From Desulfobacterales bacterium (GTDB lineage: Bacteria > Desulfobacterota > Desulfobacteria > Desulfobacterales > Desulfosarcinaceae): a stretch of 64,000 nt of DNA. Under the pieces are notes generated by a model. It worked only from the letters and a program-made list of their open reading frames with translations. It had not been told where the DNA came from and did no database searches. The stretch's first letter is position 1; every line of letters starts with the position of its first letter. The position numbers and the translations under genes were made by a program. Where the stretch lies: contig JACRDD010000005.1 in the NCBI GenBank assembly GCA_016218685.1, positions 124,001-188,000 on the forward strand, given 5' to 3'. This document shows positions 1 to 64,000 of this stretch, one piece after another.

Positions 1-41
1 GTCCTTGAACGCAAAATAGAAGACCGGTGGAGGTTCCGAGC

Positions 42-1202
42 ATGAATGTCGTTTATCTATCGCCCCATTTTCCACCCCAGTACCATCAGTTCTGCGCGCA
101 CTTGAAAGCGGCCGGCGCCAATGTGCTGGGCATCGCCGACACGCCCTATGACCAGTTGGCCCCCGAGGTGCGCCAGGCCTTGACCGAATACTACCGCGTG
201 GACGATATGCACGACTACGACCAGTTGGTGCGCGCCTGCGGGTACTTCACCCATCGCTACGGCAAGCTCGGCCGCCTGGATTCGCTCAACGAGTATTGGC
301 TGGAGACCGAGGCGCGCCTGCGGGACGACTTCAATATTTTCGGCATCCGCAGCGATGCCATCGGCCACATCCGGCGCAAATCGCTGATGAAAGAGAAGTT
401 CCGGGCCGCCGGCGCGGCCGTGGCCGACGGCCGGGTGGTGCACACGCCGGCCGAGGCCCGCGCCTTGATCGCCGAAACCGGCTATCCGGTGGTGGCCAAG
501 CCCGACGCCGGCGTGGGGGCGCTCAACACCTACCGTCTGGACAACGACCGGGACCTGGCCGCTTTCTTCCAAAACAAGCCGCCGGTGCCTTACATCGTGG
601 AGGCATTCGTGCGCGGCGACATCTGCTCCTTCGACGGTTTGGCCGACCGCGACGGGCGGCTGGTCTTCCATACCTCCCATCTTTTCAGCCAGGGCATCAT
701 GGAAACGGTCAACGAGGCGCGCCACGTCAGTTACTACTCCCTGCGTGAGCTGCCGCCGGCCCTGGAAGCGTTGGGACGGCGCTGCGTGCAAAGCTTCGAT
801 GTGCGCGAGCGCTTCTTTCACATCGAGTTTTTCCAGACCGGCCCGGAGCAATATGTGGGCCTGGAGGTCAACATGCGGCCCCCGGGCGGCTACACCACCG
901 ACATGTTCAACTACGCCTGCGACATCGACATCTACCGGGCCTGGGCCCGGTTGCTGGCCTTGGGCGATGCGGATTTGAAGTACACGCGCAAGTACCATTG
1001 CTGCTACGCCAGCCGCAAGCAGCAGTTGAACTACCGCCACGGCCACGAAGAGATCCTTGCGCGATACGGCGATCGCATCGTCCAGGTGGTGCGCGTGCCC
1101 GGTGTCTTCAGCAGCGCGCTGGGAGATATCGGCTATATCTTCCGGTCTCCGGACATGGACGTGGTCGAAGAGGTCACAACGTTTATTCATCGACTGAAAT
1201 GA
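42..1202 (+). CDS. ATP-grasp domain protein (carboxylate-amine ligase-like)
   Basis: ORF with ATP-grasp-like segments (GYPVVAKPDAGVGA, YIVEAFVRGD, HIEFFQTG...GLEVNMRPPGG); ATG at 42 preceded by ggagg; upstream GTG at 27 is an alternative start. Confidence 0.8.
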   Translation: MNVVYLSPHFPPQYHQFCAHLKAAGANVLGIADTPYDQLAPEVRQALTEYYRVDDMHDYDQLVRACGYFTHRYGKLGRLDSLNEYWLETEARLRDDFNIFGIRSDAIGHIRRKSLMKEKFRAAGAAVADGRVVHTPAEARALIAETGYPVVAKPDAGVGALNTYRLDNDRDLAAFFQNKPPVPYIVEAFVRGDICSFDGLADRDGRLVFHTSHLFSQGIMETVNEARHVSYYSLRELPPALEALGRRCVQSFDVRERFFHIEFFQTGPEQYVGLEVNMRPPGGYTTDMFNYACDIDIYRAWARLLALGDADLKYTRKYHCCYASRKQQLNYRHGHEEILARYGDRIVQVVRVPGVFSSALGDIGYIFRSPDMDVVEEVTTFIHRLK

Positions 1203-1268
1203 TCGGGTATTCAGAATAAGAAGACCATCCTTCACTTCCGACGCCTGACTTCCGAAAGGTCCCATTCC

Positions 1269-2018
1269 ATGCAAATCGAAGAACACCGCTGGCACAGTCC
1301 GGCCCTGGGGCGCGAGATGGCCTTGAAGGTCTACGGCCACTGGGGCGCGCCGTTCATTGTCTTTCCCTGTTCCCGGGGCCGCTATTTCGACTACGAGGGC
1401 ATGGGCATGATCGCGGCCATCGCCCCTTTCATCGACACCGGCCGCATCAAGCTCTTTTGCGTGGACAGCCTGGACAACGAGTCTTGGTATGACTTCGCGG
1501 TGCCGCCCGCCCGGCGCAACGCGCGCTACGAAGCGTACGATCGCTATATCGCCCGCGAAGTCGTTCCATTCATTGCCGACCACTGCCGGCTACCCGGCGT
1601 CCGGGCCATGACCAACGGGTGCAGCATGGGAGCCTACCATGCCGTCAATTTCTTCTTCAAACACCCCGACCTGTTCCAGGGCACCTTGGCCCTGAGCGGG
1701 CTTTACCGCCTGGACCGGCCGGAGTTCGGCCTGGACGGTGAGGGACTGGGGGATGTTTATTTCAATTCGCCGCTGACCTATCTGGCCAATCTGTCCGACC
1801 CGTGGTATTTAGAACAATACGCCCGGCGCACCATCATCGCCTGCGCCGGGCAGGGCGCCTGGGACGAGGAGTCCTTGGAAGATACCCGGCATCTGGCCGC
1901 CATCTGCCGGGAGAAAAACATTGCCGCCTGGATCGACATCTGGGGTCACGATGTCAACCACGACTGGCCTTGGTGGTACAAACAGATGAACTACTTTTTG
2001 GGCCAACTGTATGGCTAG
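1269..2018 (+). CDS. esterase / alpha-beta hydrolase family protein
   Basis: Esterase-D-like sequence with nucleophile elbow TNGCSMGAYHA and C-terminal His region (GHDVNHDWPWW); directly downstream of the ATP-grasp gene. Confidence 0.75.
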   Translation: MQIEEHRWHSPALGREMALKVYGHWGAPFIVFPCSRGRYFDYEGMGMIAAIAPFIDTGRIKLFCVDSLDNESWYDFAVPPARRNARYEAYDRYIAREVVPFIADHCRLPGVRAMTNGCSMGAYHAVNFFFKHPDLFQGTLALSGLYRLDRPEFGLDGEGLGDVYFNSPLTYLANLSDPWYLEQYARRTIIACAGQGAWDEESLEDTRHLAAICREKNIAAWIDIWGHDVNHDWPWWYKQMNYFLGQLYG

Positions 2019-2084
2019 GGTCCATCCCTAAAACACCACCTTGTGTTCCATGCCCGGATGGACACGAATCAGCGAGGAGAAGTC

Positions 2085-2957
2085 ATGGCCAAGAGCACCG
2101 AAACCGAGAATATGGCGGTTTTTTGCGATTTTGAAAATGTGGCCCTGGGGGTGCGCGACGCCCATTACGATGCCTTCGATATCGACAAGGTGCTCGAACG
2201 GTTGCTGCTCAAGGGCAGCATCGTGGTCAAGAAGGCGTACTGCGATTGGGAACGTTACAAGGAGTTCAAGGCCGCGATGCACGAAGCGGCCTTCGAGCTG
2301 ATCGAGATTCCTCATGTGCGCCAGTCGGGCAAGAACTCGGCCGACATTCGCATGGTGGTCGATGCCCTGGATCTTTGCTACACCAAGGCCCACGTGGACA
2401 CCTTCGTCATTGTCAGCGGCGATTCGGATTTTTCGCCCCTGGTGAGCAAGCTGCGCGAAAACAACAAGACCGTGATCGGCGTGGGGGTCAAGAACTCCAG
2501 TTCCGATCTGCTCATCGCCAACTGCGACGAGTTCATTTACTACGACGATCTGGTGCGCAAAAAGAAAGCCCGCAAGAAATCTCCCCGCAAAACCACGCGC
2601 CAGGGCGCCAAGGCCGCGGCACCCGCCGCCGCCCCCGCCAGCGCCATCAGCGCCACCACCAATTCCACGGCCACGGCTGCCGAGAAGGACCCTGAAGAGC
2701 GCACCCAGGAGGTGTTGGACCTGATCATGGAGACCCTGGAGGCCCTGGCCGAGGAGCGCGGTTCCGAGGAAAAAATCTGGGGTTCGATGGTCAAGCAGAC
2801 CCTCAAGCGCCGCCGGCCCGGCTTCAACGAGTCCTATTACGGTTTCCGCTCATTCAACAAGCTGCTGGAGGAAGCCGCGGCCCGCGATCTCATGGAACTG
2901 GAGCCCGACGAAAAATCGGGCGGCTACATCATCAAGCGCTTTCACCAGGAAGATTGA
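2085..2957 (+). CDS. NYN (PIN-like) domain protein with C-terminal OST-HTH/LOTUS-like domain
   Basis: AVFCDFENVALG and DTFVIVSGDSDFSPLV acidic motifs typical of NYN/LabA; C-terminus resembles LOTUS; RBS gaggag before ATG 2085. Confidence 0.85.
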   Translation: MAKSTETENMAVFCDFENVALGVRDAHYDAFDIDKVLERLLLKGSIVVKKAYCDWERYKEFKAAMHEAAFELIEIPHVRQSGKNSADIRMVVDALDLCYTKAHVDTFVIVSGDSDFSPLVSKLRENNKTVIGVGVKNSSSDLLIANCDEFIYYDDLVRKKKARKKSPRKTTRQGAKAAAPAAAPASAISATTNSTATAAEKDPEERTQEVLDLIMETLEALAEERGSEEKIWGSMVKQTLKRRRPGFNESYYGFRSFNKLLEEAAARDLMELEPDEKSGGYIIKRFHQED

Positions 2958-3280
2958 CCCCGCCTTGCGGTTCACCCCCAACCTCTCGGATTGGCTGAAA
3001 TATTGCATGGTGGCCCTTAGCCGCCTGCGTGTCTGCCTGTATCCCAATATATAATGATGGTTTTCGGCTTGGGCGGTCACGGGTTTGGCGGATGTCGCGG
3101 CTGAAATCATAACCGATTTTTGACGCGCCTGAATTCGGGTGCTACCAATTCAGCCCGGCAACGCCCGGCGCCCGGAGGTCTAAAAGGTGACATCCGTGCA
3201 CAAAAACAAAAACACACCCCCAAGGGGTCACCGGCCGGTTCGGCGGTGCTCCTGGTGAACCTCTAATATGGGAAGATCGA

Positions 3281-3898
3281 ATGAACGCTCCGGCAAAAAT
3301 TCTGGTCGTCGAAGATGACACCAACGTGGCCACCGTCTTGGAGGCCCGTCTGGCCTCTTTCGGGCACGACGTGTGCGATATCGCCCGCAGCGGGGCGGCC
3401 GCGGTGCGCGGGGCGGTCGAGCATCGGCCCGACCTGGTGCTGATGGATATCCTGCTCGAAGGCGACATGAACGGCGTGGAAGCCGCCGAGTTGATTCGCA
3501 ACCAGATGGATGTGCCCGTGGTGTACGTCACCTGCCTGAGCGAACCGTCCTTGCTGGACCGGGCCGTCAAGGCCAATGCCTATGGCTACATCCTCAAACC
3601 GTACAACAATGTCGAACTGCGCTACACCATCGAGATCGCCCTGGTCAAATATCAGGCGGCCAAGGAACGGGAGCGCCTGATCGCCCAGTTGGAAAAGGCG
3701 CTGGGAGAGGTCAAGCGGCTCAGCGGGCTCCTGCCGATTTGCGCCTCCTGCAAGAAGATCCGCGACGAAAACAACACCTGGCAGCCCATCGAGCAGTATA
3801 TCCACACCCACTCGGAGGCCGACTTCTCCCATGGCATCTGCCCGGAATGCGCCGCCATCCTCTACCCTGAATTATATACGCCCCAATCCGGCCGCTGA
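3281..3898 (+). CDS. response regulator receiver protein with C-terminal Cys-rich module
   Basis: KILVVEDDTNVATVL, LVLMDILL, YVTCLSE, GYILKPYN receiver motifs; C-terminal ICASCKKIRDENNTWQPIEQYI...GICPECA. Confidence 0.88.
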   Translation: MNAPAKILVVEDDTNVATVLEARLASFGHDVCDIARSGAAAVRGAVEHRPDLVLMDILLEGDMNGVEAAELIRNQMDVPVVYVTCLSEPSLLDRAVKANAYGYILKPYNNVELRYTIEIALVKYQAAKERERLIAQLEKALGEVKRLSGLLPICASCKKIRDENNTWQPIEQYIHTHSEADFSHGICPECAAILYPELYTPQSGR

Positions 3899-3902
3899 CG
3901 CT

Positions 3903-5060
3903 TCAGCGATCCTTGGGGAACGCCCAGATCAACGGCAGGGTCAGCAGCGGCAGCAGGCCGATGGCCATCAGCACCGGCTCGATGGTGAACATGTCGGCCA
4001 GCTTGCCGACAAGGGGGGTGACAATCCCGCCCAAACCAAAGGCAAACCCCATCATCAAACTCGACACGATGGAACGTCCCTTCGGCGCCAAACGCTGCGC
4101 CAGGGCCACGCCCAAGGGCATGGTGGCCAACACCGACATGCCGGCCAGCACGGCGCCCAGGTAGATCCAGCGCCCCGTAAGGTGCAGGAACAGCAGCATC
4201 ATCGGCGCCATCAGGGTGTGGGTGACGAGGAATATCTTTTTGAAACCGATGCGGTCGGACAAGTGGCCGGCCATCAAGCCGCTGACCGTGCCCGACATGG
4301 TAAACAAGGTGAAAATCACGCCGGCCTCGACCACCGAATTGCCCCTTTGTACATAGAGCACCGGCATGAAGGTCAGAAAGGATTGGCCCACGATGGCCCG
4401 CAGCACCATCACCATCCAGATCAGCGCCACGCTCTTCCAAGCCGGCCCCAGGCTCTCTTTGATCGAACCCAGAAAACCCAGGGTGCCCATGCCTTCGCTC
4501 TGGGGCGCGGGCACGACCACGAACAGGTAACCGATCGCCATCAATCCCAGAATCATGGTCAAGGGCATGGCTTCCAAGCCGAACCGCGACGCATACCAGG
4601 TGATAAACAACGGGCCCAGGCCGAAGGCCAAGGTGCCGCCCGTATTGAACACCGACATGGCGAACCCGGCCTTGTCGCCCGAGTAGAGCGGCACCAGGCC
4701 GGTCACCGAGGGGTGGAACATGGCCGATCCGATGGAACCCACGCACACCACCAGCAGCAGGGTCCAAAAACCGGTGGCGATCCCTGAAAGGGGAATGAAC
4801 ACCACGGCCATGAGCAATCCCACCATGATGAATCCCCGGGTCTGATAGCGGTCGGCCAGATACCCCACCGAGGGCTGCACCACGAAGGCCAGCAGGCGGT
4901 TGATGCCCGCGATCCATCCGATCTGGGTCAGGGAAAGGCCCAGTTTCTCCACGAAGAGGGGAAAGAGCGGGGTGGTGAACGAGCTGTAAAAGTCTCCGGT
5001 AAAGTGGACCAGGGTCAGGGCGAACAGCACTTTGATGTTGGTTTTGGTGCTGGGGGACAT
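3903..5060 (-). CDS. MFS transporter (fosmidomycin-resistance-like family)
   Basis: Multi-TM hydrophobic protein; FTGDFYSSFTTPLFPLF and AMFHPSVTGL features; start MSPSTKTNIK. Confidence 0.8.
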   Translation of the reverse strand: MSPSTKTNIKVLFALTLVHFTGDFYSSFTTPLFPLFVEKLGLSLTQIGWIAGINRLLAFVVQPSVGYLADRYQTRGFIMVGLLMAVVFIPLSGIATGFWTLLLVVCVGSIGSAMFHPSVTGLVPLYSGDKAGFAMSVFNTGGTLAFGLGPLFITWYASRFGLEAMPLTMILGLMAIGYLFVVVPAPQSEGMGTLGFLGSIKESLGPAWKSVALIWMVMVLRAIVGQSFLTFMPVLYVQRGNSVVEAGVIFTLFTMSGTVSGLMAGHLSDRIGFKKIFLVTHTLMAPMMLLFLHLTGRWIYLGAVLAGMSVLATMPLGVALAQRLAPKGRSIVSSLMMGFAFGLGGIVTPLVGKLADMFTIEPVLMAIGLLPLLTLPLIWAFPKDR

Positions 5061-5207
5061 GGATCGGACTTGGCTCCGCTCTCCGAGGACGATCTTGCCG
5101 AGCCGCTGATGCTCGCTCTGTTCACAAGGGCGCGTCGGGATGCAAGGGGTCAAAAGAAGGGCGGACTATAGGCATGGCCGACAAACGCGTCAACCTATTT
5201 CACGGGC

Positions 5208-5657
5208 CTACTTCGCGGGATTGGGGGTTTCGATTTTCAGCCAACGGCGCAGGCACTCGAAGGCGACATTCTCTCGCAGCTTGATGCCATGGATGGGAAT
5301 CAAGCCCACCCGCATGGAAACCTTTTCGTCTTCGCCCCAGGGCCACCAGGCCACACACAAAACCAAATTGTGCAAGGGCAGCGAGGTAAAAACGGCCTGG
5401 CCGGGCATGAGGCCGAAGCGGTCATTGACCCACTGGCTGATATCCTCGGTGTCGGGCGGCGCCGTGGTGAAGCTCCAGTGGTGGCGGAACTCCTTGAACA
5501 GGGGAAAAAAGACCAGCTCGGTCTCCTCCCCGCACAAAACCACCACGGCCATGCCCCGTTTCTGATCCCATTGCCAGCAATAGGTTGGCGGAATATTCAA
5601 ACAGATTTTCCGGCAAATCTCCTGGAAAGGTGCCAGATCCTCCAATTTTATTTGCAT
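5208..5657 (-). CDS. hypothetical protein
   Basis: 149-aa ORF with plausible soluble composition; no family recognised. Confidence 0.5.
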   Translation of the reverse strand: MQIKLEDLAPFQEICRKICLNIPPTYCWQWDQKRGMAVVVLCGEETELVFFPLFKEFRHHWSFTTAPPDTEDISQWVNDRFGLMPGQAVFTSLPLHNLVLCVAWWPWGEDEKVSMRVGLIPIHGIKLRENVAFECLRRWLKIETPNPAK

Positions 5658-5899
5658 ATCCGATCCTTATCCCATCGCCAAGGCCGCTGGGGGAATCCCT
5701 TCGGACGCACGGCCATCCCTATTTTGGATTTATCGGTCAATACCAACAATATCTTTAGGTTCGACCCTATCGCCGGCTTTTCCACCGGCAATGCCAATAA
5801 CCGCAAGGGTGTCGCTTTCGGTTGCCTGGCCAACGGTTTTATAGCATAGATGATCCACCGTCGCCATTCTCTAGCGGCGAACTGGCCCATTTGGGATGA

Positions 5900-6121
5900 T
5901 CCCTGGGAGCGACGCCCCGCAGCAACAACTATCTCTTTGGGGTTTCCATCGAAGTCAATCTGACTTCCCTGCACCGGCTGCTGCGCGCCAACTGCGATCT
6001 CAACCTACGCATTCAATGCGCCAACGTCCTTGGTGAACGCCTGCTGCATTACAGCGAACGCACGGATGTCGTTCCCATCTGCAAGCTATCGTATGCTAAC
6101 CTGCCCGAAAATTTTGATTGA
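5900..6121 (+). pseudogene. possible coding remnant (start-less open frame, 73 codons)
   Basis: Frame reads SLGATPRSNNYLFGVSIEVNLTSLHRLLRANCDLNLRIQCANVLGERLLHYSERTDVVPICKLSYANLPENFD* with protein-like composition but no ATG/GTG/TTG start and an in-frame TGA at 5897. Confidence 0.3.
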
Positions 6122-6233
6122 ATCAAAAGCAGTAGTCGGTATACGCTATGGCCAGCCATCACCCTAATTAACTTGATCATCCTATTTGTTCTCCCATAAC
6201 CGCCTTCGATGCGGTCAAGGAAACGACTTTCGC

Positions 6234-6644
6234 ATGCAGAAGCAAAACGGGTTTACCTTGATTGAGTTGATGGTCGTCATCTCCATCATCGGCATCCTGG
6301 CGGCTATCGCCATACCTCAATTTTCCGCCTATCGCGATCGCGCTTACAGGGCCGAAGGACATTCCCTGGGTGGTGCGCTACGAGAAGAGATCAGCGTCTA
6401 TTACGATACCATTGGCATGCTGCCCGAAAACAATAAGCAACTCGCATTGCCAGCACCGGAAACGATTCGGGGCAAGTATGTATCGGCTATCTCCATTGAA
6501 AAGGGAGATGTCGCCATCCGCTTCAGCGACACCATCAATAGTGCCGTCGGCGGCAAGGTTCTCCGACTGAAGGTAGCCATCAATCCCGACAACCCGACAG
6601 GACCGTTGCTCTGGGAGTGGATCAACCCCAACGACAAACCGTAG
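6234..6644 (+). CDS. type IV pilin-like protein
   Basis: [30 protein letters not shown]: class III prepilin signal and alpha-1 helix. Confidence 0.93.
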
Positions 6645-6649
6645 ACATC

Positions 6650-7198
6650 ATGGTCCGAATCATTTTCGATTACTTCGATCCTTCTATCCCGTTCAAAGGC
6701 CTTTGGCATCGTCTTCTGCCATCGTCGGCTACCCGTTTGTTGTGGATCGAGCTGATCCTTTGCACCGGCATCATCGTTTTCCTTGCTTCCCTGGCATTAA
6801 GTGCCTACGGTGACTATTTGAAAATTGCTAAGGCTGCCGAGGCGGTTTTAAGTTCGGCACTGGGCGATTTAAAGACAGAGTTAGCGGTTTACTATGCCCA
6901 TACGGGCCAATGGCCCAAAGATAAAAATGCCGCGCATACGTATGGTGTATATAAAGAGCTCGACAAACGCGTTTTTAGGTATCCCCATCAAGTAGAGGTT
7001 GAAAACGGGGCCATTCACGTAAAAGTGGCATCCCTTGCCAACCAGACCATTAGCGTACGCCCTGCGGTTCCTGTCGAAGATCCCCTCGGACCCGTCGTAT
7101 GGTTCGCCGGACCGCCGCTCCATGACCATCGGCATGCCATTGCCGGAATGGACCGCACGGACCTGCCGGCCTTGCTCATTCACCCCCAATTGCGTTGA
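6650..7198 (+). CDS. pilin-like protein with atypical N-terminus
   Basis: Single TM (LLWIELILCTGIIVFLASLALSAYGDYL) followed by a soluble region resembling the flanking pilins (VEVENGAIHVKVAS, ISVRPAV, RTDLPALL); lacks a G/FTLIE cleavage motif. Confidence 0.7.
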   Translation: MVRIIFDYFDPSIPFKGLWHRLLPSSATRLLWIELILCTGIIVFLASLALSAYGDYLKIAKAAEAVLSSALGDLKTELAVYYAHTGQWPKDKNAAHTYGVYKELDKRVFRYPHQVEVENGAIHVKVASLANQTISVRPAVPVEDPLGPVVWFAGPPLHDHRHAIAGMDRTDLPALLIHPQLR

Positions 7199-7202
7199 TT
7201 CC

Positions 7203-8231
7203 ATGCCCCTTTTCAAAAAAGAGTTGAATCCGGAAGATCGCACGCTTTTCTTGCGCCAATTGGCCATGCTCTGCGAATACGGCTTGACCCTGCCCCAAGC
7301 CATTGGACGGCTTTCGGAAAGCAATGAGTCCACCGCTGTGGCCGTTTATTGTCGGAGGCTCATGGAGGGAATGGAAGGGCAGGGTTTAAATGCCCTATCG
7401 CAGACCCATCCCATGCTTTCCGTGCTTGCCCGGTTGACCGAAAAATCCACCTCAGCGCAACTTCTATCCCAAAGCCTTTACGAGATGGCCGATGTCAACG
7501 AAACCACCGCCGGATACAGAAAGGCCATGGCCGCTGCCATAGCCTATCCGGCCAAGCTCTTATTGGTGGCCCTCATGTTTTGGATCATCGCCATGATCTT
7601 TGTGATTCCCGTATTCGAAGAGCTTTTCGGAGAATTTGAGAATCAATTGCCGGCTGCAACCCAATTTCTTTTGACGATCAGCCGATGGGTCCAAGATAAC
7701 ATTTTGTACATGCTCGTCGGAATAGGTCTTTTCATCGCACTTTGCGCTGCTGCGCCGCGGGTGCGGGCCTGGACCCTCTGGTTGATGCCCAGCCTGAGAA
7801 CCGTTGTCCGAAGCAATATAGCCCTTCACTTTTGTCATCTGCTGGCCATCCTGACCCGCTTTGGCCTTCCGCTCCCTGATGCGATTCAACTGACCATTGC
7901 GGCCCTTCCCGCCTCGACCTTCAGCCGGCAATTCAAACGTATCGATTCCGAGGCGAAAGATCTGGCAGGTTTCAAGACCGCACTCAAAGATACAAACGTC
8001 CTGCCCAAATCGGTTCTTGCCCTAGTCGAGGTCATCGATCGGGTGGAATCGTTGCCGAGCGCTTTTGGCCAGTTTACGAACTACCTGAGCAAGGTATTCA
8101 ATTCCCAGTTGACCAGGGCTTATAAAGATGTCGAAATTTCAATTTTCATCGCCACGGCCATAGTGATCGGTGCCATGGTGATTGCCTTATACCTGCCGAT
8201 ATTCCACATGGCCGGAGCGATTGGGGGATAG
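7203..8231 (+). CDS. type II secretion / type IV pilus inner-membrane platform protein (T2SF/PilC-like)
   Basis: LFLRQLAMLCEYGLTLPQAI N-terminal GspF signature, TM segments, C-terminal PIFHMAGAIGG. Confidence 0.87.
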   Translation: MPLFKKELNPEDRTLFLRQLAMLCEYGLTLPQAIGRLSESNESTAVAVYCRRLMEGMEGQGLNALSQTHPMLSVLARLTEKSTSAQLLSQSLYEMADVNETTAGYRKAMAAAIAYPAKLLLVALMFWIIAMIFVIPVFEELFGEFENQLPAATQFLLTISRWVQDNILYMLVGIGLFIALCAAAPRVRAWTLWLMPSLRTVVRSNIALHFCHLLAILTRFGLPLPDAIQLTIAALPASTFSRQFKRIDSEAKDLAGFKTALKDTNVLPKSVLALVEVIDRVESLPSAFGQFTNYLSKVFNSQLTRAYKDVEISIFIATAIVIGAMVIALYLPIFHMAGAIGG

Positions 8232-8262
8232 GCCGAAAACTTAACGTAAAAGGGTAGATAAC

Positions 8263-8748
8263 GTGGGCATAAACAGAAATCATGGCTTCACCCTTATTGA
8301 ATTGATGATCGTTCTGTCGATTATTGGCATCTTGGCCACCATGGCTGTGCCTTCCTACCAAGACCGCATCATCCGCACTCAGGTTCAGGAGGCCCTGTTG
8401 CTTTCCAAGGTGGCCGAAGAAGAGATCCAGGCTTTTTATAAAACACGGGGGACGCTGCCCAAGGACAATGCCGCCGTCGGATTGCCGGCGCCAAACCTGA
8501 TGATCGGCAACTTCGTGACGGGGGTAGAAGTCAAAGAGGGCGCGGTGCATGTGACCCTTGGGAATCGCGTCAACAAGCACATCCTGTCCAAAACGATTTC
8601 GATCCGTCCGGCCATCGTCCAGCAATCCACAAAAGTTCCCATCGCCTGGGTACGAGGATTGGCCTCCGCGCCGAGCGGCATGATCGCCCGCGGAGAAAAC
8701 CGCACCGACCTCTTGCCGCGGCATCTGCCTATGGACTGCCGGTATTAA
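8263..8748 (+). CDS. type IV pilin-like protein
   Basis: GTG start; [35 protein letters not shown] prepilin motif. Confidence 0.92.
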   Translation: MGINRNHGFTLIELMIVLSIIGILATMAVPSYQDRIIRTQVQEALLLSKVAEEEIQAFYKTRGTLPKDNAAVGLPAPNLMIGNFVTGVEVKEGAVHVTLGNRVNKHILSKTISIRPAIVQQSTKVPIAWVRGLASAPSGMIARGENRTDLLPRHLPMDCRY

Positions 8749-8808
8749 AGATCTGCCAAACCACTGGCGCAAGCGTTCGAAGTATAAAATTGAAAGGAGA
8801 TTGTACTC

Positions 8809-8925
8809 ATGGGATTGCTTGGCGGTGATTTATGGGATGATATCGTGGATATTCGTGACAAGCACAAAAAAAAGGAACCAGGATCTTCGAGCGAAGAAAC
8901 CAATTCTCCAGAGGCGCGTCGATGA
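8809..8925 (+). CDS. small hypothetical protein (38 aa), translationally coupled to next gene
   Basis: RBS gaaaggag, ATG 8809, MGLLGGDLWDDIVDIRDKHKKKEPGSSSEETNSPEARR*; TGA overlaps the next gene's ATG (ATGA at 8922-8925). Confidence 0.6.
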   Translation: MGLLGGDLWDDIVDIRDKHKKKEPGSSSEETNSPEARR

Positions 8926-9740
8926 TCCGAGTCACCTGGACCGGCGCGGCTGGGCTGCGCTTTGAAACCGACAAGGAAGTGATTTTGATCGACCCGTATT
9001 ACACCCGGGTCGGTATCTTCGATACGCTGTTCAAGCGCATTGCGCCCGACCCGGCGGCCATCGCGGCCGCGCTGCCCGCTCCGGAGAAGGTGGCGGCCAT
9101 CGTGGTGGGTCATACCCATTCGGATCACGCCCTGGATGTACCCTGGATCGCGGCGCGCAGCGCTTGCAAGGTGGTGGGCAGCCACTCCCTGGAGACCCTG
9201 ATGAGCCTCGGCGGCCTGCCGGGGCGGACCCGCGTGTGCGCCGGTGGGGAGACGGTAAGTCTGACCGAGTCGGCCCGGGTGACCATGATCCGCTCGGCCC
9301 ATGGTTTGGTGACCCTGGGCAAGGGGGTGCCTTTCGATGGCGAGATCCGCGCCACCAGCACGTTACCCATGAAGGCCAGCGGCTATCGGGTGGGAACGGT
9401 CTTTGCGCCCCTACTCGATCTGGATGGCCGGCGCTTCCTGCACGTGGGCAGCGCCAATTTCGACGAGGCGCACCTGCGCGGTCAGAGCTGCGATGTGCTC
9501 TTCTTGTGCGTGCCCGGCTGGAAACGGCGGGAGGGATACCCCCGGCGGCTCATCGAGATGACCCGGCCGAGTACCGTGGTGTTGTTCCACTATGACAATT
9601 TTTCCAAGCCCCATGTGCCGGGCACTGAAACTCGCCGGATGCCCCTGATGGACATGCCGGGGATGATCCGCGCGATCCAAGGCCTTCGGCCCGCCGTCGA
9701 ACTGCGCGTGCCCGACATCGGAGAAGCGATGGCCTTTTGA
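8922..9740 (+). CDS. MBL-fold metallo-hydrolase
   Basis: VVGHTHSDHALD metal-binding motif, N-terminal VTWTGAAGLRFETDKEVILIDPYY. Confidence 0.88.
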   Translation: MIRVTWTGAAGLRFETDKEVILIDPYYTRVGIFDTLFKRIAPDPAAIAAALPAPEKVAAIVVGHTHSDHALDVPWIAARSACKVVGSHSLETLMSLGGLPGRTRVCAGGETVSLTESARVTMIRSAHGLVTLGKGVPFDGEIRATSTLPMKASGYRVGTVFAPLLDLDGRRFLHVGSANFDEAHLRGQSCDVLFLCVPGWKRREGYPRRLIEMTRPSTVVLFHYDNFSKPHVPGTETRRMPLMDMPGMIRAIQGLRPAVELRVPDIGEAMAF

Positions 9741-10478
9741 TCATTGGGTTGCGGACGCGTCGTCGTCTTCACGCTCCGGGGGCGACTGATCAGGGAATTG
9801 CATGGCCTGATCGGTCATGTGCTTGGGATGGTACGCGCCAACGGGCAATGTCGACAAGGCTCTGTAGTTGGTTTGCCGGGCATAGGGCACATAATCCGCC
9901 ATGGCCGTCGAGGCCGCCGTAACGATCGCCTTGGCGATCAATCCCGCCAAGCCGCCCCCCGTATCCCCGCCGGATAAATCGACGACCGTGGTGCCACTAT
10001 ACTTCCACAGCGTTTGATCGCTCTGGGTCGACTTCAATTCCGCATCGATGGATACCGTCAGGGAAGATGCCAGAATCAAGTATTGCACATCCCACTTGCG
10101 GATGGTCGTGAACAATACCGCATCCGCGCCAAAGTATTCCCGGAATTTGGCGAGCGGCATATTGGTTAATAATTCGGCGTCGTAAATACCTTCCATCTTC
10201 AGGACGTCGGCCGTGATTTCATACGGGAACACATAATAGCCCCAGTAGGAGAGCGCTTCTTGCACGGTGGTGCTGTAATACTCCTTGGCATCCGCCGCCG
10301 TGGACTCGTTAATCGGCGGCATGATGAGAATCGACCGCGGCGTTTCTTCATACATCAGCGGGAACTTTTCTCCCTTGGTGGTCATGGCCGGACCCGCCGC
10401 GCATCCATAATAAAGAGAAAGCATCAAGAGCAACCCGAACATGAGGCCGACCCGCTTCGATTTGGCGATCGTTTTCAT
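9741..10478 (-). CDS. DUF799 / GNA1162-family lipoprotein
   Basis: Lipobox (LSLYYGC); PRSILIMPPINEST and FGADAVLFTTI segments typical of the family. Confidence 0.8.
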   Translation of the reverse strand: MKTIAKSKRVGLMFGLLLMLSLYYGCAAGPAMTTKGEKFPLMYEETPRSILIMPPINESTAADAKEYYSTTVQEALSYWGYYVFPYEITADVLKMEGIYDAELLTNMPLAKFREYFGADAVLFTTIRKWDVQYLILASSLTVSIDAELKSTQSDQTLWKYSGTTVVDLSGGDTGGGLAGLIAKAIVTAASTAMADYVPYARQTNYRALSTLPVGAYHPKHMTDQAMQFPDQSPPEREDDDASATQ

Positions 10479-10942
10479 TTCGCTTTCTCCTCCGTCCCGA
10501 CCTTTTCGACAGCCGCGCCCTGGGATTGATTTTGACCTGGCGGGTTTGGCGCCTGCGCGGCTTTTTCCGATTCGGGTTTTCTTTCCGATCGCTGGATGAG
10601 TCGATCCATGAATAAGGTTGCTTCCGGGTAGATCTGTTTCTCCTGCGTGAAGAGTTCGATCGCCTTTTTATTGTCGTTGCGCATCGCGTAGATGTAGCCC
10701 AACTCGGCACAAACGCCCGGCGGAATCCGGCAGTTCTTTTCTTTGGAGGTTTCGATGATTTTCTCTAAGACGCTTTGATGCTCGGCCAAGTTTTCGGACG
10801 TCGGATGCTTCTTGGTCTGGTACAAGGAATCCGAATAGTTCTCCCAGTAGTACATGGGTTGGCTGCCGGATGTGGCGCATCCGAAGACCATGGCCAACAA
10901 GGTCAGGGCCGCTAAAAGCGGGGAGAAAGAGACTCGTTTCAT
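10475..10942 (-). CDS. DUF4810-family lipoprotein
   Basis: Lipobox LAMVFGC; MYYWENYSDSLYQTKK; overlaps the DUF799 gene by 4 nt. Confidence 0.75.
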   Translation of the reverse strand: MKRVSFSPLLAALTLLAMVFGCATSGSQPMYYWENYSDSLYQTKKHPTSENLAEHQSVLEKIIETSKEKNCRIPPGVCAELGYIYAMRNDNKKAIELFTQEKQIYPEATLFMDRLIQRSERKPESEKAAQAPNPPGQNQSQGAAVEKVGTEEKAK

Positions 10943-11265
10943 GGGACCGCGATCTCCTTTGCAGCGCCGGAGCCGACCATGATGCTCCGATTCACGATCA
11001 CCTGGCCGTTGCGCGTCACCACGACATCGTGTTTGCCCGGCTTGAGGCGGTACAAGGTTTTACCCTCGGGGTCCGCTTCCGACGGCGCATCCAACTGGAT
11101 TGCCGCGCCGTTATCGATGGTCGCCACAGCCGCCTCCAGGTTGCCGCTGAACCAGATAAAACTCTCCTGATCCGGTTGCACCATGCCCTCCTTATAGCCC
11201 CCGCATCCGGACAGGAAAACCACACAAATGCTTGCGATGAGCATCGCCAAGAGTAGATTTTTCAT
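10939..11265 (-). CDS. small lipoprotein
   Basis: Start MKNLLLAMLIASICVVFLSGC with lipobox; 4-nt overlap with the downstream gene. Confidence 0.7.
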   Translation of the reverse strand: MKNLLLAMLIASICVVFLSGCGGYKEGMVQPDQESFIWFSGNLEAAVATIDNGAAIQLDAPSEADPEGKTLYRLKPGKHDVVVTRNGQVIVNRSIMVGSGAAKEIAVP

Positions 11266-12248
11266 CAGTTGGCTCCTTTTTTGGGCTGGACGTAGAGCTT
11301 GGAATAATCCTTGGAAGGTTGGAAGGCCTGAAGATCGCCGGAACTCAGGGTGCACAACGACACCTCGTTCTCCACGGTATCGCCGGCGGTCTGTTGAACT
11401 TGCAGCTCGGCGATCTTTTTTCCAGGCAGGGTGATCAGCATGTTGGTTTGGGGATTCTTGATCTTTTCGCCTTCCAGGATCACCTCGAACAGATCTTGGG
11501 GTTTAATATTCTGGGATTTGCCGCCGGATAGGATGTAAAAGCCATTTTCGTAACCCAGGATATACGCGCGCCAGGGTTTTTCCAGCAGGTTCTCGATAAT
11601 GTTCGAAGACAGGTTGGTGATGGCCGCTTCCAGGGCCTTGTCGTTCAGGGCCGAGTCGTACCCGGCCGTGGAGCCCACCCCGAACATCGTGCCCGCTTCG
11701 GAGAAGGCTTCGCCTTCGCCCTCTTCCGAATAGATCACCTGGCCGGTGTTGACATCGATCATGCGCACATTGACCTTGGCGAAAGCGATCTGCTTCTTGA
11801 CCCGGCTGAAGATGCCGACATCGCTCTGATCTCTTCTTCCGAATTCGGTCACCGACCCGACGATCAGGTAGTCCGCCATGTTGCGCAACGGTGAGGCCTC
11901 TCCGATTTTCAGCTCCTTTTCGATCTTATCCAGATCGGCCCTTTCCAGGACAATGAACTTTTCCGTATCCAGCAGCTTGTTCGACAAGATATCTACCGCC
12001 TGTTTTCCGATGCGGTCGTTGTTCTGATCGAGAAAGAAGCTCTGGCCATATTTGGTTTCGTTGGAGAAACGCGCGACGGCCACCTTGCGCTTCAAGCCTT
12101 TGGGCCCGGCGGCCTGCTTTTCCGCGACCGTGGGGCTGATTGCGGGGCTGGAATCCGCCTGCTTGACGGCGTCGTCGGTCATGGTGGCACAGCCCAGAAA
12201 AAACGCCATGATGGTTGCCAGTACCGATCCATAAATGATGCGATTCAT
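11265..12248 (-). CDS. CsgG/HfaB-family lipoprotein
   Basis: KVAVARFSNETKYGQ, LVERADLDKIEKELKIG, YLIVGSVTEFGR features; lipobox FFLGC. Confidence 0.85.
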   Translation of the reverse strand: MNRIIYGSVLATIMAFFLGCATMTDDAVKQADSSPAISPTVAEKQAAGPKGLKRKVAVARFSNETKYGQSFFLDQNNDRIGKQAVDILSNKLLDTEKFIVLERADLDKIEKELKIGEASPLRNMADYLIVGSVTEFGRRDQSDVGIFSRVKKQIAFAKVNVRMIDVNTGQVIYSEEGEGEAFSEAGTMFGVGSTAGYDSALNDKALEAAITNLSSNIIENLLEKPWRAYILGYENGFYILSGGKSQNIKPQDLFEVILEGEKIKNPQTNMLITLPGKKIAELQVQQTAGDTVENEVSLCTLSSGDLQAFQPSKDYSKLYVQPKKGAN

Positions 12249-12485
12249 TTTGAAGCCTCCATTGACGGTTAACCCGAAAATTGCCGTTCGCTGCCCAACA
12301 CCTCTTCTCCGGAACAGGCGGTGGGCCGGCACCCAGGTAATGGCACGCAAACTCGGCTCGCTGGGGTGCTTTGAGGTATGTCTCTTTTTAAACCGGATAC
12401 CACTATAATTCAAGATATTGGTGGATTTGCCGGCCGGCGCGCCTGGTCCGGGCCATGCTTGAAGTTCCCAAGGGCGGGTTCTTTG

Positions 12486-12524
12486 AAAAAGATAAGCCCA
12501 TCGGCGTACACCGATGGGCTTATC
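12486..12524 (-). terminator. intrinsic terminator at 3' end of dsr operon
   Basis: Perfect 14-bp inverted repeat gataagcccatcgg / ccgatgggcttatc with 6-nt loop; minus-strand U-run (TTTTTC) follows. Confidence 0.85.
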
Positions 12525-12552
12525 GATTTTCGTTCGCGAAAACAGCCGCAGG

Positions 12553-13710
12553 CTATCCGTGGACTTCTTCTTTGACGCTCACGGCCATCTTGTAGAGAAT
12601 GGTCAGCACCAAGGCGCCGATGGCGTAGACGCCGACGGTGATGCCGATCTCGGGCAGCGTGGGCGCGTACTCGTTGACTTCGTGCAAGGGGTTGGGCACG
12701 AAACCGCCCGAGATCATGCCCAGGCCCTTGTCGATCCAGGTGCCGGCGATGATCAGGGCGCAGGCCACGGCCAGGGTGGTTTCGTTCTTGCGCGTGATGG
12801 GATTGACGGTGAGAATGATGCCGATCACCATCAGGCCCATGGAGGTCCACATGAAGGGCACCAGGGCGTTGTGGCCGTGCAACCCCACGAACAGGTACTT
12901 GATGTGGTCCATGTGTTCGGGAATCTGGCTGTAGAAGGCCACGAAGATCTCGCACAGGAAGAAGAACACATTGATGCAGATGGCGTAGGCCACGGTCAGG
13001 CCCAGGCTCTGGATCTGCTCCTTGCCCGGGTCGAACTTGGTGGTCTTGCGGATGAAGAGGCACAACAGCACCAGCAGGGCCGGGCCGGCGGCAAAGGCCG
13101 AGCTCAAGAAGCGCGGGGCCAGGATGGCGGTGAGCCAGAAGCCGCGGCCGGGCAGGCCGGAGTAGAGGAAGGCCGTGACCGTGTGGATGCTGACGGCGAA
13201 CGGGATGGAGAGGTAGATGATTGGCTTGAGCCACTTCTGATAGTGCACGCCGTTGCGCTCGGCTTCGAGCACGTTCCAGCCCACGACCAGATTGATCAAC
13301 AGATAGCCGTTGAGCACCAGGGCGTCGTAGAACAAGACGCTGTTGGTGGTGGGGTAGAGCAGCACGTTGAGCCCGCGCATGGGCTGGCCAAGGTCCACGA
13401 TGATGAAGAGCAGGCACATGATCAGCGCGGCGATGGCCAGGAACTCGCCCAGAATGGTGACTTTGCCGTAGGCCTTGTAGTCGTGCAGGTAGTAGGGCAG
13501 CACCACCATCACGCCTCCGGCGGCCACGCCGACCAGATAGGTGAAGTTGGCGATGTAAAATCCCCAGGAGACATCCCGGCTCATGCCGGTGATGCCCAAG
13601 CCGATTTGCAACTGCCCCAAGTAGAGCAGGAAACCGACGCCGATGACCCCCAGCAGGGCCACCACCCATGTCCAATAACTTTTGCTTCCTTTTAAGGCTA
13701 ATTCAAGCAT
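12553..13710 (-). CDS. dsrP: sulfite reduction-associated complex membrane protein DsrP (NrfD/HybB family)
   Basis: Multi-TM NrfD-type protein (SRDVSWGFYIANFTYLVGVAAGGVMV); position in dsrMKJOP. Confidence 0.93.
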   Translation of the reverse strand: MLELALKGSKSYWTWVVALLGVIGVGFLLYLGQLQIGLGITGMSRDVSWGFYIANFTYLVGVAAGGVMVVLPYYLHDYKAYGKVTILGEFLAIAALIMCLLFIIVDLGQPMRGLNVLLYPTTNSVLFYDALVLNGYLLINLVVGWNVLEAERNGVHYQKWLKPIIYLSIPFAVSIHTVTAFLYSGLPGRGFWLTAILAPRFLSSAFAAGPALLVLLCLFIRKTTKFDPGKEQIQSLGLTVAYAICINVFFFLCEIFVAFYSQIPEHMDHIKYLFVGLHGHNALVPFMWTSMGLMVIGIILTVNPITRKNETTLAVACALIIAGTWIDKGLGMISGGFVPNPLHEVNEYAPTLPEIGITVGVYAIGALVLTILYKMAVSVKEEVHG

Positions 13711-13717
13711 ACCCACC

Positions 13718-14509
13718 TCACACGATGTAGTAGACGCACGGTTCGGTGCCCAAACTCTGTTTGCGCCGGATGGTAAAATTCTCGCGCAGTACTTGCCGCA
13801 CTTCGGATTCGGGATCTTCCAGGTCGCCGAAGACAATGGCGCCGCCGGAGGCTTCCACGCAGGCCGGCATCTGGCCCTCGGCCAGCCGTTCCACGCAGAA
13901 GGTGCACTTTTCCACCACGCCCTTCATGCGGCGGGGATATTTCAGGTTGATCTCTTTTTCCACCAACCCCTTGAGGGGCTCGACAAAGTTGAAACTGCGC
14001 GAGCCGTAGGGGCAGGCCGCCATGCAGAATCGGCAGCCGATGCAGCGGTGCATGTCCATCATCACGACGCCGTCGCTGTCGCGCTTGAAGGTGGCCTTGG
14101 TGGGACAGGCCCGCACGCAGGGCGGATTCTGGCAGTGGTTGCACAGCACCAGGTAGGGCCGGTGTTCGGCCTCTTCGCTGATAAAACGGTTGGCCGAGTC
14201 GGGGAAGGCGTTGTGAAAATGGGTTTCCCAGATCCACTTGATTTCGTGATTTTTCTCTTCGAAGTGCGGCACATTGTGCAGCTTATGGCACGCCTCGATC
14301 ATCGGCTCCAGATCTTCGGTGGTCTTGAAACGCCGGGTGTCGATCACCATGGCCCACTGGCGGGCGGTCAACACATTCGGGCCCTGGGAAAATTGGGTCT
14401 GCGGCCCATTTCCGGCAGCGGGGGCGATGGCCTTGATCGCCGGCTGAGCGCCAAGCCCCAAAGCGGCGATGCCCGCCAACTTCATAAAGCGTCTGCGGCT
14501 GCTTTTCAT
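13718..14509 (-). CDS. dsrO: DsrO periplasmic ferredoxin subunit
   Basis: TAT-like MKSSRRRFMKLAG signal and multiple CxxCxxC..CP clusters. Confidence 0.93.
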   Translation of the reverse strand: MKSSRRRFMKLAGIAALGLGAQPAIKAIAPAAGNGPQTQFSQGPNVLTARQWAMVIDTRRFKTTEDLEPMIEACHKLHNVPHFEEKNHEIKWIWETHFHNAFPDSANRFISEEAEHRPYLVLCNHCQNPPCVRACPTKATFKRDSDGVVMMDMHRCIGCRFCMAACPYGSRSFNFVEPLKGLVEKEINLKYPRRMKGVVEKCTFCVERLAEGQMPACVEASGGAIVFGDLEDPESEVRQVLRENFTIRRKQSLGTEPCVYYIV

Positions 14510-14907
14510 TTCGTTTCTCCTTGGGGGTTATCGATGTGGCAATCCCAGCAGTAGGGTTTGACGGACGCATAGTTATGGCAACGATCGCAAAAATCGGCCT
14601 TGTTGCTGTGACAGTCCATGCAGGTGTTGGACAGGCTCATATTGAAGGTCTTGCCTTCGGTGTTGGTGAAGTCGCGCAGTCCGGAACGCACCACCTTGAG
14701 CCGCCACTCGTCGAGCAGTTGCATGTGCTCAGTGCGCATGAATTCGGTGGGCATGACGCACTGCTTGGCGGCTTTGGCTTTTTCGGTCAAAACCACTTCG
14801 GGCATAGGCGCCGCCTTGGCCCCGGTCACCACGTTGTACAAAAAGGGCGAAAGAAACAGGGCCATGAAGATCAGCAGGCCCAATACGATCCATTTCTTAT
14901 CATTCAT
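14506..14907 (-). CDS. dsrJ: DsrJ triheme cytochrome c
   Basis: Three CxxCH motifs (CMDCH, CDRCH, CWDCH), N-terminal TM anchor, overlaps neighbours. Confidence 0.93.
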   Translation of the reverse strand: MNDKKWIVLGLLIFMALFLSPFLYNVVTGAKAAPMPEVVLTEKAKAAKQCVMPTEFMRTEHMQLLDEWRLKVVRSGLRDFTNTEGKTFNMSLSNTCMDCHSNKADFCDRCHNYASVKPYCWDCHIDNPQGETK

Positions 14908-16531
14908 CGGCTTCCTCCATTCCCGGCAGCGGTTCACCGCGCAGGTCCGTGGTTCGTTCTTGTTCTCCCGGCAGGACGAGGGCGTTGGCCACCAGTTCGG
15001 TCACACCGGTAACCTGCATCCCCGGAACCCAGTATGCCATGGATGCGGGCAGGGCCGCCCGGTCGATGGCGCACACGCAGGCCAGCATGTTCACGCCGTA
15101 CTTTTCGTGCACGTATTTGACCGCGTTGGCCCGGGGCAAACCGCCGGCCATGCGCTCTTCCATGTTTTCGCCCGCGTTCAGCCCCGAGCCGCTGCCGCAG
15201 CAGAAGGTATGCTCGCGGATGGTGTTGGCCGGCATGTCATAAAAGTGATTGGCCACATTCTTGATCACGTAGCGCGGCTCGTCGAACATGCCCATGCCGC
15301 GCGACGGGTTGCACGAGTCATGGAAGGTCAGGATCTTGTTGTCGTTGCGCTCCGGTTTGAGGTCCAGCTTGCCGTGCTTGATCAAGTCGGCGGTGAACTC
15401 GGACAGGTGCACCATCTTGGTGGAGGCCGCGTTGTCGAAGCGCGTGCCGGTGATGGGATTGACCGGCACCTCCAGGAAGTCGGCCGGGCCGTTCATGGTG
15501 TCCATGTACTGGTTGATCACGAGCCACATGTGGCCGCACTCGCCGCCCAGGATCCATTTGACCCCCAGGCGCTTGGCTTCCAGGTACATCTTGGCGTTGA
15601 GCCGCTTCATGGTCTCGTGGGAAGTGAACGAGCCGAAGTTGCCGCCTTCCGAAGCGTAGGTGCTCCAGGTGACATCCAGGCCGTACTTCTCCTTGAGGAA
15701 GTGGAAGAGCATCAGGTAGCCCATGCAGGTGTACGTGCCGGGGTCGGCGAATACATCGCCCGAGGGGGTGATGAAGAGAATGTCGGCGCCCTTCTTGTTG
15801 AAGTTGGGCTCCACGCGCACGCCGGTGATCTCTTCGATGTCGTCCACGAAGAACTCGAGCATGTCCTTGAAGGCGTGCGGCTGGATGCCCAAATGGTTGC
15901 CGGTGCGGTAGCAGTTGGCCACCGGTGTTGCGATCCAGTCGATGTTCAGGCCCAGCAGGTTGAGCAGCTCGCGGCCGAACATGGTGATTTCGGCGGTGTC
16001 GATGCCGTAGGGGCAATAGAGCGAGCAGCGCCGGCACTCGGTGCACTGGAACAGGTAGTACCACCACTCCTTGAGCACCGCCAGGGACATGGGGCGGGCA
16101 CCGGCAAAGCGGCCCAGCAGTTTGCCCATCAAGGTGAAGTCGTTGCGGTAGACCGAGCGCAGCAATTCGGCGCGCAGCACCGGCATGTTCTTGGGATCAC
16201 CGGTGCCGATGAAAAAGTGGCACTTGTCGGCGCAGGCGCCGCAGCGCACGCAGATGTCCATGAAGACTTTGATCGAGCGGAACTTCTCCAGGCGCTCCTT
16301 GAACCCTTCGTGCAGAATCTGCTGCCAGTTTTCGGGCAGCTTCCAGTCTTCTTCAATGGGGTTCCAAGCGCGGGCATTGGGCAACCCCAGGTATTCGACG
16401 CTCTTGGGGTTGGAGGCGTAGCAGTACATGCCCTTGCGGATATTGACCGGCACGTCCATCCAGTGCGTGGAGGGCGTGTGGTAGTCTATCTTAGACAAAA
16501 GCTCGGAAGGTTTAGGTGTTTCATCTGCCAT
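14900..16531 (-). CDS. dsrK: DsrK (HdrD-like Fe-S subunit)
   Basis: CVRCGACADKCHF, CTECRRCSLYCPYG and CCG motifs (HDSCNPSRG, FCCGSGSG). Confidence 0.94.
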   Translation of the reverse strand: MADETPKPSELLSKIDYHTPSTHWMDVPVNIRKGMYCYASNPKSVEYLGLPNARAWNPIEEDWKLPENWQQILHEGFKERLEKFRSIKVFMDICVRCGACADKCHFFIGTGDPKNMPVLRAELLRSVYRNDFTLMGKLLGRFAGARPMSLAVLKEWWYYLFQCTECRRCSLYCPYGIDTAEITMFGRELLNLLGLNIDWIATPVANCYRTGNHLGIQPHAFKDMLEFFVDDIEEITGVRVEPNFNKKGADILFITPSGDVFADPGTYTCMGYLMLFHFLKEKYGLDVTWSTYASEGGNFGSFTSHETMKRLNAKMYLEAKRLGVKWILGGECGHMWLVINQYMDTMNGPADFLEVPVNPITGTRFDNAASTKMVHLSEFTADLIKHGKLDLKPERNDNKILTFHDSCNPSRGMGMFDEPRYVIKNVANHFYDMPANTIREHTFCCGSGSGLNAGENMEERMAGGLPRANAVKYVHEKYGVNMLACVCAIDRAALPASMAYWVPGMQVTGVTELVANALVLPGEQERTTDLRGEPLPGMEEADE

Positions 16532-16537
16532 GGTCGT

Positions 16538-17596
16538 TTACTCCTTTTCCTCTTCCGCGGATTCTTCGGGCATTTTGTCCACCGGCAGTCCGGCCTCGAC
16601 CATCTTGTCGCGGAACTCGTTTTCGTAAGCCTCGTAGGTGTGCACCTTGACCGGGTAGTTCCAGGGGTTCACATGCCGCACCTCGCGGGTGTTGGCCGCC
16701 AGGTTGCGGGTGGGGCTCAGGAAGACGCCGCCCATGTGCATCAGCTTGCTGAAGGGAAAGTAGATCAGCAAGGTGCTGACAAAGGCCAGGTGAACGTAGA
16801 AGAGCGGCCCGATGCCTTGGGGTACCTTGAAGCTCAGGGCCTTGAAGGTGACCAGGCTCATGGTCAGCTCTTTGATGGCGGCGATGTCCACCTTGGTGAA
16901 GTAGCGCATCAAGATACCGGTAAAGGCGATGCCCATGATGAGGAACAGGGGGAAATAGTCCTGGGCCAGGGAGATGTAGCGCACCTTGGCGATGAACAGG
17001 CGCCGCAAGAAGAGGTAGACGACCGCCGCCAGCAGCACGATGCCCGAGATGTAGACGCCGGGCAGGCCGAACTGGATCGCATCGTAGGAAATCTCGAAGC
17101 GGAAGAAGCTGTCCACCGCCTCGATGGCCTGGATGCACAGGGGCACCGGCTCCAGGAAAAAGCGCATGTGGCGTACCAGGGTGGTCAGAAAGGCGTAGTG
17201 GAAGGCGATCGCTCCGAGCCACAGGAAGATCTCCAGGTTGTAGCTGAAGCGGCCTTCGTGGGTCATCTTCATGCGCGTGTTGCGGAAAAGCGACCGGAAG
17301 GTCAAGATTTCCAGCGCCATGCGGATGAAAACGCCGAGATGGGTCGAAGGGTTGTCGATTTTGTTCTGCTTGATCCACGGCATGGAGCGCTGCTGTCCGC
17401 CCGTGGTGGGAATGGCGAACGGCACCGCCGACCGCGACCAGCCCATGACCCGGCGCGCCACTCCATAAACAAATAGGATGACGGCCAGATAAGGTAGAAC
17501 GATCCCGAACAGCCAGGGTGCCGAGGGGCCCCCCACCCAGGCGATCAGGGCCAGCACAAAAACCGCCAGCAATGATGACAAGTAAAATTTATTCAT
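16538..17596 (-). CDS. dsrM: DsrM (NarI-like cytochrome b subunit)
   Basis: Multi-TM protein of the expected size at the head of dsrMKJOP. Confidence 0.92.
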   Translation of the reverse strand: MNKFYLSSLLAVFVLALIAWVGGPSAPWLFGIVLPYLAVILFVYGVARRVMGWSRSAVPFAIPTTGGQQRSMPWIKQNKIDNPSTHLGVFIRMALEILTFRSLFRNTRMKMTHEGRFSYNLEIFLWLGAIAFHYAFLTTLVRHMRFFLEPVPLCIQAIEAVDSFFRFEISYDAIQFGLPGVYISGIVLLAAVVYLFLRRLFIAKVRYISLAQDYFPLFLIMGIAFTGILMRYFTKVDIAAIKELTMSLVTFKALSFKVPQGIGPLFYVHLAFVSTLLIYFPFSKLMHMGGVFLSPTRNLAANTREVRHVNPWNYPVKVHTYEAYENEFRDKMVEAGLPVDKMPEESAEEEKE

Positions 17597-17676
17597 CTAC
17601 CCGCACCTCACTCTTGGTCCCGACATGGATCGGGACCTTCCATATGAAAAGGGTTTATAGTTGAGCCGGTCAGCAC

Positions 17677-18192
17677 TCATTGTCCGGCTCCTTGATCTGG
17701 ATCCTTGATCAGGCCTGCTCTGGCAAAGGCCTTGTAGGTCGTGTTTTTCATCTCGTTGGCTTTGAGTTCGTAAATTTTTTCACGGCACTGCATGTAAACG
17801 TCGAAGGCGATCAGCGCCAAGCGATCGATTCGATCCTCCAGCAGGGCCGATTCTTCGCTGTTTTGCGCGGCCGGCCCCAGGCTTTCACGGAGGATGGGCT
17901 TGAGGTCGAACACAAAGCCGACGGCTTGGGCCGGCGTGAAGGCCTGGATGGCGCGGACGCGGATGACCGGATCGAGGGCAGTTCTAGCCGCCGCTTCATC
18001 CAGCTCCGCAAGCAACATGTCAACCAGGGTATTCAGGCTATGCCGGGTGGCTTGACCCACCGGATTGGCGAAGGGGTCCTGCTGGCCGCGCAAAAATCGC
18101 GCTGTTTCAGGAGGGTACGTATCGATTACCCGTGCGAGCCATTTACCCGCAATGGCTTCTTTCCGCGATACCAATTGCGCCATCACACTCAT
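17677..18192 (-). CDS. RsbRD N-terminal domain-containing protein
   Basis: LVSRKEAIAGKWLARVIDTYPPETARFL and later MQCREKIYELKANEMK; immediately upstream of dsrM. Confidence 0.75.
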   Translation of the reverse strand: MSVMAQLVSRKEAIAGKWLARVIDTYPPETARFLRGQQDPFANPVGQATRHSLNTLVDMLLAELDEAAARTALDPVIRVRAIQAFTPAQAVGFVFDLKPILRESLGPAAQNSEESALLEDRIDRLALIAFDVYMQCREKIYELKANEMKNTTYKAFARAGLIKDPDQGAGQ

Positions 18193-18436
18193 GGGGCGTG
18201 TCGTCCAATTTCCCGATATCTTAAGATGAATTGCGTGCTTCCCTCGCTCGCCCAACCCCCGACAAGAACCGCCGTGACCGGAAAGCTGGCCCCTGAGCAA
18301 GCACCGACCTATAATCAAGATCGATAGGCCGTGTCAAGGAGAAAGGGTCCGTTGAAAGGGCTGAAATTGTGCTGGTTATTGGGCCGCCGGGCCGGTCCAT
18401 GGATGGGGTGGCGGGGATCACCGGACCGAAACGGTT

Positions 18437-19078
18437 TCAAAAAATCTCATCCAGCCGGAACCATTCCAGGGCGGGTCCGGGGGTTTCGCTCACCTGCACC
18501 ATCTTAGCGGCCACGTCTTCGGCCCGGATGGGCCGGAAGCGGCGCAGGCCGGGCAGGCGGCAGAGCGGCGGCAGAATCCAGCTCCACAGTTTCTCCCCGG
18601 GACGGGGCGCGGCGCGCTGACCCAACAGCAGCGAGGGTTGAAAGATCGAGATGCGTGCGAAAGGCAGGCTTTGCACGCGCTGCTCCAATTCGCCCTTCAT
18701 GCGCAGATAGGCATTGCCGCTCTCGGCCTTGGCGCCGCTGGACGAGACGAGCAGGTAATGGCGCACGCCTTGGGTGGCGGCCAGTTGGGCGGCCAGATAC
18801 TGATACTCCACATCGACGATGCGCTGGGCCGCGATGGAGCCGGCCTGCTTGCGCGTGGTGCCCAGGCACGAGAAGAGCAGGTCGCCGGCAAAGGCGGCGG
18901 CGTGCGCCTCCAGATGGTCGAAGGCCACCACCTGATTGTGGACTTTGGCCGAAGGATGCCGGGACGGCCGACGGGTGAGGGTCACGACCTTGTCAATCGC
19001 CTCGACCGCGGCCAGTCGATCGACCAGAGCCTGGCCCACAAGACCCGTGGCGCCGATGACGATGGCGGTTTGGCCCAT
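18437..19078 (-). CDS. NAD(P)H-binding oxidoreductase (atypical SDR)
   Basis: AIVIGATGLVGQALV nucleotide-binding motif; LLVSSSGA. Confidence 0.83.
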   Translation of the reverse strand: MGQTAIVIGATGLVGQALVDRLAAVEAIDKVVTLTRRPSRHPSAKVHNQVVAFDHLEAHAAAFAGDLLFSCLGTTRKQAGSIAAQRIVDVEYQYLAAQLAATQGVRHYLLVSSSGAKAESGNAYLRMKGELEQRVQSLPFARISIFQPSLLLGQRAAPRPGEKLWSWILPPLCRLPGLRRFRPIRAEDVAAKMVQVSETPGPALEWFRLDEIF

Positions 19079-19102
19079 GGATAAACTCCTTATGCAAAGC
19101 GC

Positions 19103-19501
19103 CTATGGCTGGCCGTTGATCAGCGTGACCTGATCGTTCAGGGTCCAGAGATCGTACAGATACCCGAGGCCGAAGATGCCGCCCGACACCAGGTACAAGA
19201 TCCCGGTGAACCACTTCCCCATGTAAAAACGGTGGATGCCGAGCAATCCCAGGAAGGTCAGCAAAATCCAGGCGGTCGTGTAATCCAGCCGGCCCGCCCG
19301 GAACCTCAGATCGGCCTGGCGGTCCATGGATGGGATCAGGAAGAGATCGACGATCCAGCCGATCAACAAAAGCCCCAGCGTAAAGAACCAGATGGTCCCG
19401 GTGACCGGCTTGCCGTAGTAAAAGCGGTGGGCGCCGGTGAAACCGAAGATCCACAGGATGTACCCGATGGACTTGAGATGGGTGTCTTTGGGATGGTCCA
19501 T
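19103..19501 (-). CDS. TM2 domain-containing protein (duplicated)
   Basis: Two copies of a GxHRFYxGK...TM repeat (GAHRFYYGKPVTG, GIHRFYMGKWFTG). Confidence 0.85.
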   Translation of the reverse strand: MDHPKDTHLKSIGYILWIFGFTGAHRFYYGKPVTGTIWFFTLGLLLIGWIVDLFLIPSMDRQADLRFRAGRLDYTTAWILLTFLGLLGIHRFYMGKWFTGILYLVSGGIFGLGYLYDLWTLNDQVTLINGQP

Positions 19502-19572
19502 GGTCGCTCCTTGTAAAATAATTTACTCGCTTGCAAACCGGTCGCTGCGCACGAAGGTTTCGAGGCGTGCGC

Positions 19573-20943
19573 TCATTCGAAATCGCACAACGCGGCCACC
19601 GCTTCTTCTTCCAGGTCGTCGCTCAGGCATTGCCAGATGACGGTCTGATCTTCCAGACGCGGCACCATGCGCAACGACTTGCCGCGCAAGGGATCGCCGT
19701 TGAAGACCATCAGGAGCGAACGGTCTGCTTGCATCACGAGTCCGTAGGCATCGGATTGCCCCATGCCGGGCAGGGCTTCGCCGAGTTCGTCCAAGGTGGC
19801 AGGCAGGCGCGAATGCCGTTCATGGAATGTCTCCACGGCGCCTTGGATGGTCAGCACGCCCATGGCCGCGGCCATCAATGGCTCGGAATCCGCCGCCTCG
19901 CCTTCGACTGCCTGTTCTTCTGACGCTTGTTCTTCCTGCGCTTGCTCGTCGAGATCCCCGGCCGCCCCCTCTTCCAATTGACCTTCCTGGTCCGACGCCT
20001 CGTCCTGGAACGCCTCTTGCTGTTCCATGAGGGCGCCCATCAGTGCCCTCTGCCGATACTGGGTGAAGGCCGGCACGGCCACGGCCGCCAGGATGCCGAT
20101 GATGGCGATCACGATGAGAAAGGAGGCGGCGCTGCCCCCGCCGCCGGCGTTCGGTACAAAAAGGGCGAAAAGCCAGGCCAGGGGGTTGCGCTGGGGCTGC
20201 TCGGGCGCGTGTCCTTCGGCCAGGGATTTGAGGGCCGCGGCACGCTTGACCAGCCAGGGATAGGTCCCGATCAATTCATGGAACGACATCCAGAAACCAT
20301 TGGTCTCGTCGCGCTGGCCGATATAGGCGTCGATGTCCGTGCTGGCAAAGCGCGTATCGCCGGTGGCGATGGCCAGCAATCCTCTCTGGGCCGCCGCGGG
20401 CGATGGGCAGCAGGCCAGGCCGTAGCGGTCGCAGGTGTATTCGCACGCCCGGGCGTAGGCCGCGCCCAAGAGCGGCAGGATGCGGGCTGGGGCCAGCCAC
20501 ACCCCCCAGGTCAGATGCTTGCGATGAATATGGCCCAGTTCGTGACCGATGTAGAAGTTAAAGGCTTCGGGATCGTTGTGCAGGGCGTCGATGACGTCGC
20601 TGAACAGCACGATGAAGTGCTTGCCGCGGAACTTGGTGGCCAGGGCGTTGAAGAACCCGGTGCGCAACACATAGCAGTCGGGACTCGTGGTCAGGCCGAT
20701 CTTGCGGCAGCACGCCATCAGGCGCTCATACAGGTCGGGGTATTGGGTCGCGGAGACTTTGACGCCGGTGCCCTTGATGTAGGAGATGAACCCCGACTGG
20801 GCGAACAGGTAGGCAATGTAGAAGAACAGGCCGTAGAGCAACGCGATGCCGGCCGTGCCCAAAACCAGGGCCAGCCAAAAAAGCAGCGAGACGATCAAGG
20901 CAATCACAAACAACGGTTGCTCGTTCTTGTAGGTCATTTCCAT
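19573..20943 (-). CDS. M48-family metallopeptidase with C-terminal pilin-like helix and domain
   Basis: HELGH zinc motif; later FLIVIAIIGILAAVAVPAFTQYRQRA resembles a pilin alpha-1 helix. Confidence 0.8.
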   Translation of the reverse strand: MEMTYKNEQPLFVIALIVSLLFWLALVLGTAGIALLYGLFFYIAYLFAQSGFISYIKGTGVKVSATQYPDLYERLMACCRKIGLTTSPDCYVLRTGFFNALATKFRGKHFIVLFSDVIDALHNDPEAFNFYIGHELGHIHRKHLTWGVWLAPARILPLLGAAYARACEYTCDRYGLACCPSPAAAQRGLLAIATGDTRFASTDIDAYIGQRDETNGFWMSFHELIGTYPWLVKRAAALKSLAEGHAPEQPQRNPLAWLFALFVPNAGGGGSAASFLIVIAIIGILAAVAVPAFTQYRQRALMGALMEQQEAFQDEASDQEGQLEEGAAGDLDEQAQEEQASEEQAVEGEAADSEPLMAAAMGVLTIQGAVETFHERHSRLPATLDELGEALPGMGQSDAYGLVMQADRSLLMVFNGDPLRGKSLRMVPRLEDQTVIWQCLSDDLEEEAVAALCDFE

Positions 20944-20990
20944 AGGGCTCCTTGGGTGTTGGCGGTTGGTGGTCCCAGGCGCGGCATTGG

Positions 20991-21593
20991 CTATGGCCGG
21001 CGCGCCAGGGCATCGTTGATTTGGCGACTGAGGGCCGCCACCAGGCGGCTTTGGGCCGCGACCAATTCGGAAGGCGCGCGGCCGGCGGCCGGCTCTTGCA
21101 GGTGAACGTTCCAGGAGGCCGGCGTTGCGGAAGGCCGCAGATCGGCCAGCGTCACGCTGCCGACCAGGCGCACGGTGCCGTCGGGAAAGGCCTCGAAGGT
21201 GGTCAACTGGACGGTGACGATGATCTCGGGCTTGAAGCCCGCGGGCCAGGGGGTACGATCGATGCGCGGGGAGGCACCGAGCAAGCGCAGGTTTTCCAGC
21301 AAAACGCGGGAGATCTCGTCCTGCAACCGGCCGGCCCAGCGATGATACTCTTCGATGTTCATCTGATGGGCGTCGCTGCGGGAGACGAGCTGGGGCCGGT
21401 CCAGGTAGTCGGGCAGCATCACGTTGGCAATGCCGATGGCCGGCCGGGCTTTTTGCGGGACGGGCGCCGCGGGCACGTCGGGCATGGTCCCGAGGCTGTA
21501 GTAAGACACGGACGAAGAGGCGCCGCAGCCGGCGACAAAGGCGACGGTCACAAGCAAAAGCAGGCGGCGGCGTAAGGTGGCGGATAAGGTCAT
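20991..21593 (-). CDS. pqiC: PqiC-like ABC-type transport auxiliary lipoprotein
   Basis: Lipoprotein signal (FVAGCG), YYSLGTMP start of mature protein; directly downstream of MCE gene. Confidence 0.8.
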   Translation of the reverse strand: MTLSATLRRRLLLLVTVAFVAGCGASSSVSYYSLGTMPDVPAAPVPQKARPAIGIANVMLPDYLDRPQLVSRSDAHQMNIEEYHRWAGRLQDEISRVLLENLRLLGASPRIDRTPWPAGFKPEIIVTVQLTTFEAFPDGTVRLVGSVTLADLRPSATPASWNVHLQEPAAGRAPSELVAAQSRLVAALSRQINDALARRP

Positions 21594-23278
21594 GGCTTGG
21601 GCTCCTCTTTCCCGAAAACCAGGGATTCCGGGTGGCGCTGCAGGTAGTCGGCCAGCACGGAAATGGCCCGCCCGGCCTTGGCCAGCTCCTGCATCATCTG
21701 TTGCAGGTCGTAGGTGAGCGCGGTGTTGCCGCTCATCAGCCCGTCGGCCGAGGCCACGGCGCTTTCGGTGCGCGCCAGCACCTGGCGCAACTGCGTAAGG
21801 GCCGCGTTCATCTGGGGCACCGAAGTATCGTTGAGGGTGGCCGTGAAGCGTTGCAGTTCGGCCAGACTCTGGCGCAGGGCAGCGATGGCGGCCACGGTAT
21901 CCTCCGAGCCGATCAATTGGCGGATCTGGCGCAGGCTGGCGCTCAATTCGCTGCCGATCTCCTCCACGGGCAGCTTTTCCAGGCGGCCGACAAAGGCGGC
22001 GATGCCCGCGGTGATCTCTTCGGCGGCCCCGGGCACGGTGGGAATCACCGGATAGCTGCCGGTATGGGCCACCTGCTGGGGCGGTAAATCCGGGAACATG
22101 CTCAGATTCACGTAAAGCTGACCGGTGAGCAGCACGCCGGTGCGCAGTTGGGCGCGCAGCCCCTTGGCCACCAGCTTCGAAACCAGTTCGGCGCGGTTGA
22201 TCTTCAAATCGCCCTTGACGGCGATGCGCTCGGGTTCGATGGCCATGAGCACCGGGATGCGGAAGGCCAGCTTCTTCTCGTCGAACTCCAGGCGCACATC
22301 CACGACTTCGCCCACCTTGATGCCGCTGAACTCCACGGGCGCCCCCTTGTTCAGACCGCGCACGCTTTCGTTGAAATAGGCGAGCATGTAATTGCGCTGG
22401 GCATACACCGGCGCCTCGACCTGGTCGCGACTCTCGTAGAGGGTGAAGACGTCTCCTTCGGTGGCCGCTTCCTCCGAAGGCTGGTTGGCCGGAATCTCGA
22501 AGCTGATGCCGCCGATCAGCAGGCTCATCACCGACTCGGTATCGATGCGCACGCCCGAGGTGTCCAGGGTGACATTCAATCCACTCGTCTCCCAGAAACG
22601 CGTGTTGCGGCGAACCTGCTCGTTGTGCGGCGCCTGGACAAAAATCTGGATGTCCACGGCCGAACCGTCGGCGGTCATGGCATAGCCCACCACCTGGCCG
22701 ACCTTGATCTGCCGGTAGTAGACCGGCGAACCGATGTCCAGCGACCCCAGGCGCTGGGCCCGCAGATTGTACTGGCTGCCCGGGGTGTCGATGGTCACCG
22801 ACGGCGGTTTTTCCAATCCCACGAAGGTTTCGGCCGGCGCCCCGTTGGTGCCGGGCTCGAAGCCGATGTAGGCACCTGAAAACAGGGTGCTCAAGCCCGA
22901 AACTTCGCCCGCGGCCACCCGGGCGCGCACCACCCAGAAGCGGGTGGTCTCGGTCAGGTAGTCTTCCATCTCCTTTTGCAGATCGGCGGTCACCGTCACC
23001 TGGGACAGGTCGTCGCTCAGACGGATGGATTCCACCTTGCCGACCACCACATCCTTATACTTGATGCGGGTCTTGCCGGCTTCCAGGCCTTCGGCCGACT
23101 CGAAGGTGATGGTGACGGTCGGTCCGGCGTCGTGGATGGCCTTGATCGCCAGCCACAGGCCGATGAGGGCCGCCAGCAAGGGGATGAGCCACACCAGGCC
23201 AAAGCGCCGCGGCGGACGCACGACGGCCGCTGGCAGCTCCTCGAGAATCGGTTCTTGCGTGCGATCTTGCGTGGTCAT
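21590..23278 (-). CDS. pqiB: PqiB / MCE (MlaD) domain protein
   Basis: N-terminal TM, repeated MCE segments (TITFESAEGLEAGKTRIKYKDVVVGKVESI; GAPVEFSGIKVGEVVDVRL). Confidence 0.9.
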   Translation of the reverse strand: MTTQDRTQEPILEELPAAVVRPPRRFGLVWLIPLLAALIGLWLAIKAIHDAGPTVTITFESAEGLEAGKTRIKYKDVVVGKVESIRLSDDLSQVTVTADLQKEMEDYLTETTRFWVVRARVAAGEVSGLSTLFSGAYIGFEPGTNGAPAETFVGLEKPPSVTIDTPGSQYNLRAQRLGSLDIGSPVYYRQIKVGQVVGYAMTADGSAVDIQIFVQAPHNEQVRRNTRFWETSGLNVTLDTSGVRIDTESVMSLLIGGISFEIPANQPSEEAATEGDVFTLYESRDQVEAPVYAQRNYMLAYFNESVRGLNKGAPVEFSGIKVGEVVDVRLEFDEKKLAFRIPVLMAIEPERIAVKGDLKINRAELVSKLVAKGLRAQLRTGVLLTGQLYVNLSMFPDLPPQQVAHTGSYPVIPTVPGAAEEITAGIAAFVGRLEKLPVEEIGSELSASLRQIRQLIGSEDTVAAIAALRQSLAELQRFTATLNDTSVPQMNAALTQLRQVLARTESAVASADGLMSGNTALTYDLQQMMQELAKAGRAISVLADYLQRHPESLVFGKEEPKP

Positions 23279-23937
23279 GATCTTTTCTCCATGGCATCCC
23301 AGATCAGGCGCGGGTCGAAGCTGTTGGCCGCGAACATGGTGATCACGACCACCGCGCCGAAAAAGACGATGCCCACCCCGGCATCGACGTTGGCCAACGC
23401 CCCTAGTTTCAACAGGGCCACCATGACGGTGACCACATAGACATCCACCATGGACCAGCGGCCGATGAGCTCGGTAATGTGGTAGAGCCGGGTGCGCTCT
23501 TCCGGGCGCCAGTCCGAACGGCGGCGCACCGAGACGAGCAGAAAGGCCAGGATCAGGATCTTGAGGGCCGGCACCACGATGCTGGCCACGAAAATGATCA
23601 GGGCGATGTGCCAACTGCCCGAGGCCATGAAGTAGTAAACCCCACTCAGGATGGTGTCGGACTGGGTGCTGCCCAGATAGGTGGTGTGGGTCACCGGCAG
23701 GACGTTGGCCGGTATATAAAAGAGGATGGCCGCCAGCACCAGGGCCCAGGAGCGGCCTTCGCTGTTGGGTTTGCGCGCATGCAACACCCCGCCGCAGCGC
23801 GGGCAGTAAAGCCGTCCGCCGGCCTGAAAGCGGCTGAGCAGGCCACAATCGTGGCAGGCGATCAACCCGAGCCGGGCCGCCGTGGCCGGCCCCGGACCGC
23901 CGGCGGCATTTACTTTTGGGGGCTCAGCCGTTCCCAT
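23275..23937 (-). CDS. pqiA: PqiA domain protein (second half)
   Basis: CHDCGLLSRF...YCPRCGGVL zinc ribbon plus four TM segments. Confidence 0.85.
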   Translation of the reverse strand: MGTAEPPKVNAAGGPGPATAARLGLIACHDCGLLSRFQAGGRLYCPRCGGVLHARKPNSEGRSWALVLAAILFYIPANVLPVTHTTYLGSTQSDTILSGVYYFMASGSWHIALIIFVASIVVPALKILILAFLLVSVRRRSDWRPEERTRLYHITELIGRWSMVDVYVVTVMVALLKLGALANVDAGVGIVFFGAVVVITMFAANSFDPRLIWDAMEKRS

Positions 23938-24518
23938 ACAATCTCCGGATTAAATGCGGCGCTGGTGGCCGCAACTAAAAAGATCAACACCAGAAAGGCA
24001 TACAGGGCGATGCCCGGAACGATGGTGGCCATGCCGGCCAGCTTGACCATGGATACCAGAATGCCCAGCAGAAATACTTCGGTCATGCCCCAGGGTTGCA
24101 GGGAACGGATCAGGCGGAACACGGCGGCCGTCTTCCAGGAGAGGCGCTCGAACTTGAGGGGCAGCAGCACATAGGTCAGGCCCACCAGTTCCACCAGGGG
24201 AAAGACGATGCCGGTGGCCAGCACCAGCGCCCCCATCCAGGGCATGCCCTGGCGGAAGAAAACCAGGATGCCGCTCGCCAGGCGGGTCTCTTGGGTCTGG
24301 CCTTCGATATTGAGCGACAAGAAGGGGTAGCTATTGGCGATGACAAACAGAATGATGCCGCTGACGGCCAGGGCCAGAGTGCGGTCTAGGCTGTTGCGCC
24401 GATGGCGATAGAGCAACGTGCCGCAGCGCGCGCAGACCGCCAGGCCCTCGGGCGGCAGGGGCTGGCGGCGTTGCAGCAGATCGCAGTGGGGGCAGGCGAT
24501 GTAAGCATCCAGGCGCAT
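23910..24518 (-). CDS. pqiA: PqiA domain protein (first half)
   Basis: CPHCDLLQRR...CARCGTLLYRHR plus TM segments; overlaps second pqiA gene by 28 bp. Confidence 0.85.
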   Translation of the reverse strand: MRLDAYIACPHCDLLQRRQPLPPEGLAVCARCGTLLYRHRRNSLDRTLALAVSGIILFVIANSYPFLSLNIEGQTQETRLASGILVFFRQGMPWMGALVLATGIVFPLVELVGLTYVLLPLKFERLSWKTAAVFRLIRSLQPWGMTEVFLLGILVSMVKLAGMATIVPGIALYAFLVLIFLVAATSAAFNPEIVWERLSPQK

Positions 24519-24566
24519 GGCTCTAATTGGGCCATCTGGGTAGAAAAAGTCAAATGAAAACTGGGG

Positions 24567-26408
24567 TTACGCCTTTTCTCCCCGGCTCCGATAACGGTGC
24601 TGGGCCGAAAGGATCGTTTTGCGCAGGCGGATGGATTGGGGCGTGACCTCCACCATCTCGTCTTCGCGGATGAAATGGATGGCCCACTCCAGGGTCATGG
24701 CCTTGACCGGCGCCAGGATCACGTTCTCGTCGTGGCCCGTGGCGCGCATGTTGGTCAGCTTCTTCTCCTTGCACGGGTTGGCGTTCAGATCGGTGGCGCG
24801 GTTGTGCTCGCCGAAGATCATGCCTTCGTAGACCGGCACGCCGGGCACGATGAAGAGCTGGCCGCGCGGCTCCAGGTTGAACAGGGCATAGGCCACGGAG
24901 TTTCCCTGGCGGTCGGAGACGATGGAACCGGAAAAGCGGCTGGGGAACTCGCCGCGGTAGGTATCGTAGCCCGCAAAGTAGGTGTTGAGCAGGCCGGTGC
25001 CCTTGGTGTCGGTCAGAAATTCGTCGCGATAACCGATCAAGCCCCGGCTGGGGATGCTGAACTCGATGCGCACCCGGCCGCTGCCGTGGTTGATCATGTT
25101 GGTCATTAGACCCTTGCGGCCCGAAAGCTTTTCGGTCACCACCCCCATGAAGCGTTCGTCGCAATCCACGAAGAGCTGCTCCATGGGTTCGGTTTTCACG
25201 CCGTTCTTTTCCTTATAGATCACCTCGGGCCGGCCCACGGCCAGCTCGAAGCCTTCCCGGCGCATGGTCTCGATCAGAATCGCCAACTGGAACTCGCCGC
25301 GGCCCTTGACCAGGAACACTTCCCGGCTGTCGGTCTCTTCCACCTGGATGGCCACGTTGCGCAAGGTCTCTTTGAAGAGCCGCTCGCGCAGGTTGCGCGA
25401 CTGGGAAAAGCGCCCTTCCCGGCCGGCAAAGGGCGAGGTGTTGACCGTAAAGCGCATGCCCACGGTGGGTTCGTCCACCCGGATGCGCGGCAGGGCCGAG
25501 GCGCTGCCCTTGGTGCAGATCGTGTCGCCGATGCGCACCTCCTCGATGCCGGCCAGCACCACGATGTCGCCCGGATCGGCGGCCGGCACCTCTTGCAGGG
25601 CCGGACCCTCGTAGGTTTGCAAGCAGGCCACCTTGAGCGGCCGCGGCACGCCATCGACGCCGACGCACACCAGGGTATCCTTGTTATGGGCCTGGCCGTT
25701 GGCCACCCGGCCCACGGCCAGGCGGCCCAGGTAGTCCGAGTAGCCCAGGTCCGAGACCAGCATCTGAAAACTGGCGTCGGGCAGATGGCCCGGCGCCGGA
25801 ATCTTTTCCAGGATCATGTCGAACAAGGGGGTCAGATCGGTGCCGTGGTCGCCGGCCTTAGCCTGGGCGATGCCATCCCGGCCGATGGCGAAAAGGTAGG
25901 GGAAATCGAGCTGATCCTCGTTGGCATCCAGGTCGATGAACAGGTCGTACACCTGGTCCAGCACCTGGTCGGCGCGGGCATCCTTGCGGTCGATCTTGTT
26001 GATCACCACGATCACCTTCAAGCCGGCGGCCAGGGTCTTTTCCAGCACGAAGCGGGTCTGGGGCAACGGTCCTTCGGAGGCGTCCACCAGCAGCAGGGCG
26101 CCGTCGGCCATGGAGAGCGCGCGCTCCACCTCGCCGCCGAAATCGGCGTGGCCCGGGGTGTCGATGATGTTGATCTTGACCCCTTTCCAGTGCACCGAGC
26201 AGTTCTTGGCGGCGATGGTGATGCCCCGCTCGCGCTCGAGATCCATGTTGTCCATGAGCCGCTCGTTGACGGTGGCCCCTTCGCGGATCTGGCCGCTCTG
26301 GCGGAACATGGCGTCCACCAGGGTGGTTTTGCCGTGATCGACGTGGGCGATGATGGCCACGTTGCGGATGTTGGCGTTAAGAATCGGGGTGTTGTTTTTA
26401 TCGCTCAT
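24567..26408 (-). CDS. typA: translational GTPase TypA/BipA
   Basis: NIRNVAIIAHVDHGKTTLVDAMFRQSG and RERGITIAAKN, DTPGHADFGGEVER, NKIDR. Confidence 0.97.
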   Translation of the reverse strand: MSDKNNTPILNANIRNVAIIAHVDHGKTTLVDAMFRQSGQIREGATVNERLMDNMDLERERGITIAAKNCSVHWKGVKINIIDTPGHADFGGEVERALSMADGALLLVDASEGPLPQTRFVLEKTLAAGLKVIVVINKIDRKDARADQVLDQVYDLFIDLDANEDQLDFPYLFAIGRDGIAQAKAGDHGTDLTPLFDMILEKIPAPGHLPDASFQMLVSDLGYSDYLGRLAVGRVANGQAHNKDTLVCVGVDGVPRPLKVACLQTYEGPALQEVPAADPGDIVVLAGIEEVRIGDTICTKGSASALPRIRVDEPTVGMRFTVNTSPFAGREGRFSQSRNLRERLFKETLRNVAIQVEETDSREVFLVKGRGEFQLAILIETMRREGFELAVGRPEVIYKEKNGVKTEPMEQLFVDCDERFMGVVTEKLSGRKGLMTNMINHGSGRVRIEFSIPSRGLIGYRDEFLTDTKGTGLLNTYFAGYDTYRGEFPSRFSGSIVSDRQGNSVAYALFNLEPRGQLFIVPGVPVYEGMIFGEHNRATDLNANPCKEKKLTNMRATGHDENVILAPVKAMTLEWAIHFIREDEMVEVTPQSIRLRKTILSAQHRYRSRGEKA

Positions 26409-26493
26409 GGATATGCAATCTCCTTTGATGAACCGCGCACGGTATGCCATTTACTATCGGTTGTCTATAATATTTGTTGAATCGCCCGCTATC

Positions 26494-28266
26494 TTACAGC
26501 GGCCAGAAGATGGGAATCAGCAGCGTAGCGCCCACAATCACCAGCAGGTCGAGGGGAATGCCCAGTTTGAGATAATCGCTGAAGCGGTAGCCGCCAGGTC
26601 CGTACACCATCAGGTTGGTCTGGTAGCCGATGGGCGTGGCAAAGGATGCGCTGGCACCCAGACACACCGCCACGATGAAGGGTTTGGGGTTCACCCCCAG
26701 GCTGAGGGCCGTTGAGATGGCGATCGGCAGCATGAGCACCGCGGCGGTATTATTGCTCATCAGCTCCGTGACGATGCAGGTGACGAGCAAAATGGCCCCC
26801 AGGACCACCACGGGCGAAGCTCCATCGAAGAGGCTCAAAAAGTGCCCGGCGAAATAGCTGCTGGCGCCGCTTTTGTCCATGGCCTGGCTCAAGGCGATGG
26901 TCCCGGCGATCAGCAGCAGCAGCTCGCCCTGCAAGGCCCTGTAGGCGTCGCGCAAGGGCAGACAGCCGGTGACCACCATTAAAAAGACGGTCGCCAGGGC
27001 GCACACCATGATGTCGGCCAGGCCGAAGGAGGCCGCGGCCACCATCAGGCCGAACAAGGAAGCCGCCAACGGAGCTTTGCTTTTGTGGACGATTTCATGA
27101 TGCACGTCTTCCACCAGAATCCAATCGCTGCGGCCTCGGAAACGATCGACGCGATCCACCCGGCACCACACCAGCAGGGTGTCTCCCAGGCGCAGGGGGA
27201 TGTCCTTGATCTGTTTCTCGGAATAGTGCAGTCCGCTGCGCTCGATGGCCACGATATGCAGGTCTTCGTCCCGGGCCAGATGGCTCTCCTGCAGCCGTTG
27301 GCCGATCAGATCGGATTGGGGCGGGACGATCAACTCGACCACCATGATTTGACTGGCGCCGGTGGGGCCCAGCCCCTTGCCCCAGGCGGGCAGCTCCACA
27401 TCCTTGCTTTGCAGGATATGGGTCAAGTCGTTGGGCGACCCCTTGACCAGCAGCAGGTCGTCGGCCGCGATGGAGACAGAGTCGCGGCAGGGGTGGAAGA
27501 TGTGGGATGCGCGGATCAGCTTTAGCACCTCGAGGCCGGGGTGTTTGGTGGACAAGTCGCTGCAGGGATTCAGGCCGACCAGTCGGCTGCCTTGTGGAAC
27601 GGACAATTCGGACAGGTAGCGTCGATTCCGCTTCCCGTCCAGCTCGCACGACGGGCTATGAATGTTGGGCATCATGCGGATGCCGACGCCGACGATCAGC
27701 AGAAAGCCCGCGATGGCGATGGGCACCCCGGCCTGCCCCAGTTCGAACATGGTGAGCCCGCCGTAGCCGTAGTGGCTGGCCAGGTTGCCGACGATGATGT
27801 TGGTGGATGTCCCGATGAGGGTACACATGCCGGTCAATGACGCTGTGAAGCACATGGGGATCAAGTATTTGGACGGACTGACGCCAAAGGCGCAGCCCAT
27901 GCTCAGAATCATGGGCATGAACAGTACCACCACCGGCGTGTTGTTGATGAAGGCCGAAGCCACACCGGCCGTCACCAGCACGATCATCAACGCCGTCTTG
28001 GCCCGGCCGCCGGCCAACGCCACCACGCTGCGGCCGATCAGGCTCACCACCCCGGTGCGGATCATGGCCTGACTGATGAGAAACATGGCGCCCACGGTGA
28101 TCACGGCCGGATTGGCGAAGCCCGCCACGGCTTCGGCCGGCGTCAGGATGCGCGTGAGCATCAGGGCCACCATCAGCCCGATGGCCACCAAGTCGATGGC
28201 GATCCACTCGCCGATCAATAGCACCAGCGTGACGACCAAGAGGATGGTGACCAGCAATATCTCCAT
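26494..28266 (-). CDS. SLC13-family permease with TrkA-C-like domains
   Basis: Multi-TM halves flanking a soluble region with RCK-C-like repeats; FINNTPVVVLFMP and SNNTAAVLMLPIA motifs. Confidence 0.88.
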   Translation of the reverse strand: MEILLVTILLVVTLVLLIGEWIAIDLVAIGLMVALMLTRILTPAEAVAGFANPAVITVGAMFLISQAMIRTGVVSLIGRSVVALAGGRAKTALMIVLVTAGVASAFINNTPVVVLFMPMILSMGCAFGVSPSKYLIPMCFTASLTGMCTLIGTSTNIIVGNLASHYGYGGLTMFELGQAGVPIAIAGFLLIVGVGIRMMPNIHSPSCELDGKRNRRYLSELSVPQGSRLVGLNPCSDLSTKHPGLEVLKLIRASHIFHPCRDSVSIAADDLLLVKGSPNDLTHILQSKDVELPAWGKGLGPTGASQIMVVELIVPPQSDLIGQRLQESHLARDEDLHIVAIERSGLHYSEKQIKDIPLRLGDTLLVWCRVDRVDRFRGRSDWILVEDVHHEIVHKSKAPLAASLFGLMVAAASFGLADIMVCALATVFLMVVTGCLPLRDAYRALQGELLLLIAGTIALSQAMDKSGASSYFAGHFLSLFDGASPVVVLGAILLVTCIVTELMSNNTAAVLMLPIAISTALSLGVNPKPFIVAVCLGASASFATPIGYQTNLMVYGPGGYRFSDYLKLGIPLDLLVIVGATLLIPIFWPL

Positions 28267-28272
28267 GGATCG

Positions 28273-29385
28273 TTATCCCACCTTGTGCAGCTCGTACTGC
28301 CGGGTGCCCAGGCCCAACTTCTCGGCATAGGCCAGTTGCAAGGCCCAATCCACCTCGGGATAGAGGGCCTTGAACTTGTCTTCGCCCGGTGCCGTGTTCT
28401 TGGTGAGCACGCCGTTGGCCAGGGCCGGTTCGGCATTGACCAGATCGGCCGAGGCCTGGTCGATGGCCACCGGGTCAATGGAAGCCAGGATGCCGATGTT
28501 CTTGACGATGGGCGCGTCGTTGGCCGCGTAGCAGTCGCAGGCCGGCGACACATCGGTGATGAAATTGACGAAAAGCGATTTGCCCGGTTTGGCCTGAATC
28601 ACGGCCGCGGCGTACTCCATCATGCCTTCCAGAAAGCGCGGGATCTCCTGGTCCCAGGCGATCTCGATGGCCTTGTTGCTGCACATCAGAATGCACTCGC
28701 CGCAGCCGATGCAGCGTTGCGGGTCGATGACGGCCTTCTCGTCGGCCAGGGCCAGGGCGTGCTGGGAACAGTGTTCCACGCACTCGCCGCAGCCGATGCA
28801 ATTTTCGGCCTTGACCTGGGGCGCGACCGTGGAGTGCATGGCCAGCTTGCCTTTGCGCGAGGCGCTACCCATGCCCACGTTCTTGAGCGTTCCGCCGAAC
28901 CCCGAGAGCTCATGTCCCTTGAAGTGGGCCACGGAGATCAAGGCGTCGGCCGCCATGATCTCCCGGCCGATGAAGGCCTGCTGGAAATGTTGGCCTCCGT
29001 TCACGGCAACGGCCGCTTCGCTGTTGCCGCGCAGGCCGTCGGCGATCACCAGGGGCGCATCCACCACGGCATAGGCAAAGCCGTTCTGGATGGCGGTGGT
29101 CAGGTGGTGGGGCGCATCCGAGCGCGTACCGGCATAGAGCGTATTGGCATCCGTGAGAAAGGGAACGCCGCTGGCCTGTTTGATGGCCGTCACTAGCGTG
29201 CGCAGGTAGATGGGCCGGATGAAGGCCGCGTTGCCCATTTCGCCGAAGTGCAGCTTCACGGCCACCAGGTCGCGCGGCCGCACCACGTTTTCCAGGCCGG
29301 CCTGGCTCACCAGGCGCGTCAGCTTGGCCATCATGTTGGTTTGCACATCGGCGCGAAAGTCGATAAAGAAAACGGTGCTGGACAT
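28273..29385 (-). CDS. DUF362 domain-containing Fe-S protein
   Basis: VKLHFGEMGNAAFIRP and two CIGCGEC 4Fe-4S clusters. Confidence 0.9.
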   Translation of the reverse strand: MSSTVFFIDFRADVQTNMMAKLTRLVSQAGLENVVRPRDLVAVKLHFGEMGNAAFIRPIYLRTLVTAIKQASGVPFLTDANTLYAGTRSDAPHHLTTAIQNGFAYAVVDAPLVIADGLRGNSEAAVAVNGGQHFQQAFIGREIMAADALISVAHFKGHELSGFGGTLKNVGMGSASRKGKLAMHSTVAPQVKAENCIGCGECVEHCSQHALALADEKAVIDPQRCIGCGECILMCSNKAIEIAWDQEIPRFLEGMMEYAAAVIQAKPGKSLFVNFITDVSPACDCYAANDAPIVKNIGILASIDPVAIDQASADLVNAEPALANGVLTKNTAPGEDKFKALYPEVDWALQLAYAEKLGLGTRQYELHKVG

Positions 29386-29537
29386 GGGCCTCCTCCTGAT
29401 GGATGTTGGGGTTCGGCGATGAGGGATGATCGATCCAGACAATCGGTGCAGGCAAGCTCAGCCTAAACCGGCGCCACCGGCAGTGTAAAGTTTAAAGATG
29501 AAAGTCAAACGCTGAAAGTCAAGGGGGTGCTTCCGGC

Positions 29538-30236
29538 ATGAACATCGAAACCCGTCTGCGCGTGCTGGAGAAGATCTACGCCCTGCACGCCGATTTTTGC
29601 GGCCCGTTCGCTCTGGCCTGCGGCCAGGGATGCGCCCGGTGCTGCACGGCCAACGTCACCCTCACGACCTTGGAAGCACTGCGCATTATCCGCCACTGGC
29701 ACGCCCAAGGCCGCTCCGTGCCTTTGGCGGCACTTACGGCCGCGGCCCAAAGCCCCCGCTTCCAACCCGCCCTGACCATTAACCGCATGGCGGCCCTGTG
29801 CCTCCAGGGCGCGGAGGTTCCCGAAGAGGCCGCCGACCCCGCGGTGGGGCCGTGCCCGCTGCTTGAAGCCGATCGCTGTTCGATCTACCCCGCGCGGCCC
29901 CTGGCCTGCCGCGCCATGGTGTCGCGTGACACCTGCGCCCAAGGCGGGGCCGCCGACATGCCCGAAGAGATCCTCTCCGCCAATCATCTGCTGATGCAGT
30001 TCGTCGAGGCCCTGGATCTTTCCGGCGCATCGGCCAATCTTGCCGATGCCCTGCTCTTTTTGCTCCAGCCGGATCAGCTTGCGGCCTATACTTCCGGTGC
30101 GCCGATCACGGCCGCGCCGCCCCTGGCCCCCCACCATGCCATTCCCGCGCTAATGATACCGCCCGAACTGCGGGCCCGCCTGCTGCCCCTGGCCCAGGCG
30201 GTACAAGCCTGCATTCGAAATCTAGCCCTGGGTTGA
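29538..30236 (+). CDS. YkgJ-like cysteine cluster protein
   Basis: CGQGCARCC, CPLLEADRCSIYPARPLACR signature. Confidence 0.83.
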   Translation: MNIETRLRVLEKIYALHADFCGPFALACGQGCARCCTANVTLTTLEALRIIRHWHAQGRSVPLAALTAAAQSPRFQPALTINRMAALCLQGAEVPEEAADPAVGPCPLLEADRCSIYPARPLACRAMVSRDTCAQGGAADMPEEILSANHLLMQFVEALDLSGASANLADALLFLLQPDQLAAYTSGAPITAAPPLAPHHAIPALMIPPELRARLLPLAQAVQACIRNLALG

Positions 30237-30461
30237 AAGCGGCGCCTCGGACTTTTCCGCCGGACGAAATTTTGACGCTCCAGGGTCCCATCGCCCCCGC
30301 AAATGCCGGCTTGCTTTCCGGTCCGGCCCTGAAAACCTTGTGAATCTTGGAAGAATCGCTCGTCGGCACGCTTTTAGCATCTCCTCGCGTCGGCAGGCCT
30401 TTCGGCTGCTGTTCCCGGATATCTCTTCCGTCCTAAAAACCCGAACCCCAGGAGGCGTACA

Positions 30462-31739
30462 ATGAACATGAGGCGCATCCGCAAGCAGATCTTTTCCTTG
30501 TTGCGGTATCTGCCCAAATTCCTACGCGATCATATCTGCCGCTCCCGCATCCATATTCCGCCGCTGCGTGAAGATCTGCGCTTCGAAATCGCCAAAACCC
30601 AAAAGGATCTGGATCAGGCGTTCCAAATTCTACATGACGCCTACGTCAAGGAAGGTTTCAGCAAACCCCACGCCAGCCGCCGCCGCATCACCGATTACCA
30701 CGCCCTGCCCTCCACCACCACGCTGGTGGCCAAACACGAAGGCCAGGTGGTTGCCACCATTTCGGTGATCCGCGACGGCCCCTTCGGATTGCCCACCGAC
30801 CAGGTGATGGATCTGTCCAGGTTCCGCGATAAGGGCGAGCGCTTGGGCGAGGTCTCCTCCCTGGCCATTCGGCCCGACTTCCGCGGCCGCTCGGGCGAAG
30901 TGATGTTTCACCTCTTCAAATACATGGTGCACTACAGCCTCGACTATTTCGGCCTGGACCGCTTCGTGATCGTGGTCAACCCCGAGCGCATCACGCTCTA
31001 CGAATCGGTGCTGTGCTTTACTCCCTTGCACCGCTCGGCCCTGAAGAAGTACGCTTTTGCCAACGACGCGCCGGCCGTGTGCGCCACGCTCAACTTGCGC
31101 AGGGCCGCCCAGACATGGTTCGCGGCCTATGCCGACCGGCCGGCCCACCAGAGCATCTATCACCTGTTCTTCGGCGGTTTCAGCGAGGCCGAGCGCCGCC
31201 AGATGCGCTTTCCCGAGCGCCCCTTCTACACGGTCAGCGACCCGGTCATGTCCCCCGGCCTGCTGGATTTCTTTTTCAACAAATGCACCGACACCTTCTG
31301 CCGCTTCAAGGCGCCTCAGATTAAAGCCCTGCGCAGCATCTACCTGGAAAACGATTATGCCGCCGTCTGGCCGCGGCAATGGGCCATCCCCCATGAAAAC
31401 GCCCGACGCGGCCGGCGCTTCGAGGTGGCCTGCAGCGGCATGGCCCACGCCGCCGACCACAATCCGGTCGCCTTGACGGTCATGGACGCCTCCCGCACGG
31501 GCCTGCGCGTGCGGGCCGACGCTGAGCTGGACATGGACGCCTCGCCGGTCTTCAAGATCGAGGTGGGCGAAGACAAGGCCGTGCTGGTCAAGGCGCGCCT
31601 GCGCTGGCGCTCCGGTATGATCTACGGCCTGGAGATTCTGTATGCCGGAAGTTTCTGGGGGCAGTTGCTCGACTACCTGGAGCAGCAATTTGCCTTGACG
31701 GTGGGACCGGGGTCCGAGCCGGCGACCGCCGTGGGATGA
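30462..31739 (+). CDS. FeeM-like N-acyl amino acid synthase / GNAT domain with C-terminal PilZ-like domain
   Basis: FeeM-like block QILHDAYVKEGFSKPHASRRRITDYHALPSTTTLVAKHEGQVVATISVIRDG...GEVSSLAIRPDFRGR; C-terminal RRGRRFEV...MDASRTGL matches PilZ RxxxR and (D/N)xSxxG motifs. Confidence 0.78.
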   Translation: MNMRRIRKQIFSLLRYLPKFLRDHICRSRIHIPPLREDLRFEIAKTQKDLDQAFQILHDAYVKEGFSKPHASRRRITDYHALPSTTTLVAKHEGQVVATISVIRDGPFGLPTDQVMDLSRFRDKGERLGEVSSLAIRPDFRGRSGEVMFHLFKYMVHYSLDYFGLDRFVIVVNPERITLYESVLCFTPLHRSALKKYAFANDAPAVCATLNLRRAAQTWFAAYADRPAHQSIYHLFFGGFSEAERRQMRFPERPFYTVSDPVMSPGLLDFFFNKCTDTFCRFKAPQIKALRSIYLENDYAAVWPRQWAIPHENARRGRRFEVACSGMAHAADHNPVALTVMDASRTGLRVRADAELDMDASPVFKIEVGEDKAVLVKARLRWRSGMIYGLEILYAGSFWGQLLDYLEQQFALTVGPGSEPATAVG

Positions 31740-31774
31740 ATCAGCGTTTGAGCACCAAAAGAAGGGAGAAAGGG

Positions 31775-33055
31775 ATGCCCGCTAAAGCGCAATTGATCCG
31801 CGATGTGAGACGCTTCGAATGGTACATCCGGCACGTGTGGCCCATCCACCGGCGCCTGGCGCACAAGCATTTGACGCCCCGCTGCCGCCGCTGCATCCTG
31901 CCGCAAAGCTACGCGCCTCTGGTCGATGGCCTGTGCCCCCACTGCCGCGCAACTCAAAGCACCGACGCGCCGCCCTCCCCGGCGCGCAAGCTGCGGATGC
32001 ATGCCGATTTCGACCGCCGCCTGCGGGCCTTGCCGGCCGAGAAAGCCCGGCTCTACCATGCCATGGTGCTGTTCAGCGGCGGCAAGGACAGCAGCTATAT
32101 GCTGCACCGCCTGCTCCAGGAGTATCCCGACCTGCGCCTGCTGGCCGTGACCGTGGACAATACCTTCATGAGCCCGGTGGCCCTGGAGAACATCCAGGAG
32201 ATCATCCGGCGGCTGGGGGTCGATCACCTGACCTTGCGGCCCAAGGCCGCCACCATGGAGAAGATGTACCGCTACGCCTTCACACACCTCAACGACAAAG
32301 GCTGCGCCGGCACCGTGGATCAATTCGACGGCGATTTCTTCTCCGACCTTTCCCGCAATCTGGCGGCCAAACTGGAGATCCCGTACATCGTGTGCGGCCT
32401 GTCGCCGGCCCAGGTGGAGAACATCCTGCACCTGCGCGACTACATGACTTCCGAGCAAGACGAAGCCTTGGCCCGCGAGCAGGTGGCCGGCATCCGCCTG
32501 CGCGATCTCTTCGACGAACAGGAGATGAACTACTGGTGGAACGGCCCGGCCTGGCCGGCCGAGCGCCGGCCGCGCATGTTGTTCCCATTTTATTTCTGGG
32601 ATCTGGACGAATCCTTCATCAAGCGGGAGGTGTTGCGCCTGGGGCTGATGCCCCGGGGCGACGAAAGCCCGCTGATCACCAATCATCAATTGATTCCCCT
32701 CATGGGGATCGTCGATATGCTGACCTTGGGCTACTCCTCCTTCGAACCCGAATTTGCCAGCATGGTGCGCCAGGGCAAGGCGGACCGCCGGCACTGGCTC
32801 TACTCCTTCGAAACCCTGGAGTACGCGGCCAAAACCGGACATTTGCTGGGTACGGCGGTGGACGAGGCCCTGGCGCGCTTATCCCTGACGCGCGCGCAGG
32901 TCGGCATTGGAGGCACCGATGACACACTTGACCGACTTTGCCACCCTGCCCGAGCTGTTGGCCCAGCGGGTGCGGCAAACGCCCCGGGCCACGGCCTTCG
33001 TGGCGCGCAACCCGGCCGGGCGCTGGCGGAACACCACCTGGAAACAGTTTCATAA
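31775..33055 (+). CDS. PP-loop ATPase, N-acetyl sugar amidotransferase-like
   Basis: CRRCILPQ...CPHC Zn-ribbon, SGGKDSSYML PP-loop; RBS gggag at 31775; ATGA-overlap start at 31736 also possible. Confidence 0.8.
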   Translation: MPAKAQLIRDVRRFEWYIRHVWPIHRRLAHKHLTPRCRRCILPQSYAPLVDGLCPHCRATQSTDAPPSPARKLRMHADFDRRLRALPAEKARLYHAMVLFSGGKDSSYMLHRLLQEYPDLRLLAVTVDNTFMSPVALENIQEIIRRLGVDHLTLRPKAATMEKMYRYAFTHLNDKGCAGTVDQFDGDFFSDLSRNLAAKLEIPYIVCGLSPAQVENILHLRDYMTSEQDEALAREQVAGIRLRDLFDEQEMNYWWNGPAWPAERRPRMLFPFYFWDLDESFIKREVLRLGLMPRGDESPLITNHQLIPLMGIVDMLTLGYSSFEPEFASMVRQGKADRRHWLYSFETLEYAAKTGHLLGTAVDEALARLSLTRAQVGIGGTDDTLDRLCHPARAVGPAGAANAPGHGLRGAQPGRALAEHHLETVS

Positions 33056-34643
33056 AAGCGTCGCCGCGCTGGCCGCCGGACTGTGGCGCGCCGGCCTGCG
33101 GCCAGGGGATTACGTGGCCGTGATGCTGCCCAACTCGCTGCGCTGGGAAGTGGCGCAGCACGCGGTTTACCGTATCGGCGGCGTCGTGGTGGGCCTGGAC
33201 CGCAACGATCCGGCCGACCGGCTCGCCGATCTCTTCGCGCACTTCAAAGCCAAGGCCCTGATCCTGGACGATCGCCAACTGCTCGACCGCATTCCGGCCG
33301 CCACCCTGGCATCGCTGCGCCTGGTGCTGACCGATACCGAGTCCATGCCGGCCCTGGAGGCCGGCACCGCCCGGTCCCTGCCCGATCTTTCGGCTGTCTC
33401 CCCCGAGCAACCGGCCACGCTGATTTTTACTTCCGGGACCACCGGCCGGCCCAAGGCCCTGGTATACTCCCATCGCCAACTGACCCTGGCCATTGCCAGC
33501 ATCCTGCCGATCCTGGCCGCGGTGCCCGATCAGGCCCATACGGTGTGTTGGCTGCCGCTGGCCAACCCCTTCCAGCGCATGACCAACTGGTGTGCCATGG
33601 CCGCCAACTGGAAAAGCTTCATGGTGCCCGATCCGGCGCGCATTCTGACGGAGGTGCGCGCGATCCGACCCCACTTTCTGGTGGGCGTGCCGCGCTTCTA
33701 CGAAAAGCTTCACTCGGAGATCCACCGGCGCCTTGCGCGCCTGCCCGGCCGACTCCAATCCACGACCCGCTGGGCCCAGCAGGTGGGCGGACGCTACTGG
33801 CGCGCGGCGCTGCTGGGCGATCGGGTCACCTGGCCCCTGAAGTATCAATACCGTCTGGCCGACCGGCTGGTGCTGCGCCGGGTGCGCCGGGGCCTGGGCG
33901 GTCGGCTGCGCTTCTTCATCAGCGGCTCGGCCCCCCTTTCCGAACCCCTGCTCGAAGCTTTCGCGGCCCTGGGCTGGCCGATCCTGGAAGCCTACGGCAT
34001 CAGCGAAAACATTATCCCCATCGCCATGAACGCCCCCGGCGCCTGCCGGCCGGGCAGCGTGGGCCGGCCGCTTCGGCCCAATACCGTTCGCATCGCCGAA
34101 GACGGCGAGATTCTGGTCAAAAGTCCCGGGGTGTCGGCGATCGTGGCCGACACCCAGGCCGATGGCTTCTGGAGGACCGGCGACCTGGGCCGGTTGGACG
34201 ATGAAGGATTTTTGCGCATCACCGGCCGCAAAAGCGATGTCTTCAAACTCTCCACGGGCCGCAAAATCGTACCGCGCATCCTGGAAGAGGCCCTTGGCCG
34301 CATCGAGGGGGTGGCCCACTGCGTGGCTGCCGGACACAACCGCAAGTGCGTGGTGGCCCTGCTCAACGTTCCCGAGGAGCAATGGCATCGATTGCAGGCC
34401 CGGCACCATGGGCCCGAAGGCGCCTATCGGTACCTGCGCGAGCAGGCCCAGAGCGCCTGTGCCCATCTACCCGACTACAGCCGGCCGGCGGCGGTGGCCG
34501 TGGTACGCGATACGTTTTCGCCCCAAAACGGCGAACTGACCCCCAATCTGAAGCTGCGGCGCGATTTCGTGTTGAAAAAGCATGATCCGATACTCGCAGA
34601 GCTCTATCGTTGCATGGAAACAGAAGATGAAAGCAGAAAGTAA
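32919..34643 (+). CDS. AMP-binding acyl-CoA/acyl-AMP ligase
   Basis: LIFTSGTTGRPKAL, EAYGISEN, GFWRTGDLGRLDDEGFLRITGRKSD motifs. Confidence 0.93.
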   Translation: MTHLTDFATLPELLAQRVRQTPRATAFVARNPAGRWRNTTWKQFHKSVAALAAGLWRAGLRPGDYVAVMLPNSLRWEVAQHAVYRIGGVVVGLDRNDPADRLADLFAHFKAKALILDDRQLLDRIPAATLASLRLVLTDTESMPALEAGTARSLPDLSAVSPEQPATLIFTSGTTGRPKALVYSHRQLTLAIASILPILAAVPDQAHTVCWLPLANPFQRMTNWCAMAANWKSFMVPDPARILTEVRAIRPHFLVGVPRFYEKLHSEIHRRLARLPGRLQSTTRWAQQVGGRYWRAALLGDRVTWPLKYQYRLADRLVLRRVRRGLGGRLRFFISGSAPLSEPLLEAFAALGWPILEAYGISENIIPIAMNAPGACRPGSVGRPLRPNTVRIAEDGEILVKSPGVSAIVADTQADGFWRTGDLGRLDDEGFLRITGRKSDVFKLSTGRKIVPRILEEALGRIEGVAHCVAAGHNRKCVVALLNVPEEQWHRLQARHHGPEGAYRYLREQAQSACAHLPDYSRPAAVAVVRDTFSPQNGELTPNLKLRRDFVLKKHDPILAELYRCMETEDESRK

Positions 34644-35781
34644 ACGTGAGGGTGCCCAGGCGCGGCACTATTTTCTGACCGGCGGCACGGGCGTGATCGG
34701 CAGCGCTTTTCTGCGCCGCATCGCCTCCCGGCAGGAACGCGCCACCTTGCTGATCCGAGCCGAAACCCAGGCCCAGGCCGATGAACGGTTGCAACGGCTG
34801 CTGCGCGCCTGCGCAGCGGGAAGCTTGGCGGCCCTGCCCATCGCCGCCTTGCCCGGCGATCTTTACCGTCCGAACCTGGGCCTTTCGCCGGAAGAGTATG
34901 ACCGGGTGGCCAACACCTGCACGCACCTGGTGCACTGCGCCGGCAACGTGCATATGAACCTGCCCCTGGCCGATGCCCGGCGCCAGACCCTGGCCATGAC
35001 CACCGGCATCTTACAACTGCTGGAAGATTCGCGCGTCGCGCGCAAGCTGGAATTCGTCAGCACCGTGGGCGTGGCCGGCCACACCGGCGGCGAGATTCCC
35101 GAACAGTGGCTGGACCACCCCCGGCGCTTCCACAACTCCTACGAAGCGGCCAAGGCCGAGGCCGAAACTTTGGTGCAGGCCAAGATCGCAGCCGGCCGGC
35201 CGATCACCGTGCACCGGCCCAGCATGGTGGTGGGCGATGCGCGCACGGGCCAGACCAGTGCCTTTCAGGTTTTTTACTACCTGTGCGAGTTTTTCAGCGG
35301 CGGCCGCAGCCACGGCTTTCTGCCGGCCGTGGACGGCACGAGCCTGGATATCGTGCCGGCCGATTATGTGGCCCGCGTGCTGGAGTGGTCCAGCCGCAAA
35401 GAATCCCCCCCGGCGCCGATCCTGCACCTGTGCTCCGGCCCCATGGGCGCCCTGCCCCTGAGCCGGATGACCGCCGAGGTGCGGCGCATCTTCACGGAAC
35501 ATGGACGACAGTTGCCGGCCGTCAAGGAGTTGCCCCTGCCGCTCTGCAAAATGGCCCTGCGTCTGATCCGTCCGCTGATCCCGCCCAGGGACCGCCGCGC
35601 CCTGGACGCCATGCCCTTCCTTTTCGCCTACCTCAAGGAGAGCCAGAGCTTCGGCAATCGGCACACGCGCGCCTTGCTGGAATCCGACGGCATCGAACTG
35701 CCCAAGACCGAGGAGTACTTCGAGACCGTGCTGGGGTATTATTTGAAGCACGCGGAAAAACGAAAGCAGCCGGATTCATAA
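34627..35781 (+). CDS. NAD-dependent epimerase / thioester-reductase-like protein
   Basis: FLTGGTGVIGSAFLRRI nucleotide-binding motif; HCAGNVHMNLP, NSYEAAKAEAETLV; 17-bp overlap with ligase. Confidence 0.85.
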   Translation: MKAESKREGAQARHYFLTGGTGVIGSAFLRRIASRQERATLLIRAETQAQADERLQRLLRACAAGSLAALPIAALPGDLYRPNLGLSPEEYDRVANTCTHLVHCAGNVHMNLPLADARRQTLAMTTGILQLLEDSRVARKLEFVSTVGVAGHTGGEIPEQWLDHPRRFHNSYEAAKAEAETLVQAKIAAGRPITVHRPSMVVGDARTGQTSAFQVFYYLCEFFSGGRSHGFLPAVDGTSLDIVPADYVARVLEWSSRKESPPAPILHLCSGPMGALPLSRMTAEVRRIFTEHGRQLPAVKELPLPLCKMALRLIRPLIPPRDRRALDAMPFLFAYLKESQSFGNRHTRALLESDGIELPKTEEYFETVLGYYLKHAEKRKQPDS

Positions 35782-35866
35782 TAAATTTCCGCCGTTTAGG
35801 CTGGCCGCCAAACGTGGCTGCGGGCCAAGCCCAAGCGGTTCCCGCCAAGGCATATCGAAAGAGGCA

Positions 35867-35914
35867 TTGACCGACCCAACGAAAGCACTATAATGGTTAC
35901 ATTCTATGTAACCA
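35867..35914 (+). promoter_or_regulatory. sigma70-type promoter with palindromic operator for the toxin-antitoxin module
   Basis: TTGACC (35867-35872), 16-nt spacer, TATAAT (35889-35894); perfect inverted repeat TGGTTACAT-tct-ATGTAACCA at 35894-35914. Confidence 0.75.
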
Positions 35915-35933
35915 CACAGCGCTGGGGTGTAAA

Positions 35934-36221
35934 ATGGAAAAAACCGTCGTCGGCATCCGGGATGCAAAAATCCATCTGAGCGAGTTGATCAAAAAAGTCC
36001 AGTCCGGCAACGAGGTGATATTGACCGATCGCGGCAAGCCGGTGGGAAAAATTATTTCGATCCAGCCCCGCTCGCTCAAACTGGAGGAACGCGTCAAGCA
36101 CCTCGAGGAGCGCGGCATTCTGGAGCGGCGCCGCCGCGATCCCTTGAAAAAAGTGCCGCCGCCGCTACCGCTCGAAAAAGGCCTCGCGCGCAAGTTTCTC
36201 GAGGAGGACCGCGACCGATGA
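35934..36221 (+). CDS. Phd/YefM-family antitoxin
   Basis: VGIRDAKIHLSELIKKVQSGNEVILTDRGKPVGKII signature. Confidence 0.92.
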   Translation: MEKTVVGIRDAKIHLSELIKKVQSGNEVILTDRGKPVGKIISIQPRSLKLEERVKHLEERGILERRRRDPLKKVPPPLPLEKGLARKFLEEDRDR

Positions 36222-36664
36222 ATCGAAAGCCGCCGGTCATCTACTGGGATACCTCGGCCATCGTTTCGGTGCTGTTCAAGGACGACCATAGCGAACGGGC
36301 GCATCTTTGGGCCGGCCAGGAGGGCATTCACCTGATTTCTTCGCTCGGTTACGCGGAGGCTTGCGCCGTGCTCTCCAGAATCCAAAGGGAAGGCGCCCTG
36401 GCGGATATTTTAATAAAAGCCGCATACGAGGTGTTGGAATCCGGCCCCTGGCGCCGGCTGCATCTGGCGCCGGCCTGGGAAGATCTGCGCGAACTTTCCG
36501 CCAAATGGCCTCTGCGCGGGGCGGATCTTTGGCATCTGGCAACCGCGAAGCACGCCCAAACGGAGTTGCCCGAACTGGTCTTGTTGTCTTTCGACGATCG
36601 CTTGAAAACCGCTTCCGAGGGCGAAGGCCTGGGAATTGACTTAACTCAAGGATCTCGGCCCTGA
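36218..36664 (+). CDS. PIN-domain toxin (VapC-like)
   Basis: IYWDTSAIVSVLF, E at SLGYAEA, ADLWHLATA acidic PIN motifs; 4-nt overlap with antitoxin. Confidence 0.9.
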   Translation: MNRKPPVIYWDTSAIVSVLFKDDHSERAHLWAGQEGIHLISSLGYAEACAVLSRIQREGALADILIKAAYEVLESGPWRRLHLAPAWEDLRELSAKWPLRGADLWHLATAKHAQTELPELVLLSFDDRLKTASEGEGLGIDLTQGSRP

Positions 36665-36717
36665 ACCGCTGTATAAGGTAAGCCATAAGGATCGATTCAA
36701 CGGCGGAGGAAAAGACC

Positions 36718-37749
36718 ATGGACAATCCCATTCCCGGCAACCTGCTGACCACCGCCATGGCGGTCATGCCGCACACCGACGTGGACCGGGCGTTGCAGAT
36801 GGCGCTCTCCCTGGACGTGCCCTTCTGGCCGCAACTGCCCAACTACAGCTACTACGAAGACATGTATGTGCAGGCCGCCGAACATTTTCCAGGAATCGTG
36901 CTGGACCTGGAGAAGCGCACCCTGCGCTTTTCGGTGGACAAATTCGCCGAAGAGCTGGAAGCGGCCCTGCTGCGCTTCGACGATCCGACCTTCTTCGATG
37001 TCAGCGAGACCTATTCGGCGGTCTACCACCGCTTCCTCAAGAGCCCGGACCTGGCCGCCCGGCCCGCCATCCGGGGCCAGCTCGAAGGGCCCATCAGCTT
37101 CGGCTTCAACATCCTGGATCAGGACGAGCGGCCCATTCTCTTCGATGATACCGTGCGGCCCTTCATGCTCGATTTCATGGCCAAGCGCCTGAATGCGCAG
37201 TTGGCCCGGCTGAAACAATTGAATCCCAAGGCCTTCATGTTCGTGGACGAGCCGGGGTTGCAGTTTCTCTTCTCGGCCATGGCCGGCTACGGCGATCTCA
37301 AGGCCAAGGGCGACCTGGACCAGTTCTTCGCCCAGGTGGACCGGCCCCGGGGCATCCACCTGTGCGGCAACCCGGATTGGGATTTCCTGCTCAACCTGGA
37401 CCTGGAAGTCCTGTCTCTGGATGTCTACACCAATGCTGAAGTCTTCGCCTCCTACGCCAAATCCATCGCCCGGTTTCTCGACCGGGGCGGTGTGATCGTC
37501 TGGGGCATCGTGCCCACCGGTTTCGAGGCCTTTGCCCAGGAGGAGATCCCCGGCCTGCTCCAGCGCCTGGAAACCATCTGGAACACCCTGGGGGCCAAGG
37601 GCATCGACCGGGAGCTGTTGATCTCCCGGGCCATGCTCTCGCCGGCCACCTGTTGCCTGGTCAACCCGGACAAGGAGCGCACCGTCGAGCGCGCCTTTGC
37701 CGCCGTCAATCGGATGGCCGCCGCCCTGCGGGAGAAATACCTGCGCTGA
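36718..37749 (+). CDS. UROD/MetE-like fold protein
   Basis: MFVDEPGLQFL, IHLCGNPDWDFLL and C-terminal SPATCCLVN typical of the UROD/MetE superfamily. Confidence 0.7.
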   Translation: MDNPIPGNLLTTAMAVMPHTDVDRALQMALSLDVPFWPQLPNYSYYEDMYVQAAEHFPGIVLDLEKRTLRFSVDKFAEELEAALLRFDDPTFFDVSETYSAVYHRFLKSPDLAARPAIRGQLEGPISFGFNILDQDERPILFDDTVRPFMLDFMAKRLNAQLARLKQLNPKAFMFVDEPGLQFLFSAMAGYGDLKAKGDLDQFFAQVDRPRGIHLCGNPDWDFLLNLDLEVLSLDVYTNAEVFASYAKSIARFLDRGGVIVWGIVPTGFEAFAQEEIPGLLQRLETIWNTLGAKGIDRELLISRAMLSPATCCLVNPDKERTVERAFAAVNRMAAALREKYLR

Positions 37750-37807
37750 AGCGGCCCTTGCGCGAGGCTTGTAGGGAACGCCTCTAACCGCAGAAATGGA
37801 GGTACCT

Positions 37808-38833
37808 ATGAATCTGACCACCAATTACATGGGCCTTACCCTGAGGAACCCCATCATCGCCGGCAGTTCGGGCTTGACCGGCTCGGTGGAACAAGTCAAG
37901 TCCCTGGCGGCCAACGGCGCCGGGGCCGTGGTCCTCAAGTCGATCTTCGAGGAGGAGGTGCTCAACGAATACGCCGATTTCATCAAGGAGGCCAAGGCGC
38001 AATTCGGCGAGCCCCAGTACTTCGACTACAACGGCCAGCGCAATCCCATCGAATACTACGATTACGTCCTTCAAGAGCAGAATTTGAAAAAGTACATCGC
38101 CCTGCTGGAGGGCTGCAAGGCGGCCGTGGACATTCCGGTGATGGCCAGCATCAACTGCTTTTACTATTCGGTGGAGTGGCTCTCCTATGCCCAGAACCTG
38201 GAGCGGGCCGGGGCCGACGCCCTGGAGCTCAACATGTTCTTCCCGCCCACCGATTTCAAGCACTCGCGGGAAGAGAAGGAAGCCCTCTATTTCAAGATCG
38301 CCGAGAAAGTGACCCAGGCCGTGAAGATCCCCGTGGCCCTGAAGATCAGCCCCTACTTCACCGACCTGGGGCCCATGATCCAGCGCCTGTCGGAAACCGG
38401 CGTCAAGGCCCTGGTGCTGTTCAACCGCTTCTTCAGCCCCGATTTCGACATCGACAAGCTGGAAGTCAAACCCTCTTTCGTCTTCAGCACGCCCGCGGAT
38501 TTGGCCCTGTCGCTGCGCTGGATCGCGGTGATGGCCAACAAGGTCGGCTGCGATCTGGCCGCTTCCACCGGCGTGCACGACGCCGCGGCGGTGGTCAAAC
38601 AACTCCTGGCCGGGGCCAACGCCGTCCAGGTGGCCTCGTGCCTGTATAAAAACGGACCGAAGTACATTAAGGAACTGCTCGCCGGCCTGGAAAGCTGGAT
38701 GGCCGGCAAGAAGTATCGCGCGCTTGCGGACTTCAAAGGCAAGTTGAGCCAAGCGCGCAGCTCCGATCCGGCCGTCTACGAGCGGGCGCAGTTCATGCGC
38801 TACTTCGGGGGCAAGAAGAGCGTGACCCTTTAA
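37808..38833 (+). CDS. dihydroorotate dehydrogenase-like protein
   Basis: LTTNYMGLTLRNPIIAGSSGLTGSVEQVK; TIM-barrel flavoprotein family pattern (VALKISPYFTDL). Confidence 0.88.
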   Translation: MNLTTNYMGLTLRNPIIAGSSGLTGSVEQVKSLAANGAGAVVLKSIFEEEVLNEYADFIKEAKAQFGEPQYFDYNGQRNPIEYYDYVLQEQNLKKYIALLEGCKAAVDIPVMASINCFYYSVEWLSYAQNLERAGADALELNMFFPPTDFKHSREEKEALYFKIAEKVTQAVKIPVALKISPYFTDLGPMIQRLSETGVKALVLFNRFFSPDFDIDKLEVKPSFVFSTPADLALSLRWIAVMANKVGCDLAASTGVHDAAAVVKQLLAGANAVQVASCLYKNGPKYIKELLAGLESWMAGKKYRALADFKGKLSQARSSDPAVYERAQFMRYFGGKKSVTL

Positions 38834-38856
38834 ACGCCAGAAAGAGAGCGTGATCC

Positions 38857-39462
38857 TTGAGTTCAGCCAACCTTCGGGAATGTGCCGCCGTCGACATCTC
38901 CGACCAGGATGTCGTGGCGGCCATGAAATCCATGCAGGGCTACATCGACATCACCCCGGCCGATTTCCGGGAGGTCTACCGGGTGGCTTACGCCCTGGCC
39001 AAAGAGCGGATGATGAACGCGCTGAAGGCGGCCGACATCATGAGCCGCGCGGTGCGCGCCATCAGGGCCGACGACGATTTGATCGCCGCCGCCTCGCTGC
39101 TGGCCGAAAAAGGCATTTCGGGCGCGCCGGTGATCGACGGCCAAGGTCGCATCGTCGGCGTGATTTCCGAAAAGGATTTTCTGCGCAAAATGGGTGCCGA
39201 GAAGAGCGGTTCGTTCATGCAGGTCATCGCCCTGTGCCTGAAGAACAAGGGGTGCCTGGCCACGGCCATGACCAACCGCACGGCCGCCGATATCATGACC
39301 GCGCCGGCCATCACGGCGGCGGCGGACATCTCCGTGGGCGCCATCGCGGCGCTGCTGATGGAGAAAAACATCAACCGCCTGCCCATCGTGGATGGCGGCG
39401 GCAGGCCGGTCGGCATCGTGACGCGTACGGATCTGGTCAACTCCTATTGCATGCTGGGATAG
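38857..39462 (+). CDS. tandem CBS-domain protein
   Basis: Two CBS repeats (ADIMSRAVRAI...GISGAPVIDGQGRIVGVISEKDFL; ADIMTAPAIT...NRLPIVDGGGRPVGIVTRTDLV); TTG start. Confidence 0.88.
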   Translation: MSSANLRECAAVDISDQDVVAAMKSMQGYIDITPADFREVYRVAYALAKERMMNALKAADIMSRAVRAIRADDDLIAAASLLAEKGISGAPVIDGQGRIVGVISEKDFLRKMGAEKSGSFMQVIALCLKNKGCLATAMTNRTAADIMTAPAITAAADISVGAIAALLMEKNINRLPIVDGGGRPVGIVTRTDLVNSYCMLG

Positions 39463-39469
39463 ATATCCA

Positions 39470-40003
39470 ATGAACTACTTCGAGAAGATGAAAGGGCATA
39501 CGCAGAGCCCCCCTGGTGTGGGCGCACTCGAAATCCTCTGGTCCTGGATCGGTGGCTTTCTGGGCATCGCCGCCGTGGGGTTGATCCACTTCAAGCTCCT
39601 GGATCAAACCGGCCTGATGCTGATCATCGGCTCGTTCGGCGCTTCGGCCGTGCTGGTGTACGGCGCCATCCGCAGTCCACTGGCCCAGCCGCGCAACCTG
39701 ATCGGCGGCCACGTGCTATCGGCGCTGATCGGCGTGGCGGCCCACCAATACCTGGGCAGTGTCCCGTGGCTGGCTTCGGCCGCGGCAGTGGCCACGGCCA
39801 TCGCCCTCATGCACCTGACCAAAACCCTGCATCCGCCGGGCGGTGCCACGGCCCTCATCGCCGTCATCGGCGGCGATGCCGTGCACCGTTTGGGCTATCT
39901 TTATGTGCTCATGCCCGCCGGCCTGGGCGCCCTCGTCCTGCTGACCGTGGCCCTGCTGGTCAACAACCTTTCGCCCAACCGGCGCTATCCTGAGTTCTGG
40001 TGA
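39470..40003 (+). CDS. HPP-family membrane protein
   Basis: GSFGASAVLVYGAIRSPLAQPRNLIGGHVLSALIG and KTLHPPGGATALIAV. Confidence 0.93.
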   Translation: MNYFEKMKGHTQSPPGVGALEILWSWIGGFLGIAAVGLIHFKLLDQTGLMLIIGSFGASAVLVYGAIRSPLAQPRNLIGGHVLSALIGVAAHQYLGSVPWLASAAAVATAIALMHLTKTLHPPGGATALIAVIGGDAVHRLGYLYVLMPAGLGALVLLTVALLVNNLSPNRRYPEFW

Positions 40004-40133
40004 TGGGCGGGCCGCCGGCCCAGTGGTAGTAAATGCCCCCCAGCCTGCCCCCAACCTGTGCCCGTTGCGCTCCGGGCGGCAGGCGTTACCTTCCTGTCAA
40101 ATAAAACGAAGCCAATTCAACAGGAGGTGACCC

Positions 40134-40268
40134 ATGAGCGACAATCGAATCCAAAACTACTTCGACAACAGCAACGAAGGACATATCGACACCCGCGAAG
40201 CCAACTTCGAGTGCGAATCGCCCGATCCCAGCCTGGGGTGCGACCTGGGCATCGATGTGCAGGGCTAA
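40134..40268 (+). CDS. small acidic protein (44 aa)
   Basis: Strong SD aggaggtgaccc before ATG; MSDNRIQNYFDNSNEGHIDTREANFECESPDPSLGCDLGIDVQG*. Confidence 0.6.
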   Translation: MSDNRIQNYFDNSNEGHIDTREANFECESPDPSLGCDLGIDVQG

Positions 40269-40286
40269 ACCCAAAGGAGGTTCATC

Positions 40287-40379
40287 ATGATCGGTTTGAT
40301 GCTGACCTTGATTCTATTAGGATATTTCGTAAATAGCTGCATGGCGCTGCGTGGCGCGACCGCGAGGTGCAAGCTGTAA
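40287..40379 (+). CDS. small hydrophobic peptide (30 aa)
   Basis: Strong SD aaaggagg before ATG; MIGLMLTLILLGYFVNSCMALRGATARCKL* with one predicted TM. Confidence 0.5.
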   Translation: MIGLMLTLILLGYFVNSCMALRGATARCKL

Positions 40380-40436
40380 CGGATCAGAAGGTAGAGTCTT
40401 GCGACAACGGACAACAAGGATACGGAACGTATAGAC

Positions 40437-40479
40437 ATAAACAAGAGCGGGGCCTGGCGAGGGCCCCGCTCTTGTTTAT
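40437..40479 (+). terminator. intrinsic terminator after the micro-ORFs
   Basis: Perfect 18-bp inverted repeat ataaacaagagcggggcc / ggccccgctcttgtttat with 7-nt loop. Confidence 0.8.
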
Positions 40480-40606
40480 ATGCGAACGGAATTGGTCTCG
40501 ACGTGATTCCCGAAAGTGCAGGCAGATGAACCCAGTCGCTTGTGCATCTGACTTACGGTAACATCCGGCGCTATTGGCAGTCGTGTCCGGCGCAATCAAT
40601 GCCCGG

Positions 40607-42052
40607 TCAGGGGACGCAGGGGCCGGTCAAGGCATCATCCCCAGTGCGCAGGACGTTGTTCATCGATTCCGCTGAGTTGTATTGGGATTCGCGGGGCGGG
40701 TTGCCGGGCCACTGGGTCACCAGGGCCTGGTTTTCGGGCAGGGGATATGCAAAGCACATGGTGTTGTCGCGGACAATGGCGCCATAATCGATGTCGTCGC
40801 CGCCCCTGCCCGGTTGGTCGACATTGGCCATCAGCACCACGCCGGACATCCACGCGTCGTTTTCATTGATCAGAAGGTTCTGCTCGATGATCGGCTCCAC
40901 GGCGGCGCCGACGCAGATGGCGCAGCCCCCCAGGTTGATCACGGTGTTGCCGCGAACTATAAAGTTGCGGAAGAACTCGGGCAGGTCGTAGCCGGGGGTG
41001 ATGGAGATGCCGTAGCAACTGCCGACGGCGGCATTCTGGGTCAGCAGGTTGTTTTCGATGAGCAGCCCGTCCCATTGCCCATGCACCGTCAGGTTGCCGC
41101 CGGTGCACGCGGTGCCGCCCGTGGGCACCGAGTTGTGAAAAAAGCTGTTGGCCCGGACGATGCCGTTGGTGCCGTGTCCGCCCAGGTAGATGCCGTGGTT
41201 GAAACCGCTTCCGGAAAAGTTGTTGTAGGCCAAGGTGTTGCACTCGATCAGCAGGTTGGTGCCGTCGCCCAGAATACCCATGCCGGAGTTGTGATGGATG
41301 TGGCAGTTGCGAATCACCAGCGCATCGATGGGCCCGGTGACCCCCGCGCCATCCTGAAACGTCTGCTGGGTCTGGATCGCGATGTGAAAGCCGGTGATCT
41401 CCAGGTTTTCGATGAAGGTGTTGCGCGTTCCGCCGAACACCACGATGCCGGTCTGCCCCGTGCCCCGGCCGTCAAGGGTGAGGTTGCGCAGGGTGTATCC
41501 GCCGATGGCTTCGGTGGCCTGATAATACCCCACCAGAAAGGCGATGCCGTCGTCCGCCGTTGTGATGAGCGGCGGTTCCGCTGCACCCCAAGCGGCCGTA
41601 TAGCTGTCAAAAACCAGCGGTTGGGCGGGTGTGACATTGAGGTTGTTGAGCAAATAATTAAAATCGGACCAGGCGCCGCCCCGGGCAAACAACAGCTGTG
41701 TACCCGCCGGAAGGGCATTGACATCGAATTCGTCCAGGTTCCGTTTGGGCGCGGCGGGCGAGGTGCCGGCATTGGCGTTGTTGCCGGCCACGCAGCCGGC
41801 ATCGGCGCCGGCCTGGCAATCCGCAAAGTAGTAGGTCGGACCGGAACTTGGCAGGGGCGTCGCATCCGGGTCCGGTCCTGGAGCCGCGCACTGGCTCAGG
41901 CTCGGCACCGGTGTTGGATTCGGAGTTGAGTTGGGTTCCGGGTCGATGGGCGTGTGGTTTGGGTTATCGGATCCATTGCCTCCCGAACATCCGCCCAGCA
42001 GGATCAAGGTCAGCAGCAGAATCAAAATCCGGGTCAATTTCATTTCAGTCAT
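40607..42052 (-). CDS. right-handed parallel beta-helix lipoprotein
   Basis: Lipobox LILLGGC; repeated N/I-rich short repeats (IRNCHIHHNSGMGI, VRANSFFHNS, IENNLLTQNA). Confidence 0.82.
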   Translation of the reverse strand: MTEMKLTRILILLLTLILLGGCSGGNGSDNPNHTPIDPEPNSTPNPTPVPSLSQCAAPGPDPDATPLPSSGPTYYFADCQAGADAGCVAGNNANAGTSPAAPKRNLDEFDVNALPAGTQLLFARGGAWSDFNYLLNNLNVTPAQPLVFDSYTAAWGAAEPPLITTADDGIAFLVGYYQATEAIGGYTLRNLTLDGRGTGQTGIVVFGGTRNTFIENLEITGFHIAIQTQQTFQDGAGVTGPIDALVIRNCHIHHNSGMGILGDGTNLLIECNTLAYNNFSGSGFNHGIYLGGHGTNGIVRANSFFHNSVPTGGTACTGGNLTVHGQWDGLLIENNLLTQNAAVGSCYGISITPGYDLPEFFRNFIVRGNTVINLGGCAICVGAAVEPIIEQNLLINENDAWMSGVVLMANVDQPGRGGDDIDYGAIVRDNTMCFAYPLPENQALVTQWPGNPPRESQYNSAESMNNVLRTGDDALTGPCVP

Positions 42053-42178
42053 CGAGCACCTCTCGTTACCCTTCAAAGTGTGGTCGTACGAATTCAATAA
42101 TTATTGCGCGGTTGCGCCGCGTGCGCTCTTTCGGATCGGCCGTTGCGGCCGATGCATCCTGGCGGTGTTCAACCCATC

Positions 42179-43462
42179 TCAATTTGCATATTCGTCGGCA
42201 CCGAGATCATAGCCGCCGCCCGCCGGCCGTGTTTCACCATCCATGTCGTCCGGCACCTCGTCCAGGCGCTCGCCGGCATCCACCACCGATGCCACGGGCT
42301 GGGACAGGTGCAGGTCGCCCGACGCGGAGTGGACAAACCAGCCGGCTTGGGCGGAGGTAACATTGTTTCGTGTGAGGGCGGCCCCGCCGTCACGCGCGCG
42401 GATGGCTTTGTTGGTGAGGTTGTTGACGATCACGTTGCCGGTGGAAACGGCGAAGCGGTACTCGACGGCATTATCGTAGGCGTGATCCAGAAAGATCGTA
42501 TTGTTGTAAATTTCTACATTACTAGCCGACTCCAGTCCGATCCCCACGTCGTTGAAGAGACCCTGGTCGTCGGCGTAAATGGTGTTGTTGCGAATCAGGC
42601 CGGCGGCGCAACCCCGCTCACCCAGGCCGAGGCCGATGCCGCGGTCGCAGTTGACGATGACGTTCTTCTCGATCACCGGATTTTCGGCGTCGCTCCAGAA
42701 GTGAACGGCAAACTCGGCCAGCGCGCCGCCGGGGCTGCGGATGTTCTTGAACGTATTCCCGCGCACGACCCAATCCGCACCATGATGCACGTCGATGCCG
42801 CCGATGTAGTATTGGGGACCGAAAGCGGCGGTGTACTCGAACAGCGAGCATTCCACCACACCGTGGTTCGAACCCCGGCTGCCGCTATAAGAGCCCTTGA
42901 GCATCTGTTCGCCGGTATTGAAAAAACGGACATTGTGCACCCGCAGATAGTCCGCCCCGTTTTCGCCCTGCACCTGGATCCCATGGTAGTAAACCTCTCC
43001 CAGGGAGAGATCGGCAATGGTCACGTGGGAAGCGGCCACCAGAAAGACATGGGCCACGCCGGAAGACATACCCGTGCCCTGGATCACTACCCGCTCCCGC
43101 TCGCCCGAGCGGCCGCGGATCACCACATGGCCCGCGGTGATGTGCAGCAGGTTGTCCAAATCATACTGCCCATCTTCCAGGAGAATAGTTGCGTTGCCCC
43201 CTGCGGCGTTGACCGTGGCCACGGCCGACGCCAATTGGGCCGCATCGGATACGGTGATGACATCGCCCACCACCGTATCCAGCGGCCCGCAGTCATACGC
43301 CCTGGCCGGGTCACCCGGCACCTCGTCAGGGATGGGCGTCTCTTGCGATGCGCCGGTCCCGGTATCGGAGGACCCGCCCCCGCCGCAGGCGGCGATGCCC
43401 AAGACGGCCAGCACGACAGCGGTCAGGCGCAGCAAGCAAAGAATTCTCGGTTTAAGGCTCAC
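42179..43462 (-). CDS. right-handed parallel beta-helix lipoprotein
   Basis: GTG start with RBS; lipobox LGIAAC; repeats (VVRGNTFKNI, VIEKNVIVNCDRGIGLG, IRNNTIYADD). Confidence 0.82.
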   Translation of the reverse strand: MSLKPRILCLLRLTAVVLAVLGIAACGGGGSSDTGTGASQETPIPDEVPGDPARAYDCGPLDTVVGDVITVSDAAQLASAVATVNAAGGNATILLEDGQYDLDNLLHITAGHVVIRGRSGERERVVIQGTGMSSGVAHVFLVAASHVTIADLSLGEVYYHGIQVQGENGADYLRVHNVRFFNTGEQMLKGSYSGSRGSNHGVVECSLFEYTAAFGPQYYIGGIDVHHGADWVVRGNTFKNIRSPGGALAEFAVHFWSDAENPVIEKNVIVNCDRGIGLGLGERGCAAGLIRNNTIYADDQGLFNDVGIGLESASNVEIYNNTIFLDHAYDNAVEYRFAVSTGNVIVNNLTNKAIRARDGGAALTRNNVTSAQAGWFVHSASGDLHLSQPVASVVDAGERLDEVPDDMDGETRPAGGGYDLGADEYAN

Positions 43463-44256
43463 GATTTCTACTCCTTTTCCCGGTGCGCAACGCGATATAG
43501 GCCACCGGGCCGCCCCACCCCTCTGTCCCTCAGGATACATGCAGTTTTAATTGGGCCGGTGGTGTAGGTTGATCCAACGAGTGATCCGCCGCAGCCCGCC
43601 ACCCAGTCGATGGGATACCCGCTGTCGGTGGTGCGGGTGCCGGTGTATTCGAGCCCGGACCCAATACGGCAGTCGATGCGGAATAAAAAGAAGAAAAATG
43701 TGCTTTTGCCAGAATCCGGCGCTTAGGATCCCGCGCATCGAAGTAGAAGAGATCCTGAACCCCTTGTTCTGATCGAATCTTAAACACATGCAAATCCTAT
43801 CAACTGCCTGGGGCGTAAGGAATTCAATCCACGACCCGCGCCATTGCATCGATAACCAAAATTGAGCTGATTTCAAGAAGCCGGTGCGAAAGGATGCAAT
43901 ACGCATGCCTCAACATCCAGCCACGACCACGACAACATGAATGCAACGTCTTTTGGGGTGCCATGGTCGGCGCCATAAGCCTTAACCAGCTAAATGTTAA
44001 GGAAAAAGCGAATGGATCGACGCCGCCCTCCCCCTTCAAGGCCGAAGGGCCGGGCCGAAGCAGCGCTGCCCGGCGTATTAAATTGTTTTATGCCCGTTAA
44101 CTTATTTTTGCACTCAATGCCACGGCACAAGCGCCTTTTGCGGGCCGAAGGCCTGACGCATGGCGCTGGGAGGGGCCACGACGCTGTGCGGGGTGTAACC
44201 GAACCGTAGGCGGCGTCTTGCAAAAAGGGGCTGCGCGTGTATGAAGTCAAAACCTG

Positions 44257-44293
44257 AAAAGGAGCAGGGCGAAGTAAAGGCCCTGCTCCTTTT
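44257..44293. terminator. bidirectional intrinsic terminator next to the PP2C gene
   Basis: aaaaggagcaggg / ccctgctcctttt 13-bp inverted repeat with 11-nt loop adjacent to PP2C stop. Confidence 0.75.
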
Positions 44294-45076
44294 TTAAGGG
44301 GCCGCTTGAAGCGGGCTGGGTTCTGCCAGGATCAGCGTGATATTGTCGTCGCCGCCAGTCGCCAGTGCGGCTTTCAAGATGTCATAGGCCCTAGTTTTCA
44401 GGTCCGCTGAGCTTTCGAGCAACCGGGTCAGAACGTTGTGGCCGATCTGCCTGTGCACGCCATCGGAGCAAAGCAAAAGCAAATCACCCGGGGCCAGGTC
44501 CAGCCGACCGCTTTCGGGTTCGCAGTGGCCGCAGCCCACAAACTGGTCCATTACCTGGAGGGAATAGTGGCCGTTGGATCTCTCGGGAGAAAGTTCTCCT
44601 TCGGCCATCAGAAACCGCGCCAGGGTCTGGTCTTGGGTGACCTGGGTCAGCACCCCGCCGCGCAACAGGTAGAGTCGGCTGTCGCCCGCATGCACCCAAT
44701 CCAGGCGGCAGCCCTGGACCAGGGCGCAGATCAGAGTGCTGCCCATGCCTTCCAGGGCGCTGTCGGCTGCGGCGGCCTCGAAAACAGCCCGATCCAGACC
44801 GCGTACCAGGCGGCACAGCTCCGCTGGGGTTCGATGGGCCGGACGATGGGTCACCCCCGAAAGGGTTTGCATGATCGTCTCGGCGGCCTGCCGGCCGGCG
44901 CCGCCGTCTCCCAGGCCGTCGGCCACGGCCAGAAGCACCGCGCCGTCCGGCAGCGCTTTGAGAAGGTAGCGATCTTCGTTGGCGGGTTTGCGCAGGCCTC
45001 GGTCCGAAAGGCCGAAAAAGTTGCCGGCCGCCGGGTGGCACGCCTCAAAAATCAGTGATTTTCCGATCGTCTTCAT
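44294..45076 (-). CDS. PP2C-family protein Ser/Thr phosphatase
   Basis: GLSDRGLRKPANEDRYL, AVADGLGDGGAGRQAAE, HAGDSRLYLLR, LLCSDGVHRQI, GGDDNITLIL. Confidence 0.94.
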   Translation of the reverse strand: MKTIGKSLIFEACHPAAGNFFGLSDRGLRKPANEDRYLLKALPDGAVLLAVADGLGDGGAGRQAAETIMQTLSGVTHRPAHRTPAELCRLVRGLDRAVFEAAAADSALEGMGSTLICALVQGCRLDWVHAGDSRLYLLRGGVLTQVTQDQTLARFLMAEGELSPERSNGHYSLQVMDQFVGCGHCEPESGRLDLAPGDLLLLCSDGVHRQIGHNVLTRLLESSADLKTRAYDILKAALATGGDDNITLILAEPSPLQAAP

Positions 45077-45106
45077 CCGCCAGCGCCCCGCATTGCCGAT
45101 CCTCCT

Positions 45107-46765
45107 CTATAGTTCAAGCGGTGTGGTCAGCTCAACGTCCACATCGATGGCCCGCGCCTCCCGTTTAAATTTTTCGAGCAGCAGGCCGAGTTGCGATAGA
45201 TTTTGATTGGCATATTTCAGGGAGAAAAAAAGGCGTTTCTTGCTCTCGGAGGCCGTAATCCGACGGTTCAAGGCGACCGTCTCGACCATGGGCCGCAGCG
45301 CCGCCATGGCCTGGGGCATGCTCTGGTAGCGTTGGCCAGGATCACGCCGGCCGCAGCACACAATGAAGTCGCGCAGGGGCTCGGGGATATCCGGTTTCAA
45401 CCTGGCCGGGTCCATCACGTCCTGGGTCAAATGCAGATTCAGCAAGGTCCTGGCATCAACCTCCGGAAACGGCCGCTGGCCGGTCACCATCTCGAAGGCG
45501 GTGACACCCAGGGCATAGATATCGGTACGCGCATCCGACGGATCGCCGGAAATCTGCTCCGGGGCCATATAGTGGCCCGTTCCGGAATTGGAGAAATCTT
45601 CGGTGCCGGCCGGGCAGGCCAGGCCGAAGTCCAGAATCTTGATGCGGTCGTCGGGCTGGACGATGATATTGGACGGGTTGACATCGCGGTGAACGATGCC
45701 GCGCGCGTGGGCATAGGCCAGGGCCGAGCCGATCTGGAACAGGTAATGGATGGCCAGTTGCGGCGGAATGCTGCGCAAGTGGGCGATCATCTCCTTGAGG
45801 GCGTCGCCGCGCAAATACTCCATGATGATAAATAAGGTGCGGTAACGCTCTTCGAAATCGTACACCTTGACAATATTTTCGTGGGAGAGCTGGGCAATTA
45901 TTTTGGCCTCATTATGGAAGCTTTGGAAGAAATCGGGTTGCAGGGCCATGTCGTGGCGCATCATCTTGATGGTCACGGGCATGCTCAAATCCTTGTGCAC
46001 TCCTTTATAGACGATGCTGAAGGCGCCGCGGCCGATGATATCGGTGGTCACGTATTTACCGATGGTGCGGTAAGCGGTGGGCCGGCGGCTGTCTAGCCGG
46101 TCCGCCACCAGTTCGGTGATGAAGTCCAGCAAGGCCGGGTCTTTTTCAGTGAAGGCTTCGAATTGATCCCGGGTCATCACCCATAGCAGCATATCGGTCT
46201 CGGCTTCCACATGCGCCCGCCGCGGCTCGCCGGTCAAAATGCCAAGGCCGCCGACGATGTCGCCCTCGCCATAGTGATCCACCGGGTGCAGTTCGCCGTC
46301 TTTTTCGACGATCACCAGGCATGAGCCGTGCTGGATGATATAGGCCTTGTCCTCGATGGCCCCCTGGACCACGAAACGTTCGCCCGCCTTAACCTTGCGG
46401 CAGGTCATCTTGTCGAAGAAGGGGCTGCGGTCCTCCTGGTTGATGAAGTGCAAAAATTTCGTTTTGCGCCCCGGCACCTTCTCCTGCTCCTGGACCATCT
46501 GGTAGAAGGCGCAGGTGAGGCAAGAGGGCCGTTTTTCGGCAAAAGAACCTTGCACGCAGCCGCCGCAATAGGTCCCTGCCACGGCCCAGCAGATCCGGCC
46601 CCCGAAATTTCCGGAATTGATGCCGTCATAGGAGTGGTCGGCGGCGGCCGGGCATACGCCGAGTTCGCCGGCCTTTTTTCCACCTTGTTCTCTTCCGCAC
46701 GCCATCACCTGCCAGCAGTTGAGTCGGCGTTTGGCGGCGCTCGGCTTCTCTGAAGTTTCAGCCAT
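45107..46765 (-). CDS. Ser/Thr protein kinase with N-terminal two-CW-like and cyclic-nucleotide-binding domains
   Basis: CWQVMACG...GICWAVAGTYC Cys-rich module; cNMP domain (VVQGAIEDKAYIIQHG...YGEGDIVGGLGILTGEPR); kinase HRDVNPSNI, ILDFGLA. Confidence 0.92.
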   Translation of the reverse strand: MAETSEKPSAAKRRLNCWQVMACGREQGGKKAGELGVCPAAADHSYDGINSGNFGGRICWAVAGTYCGGCVQGSFAEKRPSCLTCAFYQMVQEQEKVPGRKTKFLHFINQEDRSPFFDKMTCRKVKAGERFVVQGAIEDKAYIIQHGSCLVIVEKDGELHPVDHYGEGDIVGGLGILTGEPRRAHVEAETDMLLWVMTRDQFEAFTEKDPALLDFITELVADRLDSRRPTAYRTIGKYVTTDIIGRGAFSIVYKGVHKDLSMPVTIKMMRHDMALQPDFFQSFHNEAKIIAQLSHENIVKVYDFEERYRTLFIIMEYLRGDALKEMIAHLRSIPPQLAIHYLFQIGSALAYAHARGIVHRDVNPSNIIVQPDDRIKILDFGLACPAGTEDFSNSGTGHYMAPEQISGDPSDARTDIYALGVTAFEMVTGQRPFPEVDARTLLNLHLTQDVMDPARLKPDIPEPLRDFIVCCGRRDPGQRYQSMPQAMAALRPMVETVALNRRITASESKKRLFFSLKYANQNLSQLGLLLEKFKREARAIDVDVELTTPLEL

Positions 46766-46768
46766 ACC

Positions 46769-47800
46769 CTATAGGCCTTTTCCGAAGGGGCAAAGGGGAT
46801 ATCTGCATTCCGGGCAATCCTGGCACAGGCCGCCGTGGCCGAGGAAGGCCAGCTCTTTTTTGCCGATCCGCTCTCCGGCCAGGATGCGCGGCAGCACCAG
46901 GTCCAGCACGGTGATCTTGTGATGCAGGCCGCAGGCCGGCACCCCCAGCAGCGGAATCGCTCCGATGCGGGCCGATAAAAACATGGCCCCGGGCAGCGCC
47001 GCGGCGCCGTAGTGCACCTCATCGGCGCCGGCCAGGCGGATGGCTTTGCGCGTGACGTCGTCCGGGTCCACGCTCAGGCCGCCGCTGAGCAACAGCAGGT
47101 CGCAGCCCGCGGCGATGAGGCCGCGAATGGCTTCGGCGATCCGCGCTTCGTCATCGGGCGCGAAGGTGACGGCCGCCACTTCCGAGCCCAGACCCATAAT
47201 CTTGGTTTTCAGGATGGGGGCGAACTTGTCCTGGATCAGGCCGTGATAGACTTCGCTGCCGGTGATCACCAGACCGGCCCGGGCCTTGCGCAAGGCCTGG
47301 ACGCGGACCACCCCGCCGTTTTGGGCCGCGATGGCGGCAGCGCGCTCGATGGGCGCGCGCTGCATGACCAGCGGGATGGCCCGGGTGGCGGCCACCAGTT
47401 GGCCTTTGCGCACCAGGGTGTGGGTGTGCAGGGTGGCGCACATGACGTCATCCACCAGGTTGAAGGCGGCCAGGGCGGCGGCGTCCACTGTGAGCAGGCC
47501 GTCCAGGGCCGCGTGCAGTCCGATTTTTCCTTCCCGGGGGGCGTCTTCCCAGACGATGCCCGGGCCGCTCAGGCCGGCGGCCAAAAGGGCGGCCGCCTGG
47601 TTTTCGTGGATCTCGTCCGCTTCCAGGTCGATGAGATACAGATGGTTCTTGCCCAGCTTTTGCAGATGGCAGATATCTTCGTTACACACTTCGTGGCCTT
47701 GGCGGAAGGCCGGCCCCTTGAACTCTCCGGGCCGGATTTCCGTGATGTCGTGCGCCAACCGGGTGCCGACGGCATCTTCTACTTTGATGGTTTTGAGCAT
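46769..47800 (-). CDS. molybdopterin-binding (MoeA-like) protein
   Basis: VEDAVGTRLAHDITEIRPGEFKGPAFRQGH, LLLLSGGLSVDPDDVT, LLGVPACGLHH. Confidence 0.82.
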   Translation of the reverse strand: MLKTIKVEDAVGTRLAHDITEIRPGEFKGPAFRQGHEVCNEDICHLQKLGKNHLYLIDLEADEIHENQAAALLAAGLSGPGIVWEDAPREGKIGLHAALDGLLTVDAAALAAFNLVDDVMCATLHTHTLVRKGQLVAATRAIPLVMQRAPIERAAAIAAQNGGVVRVQALRKARAGLVITGSEVYHGLIQDKFAPILKTKIMGLGSEVAAVTFAPDDEARIAEAIRGLIAAGCDLLLLSGGLSVDPDDVTRKAIRLAGADEVHYGAAALPGAMFLSARIGAIPLLGVPACGLHHKITVLDLVLPRILAGERIGKKELAFLGHGGLCQDCPECRYPLCPFGKGL

Positions 47801-47848
47801 GTCTCTCTCGCTTTCACTAGGACTTGCGCGCCGGGCGACAGTTGCGCA

Positions 47849-49069
47849 TCAGGCCGCGGCATGGCTTTTTTCCTCGATTACCAGGGCCGGCCGGACGAGC
47901 ACGGTGATGACGAAAATCCCCACGCCAAAGACCCCGGCCGTGACTCCCAGCTCCACCAGGCTGGGGGCATACGAAACCACCTCGCCCAGGGGGGAGGGCA
48001 CCAGGCCCGGCACGATCAAGCCCATGCCTTTTTCGATCCAGATACCGACAAACAGCAGGATGCAGGCCGGAAACAGCACCAGGGGCTTGTTGCCGCCGGG
48101 GTTGAAGGCCAGGACTAGAGTGCCGGTCACATTGCAGGCGATGGCCGACCAGATCCAGGGCACCAGGGCGTCATGGCCCTTGAGCCCGAAGAAAAGGTAG
48201 GTGGCCGATAGGCTGTGGTGGGTGGGAAAGTAAAACTCCTTGAAGATCTCCGAAAAGAGCATGATCAGGTTCACGATAGCCGAAATCACGATGATCAGGC
48301 GCAGTTTGTTGAAGGTGTTGACCGGAATTTTAAAGCTCGTGTGGGCATGCACCACCACCAGCACGGTGGTGATCAGGGCCGGTCCGGCGGCAAAGGCCGA
48401 GGCCAGGAAGCGCGGCCCCATCATGGGGTTGTTCCAGAACGCTCTGGCCGGCAGGCCCTCGTATAAAAAGGCGGTGACCATGTGGATGGCAAAGGCCCAG
48501 AAGATCGAAAGAAAGACAAAGGGCCGGTATTTCTTCGGGTCAGGTTGGCGGCCGTTGAACTGGCAGAAGAGAATATAGGCCGGCACCAGCAGGTTGAGGG
48601 CCAGGTAGCCGTTCAAGACGATGATGTCCCAGGAGAGCAGCGACGAGGGCCAATTCAAGATGCCGATGCCCGGCGTCAGGTGCCAGGCTTTAAAGGGCCG
48701 GCCCAGATCGACGAAGACGAAGGTGATGCACATGACCAGCGCGCCCACGGCCACGCCTTCGCCGATGATCACCACCCGGTGCAGGTCCTTGTCCTTGAAG
48801 ATATAGGCCGGCAGGATCAGCATCACGGCGGCGGCGGCCACCCCCACCAGAAAGGTGAAGTTGGAGATATAAAATCCCCAGCTCACGATATTGGACATGT
48901 TGGTGGCCGCAAGCCCCAGGCGGAGCTGGACCGAGTAAGCGTAGGCGCCGATCATCATCAGCGCCACCAGGCCGCACAGGTAGAGCTGGTAGGTCAGCCC
49001 GCCGGTCAGATTGAGGATAAAGCCGTGCTTGATAAAATCATAGATCTCGCGGAGCATCGATTTTTTCAT
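47849..49069 (-). CDS. NrfD-type membrane subunit (polysulfide reductase family)
   Basis: NrfD-like TM protein closely resembling the DsrP in this window (NIVSWGFYISNFTFLVGVAAAAVM). Confidence 0.88.
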   Translation of the reverse strand: MKKSMLREIYDFIKHGFILNLTGGLTYQLYLCGLVALMMIGAYAYSVQLRLGLAATNMSNIVSWGFYISNFTFLVGVAAAAVMLILPAYIFKDKDLHRVVIIGEGVAVGALVMCITFVFVDLGRPFKAWHLTPGIGILNWPSSLLSWDIIVLNGYLALNLLVPAYILFCQFNGRQPDPKKYRPFVFLSIFWAFAIHMVTAFLYEGLPARAFWNNPMMGPRFLASAFAAGPALITTVLVVVHAHTSFKIPVNTFNKLRLIIVISAIVNLIMLFSEIFKEFYFPTHHSLSATYLFFGLKGHDALVPWIWSAIACNVTGTLVLAFNPGGNKPLVLFPACILLFVGIWIEKGMGLIVPGLVPSPLGEVVSYAPSLVELGVTAGVFGVGIFVITVLVRPALVIEEKSHAAA

Positions 49070-49084
49070 GGCGTGCGTTTCCCG

Positions 49085-50053
49085 TCAGTCGATGAAGAAC
49101 CAGAATTTGGGATCGGTTCCCAAGTCTTCCTTCAAGCGGAATACTTTCTTGTGCTTGAGCACAAAGCGGATTTCGCTGTCCGGGTCGAGCAGGTTGCCGA
49201 AGATCCGCGCGCCCGTGGGACAAGCGGCGACGCAGGCCGGCAATTTTCCGTCCCGGCTGCGTTGAATGCAGAAGGTGCACTTTTCCATCATGCCCCGGGT
49301 GCGCAGCCGGTTGCCCAGATAGTGCTGCTTGCGGGTGATCTCCTCCTCGGGCACATGGGGCTCGTTAAAGTTGAAGCGGCGGCCCCAGTAGGGACAGGCC
49401 GCCATGCAGTAACGGCAGCCGATACACCAGTCGTAATCCACCACCACGATGCCGTCGGGCTCCATCCAGGTGGCCTTGGTGGGGCAGGCCTTGACGCAGG
49501 GGGCGTTCTGGCAGTGAAAGCACTGGATGCCCATGTAGAAGTGGTTGTCGACCGGCACTTCATGGAAGTATTGGCCGTTGCCCGACTCCGGGCTCATCTG
49601 GCCCGGCTCCATTTCGAAAATGCGGATGTACTGGGTCTTGGAGGCGCGGTCCAGGTTGTTCTCCCGCACGCAGGCCTGCACGCACTCCATGAAGCCCTCG
49701 CAGCGGGTCAGGTTGAAGGCGTAGCCGAACAGCACTTCCTTAACGGGTTCCGTGGTGCCGATCTGGATATCGATGCCGCGTTGCAGCTTGGCGAGCTGCT
49801 CCAGGCGGCGGACCGTAGCTTCCTTTTCCAGGGGGGTCATCAAGCGGTAGTTCTTCTTGAAGTACTCCTGCCATTGCAATCCAATTTGGCCGGATTGGAT
49901 CTGTCCCGGATCGCAGCCGGTGACGGCGGCCGCACCGCACAGGGCCGCGGCCTGAACCGCGCTCTTGAGAAAGTCACGCCGGCCGTAGCGTCGCCGGGCA
50001 TCGGCGCACGTTTTCGGTGGGGTCGCCGCGGGTGGGGTGTGCAAGGGTTTCAT
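49085..50053 (-). CDS. periplasmic 4Fe-4S ferredoxin subunit (DsrO/HmcB-like)
   Basis: RRDFLKSAVQ TAT-like signal, multiple CxxCxxCxxxCP clusters. Confidence 0.88.
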   Translation of the reverse strand: MKPLHTPPAATPPKTCADARRRYGRRDFLKSAVQAAALCGAAAVTGCDPGQIQSGQIGLQWQEYFKKNYRLMTPLEKEATVRRLEQLAKLQRGIDIQIGTTEPVKEVLFGYAFNLTRCEGFMECVQACVRENNLDRASKTQYIRIFEMEPGQMSPESGNGQYFHEVPVDNHFYMGIQCFHCQNAPCVKACPTKATWMEPDGIVVVDYDWCIGCRYCMAACPYWGRRFNFNEPHVPEEEITRKQHYLGNRLRTRGMMEKCTFCIQRSRDGKLPACVAACPTGARIFGNLLDPDSEIRFVLKHKKVFRLKEDLGTDPKFWFFID

Positions 50054-50064
50054 TCTTCTTCCTA

Positions 50065-50697
50065 TCAAGGTTTGTCCAAAGGCAAAGCGTAGGTGGCGGG
50101 CCAGCGTTTCTTGAACAGCGGTGAGTGCGGGTCGTGGCAGGCGGTGCAATTGGCCACCACGCGCCGGCCGGCCCAGTTGCCGACGCGCTTGCCATGGGCG
50201 CCGCCGATCCAATCCCGCTTCTGTCTGAAATGGCACTGGCCGCAGAGTTCATCGACATGGTCCATGTCGATGACGACGCCCTTTTGGGTCTCGAAAAAGT
50301 CCCGCTGATCCTCTTTGTGACAGGTAAAGCAGGTCAGCGGTTTCTGCGCGCCGCCATGCTCCAGGACCATATCGCCATGGGCCACGGCCGCCGCGTTTTC
50401 GGCCGTGACCGTGCTGTTGTCGTGGCACTGGCTGCACTTGAAGCGCCGCACCTTGTCTTTGCGCGTTTCGGTCCAGAAGGGCTGTCCGTTGTGCGTCGCG
50501 TGGACCTGGACCAGGTTGGCGGGCAATCCGCCGGCCGCATCCGCCGCCGGCGCGGCGCTCACGCTCCGGCCCGCCTGGGTGATGATGGCCTGGACGCCTT
50601 GCTGCCCGCAATAGACCTTAATGGCCGATCCCGGCAGGACGATCAGCAGAAGCGTCAGGGCAATATAAAGGCGAAGGCTGGACGGTTGCTTTTTCAT
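50065..50697 (-). CDS. tetraheme-type cytochrome c
   Basis: Four CxxCH motifs (CSQCH, CFTCH, CGQCH, CTACH). Confidence 0.87.
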   Translation of the reverse strand: MKKQPSSLRLYIALTLLLIVLPGSAIKVYCGQQGVQAIITQAGRSVSAAPAADAAGGLPANLVQVHATHNGQPFWTETRKDKVRRFKCSQCHDNSTVTAENAAAVAHGDMVLEHGGAQKPLTCFTCHKEDQRDFFETQKGVVIDMDHVDELCGQCHFRQKRDWIGGAHGKRVGNWAGRRVVANCTACHDPHSPLFKKRWPATYALPLDKP

Positions 50698-50711
50698 GAC
50701 ACCTCTACGGG

Positions 50712-51389
50712 CTATTTGGCCAGTGTGCGTTCATATAGCCCCTGGAAGAGATCCGGCACATGGCACTGGCGGCAGTTTCCCCGGGCGGCGTGCGTTACCC
50801 GGATGCCTTCCACGGCCGCCGGCCCCACATGGCATGCGATGCAATTTTCCCGCATCTGGAGAGAATGGACGATGGGCGGCGGACTGCCGGGCAGATACGC
50901 GCGGCCCAATTTGGGCGGCGAAACGCTGAGCCAGAGGTTTTCGACGAACAGCGGGGCTTCGGTCTGGGGCACATGGCACTGGCGGCACGCGCTCTTTTCC
51001 GGGTGGGGCGTCAGCGGCGTGTGGCGTTTGAGCTCGGCGGTCCAGCCGCCTTTTTCATGGCAGGCCAGGCAGGTGACCGCTTCGCTCGGTTCATCCATGG
51101 CCTTGTGGGCAATAAAGGGCGGCGCGCCGCCGTATTGCCGCCGGGCGTAGTACTCGGGCAGGGTTCGCGCAGGCGAGGCGGCGTTCAAGTAGGCTTCGGC
51201 GGCCTGGGCATAACTTGCAAAGAGGGCGGCGCCATTATGATCGAAGGTCATGTTCTGCGCGGGCAGGGTGCCGTGTCGCTCTTCGGCGGGCGAAGAGAGC
51301 GCCGAGTAGACGAGCAGCGGCAGCAGCAGGAGGCAGATCCCCGCGAAGAAGGGGAAGATCTTTCCCAAAGGCTTCTTGGATGGGTCCAT
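50712..51389 (-). CDS. NapB-like multiheme cytochrome c
   Basis: Four CxxCH motifs (CLACH, CRQCH, CIACH, CRQCH); start overlaps napA stop (TGATG). Confidence 0.8.
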   Translation of the reverse strand: MDPSKKPLGKIFPFFAGICLLLLPLLVYSALSSPAEERHGTLPAQNMTFDHNGAALFASYAQAAEAYLNAASPARTLPEYYARRQYGGAPPFIAHKAMDEPSEAVTCLACHEKGGWTAELKRHTPLTPHPEKSACRQCHVPQTEAPLFVENLWLSVSPPKLGRAYLPGSPPPIVHSLQMRENCIACHVGPAAVEGIRVTHAARGNCRQCHVPDLFQGLYERTLAK

Positions 51390-53704
51390 CAGGCTCTCTC
51401 CACTTTGACGGCGCATTTTTTATAATCGGGTTGCTTGGAAATGGGGCAGAAGGCATCCAGGGTCACTTCGTTGATCAAATACTTCTCGTCGAAGAACGGT
51501 ACGAAGACCATCCCCCGGGGCGGATTGCCGCGGCCCTCGAGGCTGGCTTTCATGATGATGGCGCCGCGGCGGGAGCTGATCTTGACGTTGCCGCCGTGAA
51601 CGATGCCCAGGTCGGCCGCATCCTCGGGGTGGATCTCCACATACGACTCGGGCATGGCCTTGTGCAGGATGGGCACCCGGCGGGTCATGGAGCCGGTGTG
51701 CCAGTGTTCCAGCACGCGGCCGGTGTTGAGCCAGAAGGGATACTCGCTGTCGGGCGCTTCGGCAGCCGGCTCGTAGGGCCGGATCCAGATCCAGGCCCTA
51801 TTGTCCGGTTTGCCGTAAAAATGGAAATCTTCGCCCTTGGCCGCCGGGTCGTACTTGGGGTTATAGCGCCACTTGGTCTCCTTGCCGTCCACGAAGGGCC
51901 ACTGCACGCCCGGACGCTCCTTGAGCACCGCGTAGGGGGCCATGCGGTGCTTGGGGCTGTCGTGAAAGCGCGTATACTCGTTCCAGATCTCTTCGATATA
52001 CTTCTCCCGGGGCCAGGGGAATTGCTTCTCATAGCCCAGGCGCCGGGCCACTTCGATCAACTGCCAGGTGTTGCACATGGCCTCGCCGGGCGGGGGCACG
52101 ATGCGTTCGTTGTGCTGGGTGCGCCGTTCCGAATTGCCGAAGAAGCCCTCGCGCTCGATCCACAAGGCCGACGGCAGCACCACATCGGCCACATCCGAAG
52201 TGGGGGTGGGATAGATCTCGGAAACCACGACGAAACGATCGTCCTTGAGCGCGCCGTTGCGGTAGCGGGTCAGGTTGGGCATGGTGACCATGGGGTTGGT
52301 GACCTGAATCCACATGAAGCGGATGTCGCCGCGGTCCAGGGCCCGGAACATCTCCACCGTGTGGTAGGTGGGTTTGGGGTCGATGTTGGCCACCGGCACG
52401 TTCCAGATCTCGGCGGCCATCTTGCGATCTTCTTCGTTCATGACCACCCCGTGGGGCAAGGCGTGGGTCAGGGTGCCCACCTCGCGCACCGTGCCGCAGG
52501 CGCTGGGCTGGCCGGTGAGCGAGAAGGGGCTGTTGCCGGGGGTGGCGATCTTTCCGGTCAGCAGATGGATATTATAGACCAGGTTGTTGATCCAGGTGCC
52601 GCGGGTGTGCTGGTTCATGCCCATGCACCAGAAGGAGACCACCTTGCTGCCCGGATCGCCGTACAGAGCCGCCAGATAGCGGATATCCTTGGCCGGCACG
52701 CCCGAGGTCTTCTCCACCTTTTCGGGTGTGTAATCGCCCAGGAAGCGCTTGTACTCCTCGAAATCGGAGCTCTCCTCCTTGTCCGTGAAAGCGAAATGAT
52801 CTTCGGTGCCGTAGCCGATGTTGGTCTTGCCCTTGTGAAAGGAGACATGTTTCCTCACAAAGTCCCAATTGACCCGGTCGTTGTGGATGAGTTCGTAGCA
52901 GATGGCATTGGCCACGGCCAGGTCGGTCTGGGGCTTGAAGAGGATCGATTTGTCGGCGGCTTGGCTGGAGCGGGTGGTGCGGGTGGCGAAATCGATGATC
53001 TTGACATGGGTGCGGCTCTTGCGGTTGGCGATCATGCGCGAAAAGAGCACCGGGTGCATTTCGGCCATGTTGTTGCCCCAGGTCACATAGACATCGGCGT
53101 AATCGATATCGTCATAGCAGCCCATGGGCTCATCCAGCCCGAAGCTGGTCATGAAGCCGGTCACCGCGCTGGCCATGCACAGACGGGCATTGGCCTCCAC
53201 ATTGTTGGTGCCGATGCACCCCTTGAAGAGCTTGGAGGCCGTATAGCCGTCGGCGATGGACCACTGGCCCGAACCGTAGATGGCCACGCTATCCTTGCCC
53301 TTGGCCGCGATGCTCTCTTTGAGCTTGGCCGCCACCAGGTCCAGGGCCTCCTGGATGGGCGCCGGCGCAAGCTTGCCGTTCTTGCGGATCAGGGCCTGCG
53401 TGAAGCGGTCCTTTCCGTATAGGATCTGCACCGAGTGATAACCCTTGACGCAGCACAACCCCTTGTTCACCGAACAGGCGGGGTCGCCTTTGACGGCCAC
53501 GGCCCGGTCGCCGGATACGCCCACGAGCAGCCCGCAGCCGGTGCCGCAGAAGCGGCAGGGGGTTTTCTTCCACTCGATGGAGCCCGCGGCGGTCTCCTCG
53601 CCCTGAAAGGCCCCGAAGGTAATCCCGGGAAAGAGGGTGGCCGCTGCCAGCGCGGCGCTGTTCAAGGCCATGGCTTTAATAAATTCCCGTCTGTTGACTG
53701 TCAT
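51389..53704 (-). CDS. napA: periplasmic nitrate reductase catalytic subunit NapA
   Basis: NRREFIK twin-arginine signal, [14 protein letters not shown] 4Fe-4S motif, [17 protein letters not shown] Mo-ligand Cys region. Confidence 0.92.
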
Positions 53705-53755
53705 GCGCAGCTCCTTCTATCGCAGCCGAATTTTATGGTTTATGGCGCTACAGGC

Positions 53756-53986
53756 TCATTCGTCCCGGTGCCCGAAGGTCATGCTCAGGGATTGCAATGA
53801 GTCCAGTGCTTTCAAACGGTCTTGAAGTACTTTCTCGGTATCGTCATCCGGTGTGTCGGTCACCAGAAGCAACACCTCTTGCTTGTCCGCCGCCACGACG
53901 TTGCAATGCGCGAGGGCCGAAAGGGCCTCTAAAAGCCCTTGCTTACGCCCTTTCACGGGATAGGCCAAATAGCTGAAAACGGGCAT
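53756..53986 (-). CDS. napD: NapD-like chaperone
   Basis: Small protein with ferredoxin-like NapD pattern immediately upstream of napA. Confidence 0.6.
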   Translation of the reverse strand: MPVFSYLAYPVKGRKQGLLEALSALAHCNVVAADKQEVLLLVTDTPDDDTEKVLQDRLKALDSLQSLSMTFGHRDE

Positions 53987-54184
53987 AATCGCTCCTTGGC
54001 AGGGCTGGGAAAAGGATGTCGTTCCGTCGGCGTTGAAAAGGGAATCCAAGGTTCGCCGCAATCACATGCCATTCTCAGGGAGCCGGTTGGTAGATAATTA
54101 CGGTACTAGACCCTTCCATTCCGGTCAAATCGTTTGTTCGGGTGTCTGTCATCTGCATTATCGGGAGTCCCGCGCATGAAGGAA

Positions 54185-54198
54185 TTGACTTAAGTCAA
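54185..54198. promoter_or_regulatory. CRP/FNR-type palindrome
   Basis: TTGACTTAAGTCAA, perfect 14-bp palindrome in the divergent region between napD and the acidic-protein gene. Confidence 0.5.
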
Positions 54199-54271
54199 AA
54201 GGTCGTTATTAGAGTTAGGTTGTTTTGATTTGTGTCGGCCCGGCCGCTTACCGCGAGCAAAGGAGGAGGCG

Positions 54272-54607
54272 ATGGCCAAAGAAAAAAAGAGCGCTCCCAA
54301 AGAGATCAAAATTACAGGCATTGTCGAAGAGCTGGAGCTGGACGAGGACGATATCGGCCTGCAGATCGTGGACAATGCCCGCACCTACCGGGTGGTCATG
54401 GACAAGCAGGGCCGCAAGCTGCTCGATTATGTGGATGAAGAGATCGAGGCCACCGGTATTATCACCAAGACCGAGGATGCCAGTGAAATCAAAATCGCCC
54501 GCTTTCATCTCGTCGACGAGGACGAAGAAGACGAGGACGAGGATGAGGATGAGGCTTGGTCCGACGGTGATGACGACGATTTTATGAGCGACCGGGATGA
54601 TGATTAA
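54272..54607 (+). CDS. small protein with strongly acidic C-terminus
   Basis: RBS aggagg; MAKEKKSAPKEIKITGIVEELEL...DEDEEDEDEDEDEAWSDGDDDDFMSDRDDD. Confidence 0.75.
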   Translation: MAKEKKSAPKEIKITGIVEELELDEDDIGLQIVDNARTYRVVMDKQGRKLLDYVDEEIEATGIITKTEDASEIKIARFHLVDEDEEDEDEDEDEAWSDGDDDDFMSDRDDD

Positions 54608-55392
54608 GGGCTCGGAGACACTCTGAACAACCGGCAGGTGTTGGCCCAGACGGCCGACGCCAGCGTCTCGGCCGGTACGGCCCTGAGTTCCGCCAGTTTG
54701 AGCAGGACCGTGCGCACGAAGGCCGGTTCGTTACGCTTGAACTTGTTGCGTTCGGGCGTGGGCGTCAGGTAGGGCGCGTCGGTCTCCACCAACAGTTGCT
54801 CGGCGGGAATGCGCCGGGCCTGGGCGCGTAGCGTCTCGCCCCGGGAGTGGAGGGTGACGATTCCGGTGATGCCGATGTAAAGCCCCATCTCAAGATAGCG
54901 ATCCAGCTCCTGGTCATTGCCGGAAAAGCAATGCACCACTCCTCGGCGTTCCGGCCCCCAATGCGCTTTGAGGATCGCAAGAAAACGCCCGCCGCTGTCC
55001 CGTTCGTGGAAGATCATGGGAAGGTTGGCTTCGGCCGCCATCTCCAACTGGCGGTGGAACCAGCGTTCCTGATCGGCCTGGGGCGAGTGCAGGCGGTTGA
55101 AATCCAGCCCGGTTTCACCCCAGGCCTTGACCTTGGCCGAAGCGGCCAGCCCGGCCAGGGCCGCCAGCGTCGCTTCATCGCAATGCTGGGCATCATGGGG
55201 ATGCATGCCCACCGAAGCGTAGATGTTCTCGTGGGCCGCGGCGATGGCGATGGCCTTTTGCGTAGTCGGCAGGTCGATGCCCACCACCATCATGGCGCGC
55301 ACCTGCGCCTGGCGGGCGCGGTCGATGACCGCCTCGCGATCACGGTCGTAGGCCCGGTCGTCCAAGTGGCAATGGCTGTCGAAAATGTTCAT
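54604..55392 (-). CDS. TatD-family hydrolase
   Basis: FDSHCHLDD, GETGLDF, VHCFSG, ETDAPYLTP motifs. Confidence 0.95.
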   Translation of the reverse strand: MNIFDSHCHLDDRAYDRDREAVIDRARQAQVRAMMVVGIDLPTTQKAIAIAAAHENIYASVGMHPHDAQHCDEATLAALAGLAASAKVKAWGETGLDFNRLHSPQADQERWFHRQLEMAAEANLPMIFHERDSGGRFLAILKAHWGPERRGVVHCFSGNDQELDRYLEMGLYIGITGIVTLHSRGETLRAQARRIPAEQLLVETDAPYLTPTPERNKFKRNEPAFVRTVLLKLAELRAVPAETLASAVWANTCRLFRVSPSP

Positions 55393-55513
55393 GCCCGGCC
55401 GATATCACCGGTGGCCGGGTTTGGCAACCGCTTCGTCCATTCTCTTCTTCCAATTTACCCCAAAAGGGTCTAAATAAATTCTCTTGTGCACTGAAACCTG
55501 AAGGAGGATGCCT

Positions 55514-56344
55514 ATGTTCCCAATCGTCGCGCGCGAGGAGATGGCCCAAGGCACGGTGATCTTGAACGAAATCGAAGCACCCCTGATCGCCCGCAAGGCC
55601 AAACCCGGCCAATTCGTGATCCTTAAAGCCAACGAGGAAGGAGAGCGGATTCCCTTGACCATGGCGGAGACCGATCCGGCCAAGGGCACCATCACCGTGA
55701 TTTACATGGTCGTCGGCAAATCCACGGCATTATTCAAAGACCTTAAGGTGGGCGAGGGGTATCAGGATGTCATCGGCCCCCTGGGACGACCCACCCATGT
55801 GGAAAAGGTCGGCACGGTGCTCTGCGTGGGCGGCGGCACGGGGGTAGCTGTCCTGCACCCCATCACCCGCGCCATGAAGGCTGCCGGCAACCATGTGATC
55901 TGCGTCATCGGCGCCCGCAACAAGGGGCTGCTGATTCTCGAAGAAAAGATGAAGGCCGCCTCCAACGACTTGCGCGTCTGCACCGATGACGGCTCTTACG
56001 GCCATCACGGTTTTGTCACCGATATCGTCAAAGAGGTGCTTGAAAAAACACCTGTCCAGCAGGTGGTCGCCATCGGACCGGTGCCCATGATGAAGGCCGT
56101 CAGCGCCGTGACCAAAACCTACAACGTGCCCACCATGGTGAGTCTCAACCCCATCATGATCGACGGCACCGGCATGTGCGGCGGGTGCCGCGTGAGCGTG
56201 GGCGGCAAGACCAAATTTGCCTGCGTGGACGGCCCCGAGTTCGACGGCCACCAGGTCAACTTCGATGAGTTGACCAAGCGCCTGAGAGCCTACTGCACCG
56301 AAGAGAAGCAGTGCTACGAGGGTTACTGCCGGTTAAACGATTGA
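55514..56344 (+). CDS. nfnA: sulfide/dihydroorotate dehydrogenase-like FAD/NAD-binding protein, NfnA-like
   Basis: VGGGTGVAVLHPITRAMK; C-terminal CGGCRVSVGGKTKFACVDGPEFDGH [2Fe-2S]; followed by nfnB. Confidence 0.9.
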   Translation: MFPIVAREEMAQGTVILNEIEAPLIARKAKPGQFVILKANEEGERIPLTMAETDPAKGTITVIYMVVGKSTALFKDLKVGEGYQDVIGPLGRPTHVEKVGTVLCVGGGTGVAVLHPITRAMKAAGNHVICVIGARNKGLLILEEKMKAASNDLRVCTDDGSYGHHGFVTDIVKEVLEKTPVQQVVAIGPVPMMKAVSAVTKTYNVPTMVSLNPIMIDGTGMCGGCRVSVGGKTKFACVDGPEFDGHQVNFDELTKRLRAYCTEEKQCYEGYCRLND

Positions 56345-56375
56345 TGTGGACCTGACCGCGAAAGGAGGCACGAAG

Positions 56376-57788
56376 ATGACGGAAAAGATGGAAAAACAGG
56401 ATAAAAAGGGCCGCGTGCCCATGCCCGAGCAGGACCCCAACGTGCGCAAGCGCAATTTCCAGGAAGTACCCACCGGATACACCCCGGCCATGGCCCAGGA
56501 AGAAGCGGCGCGCTGCGTGCAGTGCAAAAAGCCGGGCTGCGTGGAAGGCTGCCCGGTGAGCGTGGATATTCCCGGTTTCATCAATTTGGTCACGAAGGGC
56601 GATTTCACCGCCGCCATTCGGCATATCTGGTCCATGAACGCCCTGCCGGCGGTGTGCGGTCGGGTCTGCCCCCAGGAGATTCAGTGCGAAGGCAAATGCA
56701 TTCTCAATAAAAAAGGCCTGCCGGTGGCCATCGGCAACCTGGAGCGCTTTTGCGCCGACTACGAGCGCGAGCACGGCACGGGCGCCCTGCCGCCCAAGGC
56801 GGCACCCACGGGCAAGCGCATTGCCGTGGTCGGCTCCGGACCGTCGGGCCTGACCGTGGCCGGCGATCTGATCCAGAAGGGTCACAGCGTCACCATCATG
56901 GAGGCCTTTCACAAACCCGGCGGTGTGCTGGTCTACGGCATTCCCGAGTTCCGTCTGCCCAAGGCCATCGTGGCCCAGGAGGTCAACTTCCTGGAACGGC
57001 TGGGGGCGGAAGTAAAATGCAATGCCGTGGTGGGCCGCACGGTTTCCCTGGACGAACTCTTCGAGGAGGGCTACGACGCCATTTATATCGGTGTGGGCGC
57101 CGGCCTGCCCAGTTTCATGAACATCCCCGGCGAAAACCTGATCGGCATCCTGTCGGCCAACGAGTACCTCACCCGGGCCAACCTGATGAAGGCCTACAAG
57201 TTCCCGGAAGTGGACACCCCCATTCCCCTGGGCAAGAACGTGGCCGTGCTGGGCGCCGGCAACGTGGCCATGGATTCGGCCCGCACGGCCATGCGCCTGG
57301 GCGCCGAGTCGGTGAAAATCGTCTACCGCCGCTCCCGGGACGAAATGCCGGCCAGGAAGGCGGAGATCCACCATGCCGAGGAAGAGGGCATCGAAATGAT
57401 GTTGCTGACCAATCCGGTGCGCTACCTGGGCGACGAGAGCGGCCGCCTGACCGGGATGCAGTGCCTGAAAATGGAGCTGGGCGAGCCGGATGCCTCGGGC
57501 CGCCGCCGGCCGATTCCCATCAAGGGCTCCGAATTCGAAATTAAGACCGACCTGGTGATCGTGGCCGTGGGTTCGGGCGCCAACCCCTTGCTGACCCAAT
57601 CCACCCCCGATCTGGCCTTGAACAAGTGGGGCTACATCCAGGCCGACCCGGAGACCGGCAAGACCTCCAAGCGCGGGGTGTGGGCCGGCGGCGACATCGT
57701 CACCGGCGCGGCCACCGTCATCCTGGCCATGGGCGCCGGCCGCGCGGCCGCCAACTCGATCCATAAATATCTGACCTGGGGGTGGTAG
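56376..57788 (+). CDS. nfnB: NADPH-dependent glutamate synthase small-subunit-like, NfnB-like
   Basis: ARCVQCKKPGCVEGCPV, VVGSGPSGLTVAGDL, VAVLGAGNVAMDSARTA. Confidence 0.93.
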   Translation: MTEKMEKQDKKGRVPMPEQDPNVRKRNFQEVPTGYTPAMAQEEAARCVQCKKPGCVEGCPVSVDIPGFINLVTKGDFTAAIRHIWSMNALPAVCGRVCPQEIQCEGKCILNKKGLPVAIGNLERFCADYEREHGTGALPPKAAPTGKRIAVVGSGPSGLTVAGDLIQKGHSVTIMEAFHKPGGVLVYGIPEFRLPKAIVAQEVNFLERLGAEVKCNAVVGRTVSLDELFEEGYDAIYIGVGAGLPSFMNIPGENLIGILSANEYLTRANLMKAYKFPEVDTPIPLGKNVAVLGAGNVAMDSARTAMRLGAESVKIVYRRSRDEMPARKAEIHHAEEEGIEMMLLTNPVRYLGDESGRLTGMQCLKMELGEPDASGRRRPIPIKGSEFEIKTDLVIVAVGSGANPLLTQSTPDLALNKWGYIQADPETGKTSKRGVWAGGDIVTGAATVILAMGAGRAAANSIHKYLTWGW

Positions 57789-57834
57789 CCCCTCGGCACT
57801 TGAAAAGATCTTGCAGCCTGACTTGGTAACCAAG

Positions 57835-57866
57835 AATCGGGGTCGATCCCAGCATCGACCCCGATT
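57835..57866 (+). terminator. intrinsic terminator downstream of nfnB
   Basis: aatcggggtcgat / atcgaccccgatt 13-bp stem, 6-nt loop, extended by flanking accaa/ttggt pairing. Confidence 0.75.
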
Positions 57867-58028
57867 TGGTTTCAGTGAAGCCCGCCACAATCCATTACCA
57901 AAACATTAATTATAAAAAAGTAATGGGCCTATATTGACATATGGCCTCGTAATCATATCTTCTGCTCAAATCGCAACGGTTGCCGCAAGGCATCAAACCC
58001 ATAAGCCAAACACGCAGGAGGTAAGATT

Positions 58029-58472
58029 ATGGAACTGATTCGTTGGAATCCCATGAAGAGTTTGTTTAATGCCCCCAGCCGCTTCGACACCCTTTTCGAC
58101 AGCTTCTTCTTCCCCACCCGGGCCGATTCCGGGCAAGAGGGGATTTGGAGTTGGAACCCGGTGGTGGATGTCTTTGAGAACGACAACGCCATCGTGGTCA
58201 AGGCCGAACTGCCGGGGGTGGACAAGGAAAACATCAGCGTGGATGTGGAGGGCCGCATCCTGACCCTCAAGGGCGAACGCAAAACCGAGAACGAGGCCAA
58301 GGAAGAGAATTACTACCGCCGGGAACGCACCTACGGACGCTTCGAACGCTCCTTTACCCTGCCGGCCGAAGTCGAGCCAGACAGCATCAAGGCCGAGTAC
58401 AAGGACGGCGTGCTGAAGATCGAGGTGCCCAAGCCCGAGGAGAAGAAAGCCAAACAGATCACGGTTCACTAA
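58029..58472 (+). CDS. Hsp20/alpha-crystallin small heat shock protein
   Basis: VVKAELPGVDKENISVDVEGRILTLKGER...FERSFTLPAEV alpha-crystallin domain. Confidence 0.95.
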   Translation: MELIRWNPMKSLFNAPSRFDTLFDSFFFPTRADSGQEGIWSWNPVVDVFENDNAIVVKAELPGVDKENISVDVEGRILTLKGERKTENEAKEENYYRRERTYGRFERSFTLPAEVEPDSIKAEYKDGVLKIEVPKPEEKKAKQITVH

Positions 58473-58529
58473 TTAGGAAATGGCACGTCAGTGGCCGACC
58501 CGGGCGAAACCGGGCCGGCCGCGGCATAT

Positions 58530-59591
58530 TTACGCCCGCATTTTTCCGCGCAGCTGGAACCACTCTTTTTCCGTTTTGGGCGGCGTGCGAATCTCTGTTT
58601 GAGGCTTGCGGATCAATTGAATGGCCTCCGAGGGGCAGGTCGGTATGCACAAGCCGCAGCCGATACATTTTTCCTGCTTGATGACGAAGGCCTCTTCGCC
58701 CTGTTCGATGGCTCCGATTTGACAGCGCTCATCGGCGCAGACACCGCAGCTCACACAGGACGCAGGGTCGATCCGGGCGTAGTAGGCCGAGTTGACCGCC
58801 TCGGATATGCCCAGATCATTGATGGAGCGCAACACCCCGCAGCAACAGCCGCAGCAGTTGCATATGAAGTAGTGCCCCTCGGTCACGTTGCTCGTCAAGT
58901 GCACCAGCCCCGCCTCTTCCGACAGGCGCAATACCTCGTAAGCCTCCGCCTTGGTAATGGCCTTGGGTATCAGGGGGTGGTTGTCGAAAACCCCCGGCAC
59001 CGGCGCGATTCCTAGGCACACCTCCAGCGGCTTGTCGCAACCTTTGTCCAGCAACTTCTTCTCTTTCTTGCAGATGCAGGGGCTCAAGCCGAAGGAGAGC
59101 CCTTTTTCGATAAGCTCTGATACCTTTTCGTAGGGCATGGCCTCCTGGTGTGCCTCGATCTTTTTTTCAACGGGAACCACCTGCATCAGTTGTGGCTTAT
59201 TCTGGAAAAACTGCTTTCCGAAAACCGGCATGTATGCCTCACACAACTCGGCCATCTCCCGGTCCAGGCGCTTTAACTGAAACTCGTAGACGCCGAACAC
59301 CCAGGGCAGGGCGCGGTAGACCTGGGTGGTGCCGAAATCGATGCCGAAGAGCTGCCCGTGGTGCCACATGCCCCTCAGCCTATCGCCGAGACCTTCCAGG
59401 GGCCGGCCGGTACGCTCGGCCACCTGCTCGGGCGTTTCGAACTTAAGCTTCAGGTCGCAGAACAGATCCGCCTCTTCCGGGGTGAAGATCTTTTCCAGCA
59501 ATCTGAGTTCCACGCCGCTTTCCGTGGACGGAAAACCGTTGGGCATGGCGTCGAGCGCCTGAGCCAGCTTGTGATAAACGGGGGCGGCCAT
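58530..59591 (-). CDS. 4Fe-4S ferredoxin-domain protein
   Basis: CVSCGVCADERCQIGAI and CIGCGLCIPTCP, additional CNCCGCCCG motif. Confidence 0.85.
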   Translation of the reverse strand: MAAPVYHKLAQALDAMPNGFPSTESGVELRLLEKIFTPEEADLFCDLKLKFETPEQVAERTGRPLEGLGDRLRGMWHHGQLFGIDFGTTQVYRALPWVFGVYEFQLKRLDREMAELCEAYMPVFGKQFFQNKPQLMQVVPVEKKIEAHQEAMPYEKVSELIEKGLSFGLSPCICKKEKKLLDKGCDKPLEVCLGIAPVPGVFDNHPLIPKAITKAEAYEVLRLSEEAGLVHLTSNVTEGHYFICNCCGCCCGVLRSINDLGISEAVNSAYYARIDPASCVSCGVCADERCQIGAIEQGEEAFVIKQEKCIGCGLCIPTCPSEAIQLIRKPQTEIRTPPKTEKEWFQLRGKMRA

Positions 59592-59660
59592 CTTTCATCT
59601 CCTTAATTTTATTGATTATCCCTGATTGGCTCGCAAAAAGTCGCGGATCGGACGGCGTCG

Positions 59661-60290
59661 TCATCCCTGATTCCCAGGGCCAAAGCCGAAGTAAAGACTA
59701 TCGACCACCCCCTCCATCATGGCCGGTAGGGCCTGACCAAAGGCGCGCTCATGGACCAGCCCATCGATCACCAGCATGGCGAAACCGTGAACCATGGACC
59801 AGGCTGAAAGGGCCTTGGCCATGGGATCGCCCCCATGCACGGTGCCCTTGGCCTGGCAGGCCGTGATGGCATCCACAAGCGTCTGAAACGAGGCACTGGA
59901 CGATACCTTCAGCGCCTCCGGGGTGGATTTCTGATCCTGCCATGGCCCGAACATCACCCGGTAGTGGGCCGGATGGGCCAGGGCGAATTCGATGTACCCA
60001 ATCCCGCAATATTTGAGCCGCATCAGCGGATCTTTGGGAAAGGCCGCCATGCGTCGGCGCATCTGGGCCACCATCAGGTCGAAGCCTTGGCGGGCCAGTT
60101 CGGCCATCAAGGCGCTTTTGTCCGCAAAGTGGCGATAGGGCGCGGCATGACTGACGCCGGCCCGGGACGCCACTTCGCGGATGGTCAGGGCCCCGGCGCC
60201 TTTTTCCATGATCAGGGCCAGGGCGGCCTCGATGAGAGCCGCGCTCAAGTTGCCGTGGTGATAGGTCTCGGGTTTTACCGGGAGGGGCAT
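59661..60290 (-). CDS. TetR/AcrR-family transcriptional regulator
   Basis: N-terminal HTH (LTIREVASRAGVSHAAPYRHFADKSALMAEL). Confidence 0.93.
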   Translation of the reverse strand: MPLPVKPETYHHGNLSAALIEAALALIMEKGAGALTIREVASRAGVSHAAPYRHFADKSALMAELARQGFDLMVAQMRRRMAAFPKDPLMRLKYCGIGYIEFALAHPAHYRVMFGPWQDQKSTPEALKVSSSASFQTLVDAITACQAKGTVHGGDPMAKALSAWSMVHGFAMLVIDGLVHERAFGQALPAMMEGVVDSLYFGFGPGNQG

Positions 60291-60301
60291 ACAGAATCCT
60301 C

Positions 60302-60352
60302 ATGTTGACAGTGTTAACATAACTATCAACCGAATGTTGACGCTGTCAACAT
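60302..60352. promoter_or_regulatory. duplicated TetR-type operator
   Basis: ATGTTGAC-AGT-GTTAACAT (60302-60320) and ATGTTGAC-GCT-GTCAACAT (60334-60352), 12 nt upstream of the TetR start codon. Confidence 0.75.
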
Positions 60353-60395
60353 GGAATTTGGGTGGCCGTTGCCCCGCGCAAACAAGGCCCGCCGA

Positions 60396-61718
60396 TCAAG
60401 GGAGCACGGGTTGTTGGGCTTGCAGGCCCGGGCCGAGGGTCACCGGAAAGGGCGGCGCCTGGGTCAGGGCCTTAAAGGCATCGGGCAGACGGGCGAAGTT
60501 GGCTCTGAAGGCTTGACGAAGCTGGTCCAGCTCGTCCGGCGGGTGCAGGCGCCGGCCGGCCTGCATCACCGGTTGCAGCAAGGGGATTGCCCCGGGAACC
60601 TGTTCGCGGCGCGCGGCGATTACATCCTCCTGGTAGCGCCCCTCCGGGTCCAAATGGCGGTACACCTGTTTTTCACCGGCCAGGGTGGCTTTGCCGGGGG
60701 AGTGTTTGCACACCGGCCGGCCATCAAAGCATACCATTTTATAGACCATGTCCAGAAAGGGGGCATCGGCCGAAACACCGATTTTGGTTCCAACCCCGAA
60801 GGCGTCGATGGGGGCCTCCTGCGCCATAATCGCCGCCAGACCGTGCTCGTCCAGTCCGCCGCTGGCCAGGATCTTCACCCCCTCAAAACCTCCCTGATCC
60901 AGGATGGCGCGCACCTGGCGGCTCAAGTCGATGAGGTCTCCGCTGTCCAGCCGGACCGCCTGCAAGGCCTCGCCGCGCTGCCGCATCTCCCCGGCCACCT
61001 GGACCGCATGCCGGGCACCCTGGAGGGTGTCGTAGGTGTCGATGAGCAGCGTGGTGCGTTGGGGAAAGCTGCGCGCGTAGGCCCGGAAAGCATCGATCTC
61101 GCGGGCGAAGGCCAAGACAAAAGAGTGGGCCATGGTACCGGAAAGGGGGATGCCGAACTCTTTTCCGGCCAGCACATTGCTGGTGGTATCGAAGCCGGCC
61201 AGGTAACAGGCGCGGGCCGCAATCAGTCCGGCATCGGCCCCCTGGTCCCGGCGCAACGAAAAGTCCATCAGGCCGCGCCCGCGCGCCGCGTGCACGCATC
61301 GCGCCGCCTTGGTGGCGATCAGCGAGGAGAAGCCCGCGGCGTTGATCAGGTACGTTTCCAGCAGTTGGGCCTGGATCAGCGGCGCGCTCACTTCGATGAT
61401 GGGTTCGTCGGCGAAGAAAAGGGAGCCCTCGGGCATGGCCCAGACATCGCCCTGAAAGCGCAGATCGGCCAAATGCCGCAGAAAATCTTCGGTGAAAAGC
61501 CTGGTCCGGCGCAGATAATCGATCTCCTGGGAGGCGAACCGGAACTTTTCTAAAAAGGTCAGGATCGCTTCCAGGCCGGAGAACACGAAAAACCCTCTGA
61601 GCGGATGGCGGCGCGCATAGAGCGAAAAAGTGGCCGGCGCCTGGATACCTTCCTTGAAGTAGGCAGCCGCCATGGTCAATTCATAAAGGTCGGTCAATAA
61701 AGGACTGGTGGTTGTCAT
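60396..61718 (-). CDS. nicotinate phosphoribosyltransferase
   Basis: LLTDLYELTMAAAYFKEG, GTMAHSFVLAF, VRLDSGDL, GVGTKIGVS. Confidence 0.93.
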   Translation of the reverse strand: MTTTSPLLTDLYELTMAAAYFKEGIQAPATFSLYARRHPLRGFFVFSGLEAILTFLEKFRFASQEIDYLRRTRLFTEDFLRHLADLRFQGDVWAMPEGSLFFADEPIIEVSAPLIQAQLLETYLINAAGFSSLIATKAARCVHAARGRGLMDFSLRRDQGADAGLIAARACYLAGFDTTSNVLAGKEFGIPLSGTMAHSFVLAFAREIDAFRAYARSFPQRTTLLIDTYDTLQGARHAVQVAGEMRQRGEALQAVRLDSGDLIDLSRQVRAILDQGGFEGVKILASGGLDEHGLAAIMAQEAPIDAFGVGTKIGVSADAPFLDMVYKMVCFDGRPVCKHSPGKATLAGEKQVYRHLDPEGRYQEDVIAARREQVPGAIPLLQPVMQAGRRLHPPDELDQLRQAFRANFARLPDAFKALTQAPPFPVTLGPGLQAQQPVLP

Positions 61719-61893
61719 CGGCTTGGGGCTCCTTGCGCGCCATTCAGGGTGACAACATAATACCAACAACAACCGGGAAAAAGAAAGGTGCCCCTTTCAG
61801 CCCAGGCGAAATCCAATTAAAAACTTGAATTTTAAACAAGTTTAAGGCTAATAGACAAAAAAGCCCCTGAGCGTTGTCCAGCGGTATAGGAAA

Positions 61894-62613
61894 ATGTACA
61901 AAATCGAACCCAAAACCTACGACGATTACATCCGGGCCATCACCGACATCAGCCAGGCGATCACCTCCGATCTTTACCTGGAAGAGTTGCTCAAGCTGAT
62001 CGTCATGGTCACGGCCAAGGTGACCGGCGTGGCGATCTGCTCGCTCTGGCTCATCGACGAAACGGCCAACCCGCCCAAAATCCGCTTGAAAGCCACCCAA
62101 GCCATTGCCCCGGAATATGTCAAGGATCGCAGCCTGAATCTCGATGAAGGGGTGGTGGGTTTCGTCGTCTCCAACAAGCGCCCGCTGACCATCAAGAACG
62201 TGCTGCGCAACCGGCGCTTCAAGGAAAAGGAGATGGCCCGCAAGCTGGGTCTGGTCTCCATGGTGGGCGTGCCCCTGCGCCTCAAGGACGACAAGGTCAT
62301 CGGCGTGCTCAATTGCTTTACCAGCACGCCCCACGACTTTTCCGAAACCGAGGTCAACCTGCTCACGGCCGTGGCCAATCAGGCCGCGGTGGCCATTCTC
62401 AACACCGAGTTGATGGTCAAGACCCGGGTGATTCAGGAAGAGTTGGAGACTCGCAAGCTGGTGGAGCGCGCCAAGGAAATCTTGATGCAGCGCATGCGTC
62501 TGAACGGCGAAGGGGCCTATCGCTGGCTGCAAAAGCAGAGCATGGATTCGCGCAAGTCCATGCGCCAGGTGGCCGAAGCGGTGCTGCTCTCCCAGGAGAT
62601 GGATTTAAAATAG
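61894..62613 (+). CDS. GAF and ANTAR domain protein (RNA-binding antiterminator)
   Basis: GAF region plus C-terminal LETRKLVERAKEILMQRMRLNGEGAYRWLQKQSMDSRKSMRQVAEAVL ANTAR signature. Confidence 0.9.
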   Translation: MYKIEPKTYDDYIRAITDISQAITSDLYLEELLKLIVMVTAKVTGVAICSLWLIDETANPPKIRLKATQAIAPEYVKDRSLNLDEGVVGFVVSNKRPLTIKNVLRNRRFKEKEMARKLGLVSMVGVPLRLKDDKVIGVLNCFTSTPHDFSETEVNLLTAVANQAAVAILNTELMVKTRVIQEELETRKLVERAKEILMQRMRLNGEGAYRWLQKQSMDSRKSMRQVAEAVLLSQEMDLK

Positions 62614-62797
62614 CCATACCGAATGCACCCAAATTAAGTCTTACCGATCCCCCCTTCACTTATCTCCTAAATTTATGAAAACCACCCCTTATGGTCTTTG
62701 TTGTTGACTTGAAAATTCAGTTCCACTAAATTGAGGCCTGCATTTGTAAGTGGCTCGTCAACGACGACCGGCCGATTTCGCTTAAAGCGTCATCTCC

Positions 62798-62882
62798 GCC
62801 GCCCAGGGTTGTGCGGCAAAAAAATCATCTGCATGGACAAAGGCGTCTATGGCCCCCGCAAGAGCAGGGCAGACGCCTTTTT
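62798..62882 (+). promoter_or_regulatory. ANTAR-target antitermination leader (P1 and P2 hexaloop hairpins plus overlapping terminator)
   Basis: P1 GCCGCCC-[AGGGTT]-GTGCGGC (62798-62817); P2 CATGGAC-[AAAGGC]-GTCTATG (62832-62851); terminator AAAGGCGTCT (62839-62848) with AGACGCCTTT (62871-62880) and T-run. Confidence 0.8.
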
Positions 62883-62978
62883 GCGTCTTAATTGCGGTAA
62901 CCGCCCTCGCGGCGCCAAGCGGCATTGGGCTCAGGACCGTTTCGATTTTGAATCGCCACGAAAAAAGGAGAAAAAGTT

Positions 62979-64000
62979 ATGCGTTTCGATAAAAGGAATG
63001 ATGTATTAGGAACTGTCAACCGCGGCAATCCCGCCGAATCCGGTCTGTGCACGCTGTGCCGCGCCGATTGCGAAGGCAAGTGCGAGACCTGGCTCTCCAG
63101 CCTGGTGGGCCGCAAACTGCTCTACCCCCGGGACTTCGGCCTGGTCACCGCCGGCGCCAACAACACCACCCATGTGGGCGTTTCCTACAATGCCCTGCGC
63201 GTTCAGGGCTATGCCTACGGCGCCCATGGCATCAATGGCAACCTGACCACCAATCCCGACGACTGCATCTTTCCCAACGTCGATCTGACCACCGAATTCG
63301 GCTGGGAAGTCAAAACCAAGGCGCGCATTCCCCTGATGACCGGCGCCCTGGGCTCCACCTTCATCGCAGCCAAATACTGGGACTCCTTTGCCGTGGGCGG
63401 CGCCCTGGTGGGCATGCCCATCGTCATCGGCGAAAACGTGGTGGGCGTGGACCGCAACTCCGAGATCAAGGGCGGCAAGATCACCGTATCGCCCGAACTG
63501 GACCGCCGCATCAACACTTACCTGCGCTACTATGACGGCTTCGGCGCCATCTTCGTGCAGATGAACGTGGAAGACACCCGCAACGGCGTGGCCGAGTACG
63601 TGGCACAAAAATATGGCGACAAGTGCATCATCGAGCTTAAATGGGGCCAGGGCGCCAAGTGTATCGGCGGCGAAATCCAGGTCACCAGCATCGATTACGC
63701 CCTGTTCCTGAAAAAACGCGGCTATGTGGTCGATCCCAATCCCGAACTGCCCGAAGTACAGGCCGCCTTCGAAAAGGGCGCCATTCGCTCGTTTGCCCGC
63801 CACAGCCGTCTGGGCGGCACCAACCTGAGCAGCGTGGATCTGGTGCGCGAAGATTTCATGAAGAGCGTGGAGTATCTGCGCAGCCTGGGCTTCAAGCGCA
63901 TCTCCTTGAAAACCGGCTCCTATGGCATGGAAGAGCTGGCCATGGCCATCAAGTTCGCCTCGGACGCCAAGATGGATCTGCTGACCATCGACGGTTCGGG
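62979..64000 (+). CDS. FMN-binding glutamate synthase-family protein (truncated by window end)
   Basis: RBS aaggag; MRFDKRNDVLGTVNRGNPAESGLCTLCRADCEGKC...FARHSRLGGTNLSSVDLVREDF...; frame open to base 64000. Confidence 0.82.
   Translation, partial: MRFDKRNDVLGTVNRGNPAESGLCTLCRADCEGKCETWLSSLVGRKLLYPRDFGLVTAGANNTTHVGVSYNALRVQGYAYGAHGINGNLTTNPDDCIFPNVDLTTEFGWEVKTKARIPLMTGALGSTFIAAKYWDSFAVGGALVGMPIVIGENVVGVDRNSEIKGGKITVSPELDRRINTYLRYYDGFGAIFVQMNVEDTRNGVAEYVAQKYGDKCIIELKWGQGAKCIGGEIQVTSIDYALFLKKRGYVVDPNPELPEVQAAFEKGAIRSFARHSRLGGTNLSSVDLVREDFMKSVEYLRSLGFKRISLKTGSYGMEELAMAIKFASDAKMDLLTIDGS

Follow-up and report, generated by a model that had tools for sequence, protein, structure and literature searches.

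What N-acyl amino acids do in the physiology of bacteria is unclear. In their synthesis by FeeM-type enzymes the acyl group comes from acyl-ACP, and in the locus considered here such an enzyme stands at the head of a compact set of further genes. The window (the whole stretch of 64,000 nucleotides that was analysed) derives from a draft genome, G000, of 3.8 Mb and 65% completeness, and a pattern search across a collection of 85,000 species returned a single near-identical contig as match. The operon spans 30462-35781 on the forward strand (5.3 kb), and a check of open reading frames gives four of them on that strand, at 30462-31739, 31736-33055, 32919-34643 and 34627-35781, exactly where a previous sequence-only reading had placed them. 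We put at about even the chance that the product of this operon is a tailored N-acyl amino acid lipid, with the FeeM-type NAS that would begin the synthesis switched by c-di-GMP. The features on which the argument draws are as follows.

30450 to 30455, forward strand: Shine-Dalgarno AGGAGG of the first gene, from the sequence
30462 to 31739, forward strand: gene 1, NAS (FeeM-type)-PilZ fusion, 425 aa, the first gene of the operon
30615 to 31094, forward strand: FeeM/NAS domain, residues 52-211, PF21926 E 1.3e-40
30849 to 30851, forward strand: codon of the putative catalytic Glu130, from alignment with FeeM 2g0b
31404 to 31637, forward strand: PilZ-like domain, residues 315-392, from alignment, PF07238 E 0.0019 and below the cut-off
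31775 to 33055, forward strand: gene 2, NASAT-like PP-loop ATPase, with 31775 as its likely start and a conserved core that ends near 32920
31883 to 31945, forward strand: tetracysteine CxxC..GxCxxC (Cys37, 40, 54, 57), from alignment
32075 to 32092, forward strand: PP-loop SGGKDS, from alignment
32919 to 34643, forward strand: gene 3, acyl-AMP ligase (ANL superfamily, FadD11-like), 574 aa
32921 to 33055, forward strand: C-terminal extension of gene 2, overprinted on the ligase gene, with a reading frame open in the window, G303 and G305 alone
34627 to 35781, forward strand: gene 4, thioester-reductase-type SDR (NAD_binding_4), 384 aa

Two of the boundaries between these genes are to be revised. 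The ATGA at 31736-31739, put forward as the junction of genes 1 and 2, is present but is improbable as a start, and gene 2 most likely begins at ATG 31775, because a close relative's genome (95% identical) carries a TAG within the extra 5' stretch from 31736 onward, because all gene 2 orthologues in the alignment begin at the position equivalent to 31775, and because among the candidate starts only this ATG has a ribosome-binding site (AAGGGAG) before it. The long overlap at 32919-33055 is open in the window but reflects a lineage-specific extension of gene 2 of some 44 codons, open only in the window's species and its two nearest relatives (G303 and G305); the remaining orthologues end in 'GGR*' beside the ligase start, which lies at 32919 behind a GGAGG at 32909-32913. 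A conserved translational coupling device was considered for this overlap and rejected, since the extension has an open frame in just three closely related genomes. Similarly the 17-base overlap at 34627-34643 exists in the window but is not conserved, there being a gap instead in G305 and G304. Past the reductase lies a Phd/YefM-PIN toxin-antitoxin pair (35934-36664), taking the place of a convergent gene for a PAS-domain sensor-like protein that follows the reductase in four genomes (L026:2894-5455, with equivalents in L027, L028 and L029), and on the other side a transporter-like gene (26494-28266) is 69% identical to its L025 counterpart while both its neighbours are at 94-98%, which looks like an allele replacement.

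The FeeM domain of the first gene scores 139.2 bits in the profile search against a cut-off of 27. Glu130 is invariant in six NAS orthologues (relatives 54-96% identical to the window protein), and it sits in a stretch, 'LGEVSSLAI', that matches 'LAEVVQFAM' of FeeM 2g0b, the same region of FeeM holding Glu95, its active-site residue (PMC4897644); mutating the equivalent Glu103 abolishes the activity of Nas354 (PMC4897644). The predicted structure of the NAS, a weak model with pLDDT 56, has 2g0b as its closest fold (Foldseek E 9.6e-10). In the PilZ-like domain RxxxR (315-319; R315 and R319) and DxSxxG (342-347; D342, S344 and G347) are invariant in the six orthologues although the rest of the domain diverges, and PF07238 gives 18.9 bits, short of its 22.5 cut-off, with weak matches in five of the six and a best E of 0.00043. 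Another FeeM-type protein of about 400 aa is encoded away from the operon (G000:C3:166295-166762), and such a second protein is found in most genomes of the genus (G000, G305, G301, G303, G299 and G306).

The ligase matches AMP-binding PF00501 at E 4.9e-61 (207 bits, cut-off 29.9), its motif cores TSGTTGRPK, TGD and GRK.D (GRKSD-type) and the C-terminal KLRR lysine are invariant in the alignment, and its best NCBIfam match and nearest protein in the PDB are FadD11 and FadD13 respectively. The reductase matches PF07993 at E 2.3e-43 (148.6 bits, cut-off 20.1), retains in six orthologues an invariant glycine-rich TGxTGxxG-type motif and Ser/Thr-Tyr172-Lys176, and is closest to the MxaA R domain and to carboxylic acid reductases, whereas TIGR01746 (126.9 bits) is not reached at its cut-off of 213.35. 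Thioester reductases yield aldehydes or alcohols. Together with PF21926 and a match of gene 2 to the WbuX family TIGR03573, these results uphold the family assignments made earlier for all four genes, and the catalytic motifs of NAS, PP-loop protein, ligase and reductase are all invariant, those of the first two being the ones on which that reading had set a test. It is agreed too that no carrier-protein gene lies inside the four-gene cluster.

The cluster is a real, functional unit: the neighbourhood comparison that had been suggested finds its genes together, and in order, across species. The complete four-gene order occurs in six genomes of the genus (G000, G303, G305, G304, G302 and G297) and recurs in G543, from another family. 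Within the family, NAS-PilZ, PP-loop protein and reductase are found jointly in the same six, the draft G301 (a seventh of the genus) has only fragments of two of them, and the survey did not find them in the other four genomes of the genus or in 19 further ones of the family, the exceptions being weak NASAT-like matches and, in G299, a distant FeeM. Across the order, 12 intact loci in four families all keep the PP-loop protein, ligase and reductase together and in sequence, a thirteenth (G646) being interrupted by the contig end. In a class-wide sample of 390 genomes the PP-loop clade and the reductase each occur in 13 and share 12 (Fisher p ~8e-21, ignoring the kinship of the genomes), the single exceptions being G646 at its contig end and the fragmentary G301; in a phylum-wide sample of 396 the reductase occurs in G000 and G186 only. 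At one locus, in another family, a fusion of PilZ and 4HBT thioesterase domains lies upstream of the operon at a distance of some 2 kb (L067:11279-12055).

The more distant versions of this trio, in G369, G359, G573, G646 and G186, have diverged (identities of 25-28% for the PP-loop protein, 33-37% for the ligase and 37-43% for the reductase) and stand in other gene surroundings. Their neighbours are a lipid-type exporter, a LolA-like protein and a beta-barrel protein, the exporter being MMPL except in G369, which has an ABC transporter bearing FtsX/MacB domains, and a PEP-CTERM protein lies beside the trio at three of the loci (G359, G573 and G186). The NAS here is of the TIGR03694 type, a single-domain FeeM or a FeeM fused to a cyclic-nucleotide-binding domain. 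The last of these (L069:3114-4370, near the trio) may be compared with NasP, a cAMP-activated NAS (PMC4897644). Because of the MMPL or ABC exporter and LolA-like genes, the product of this branch may well be exported to the outer membrane. In all, a NAS of one of three or four kinds lies within a few kb at 12 of the 13 trio loci, G601 having the trio without an adjacent NAS, and this exchange of NAS kinds around a fixed trio is the chief ground for supposing that an N-acyl amino acid is what the trio tailors.

A pathway can be drawn from these assignments, its substrates, its order of steps and the way in which nitrogen or hydride is transferred being those we infer. The NAS-PilZ protein would join an amino acid to a long acyl chain that primary metabolism supplies as acyl-ACP, and binding of c-di-GMP to the PilZ domain would switch the enzyme. 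The PP-loop ATPase would then take the N-acyl amino acid as its substrate, adenylating a carbonyl or carboxyl oxygen and installing a nitrogen to give an amide or amidine; the acyl-AMP ligase would activate a carboxylate as a thioester, and the thioester reductase would take this to an aldehyde or alcohol. The sequence-only reading had proposed a small pathway for an N-acylated, possibly amidated or reduced product, and with the co-occurrence and catalytic-motif checks passed the N-acylated part stands as the best reading, while 'amidated or reduced' is a chemical inference. A more specific version, in which a PP-loop enzyme resembling sugar amidotransferases was recruited to lipid chemistry and converts an N-acyl amide or carboxylate to an amidine or amide ahead of the ligase and reductase, seems unlikely, and were it true there would be an undescribed class of aminolipid under second-messenger control. 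If so, the second version of the trio would feed outer-membrane lipid export in PEP-CTERM bacteria.

How far the four enzymes serve one product can be argued in other ways. Fatty acids in general could be substrates of the ligase, which together with the reductase may form a two-protein fatty-acid reductase making an aldehyde or alcohol, the NAS and PP-loop protein providing a separate amide and the final product combining both, for example as an ester or as an amine adduct of the aldehyde. The nearness of the ligase to FadD11-type long-chain acyl-CoA ligases and, in the PDB, to FadD13 would suit this, as would that of gene 4 to the MxaA R domain and carboxylic acid reductases, but a constant trio with an exchanged NAS fits a single linear pathway at least equally, and we hold this division of labour to be doubtful if worth keeping in mind. 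The product might instead be the small-molecule acceptor, still to be identified (PMC7468200), or a lipid that accompanies the exosortase/PEP-CTERM system of surface proteins. G359, G573, G186 and G646 speak for this, all four having an exosortase in the genome and genes for the exosortase-associated acyltransferase TIGR03694, MMPL and LolA-like proteins beside the trio, with the PEP-CTERM protein adjacent in the first three. Against it, no exosortase match was obtained in G305 (100% complete), G304 (99%) or G302, all with the window-type operon, nor in G369 of the other branch, so an obligatory exosortase link is rejected and such a role is very unlikely; G000 also gave no match, in a genome only 65% complete.

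Gene 2 could also be taken at face value as a true N-acetyl sugar amidotransferase (NASAT), the cluster then adding amidine and acyl groups to a cell-surface sugar. A SGGxDS PP-loop and a tetracysteine are the two signatures of NASAT (PMC10607449), and gene 2 has both in alignment, as SGGKDS and a probable zinc site; the profile comparison of trio PP-loops with a NASAT-like set gives a probability of 100% over 292 aligned columns. The WbpG-like label of the earlier reading holds as resemblance but not as membership, which is rejected on score, missing partners and a separate clade. The nearest family, WbuX TIGR03573 (E 2.1e-22), gives 80 bits against a curated cut-off of 203.2, whereas a genuine HisF-WbuX fusion elsewhere in G303 reaches 294, so the score test recognises a true NASAT in this genus. 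HisH/HisF-type partners or sugar genes were found neither in the cluster, which holds no nucleotide-sugar or glycosyltransferase gene, nor in the flanking genes scanned or read at the trio loci, and the cluster has no glutaminase, HisH/HisF or AsnB as an ammonia supply. In a tree with 22 other NASAT-like proteins the PP-loop proteins of the trio group as a single clade (support 99/99), and the window and distant groups align over 336 columns reaching the C-termini; the structure model of the PP-loop protein, at pLDDT 43, was set aside as too poor for a view of the active site. A sugar product is thus quite improbable, and this clade suggests that some sugar-amidotransferase-like proteins act in lipid pathways. 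Elsewhere in the phylum, many NASAT-like genes adjoin an AMP ligase and a carrier protein, often with an asparagine-synthase-like gene, so the fold may be used more widely in chemistry other than that of sugars. In L074-L081 and L005-L016 such PP-loop genes have as neighbours an AMP ligase, an acyl carrier protein and asparagine-synthase-like genes, and one of them adjoins EpsI, apparently a third, exosortase-linked setting without HisH/HisF.

Returning to the tailored N-acyl amino acid as the preferred product, the locus links a NAS, across families, with a fixed trio whose chemistry can be predicted and with domains for second messengers (PilZ in the window, cNMP-binding in a relative), and with four genes in 5.3 kb it is of a size that permits direct expression and assay. 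In the accessible literature we found no account of a NAS pathway that uses this trio, earlier mention being possible, and nothing that links PP-loop proteins to amidine gene clusters, NAS to aldehyde or reductase chemistry, or N-acyl amino acids to MMPL and PEP-CTERM genes.

Parts of the system are nonetheless familiar. The NAS-PilZ architecture is already known from the N-acyltyrosine synthases Nas343 and Nas354 (Sci Rep 2016, PMC4897644), which like gene 1 join a FeeM-type NAS to a C-terminal PilZ-like domain and have the equivalent catalytic Glu (PMC4897644). Nas354 yields N-acyltyrosine in E. coli (PMC4897644), and both act alone and were judged to lie outside a pathway operon (PMC4897644), whereas the window NAS heads a conserved tailoring operon. 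In that respect it resembles the thalassotalic acid, kyonggic acid and stieleriacine clusters described in 2025, where NAS and tailoring enzymes also stand together (PMC12479983), although their tailoring relies on ThiF with a nitroreductase for desaturation and on methyltransferases (PMC12479983) in contrast to a PP-loop protein, acyl-AMP ligase and thioester reductase. Gene 2 shares SGGKDS and the probably zinc-binding tetracysteine with WbpG, WbuX and LpNASAT (8WEX, PMC10607449), in which conversion of ATP to AMP and PPi is thought to swap an amide oxygen for nitrogen (PMC10607449), but differs in scoring below the family cut-off, in having no HisH/HisF partners or sugar genes and in falling into a separate clade whose members have a conserved C-terminal part of their own. 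Gene 4 likewise has the glycine-rich nucleotide motif and SDR Ser/Thr-Tyr-Lys of MxaA (4u7w) and carboxylic acid reductase (5msc), yet stands alone with no fused carrier or adenylation domain and falls below the TIGR01746 cut-off. As for the PEP-CTERM/exosortase loci, in distant relatives the trio adjoins a TIGR03694 NAS and a PEP-CTERM protein, whereas the window operon has a FeeM-PilZ instead and is found in genomes without detectable exosortase.
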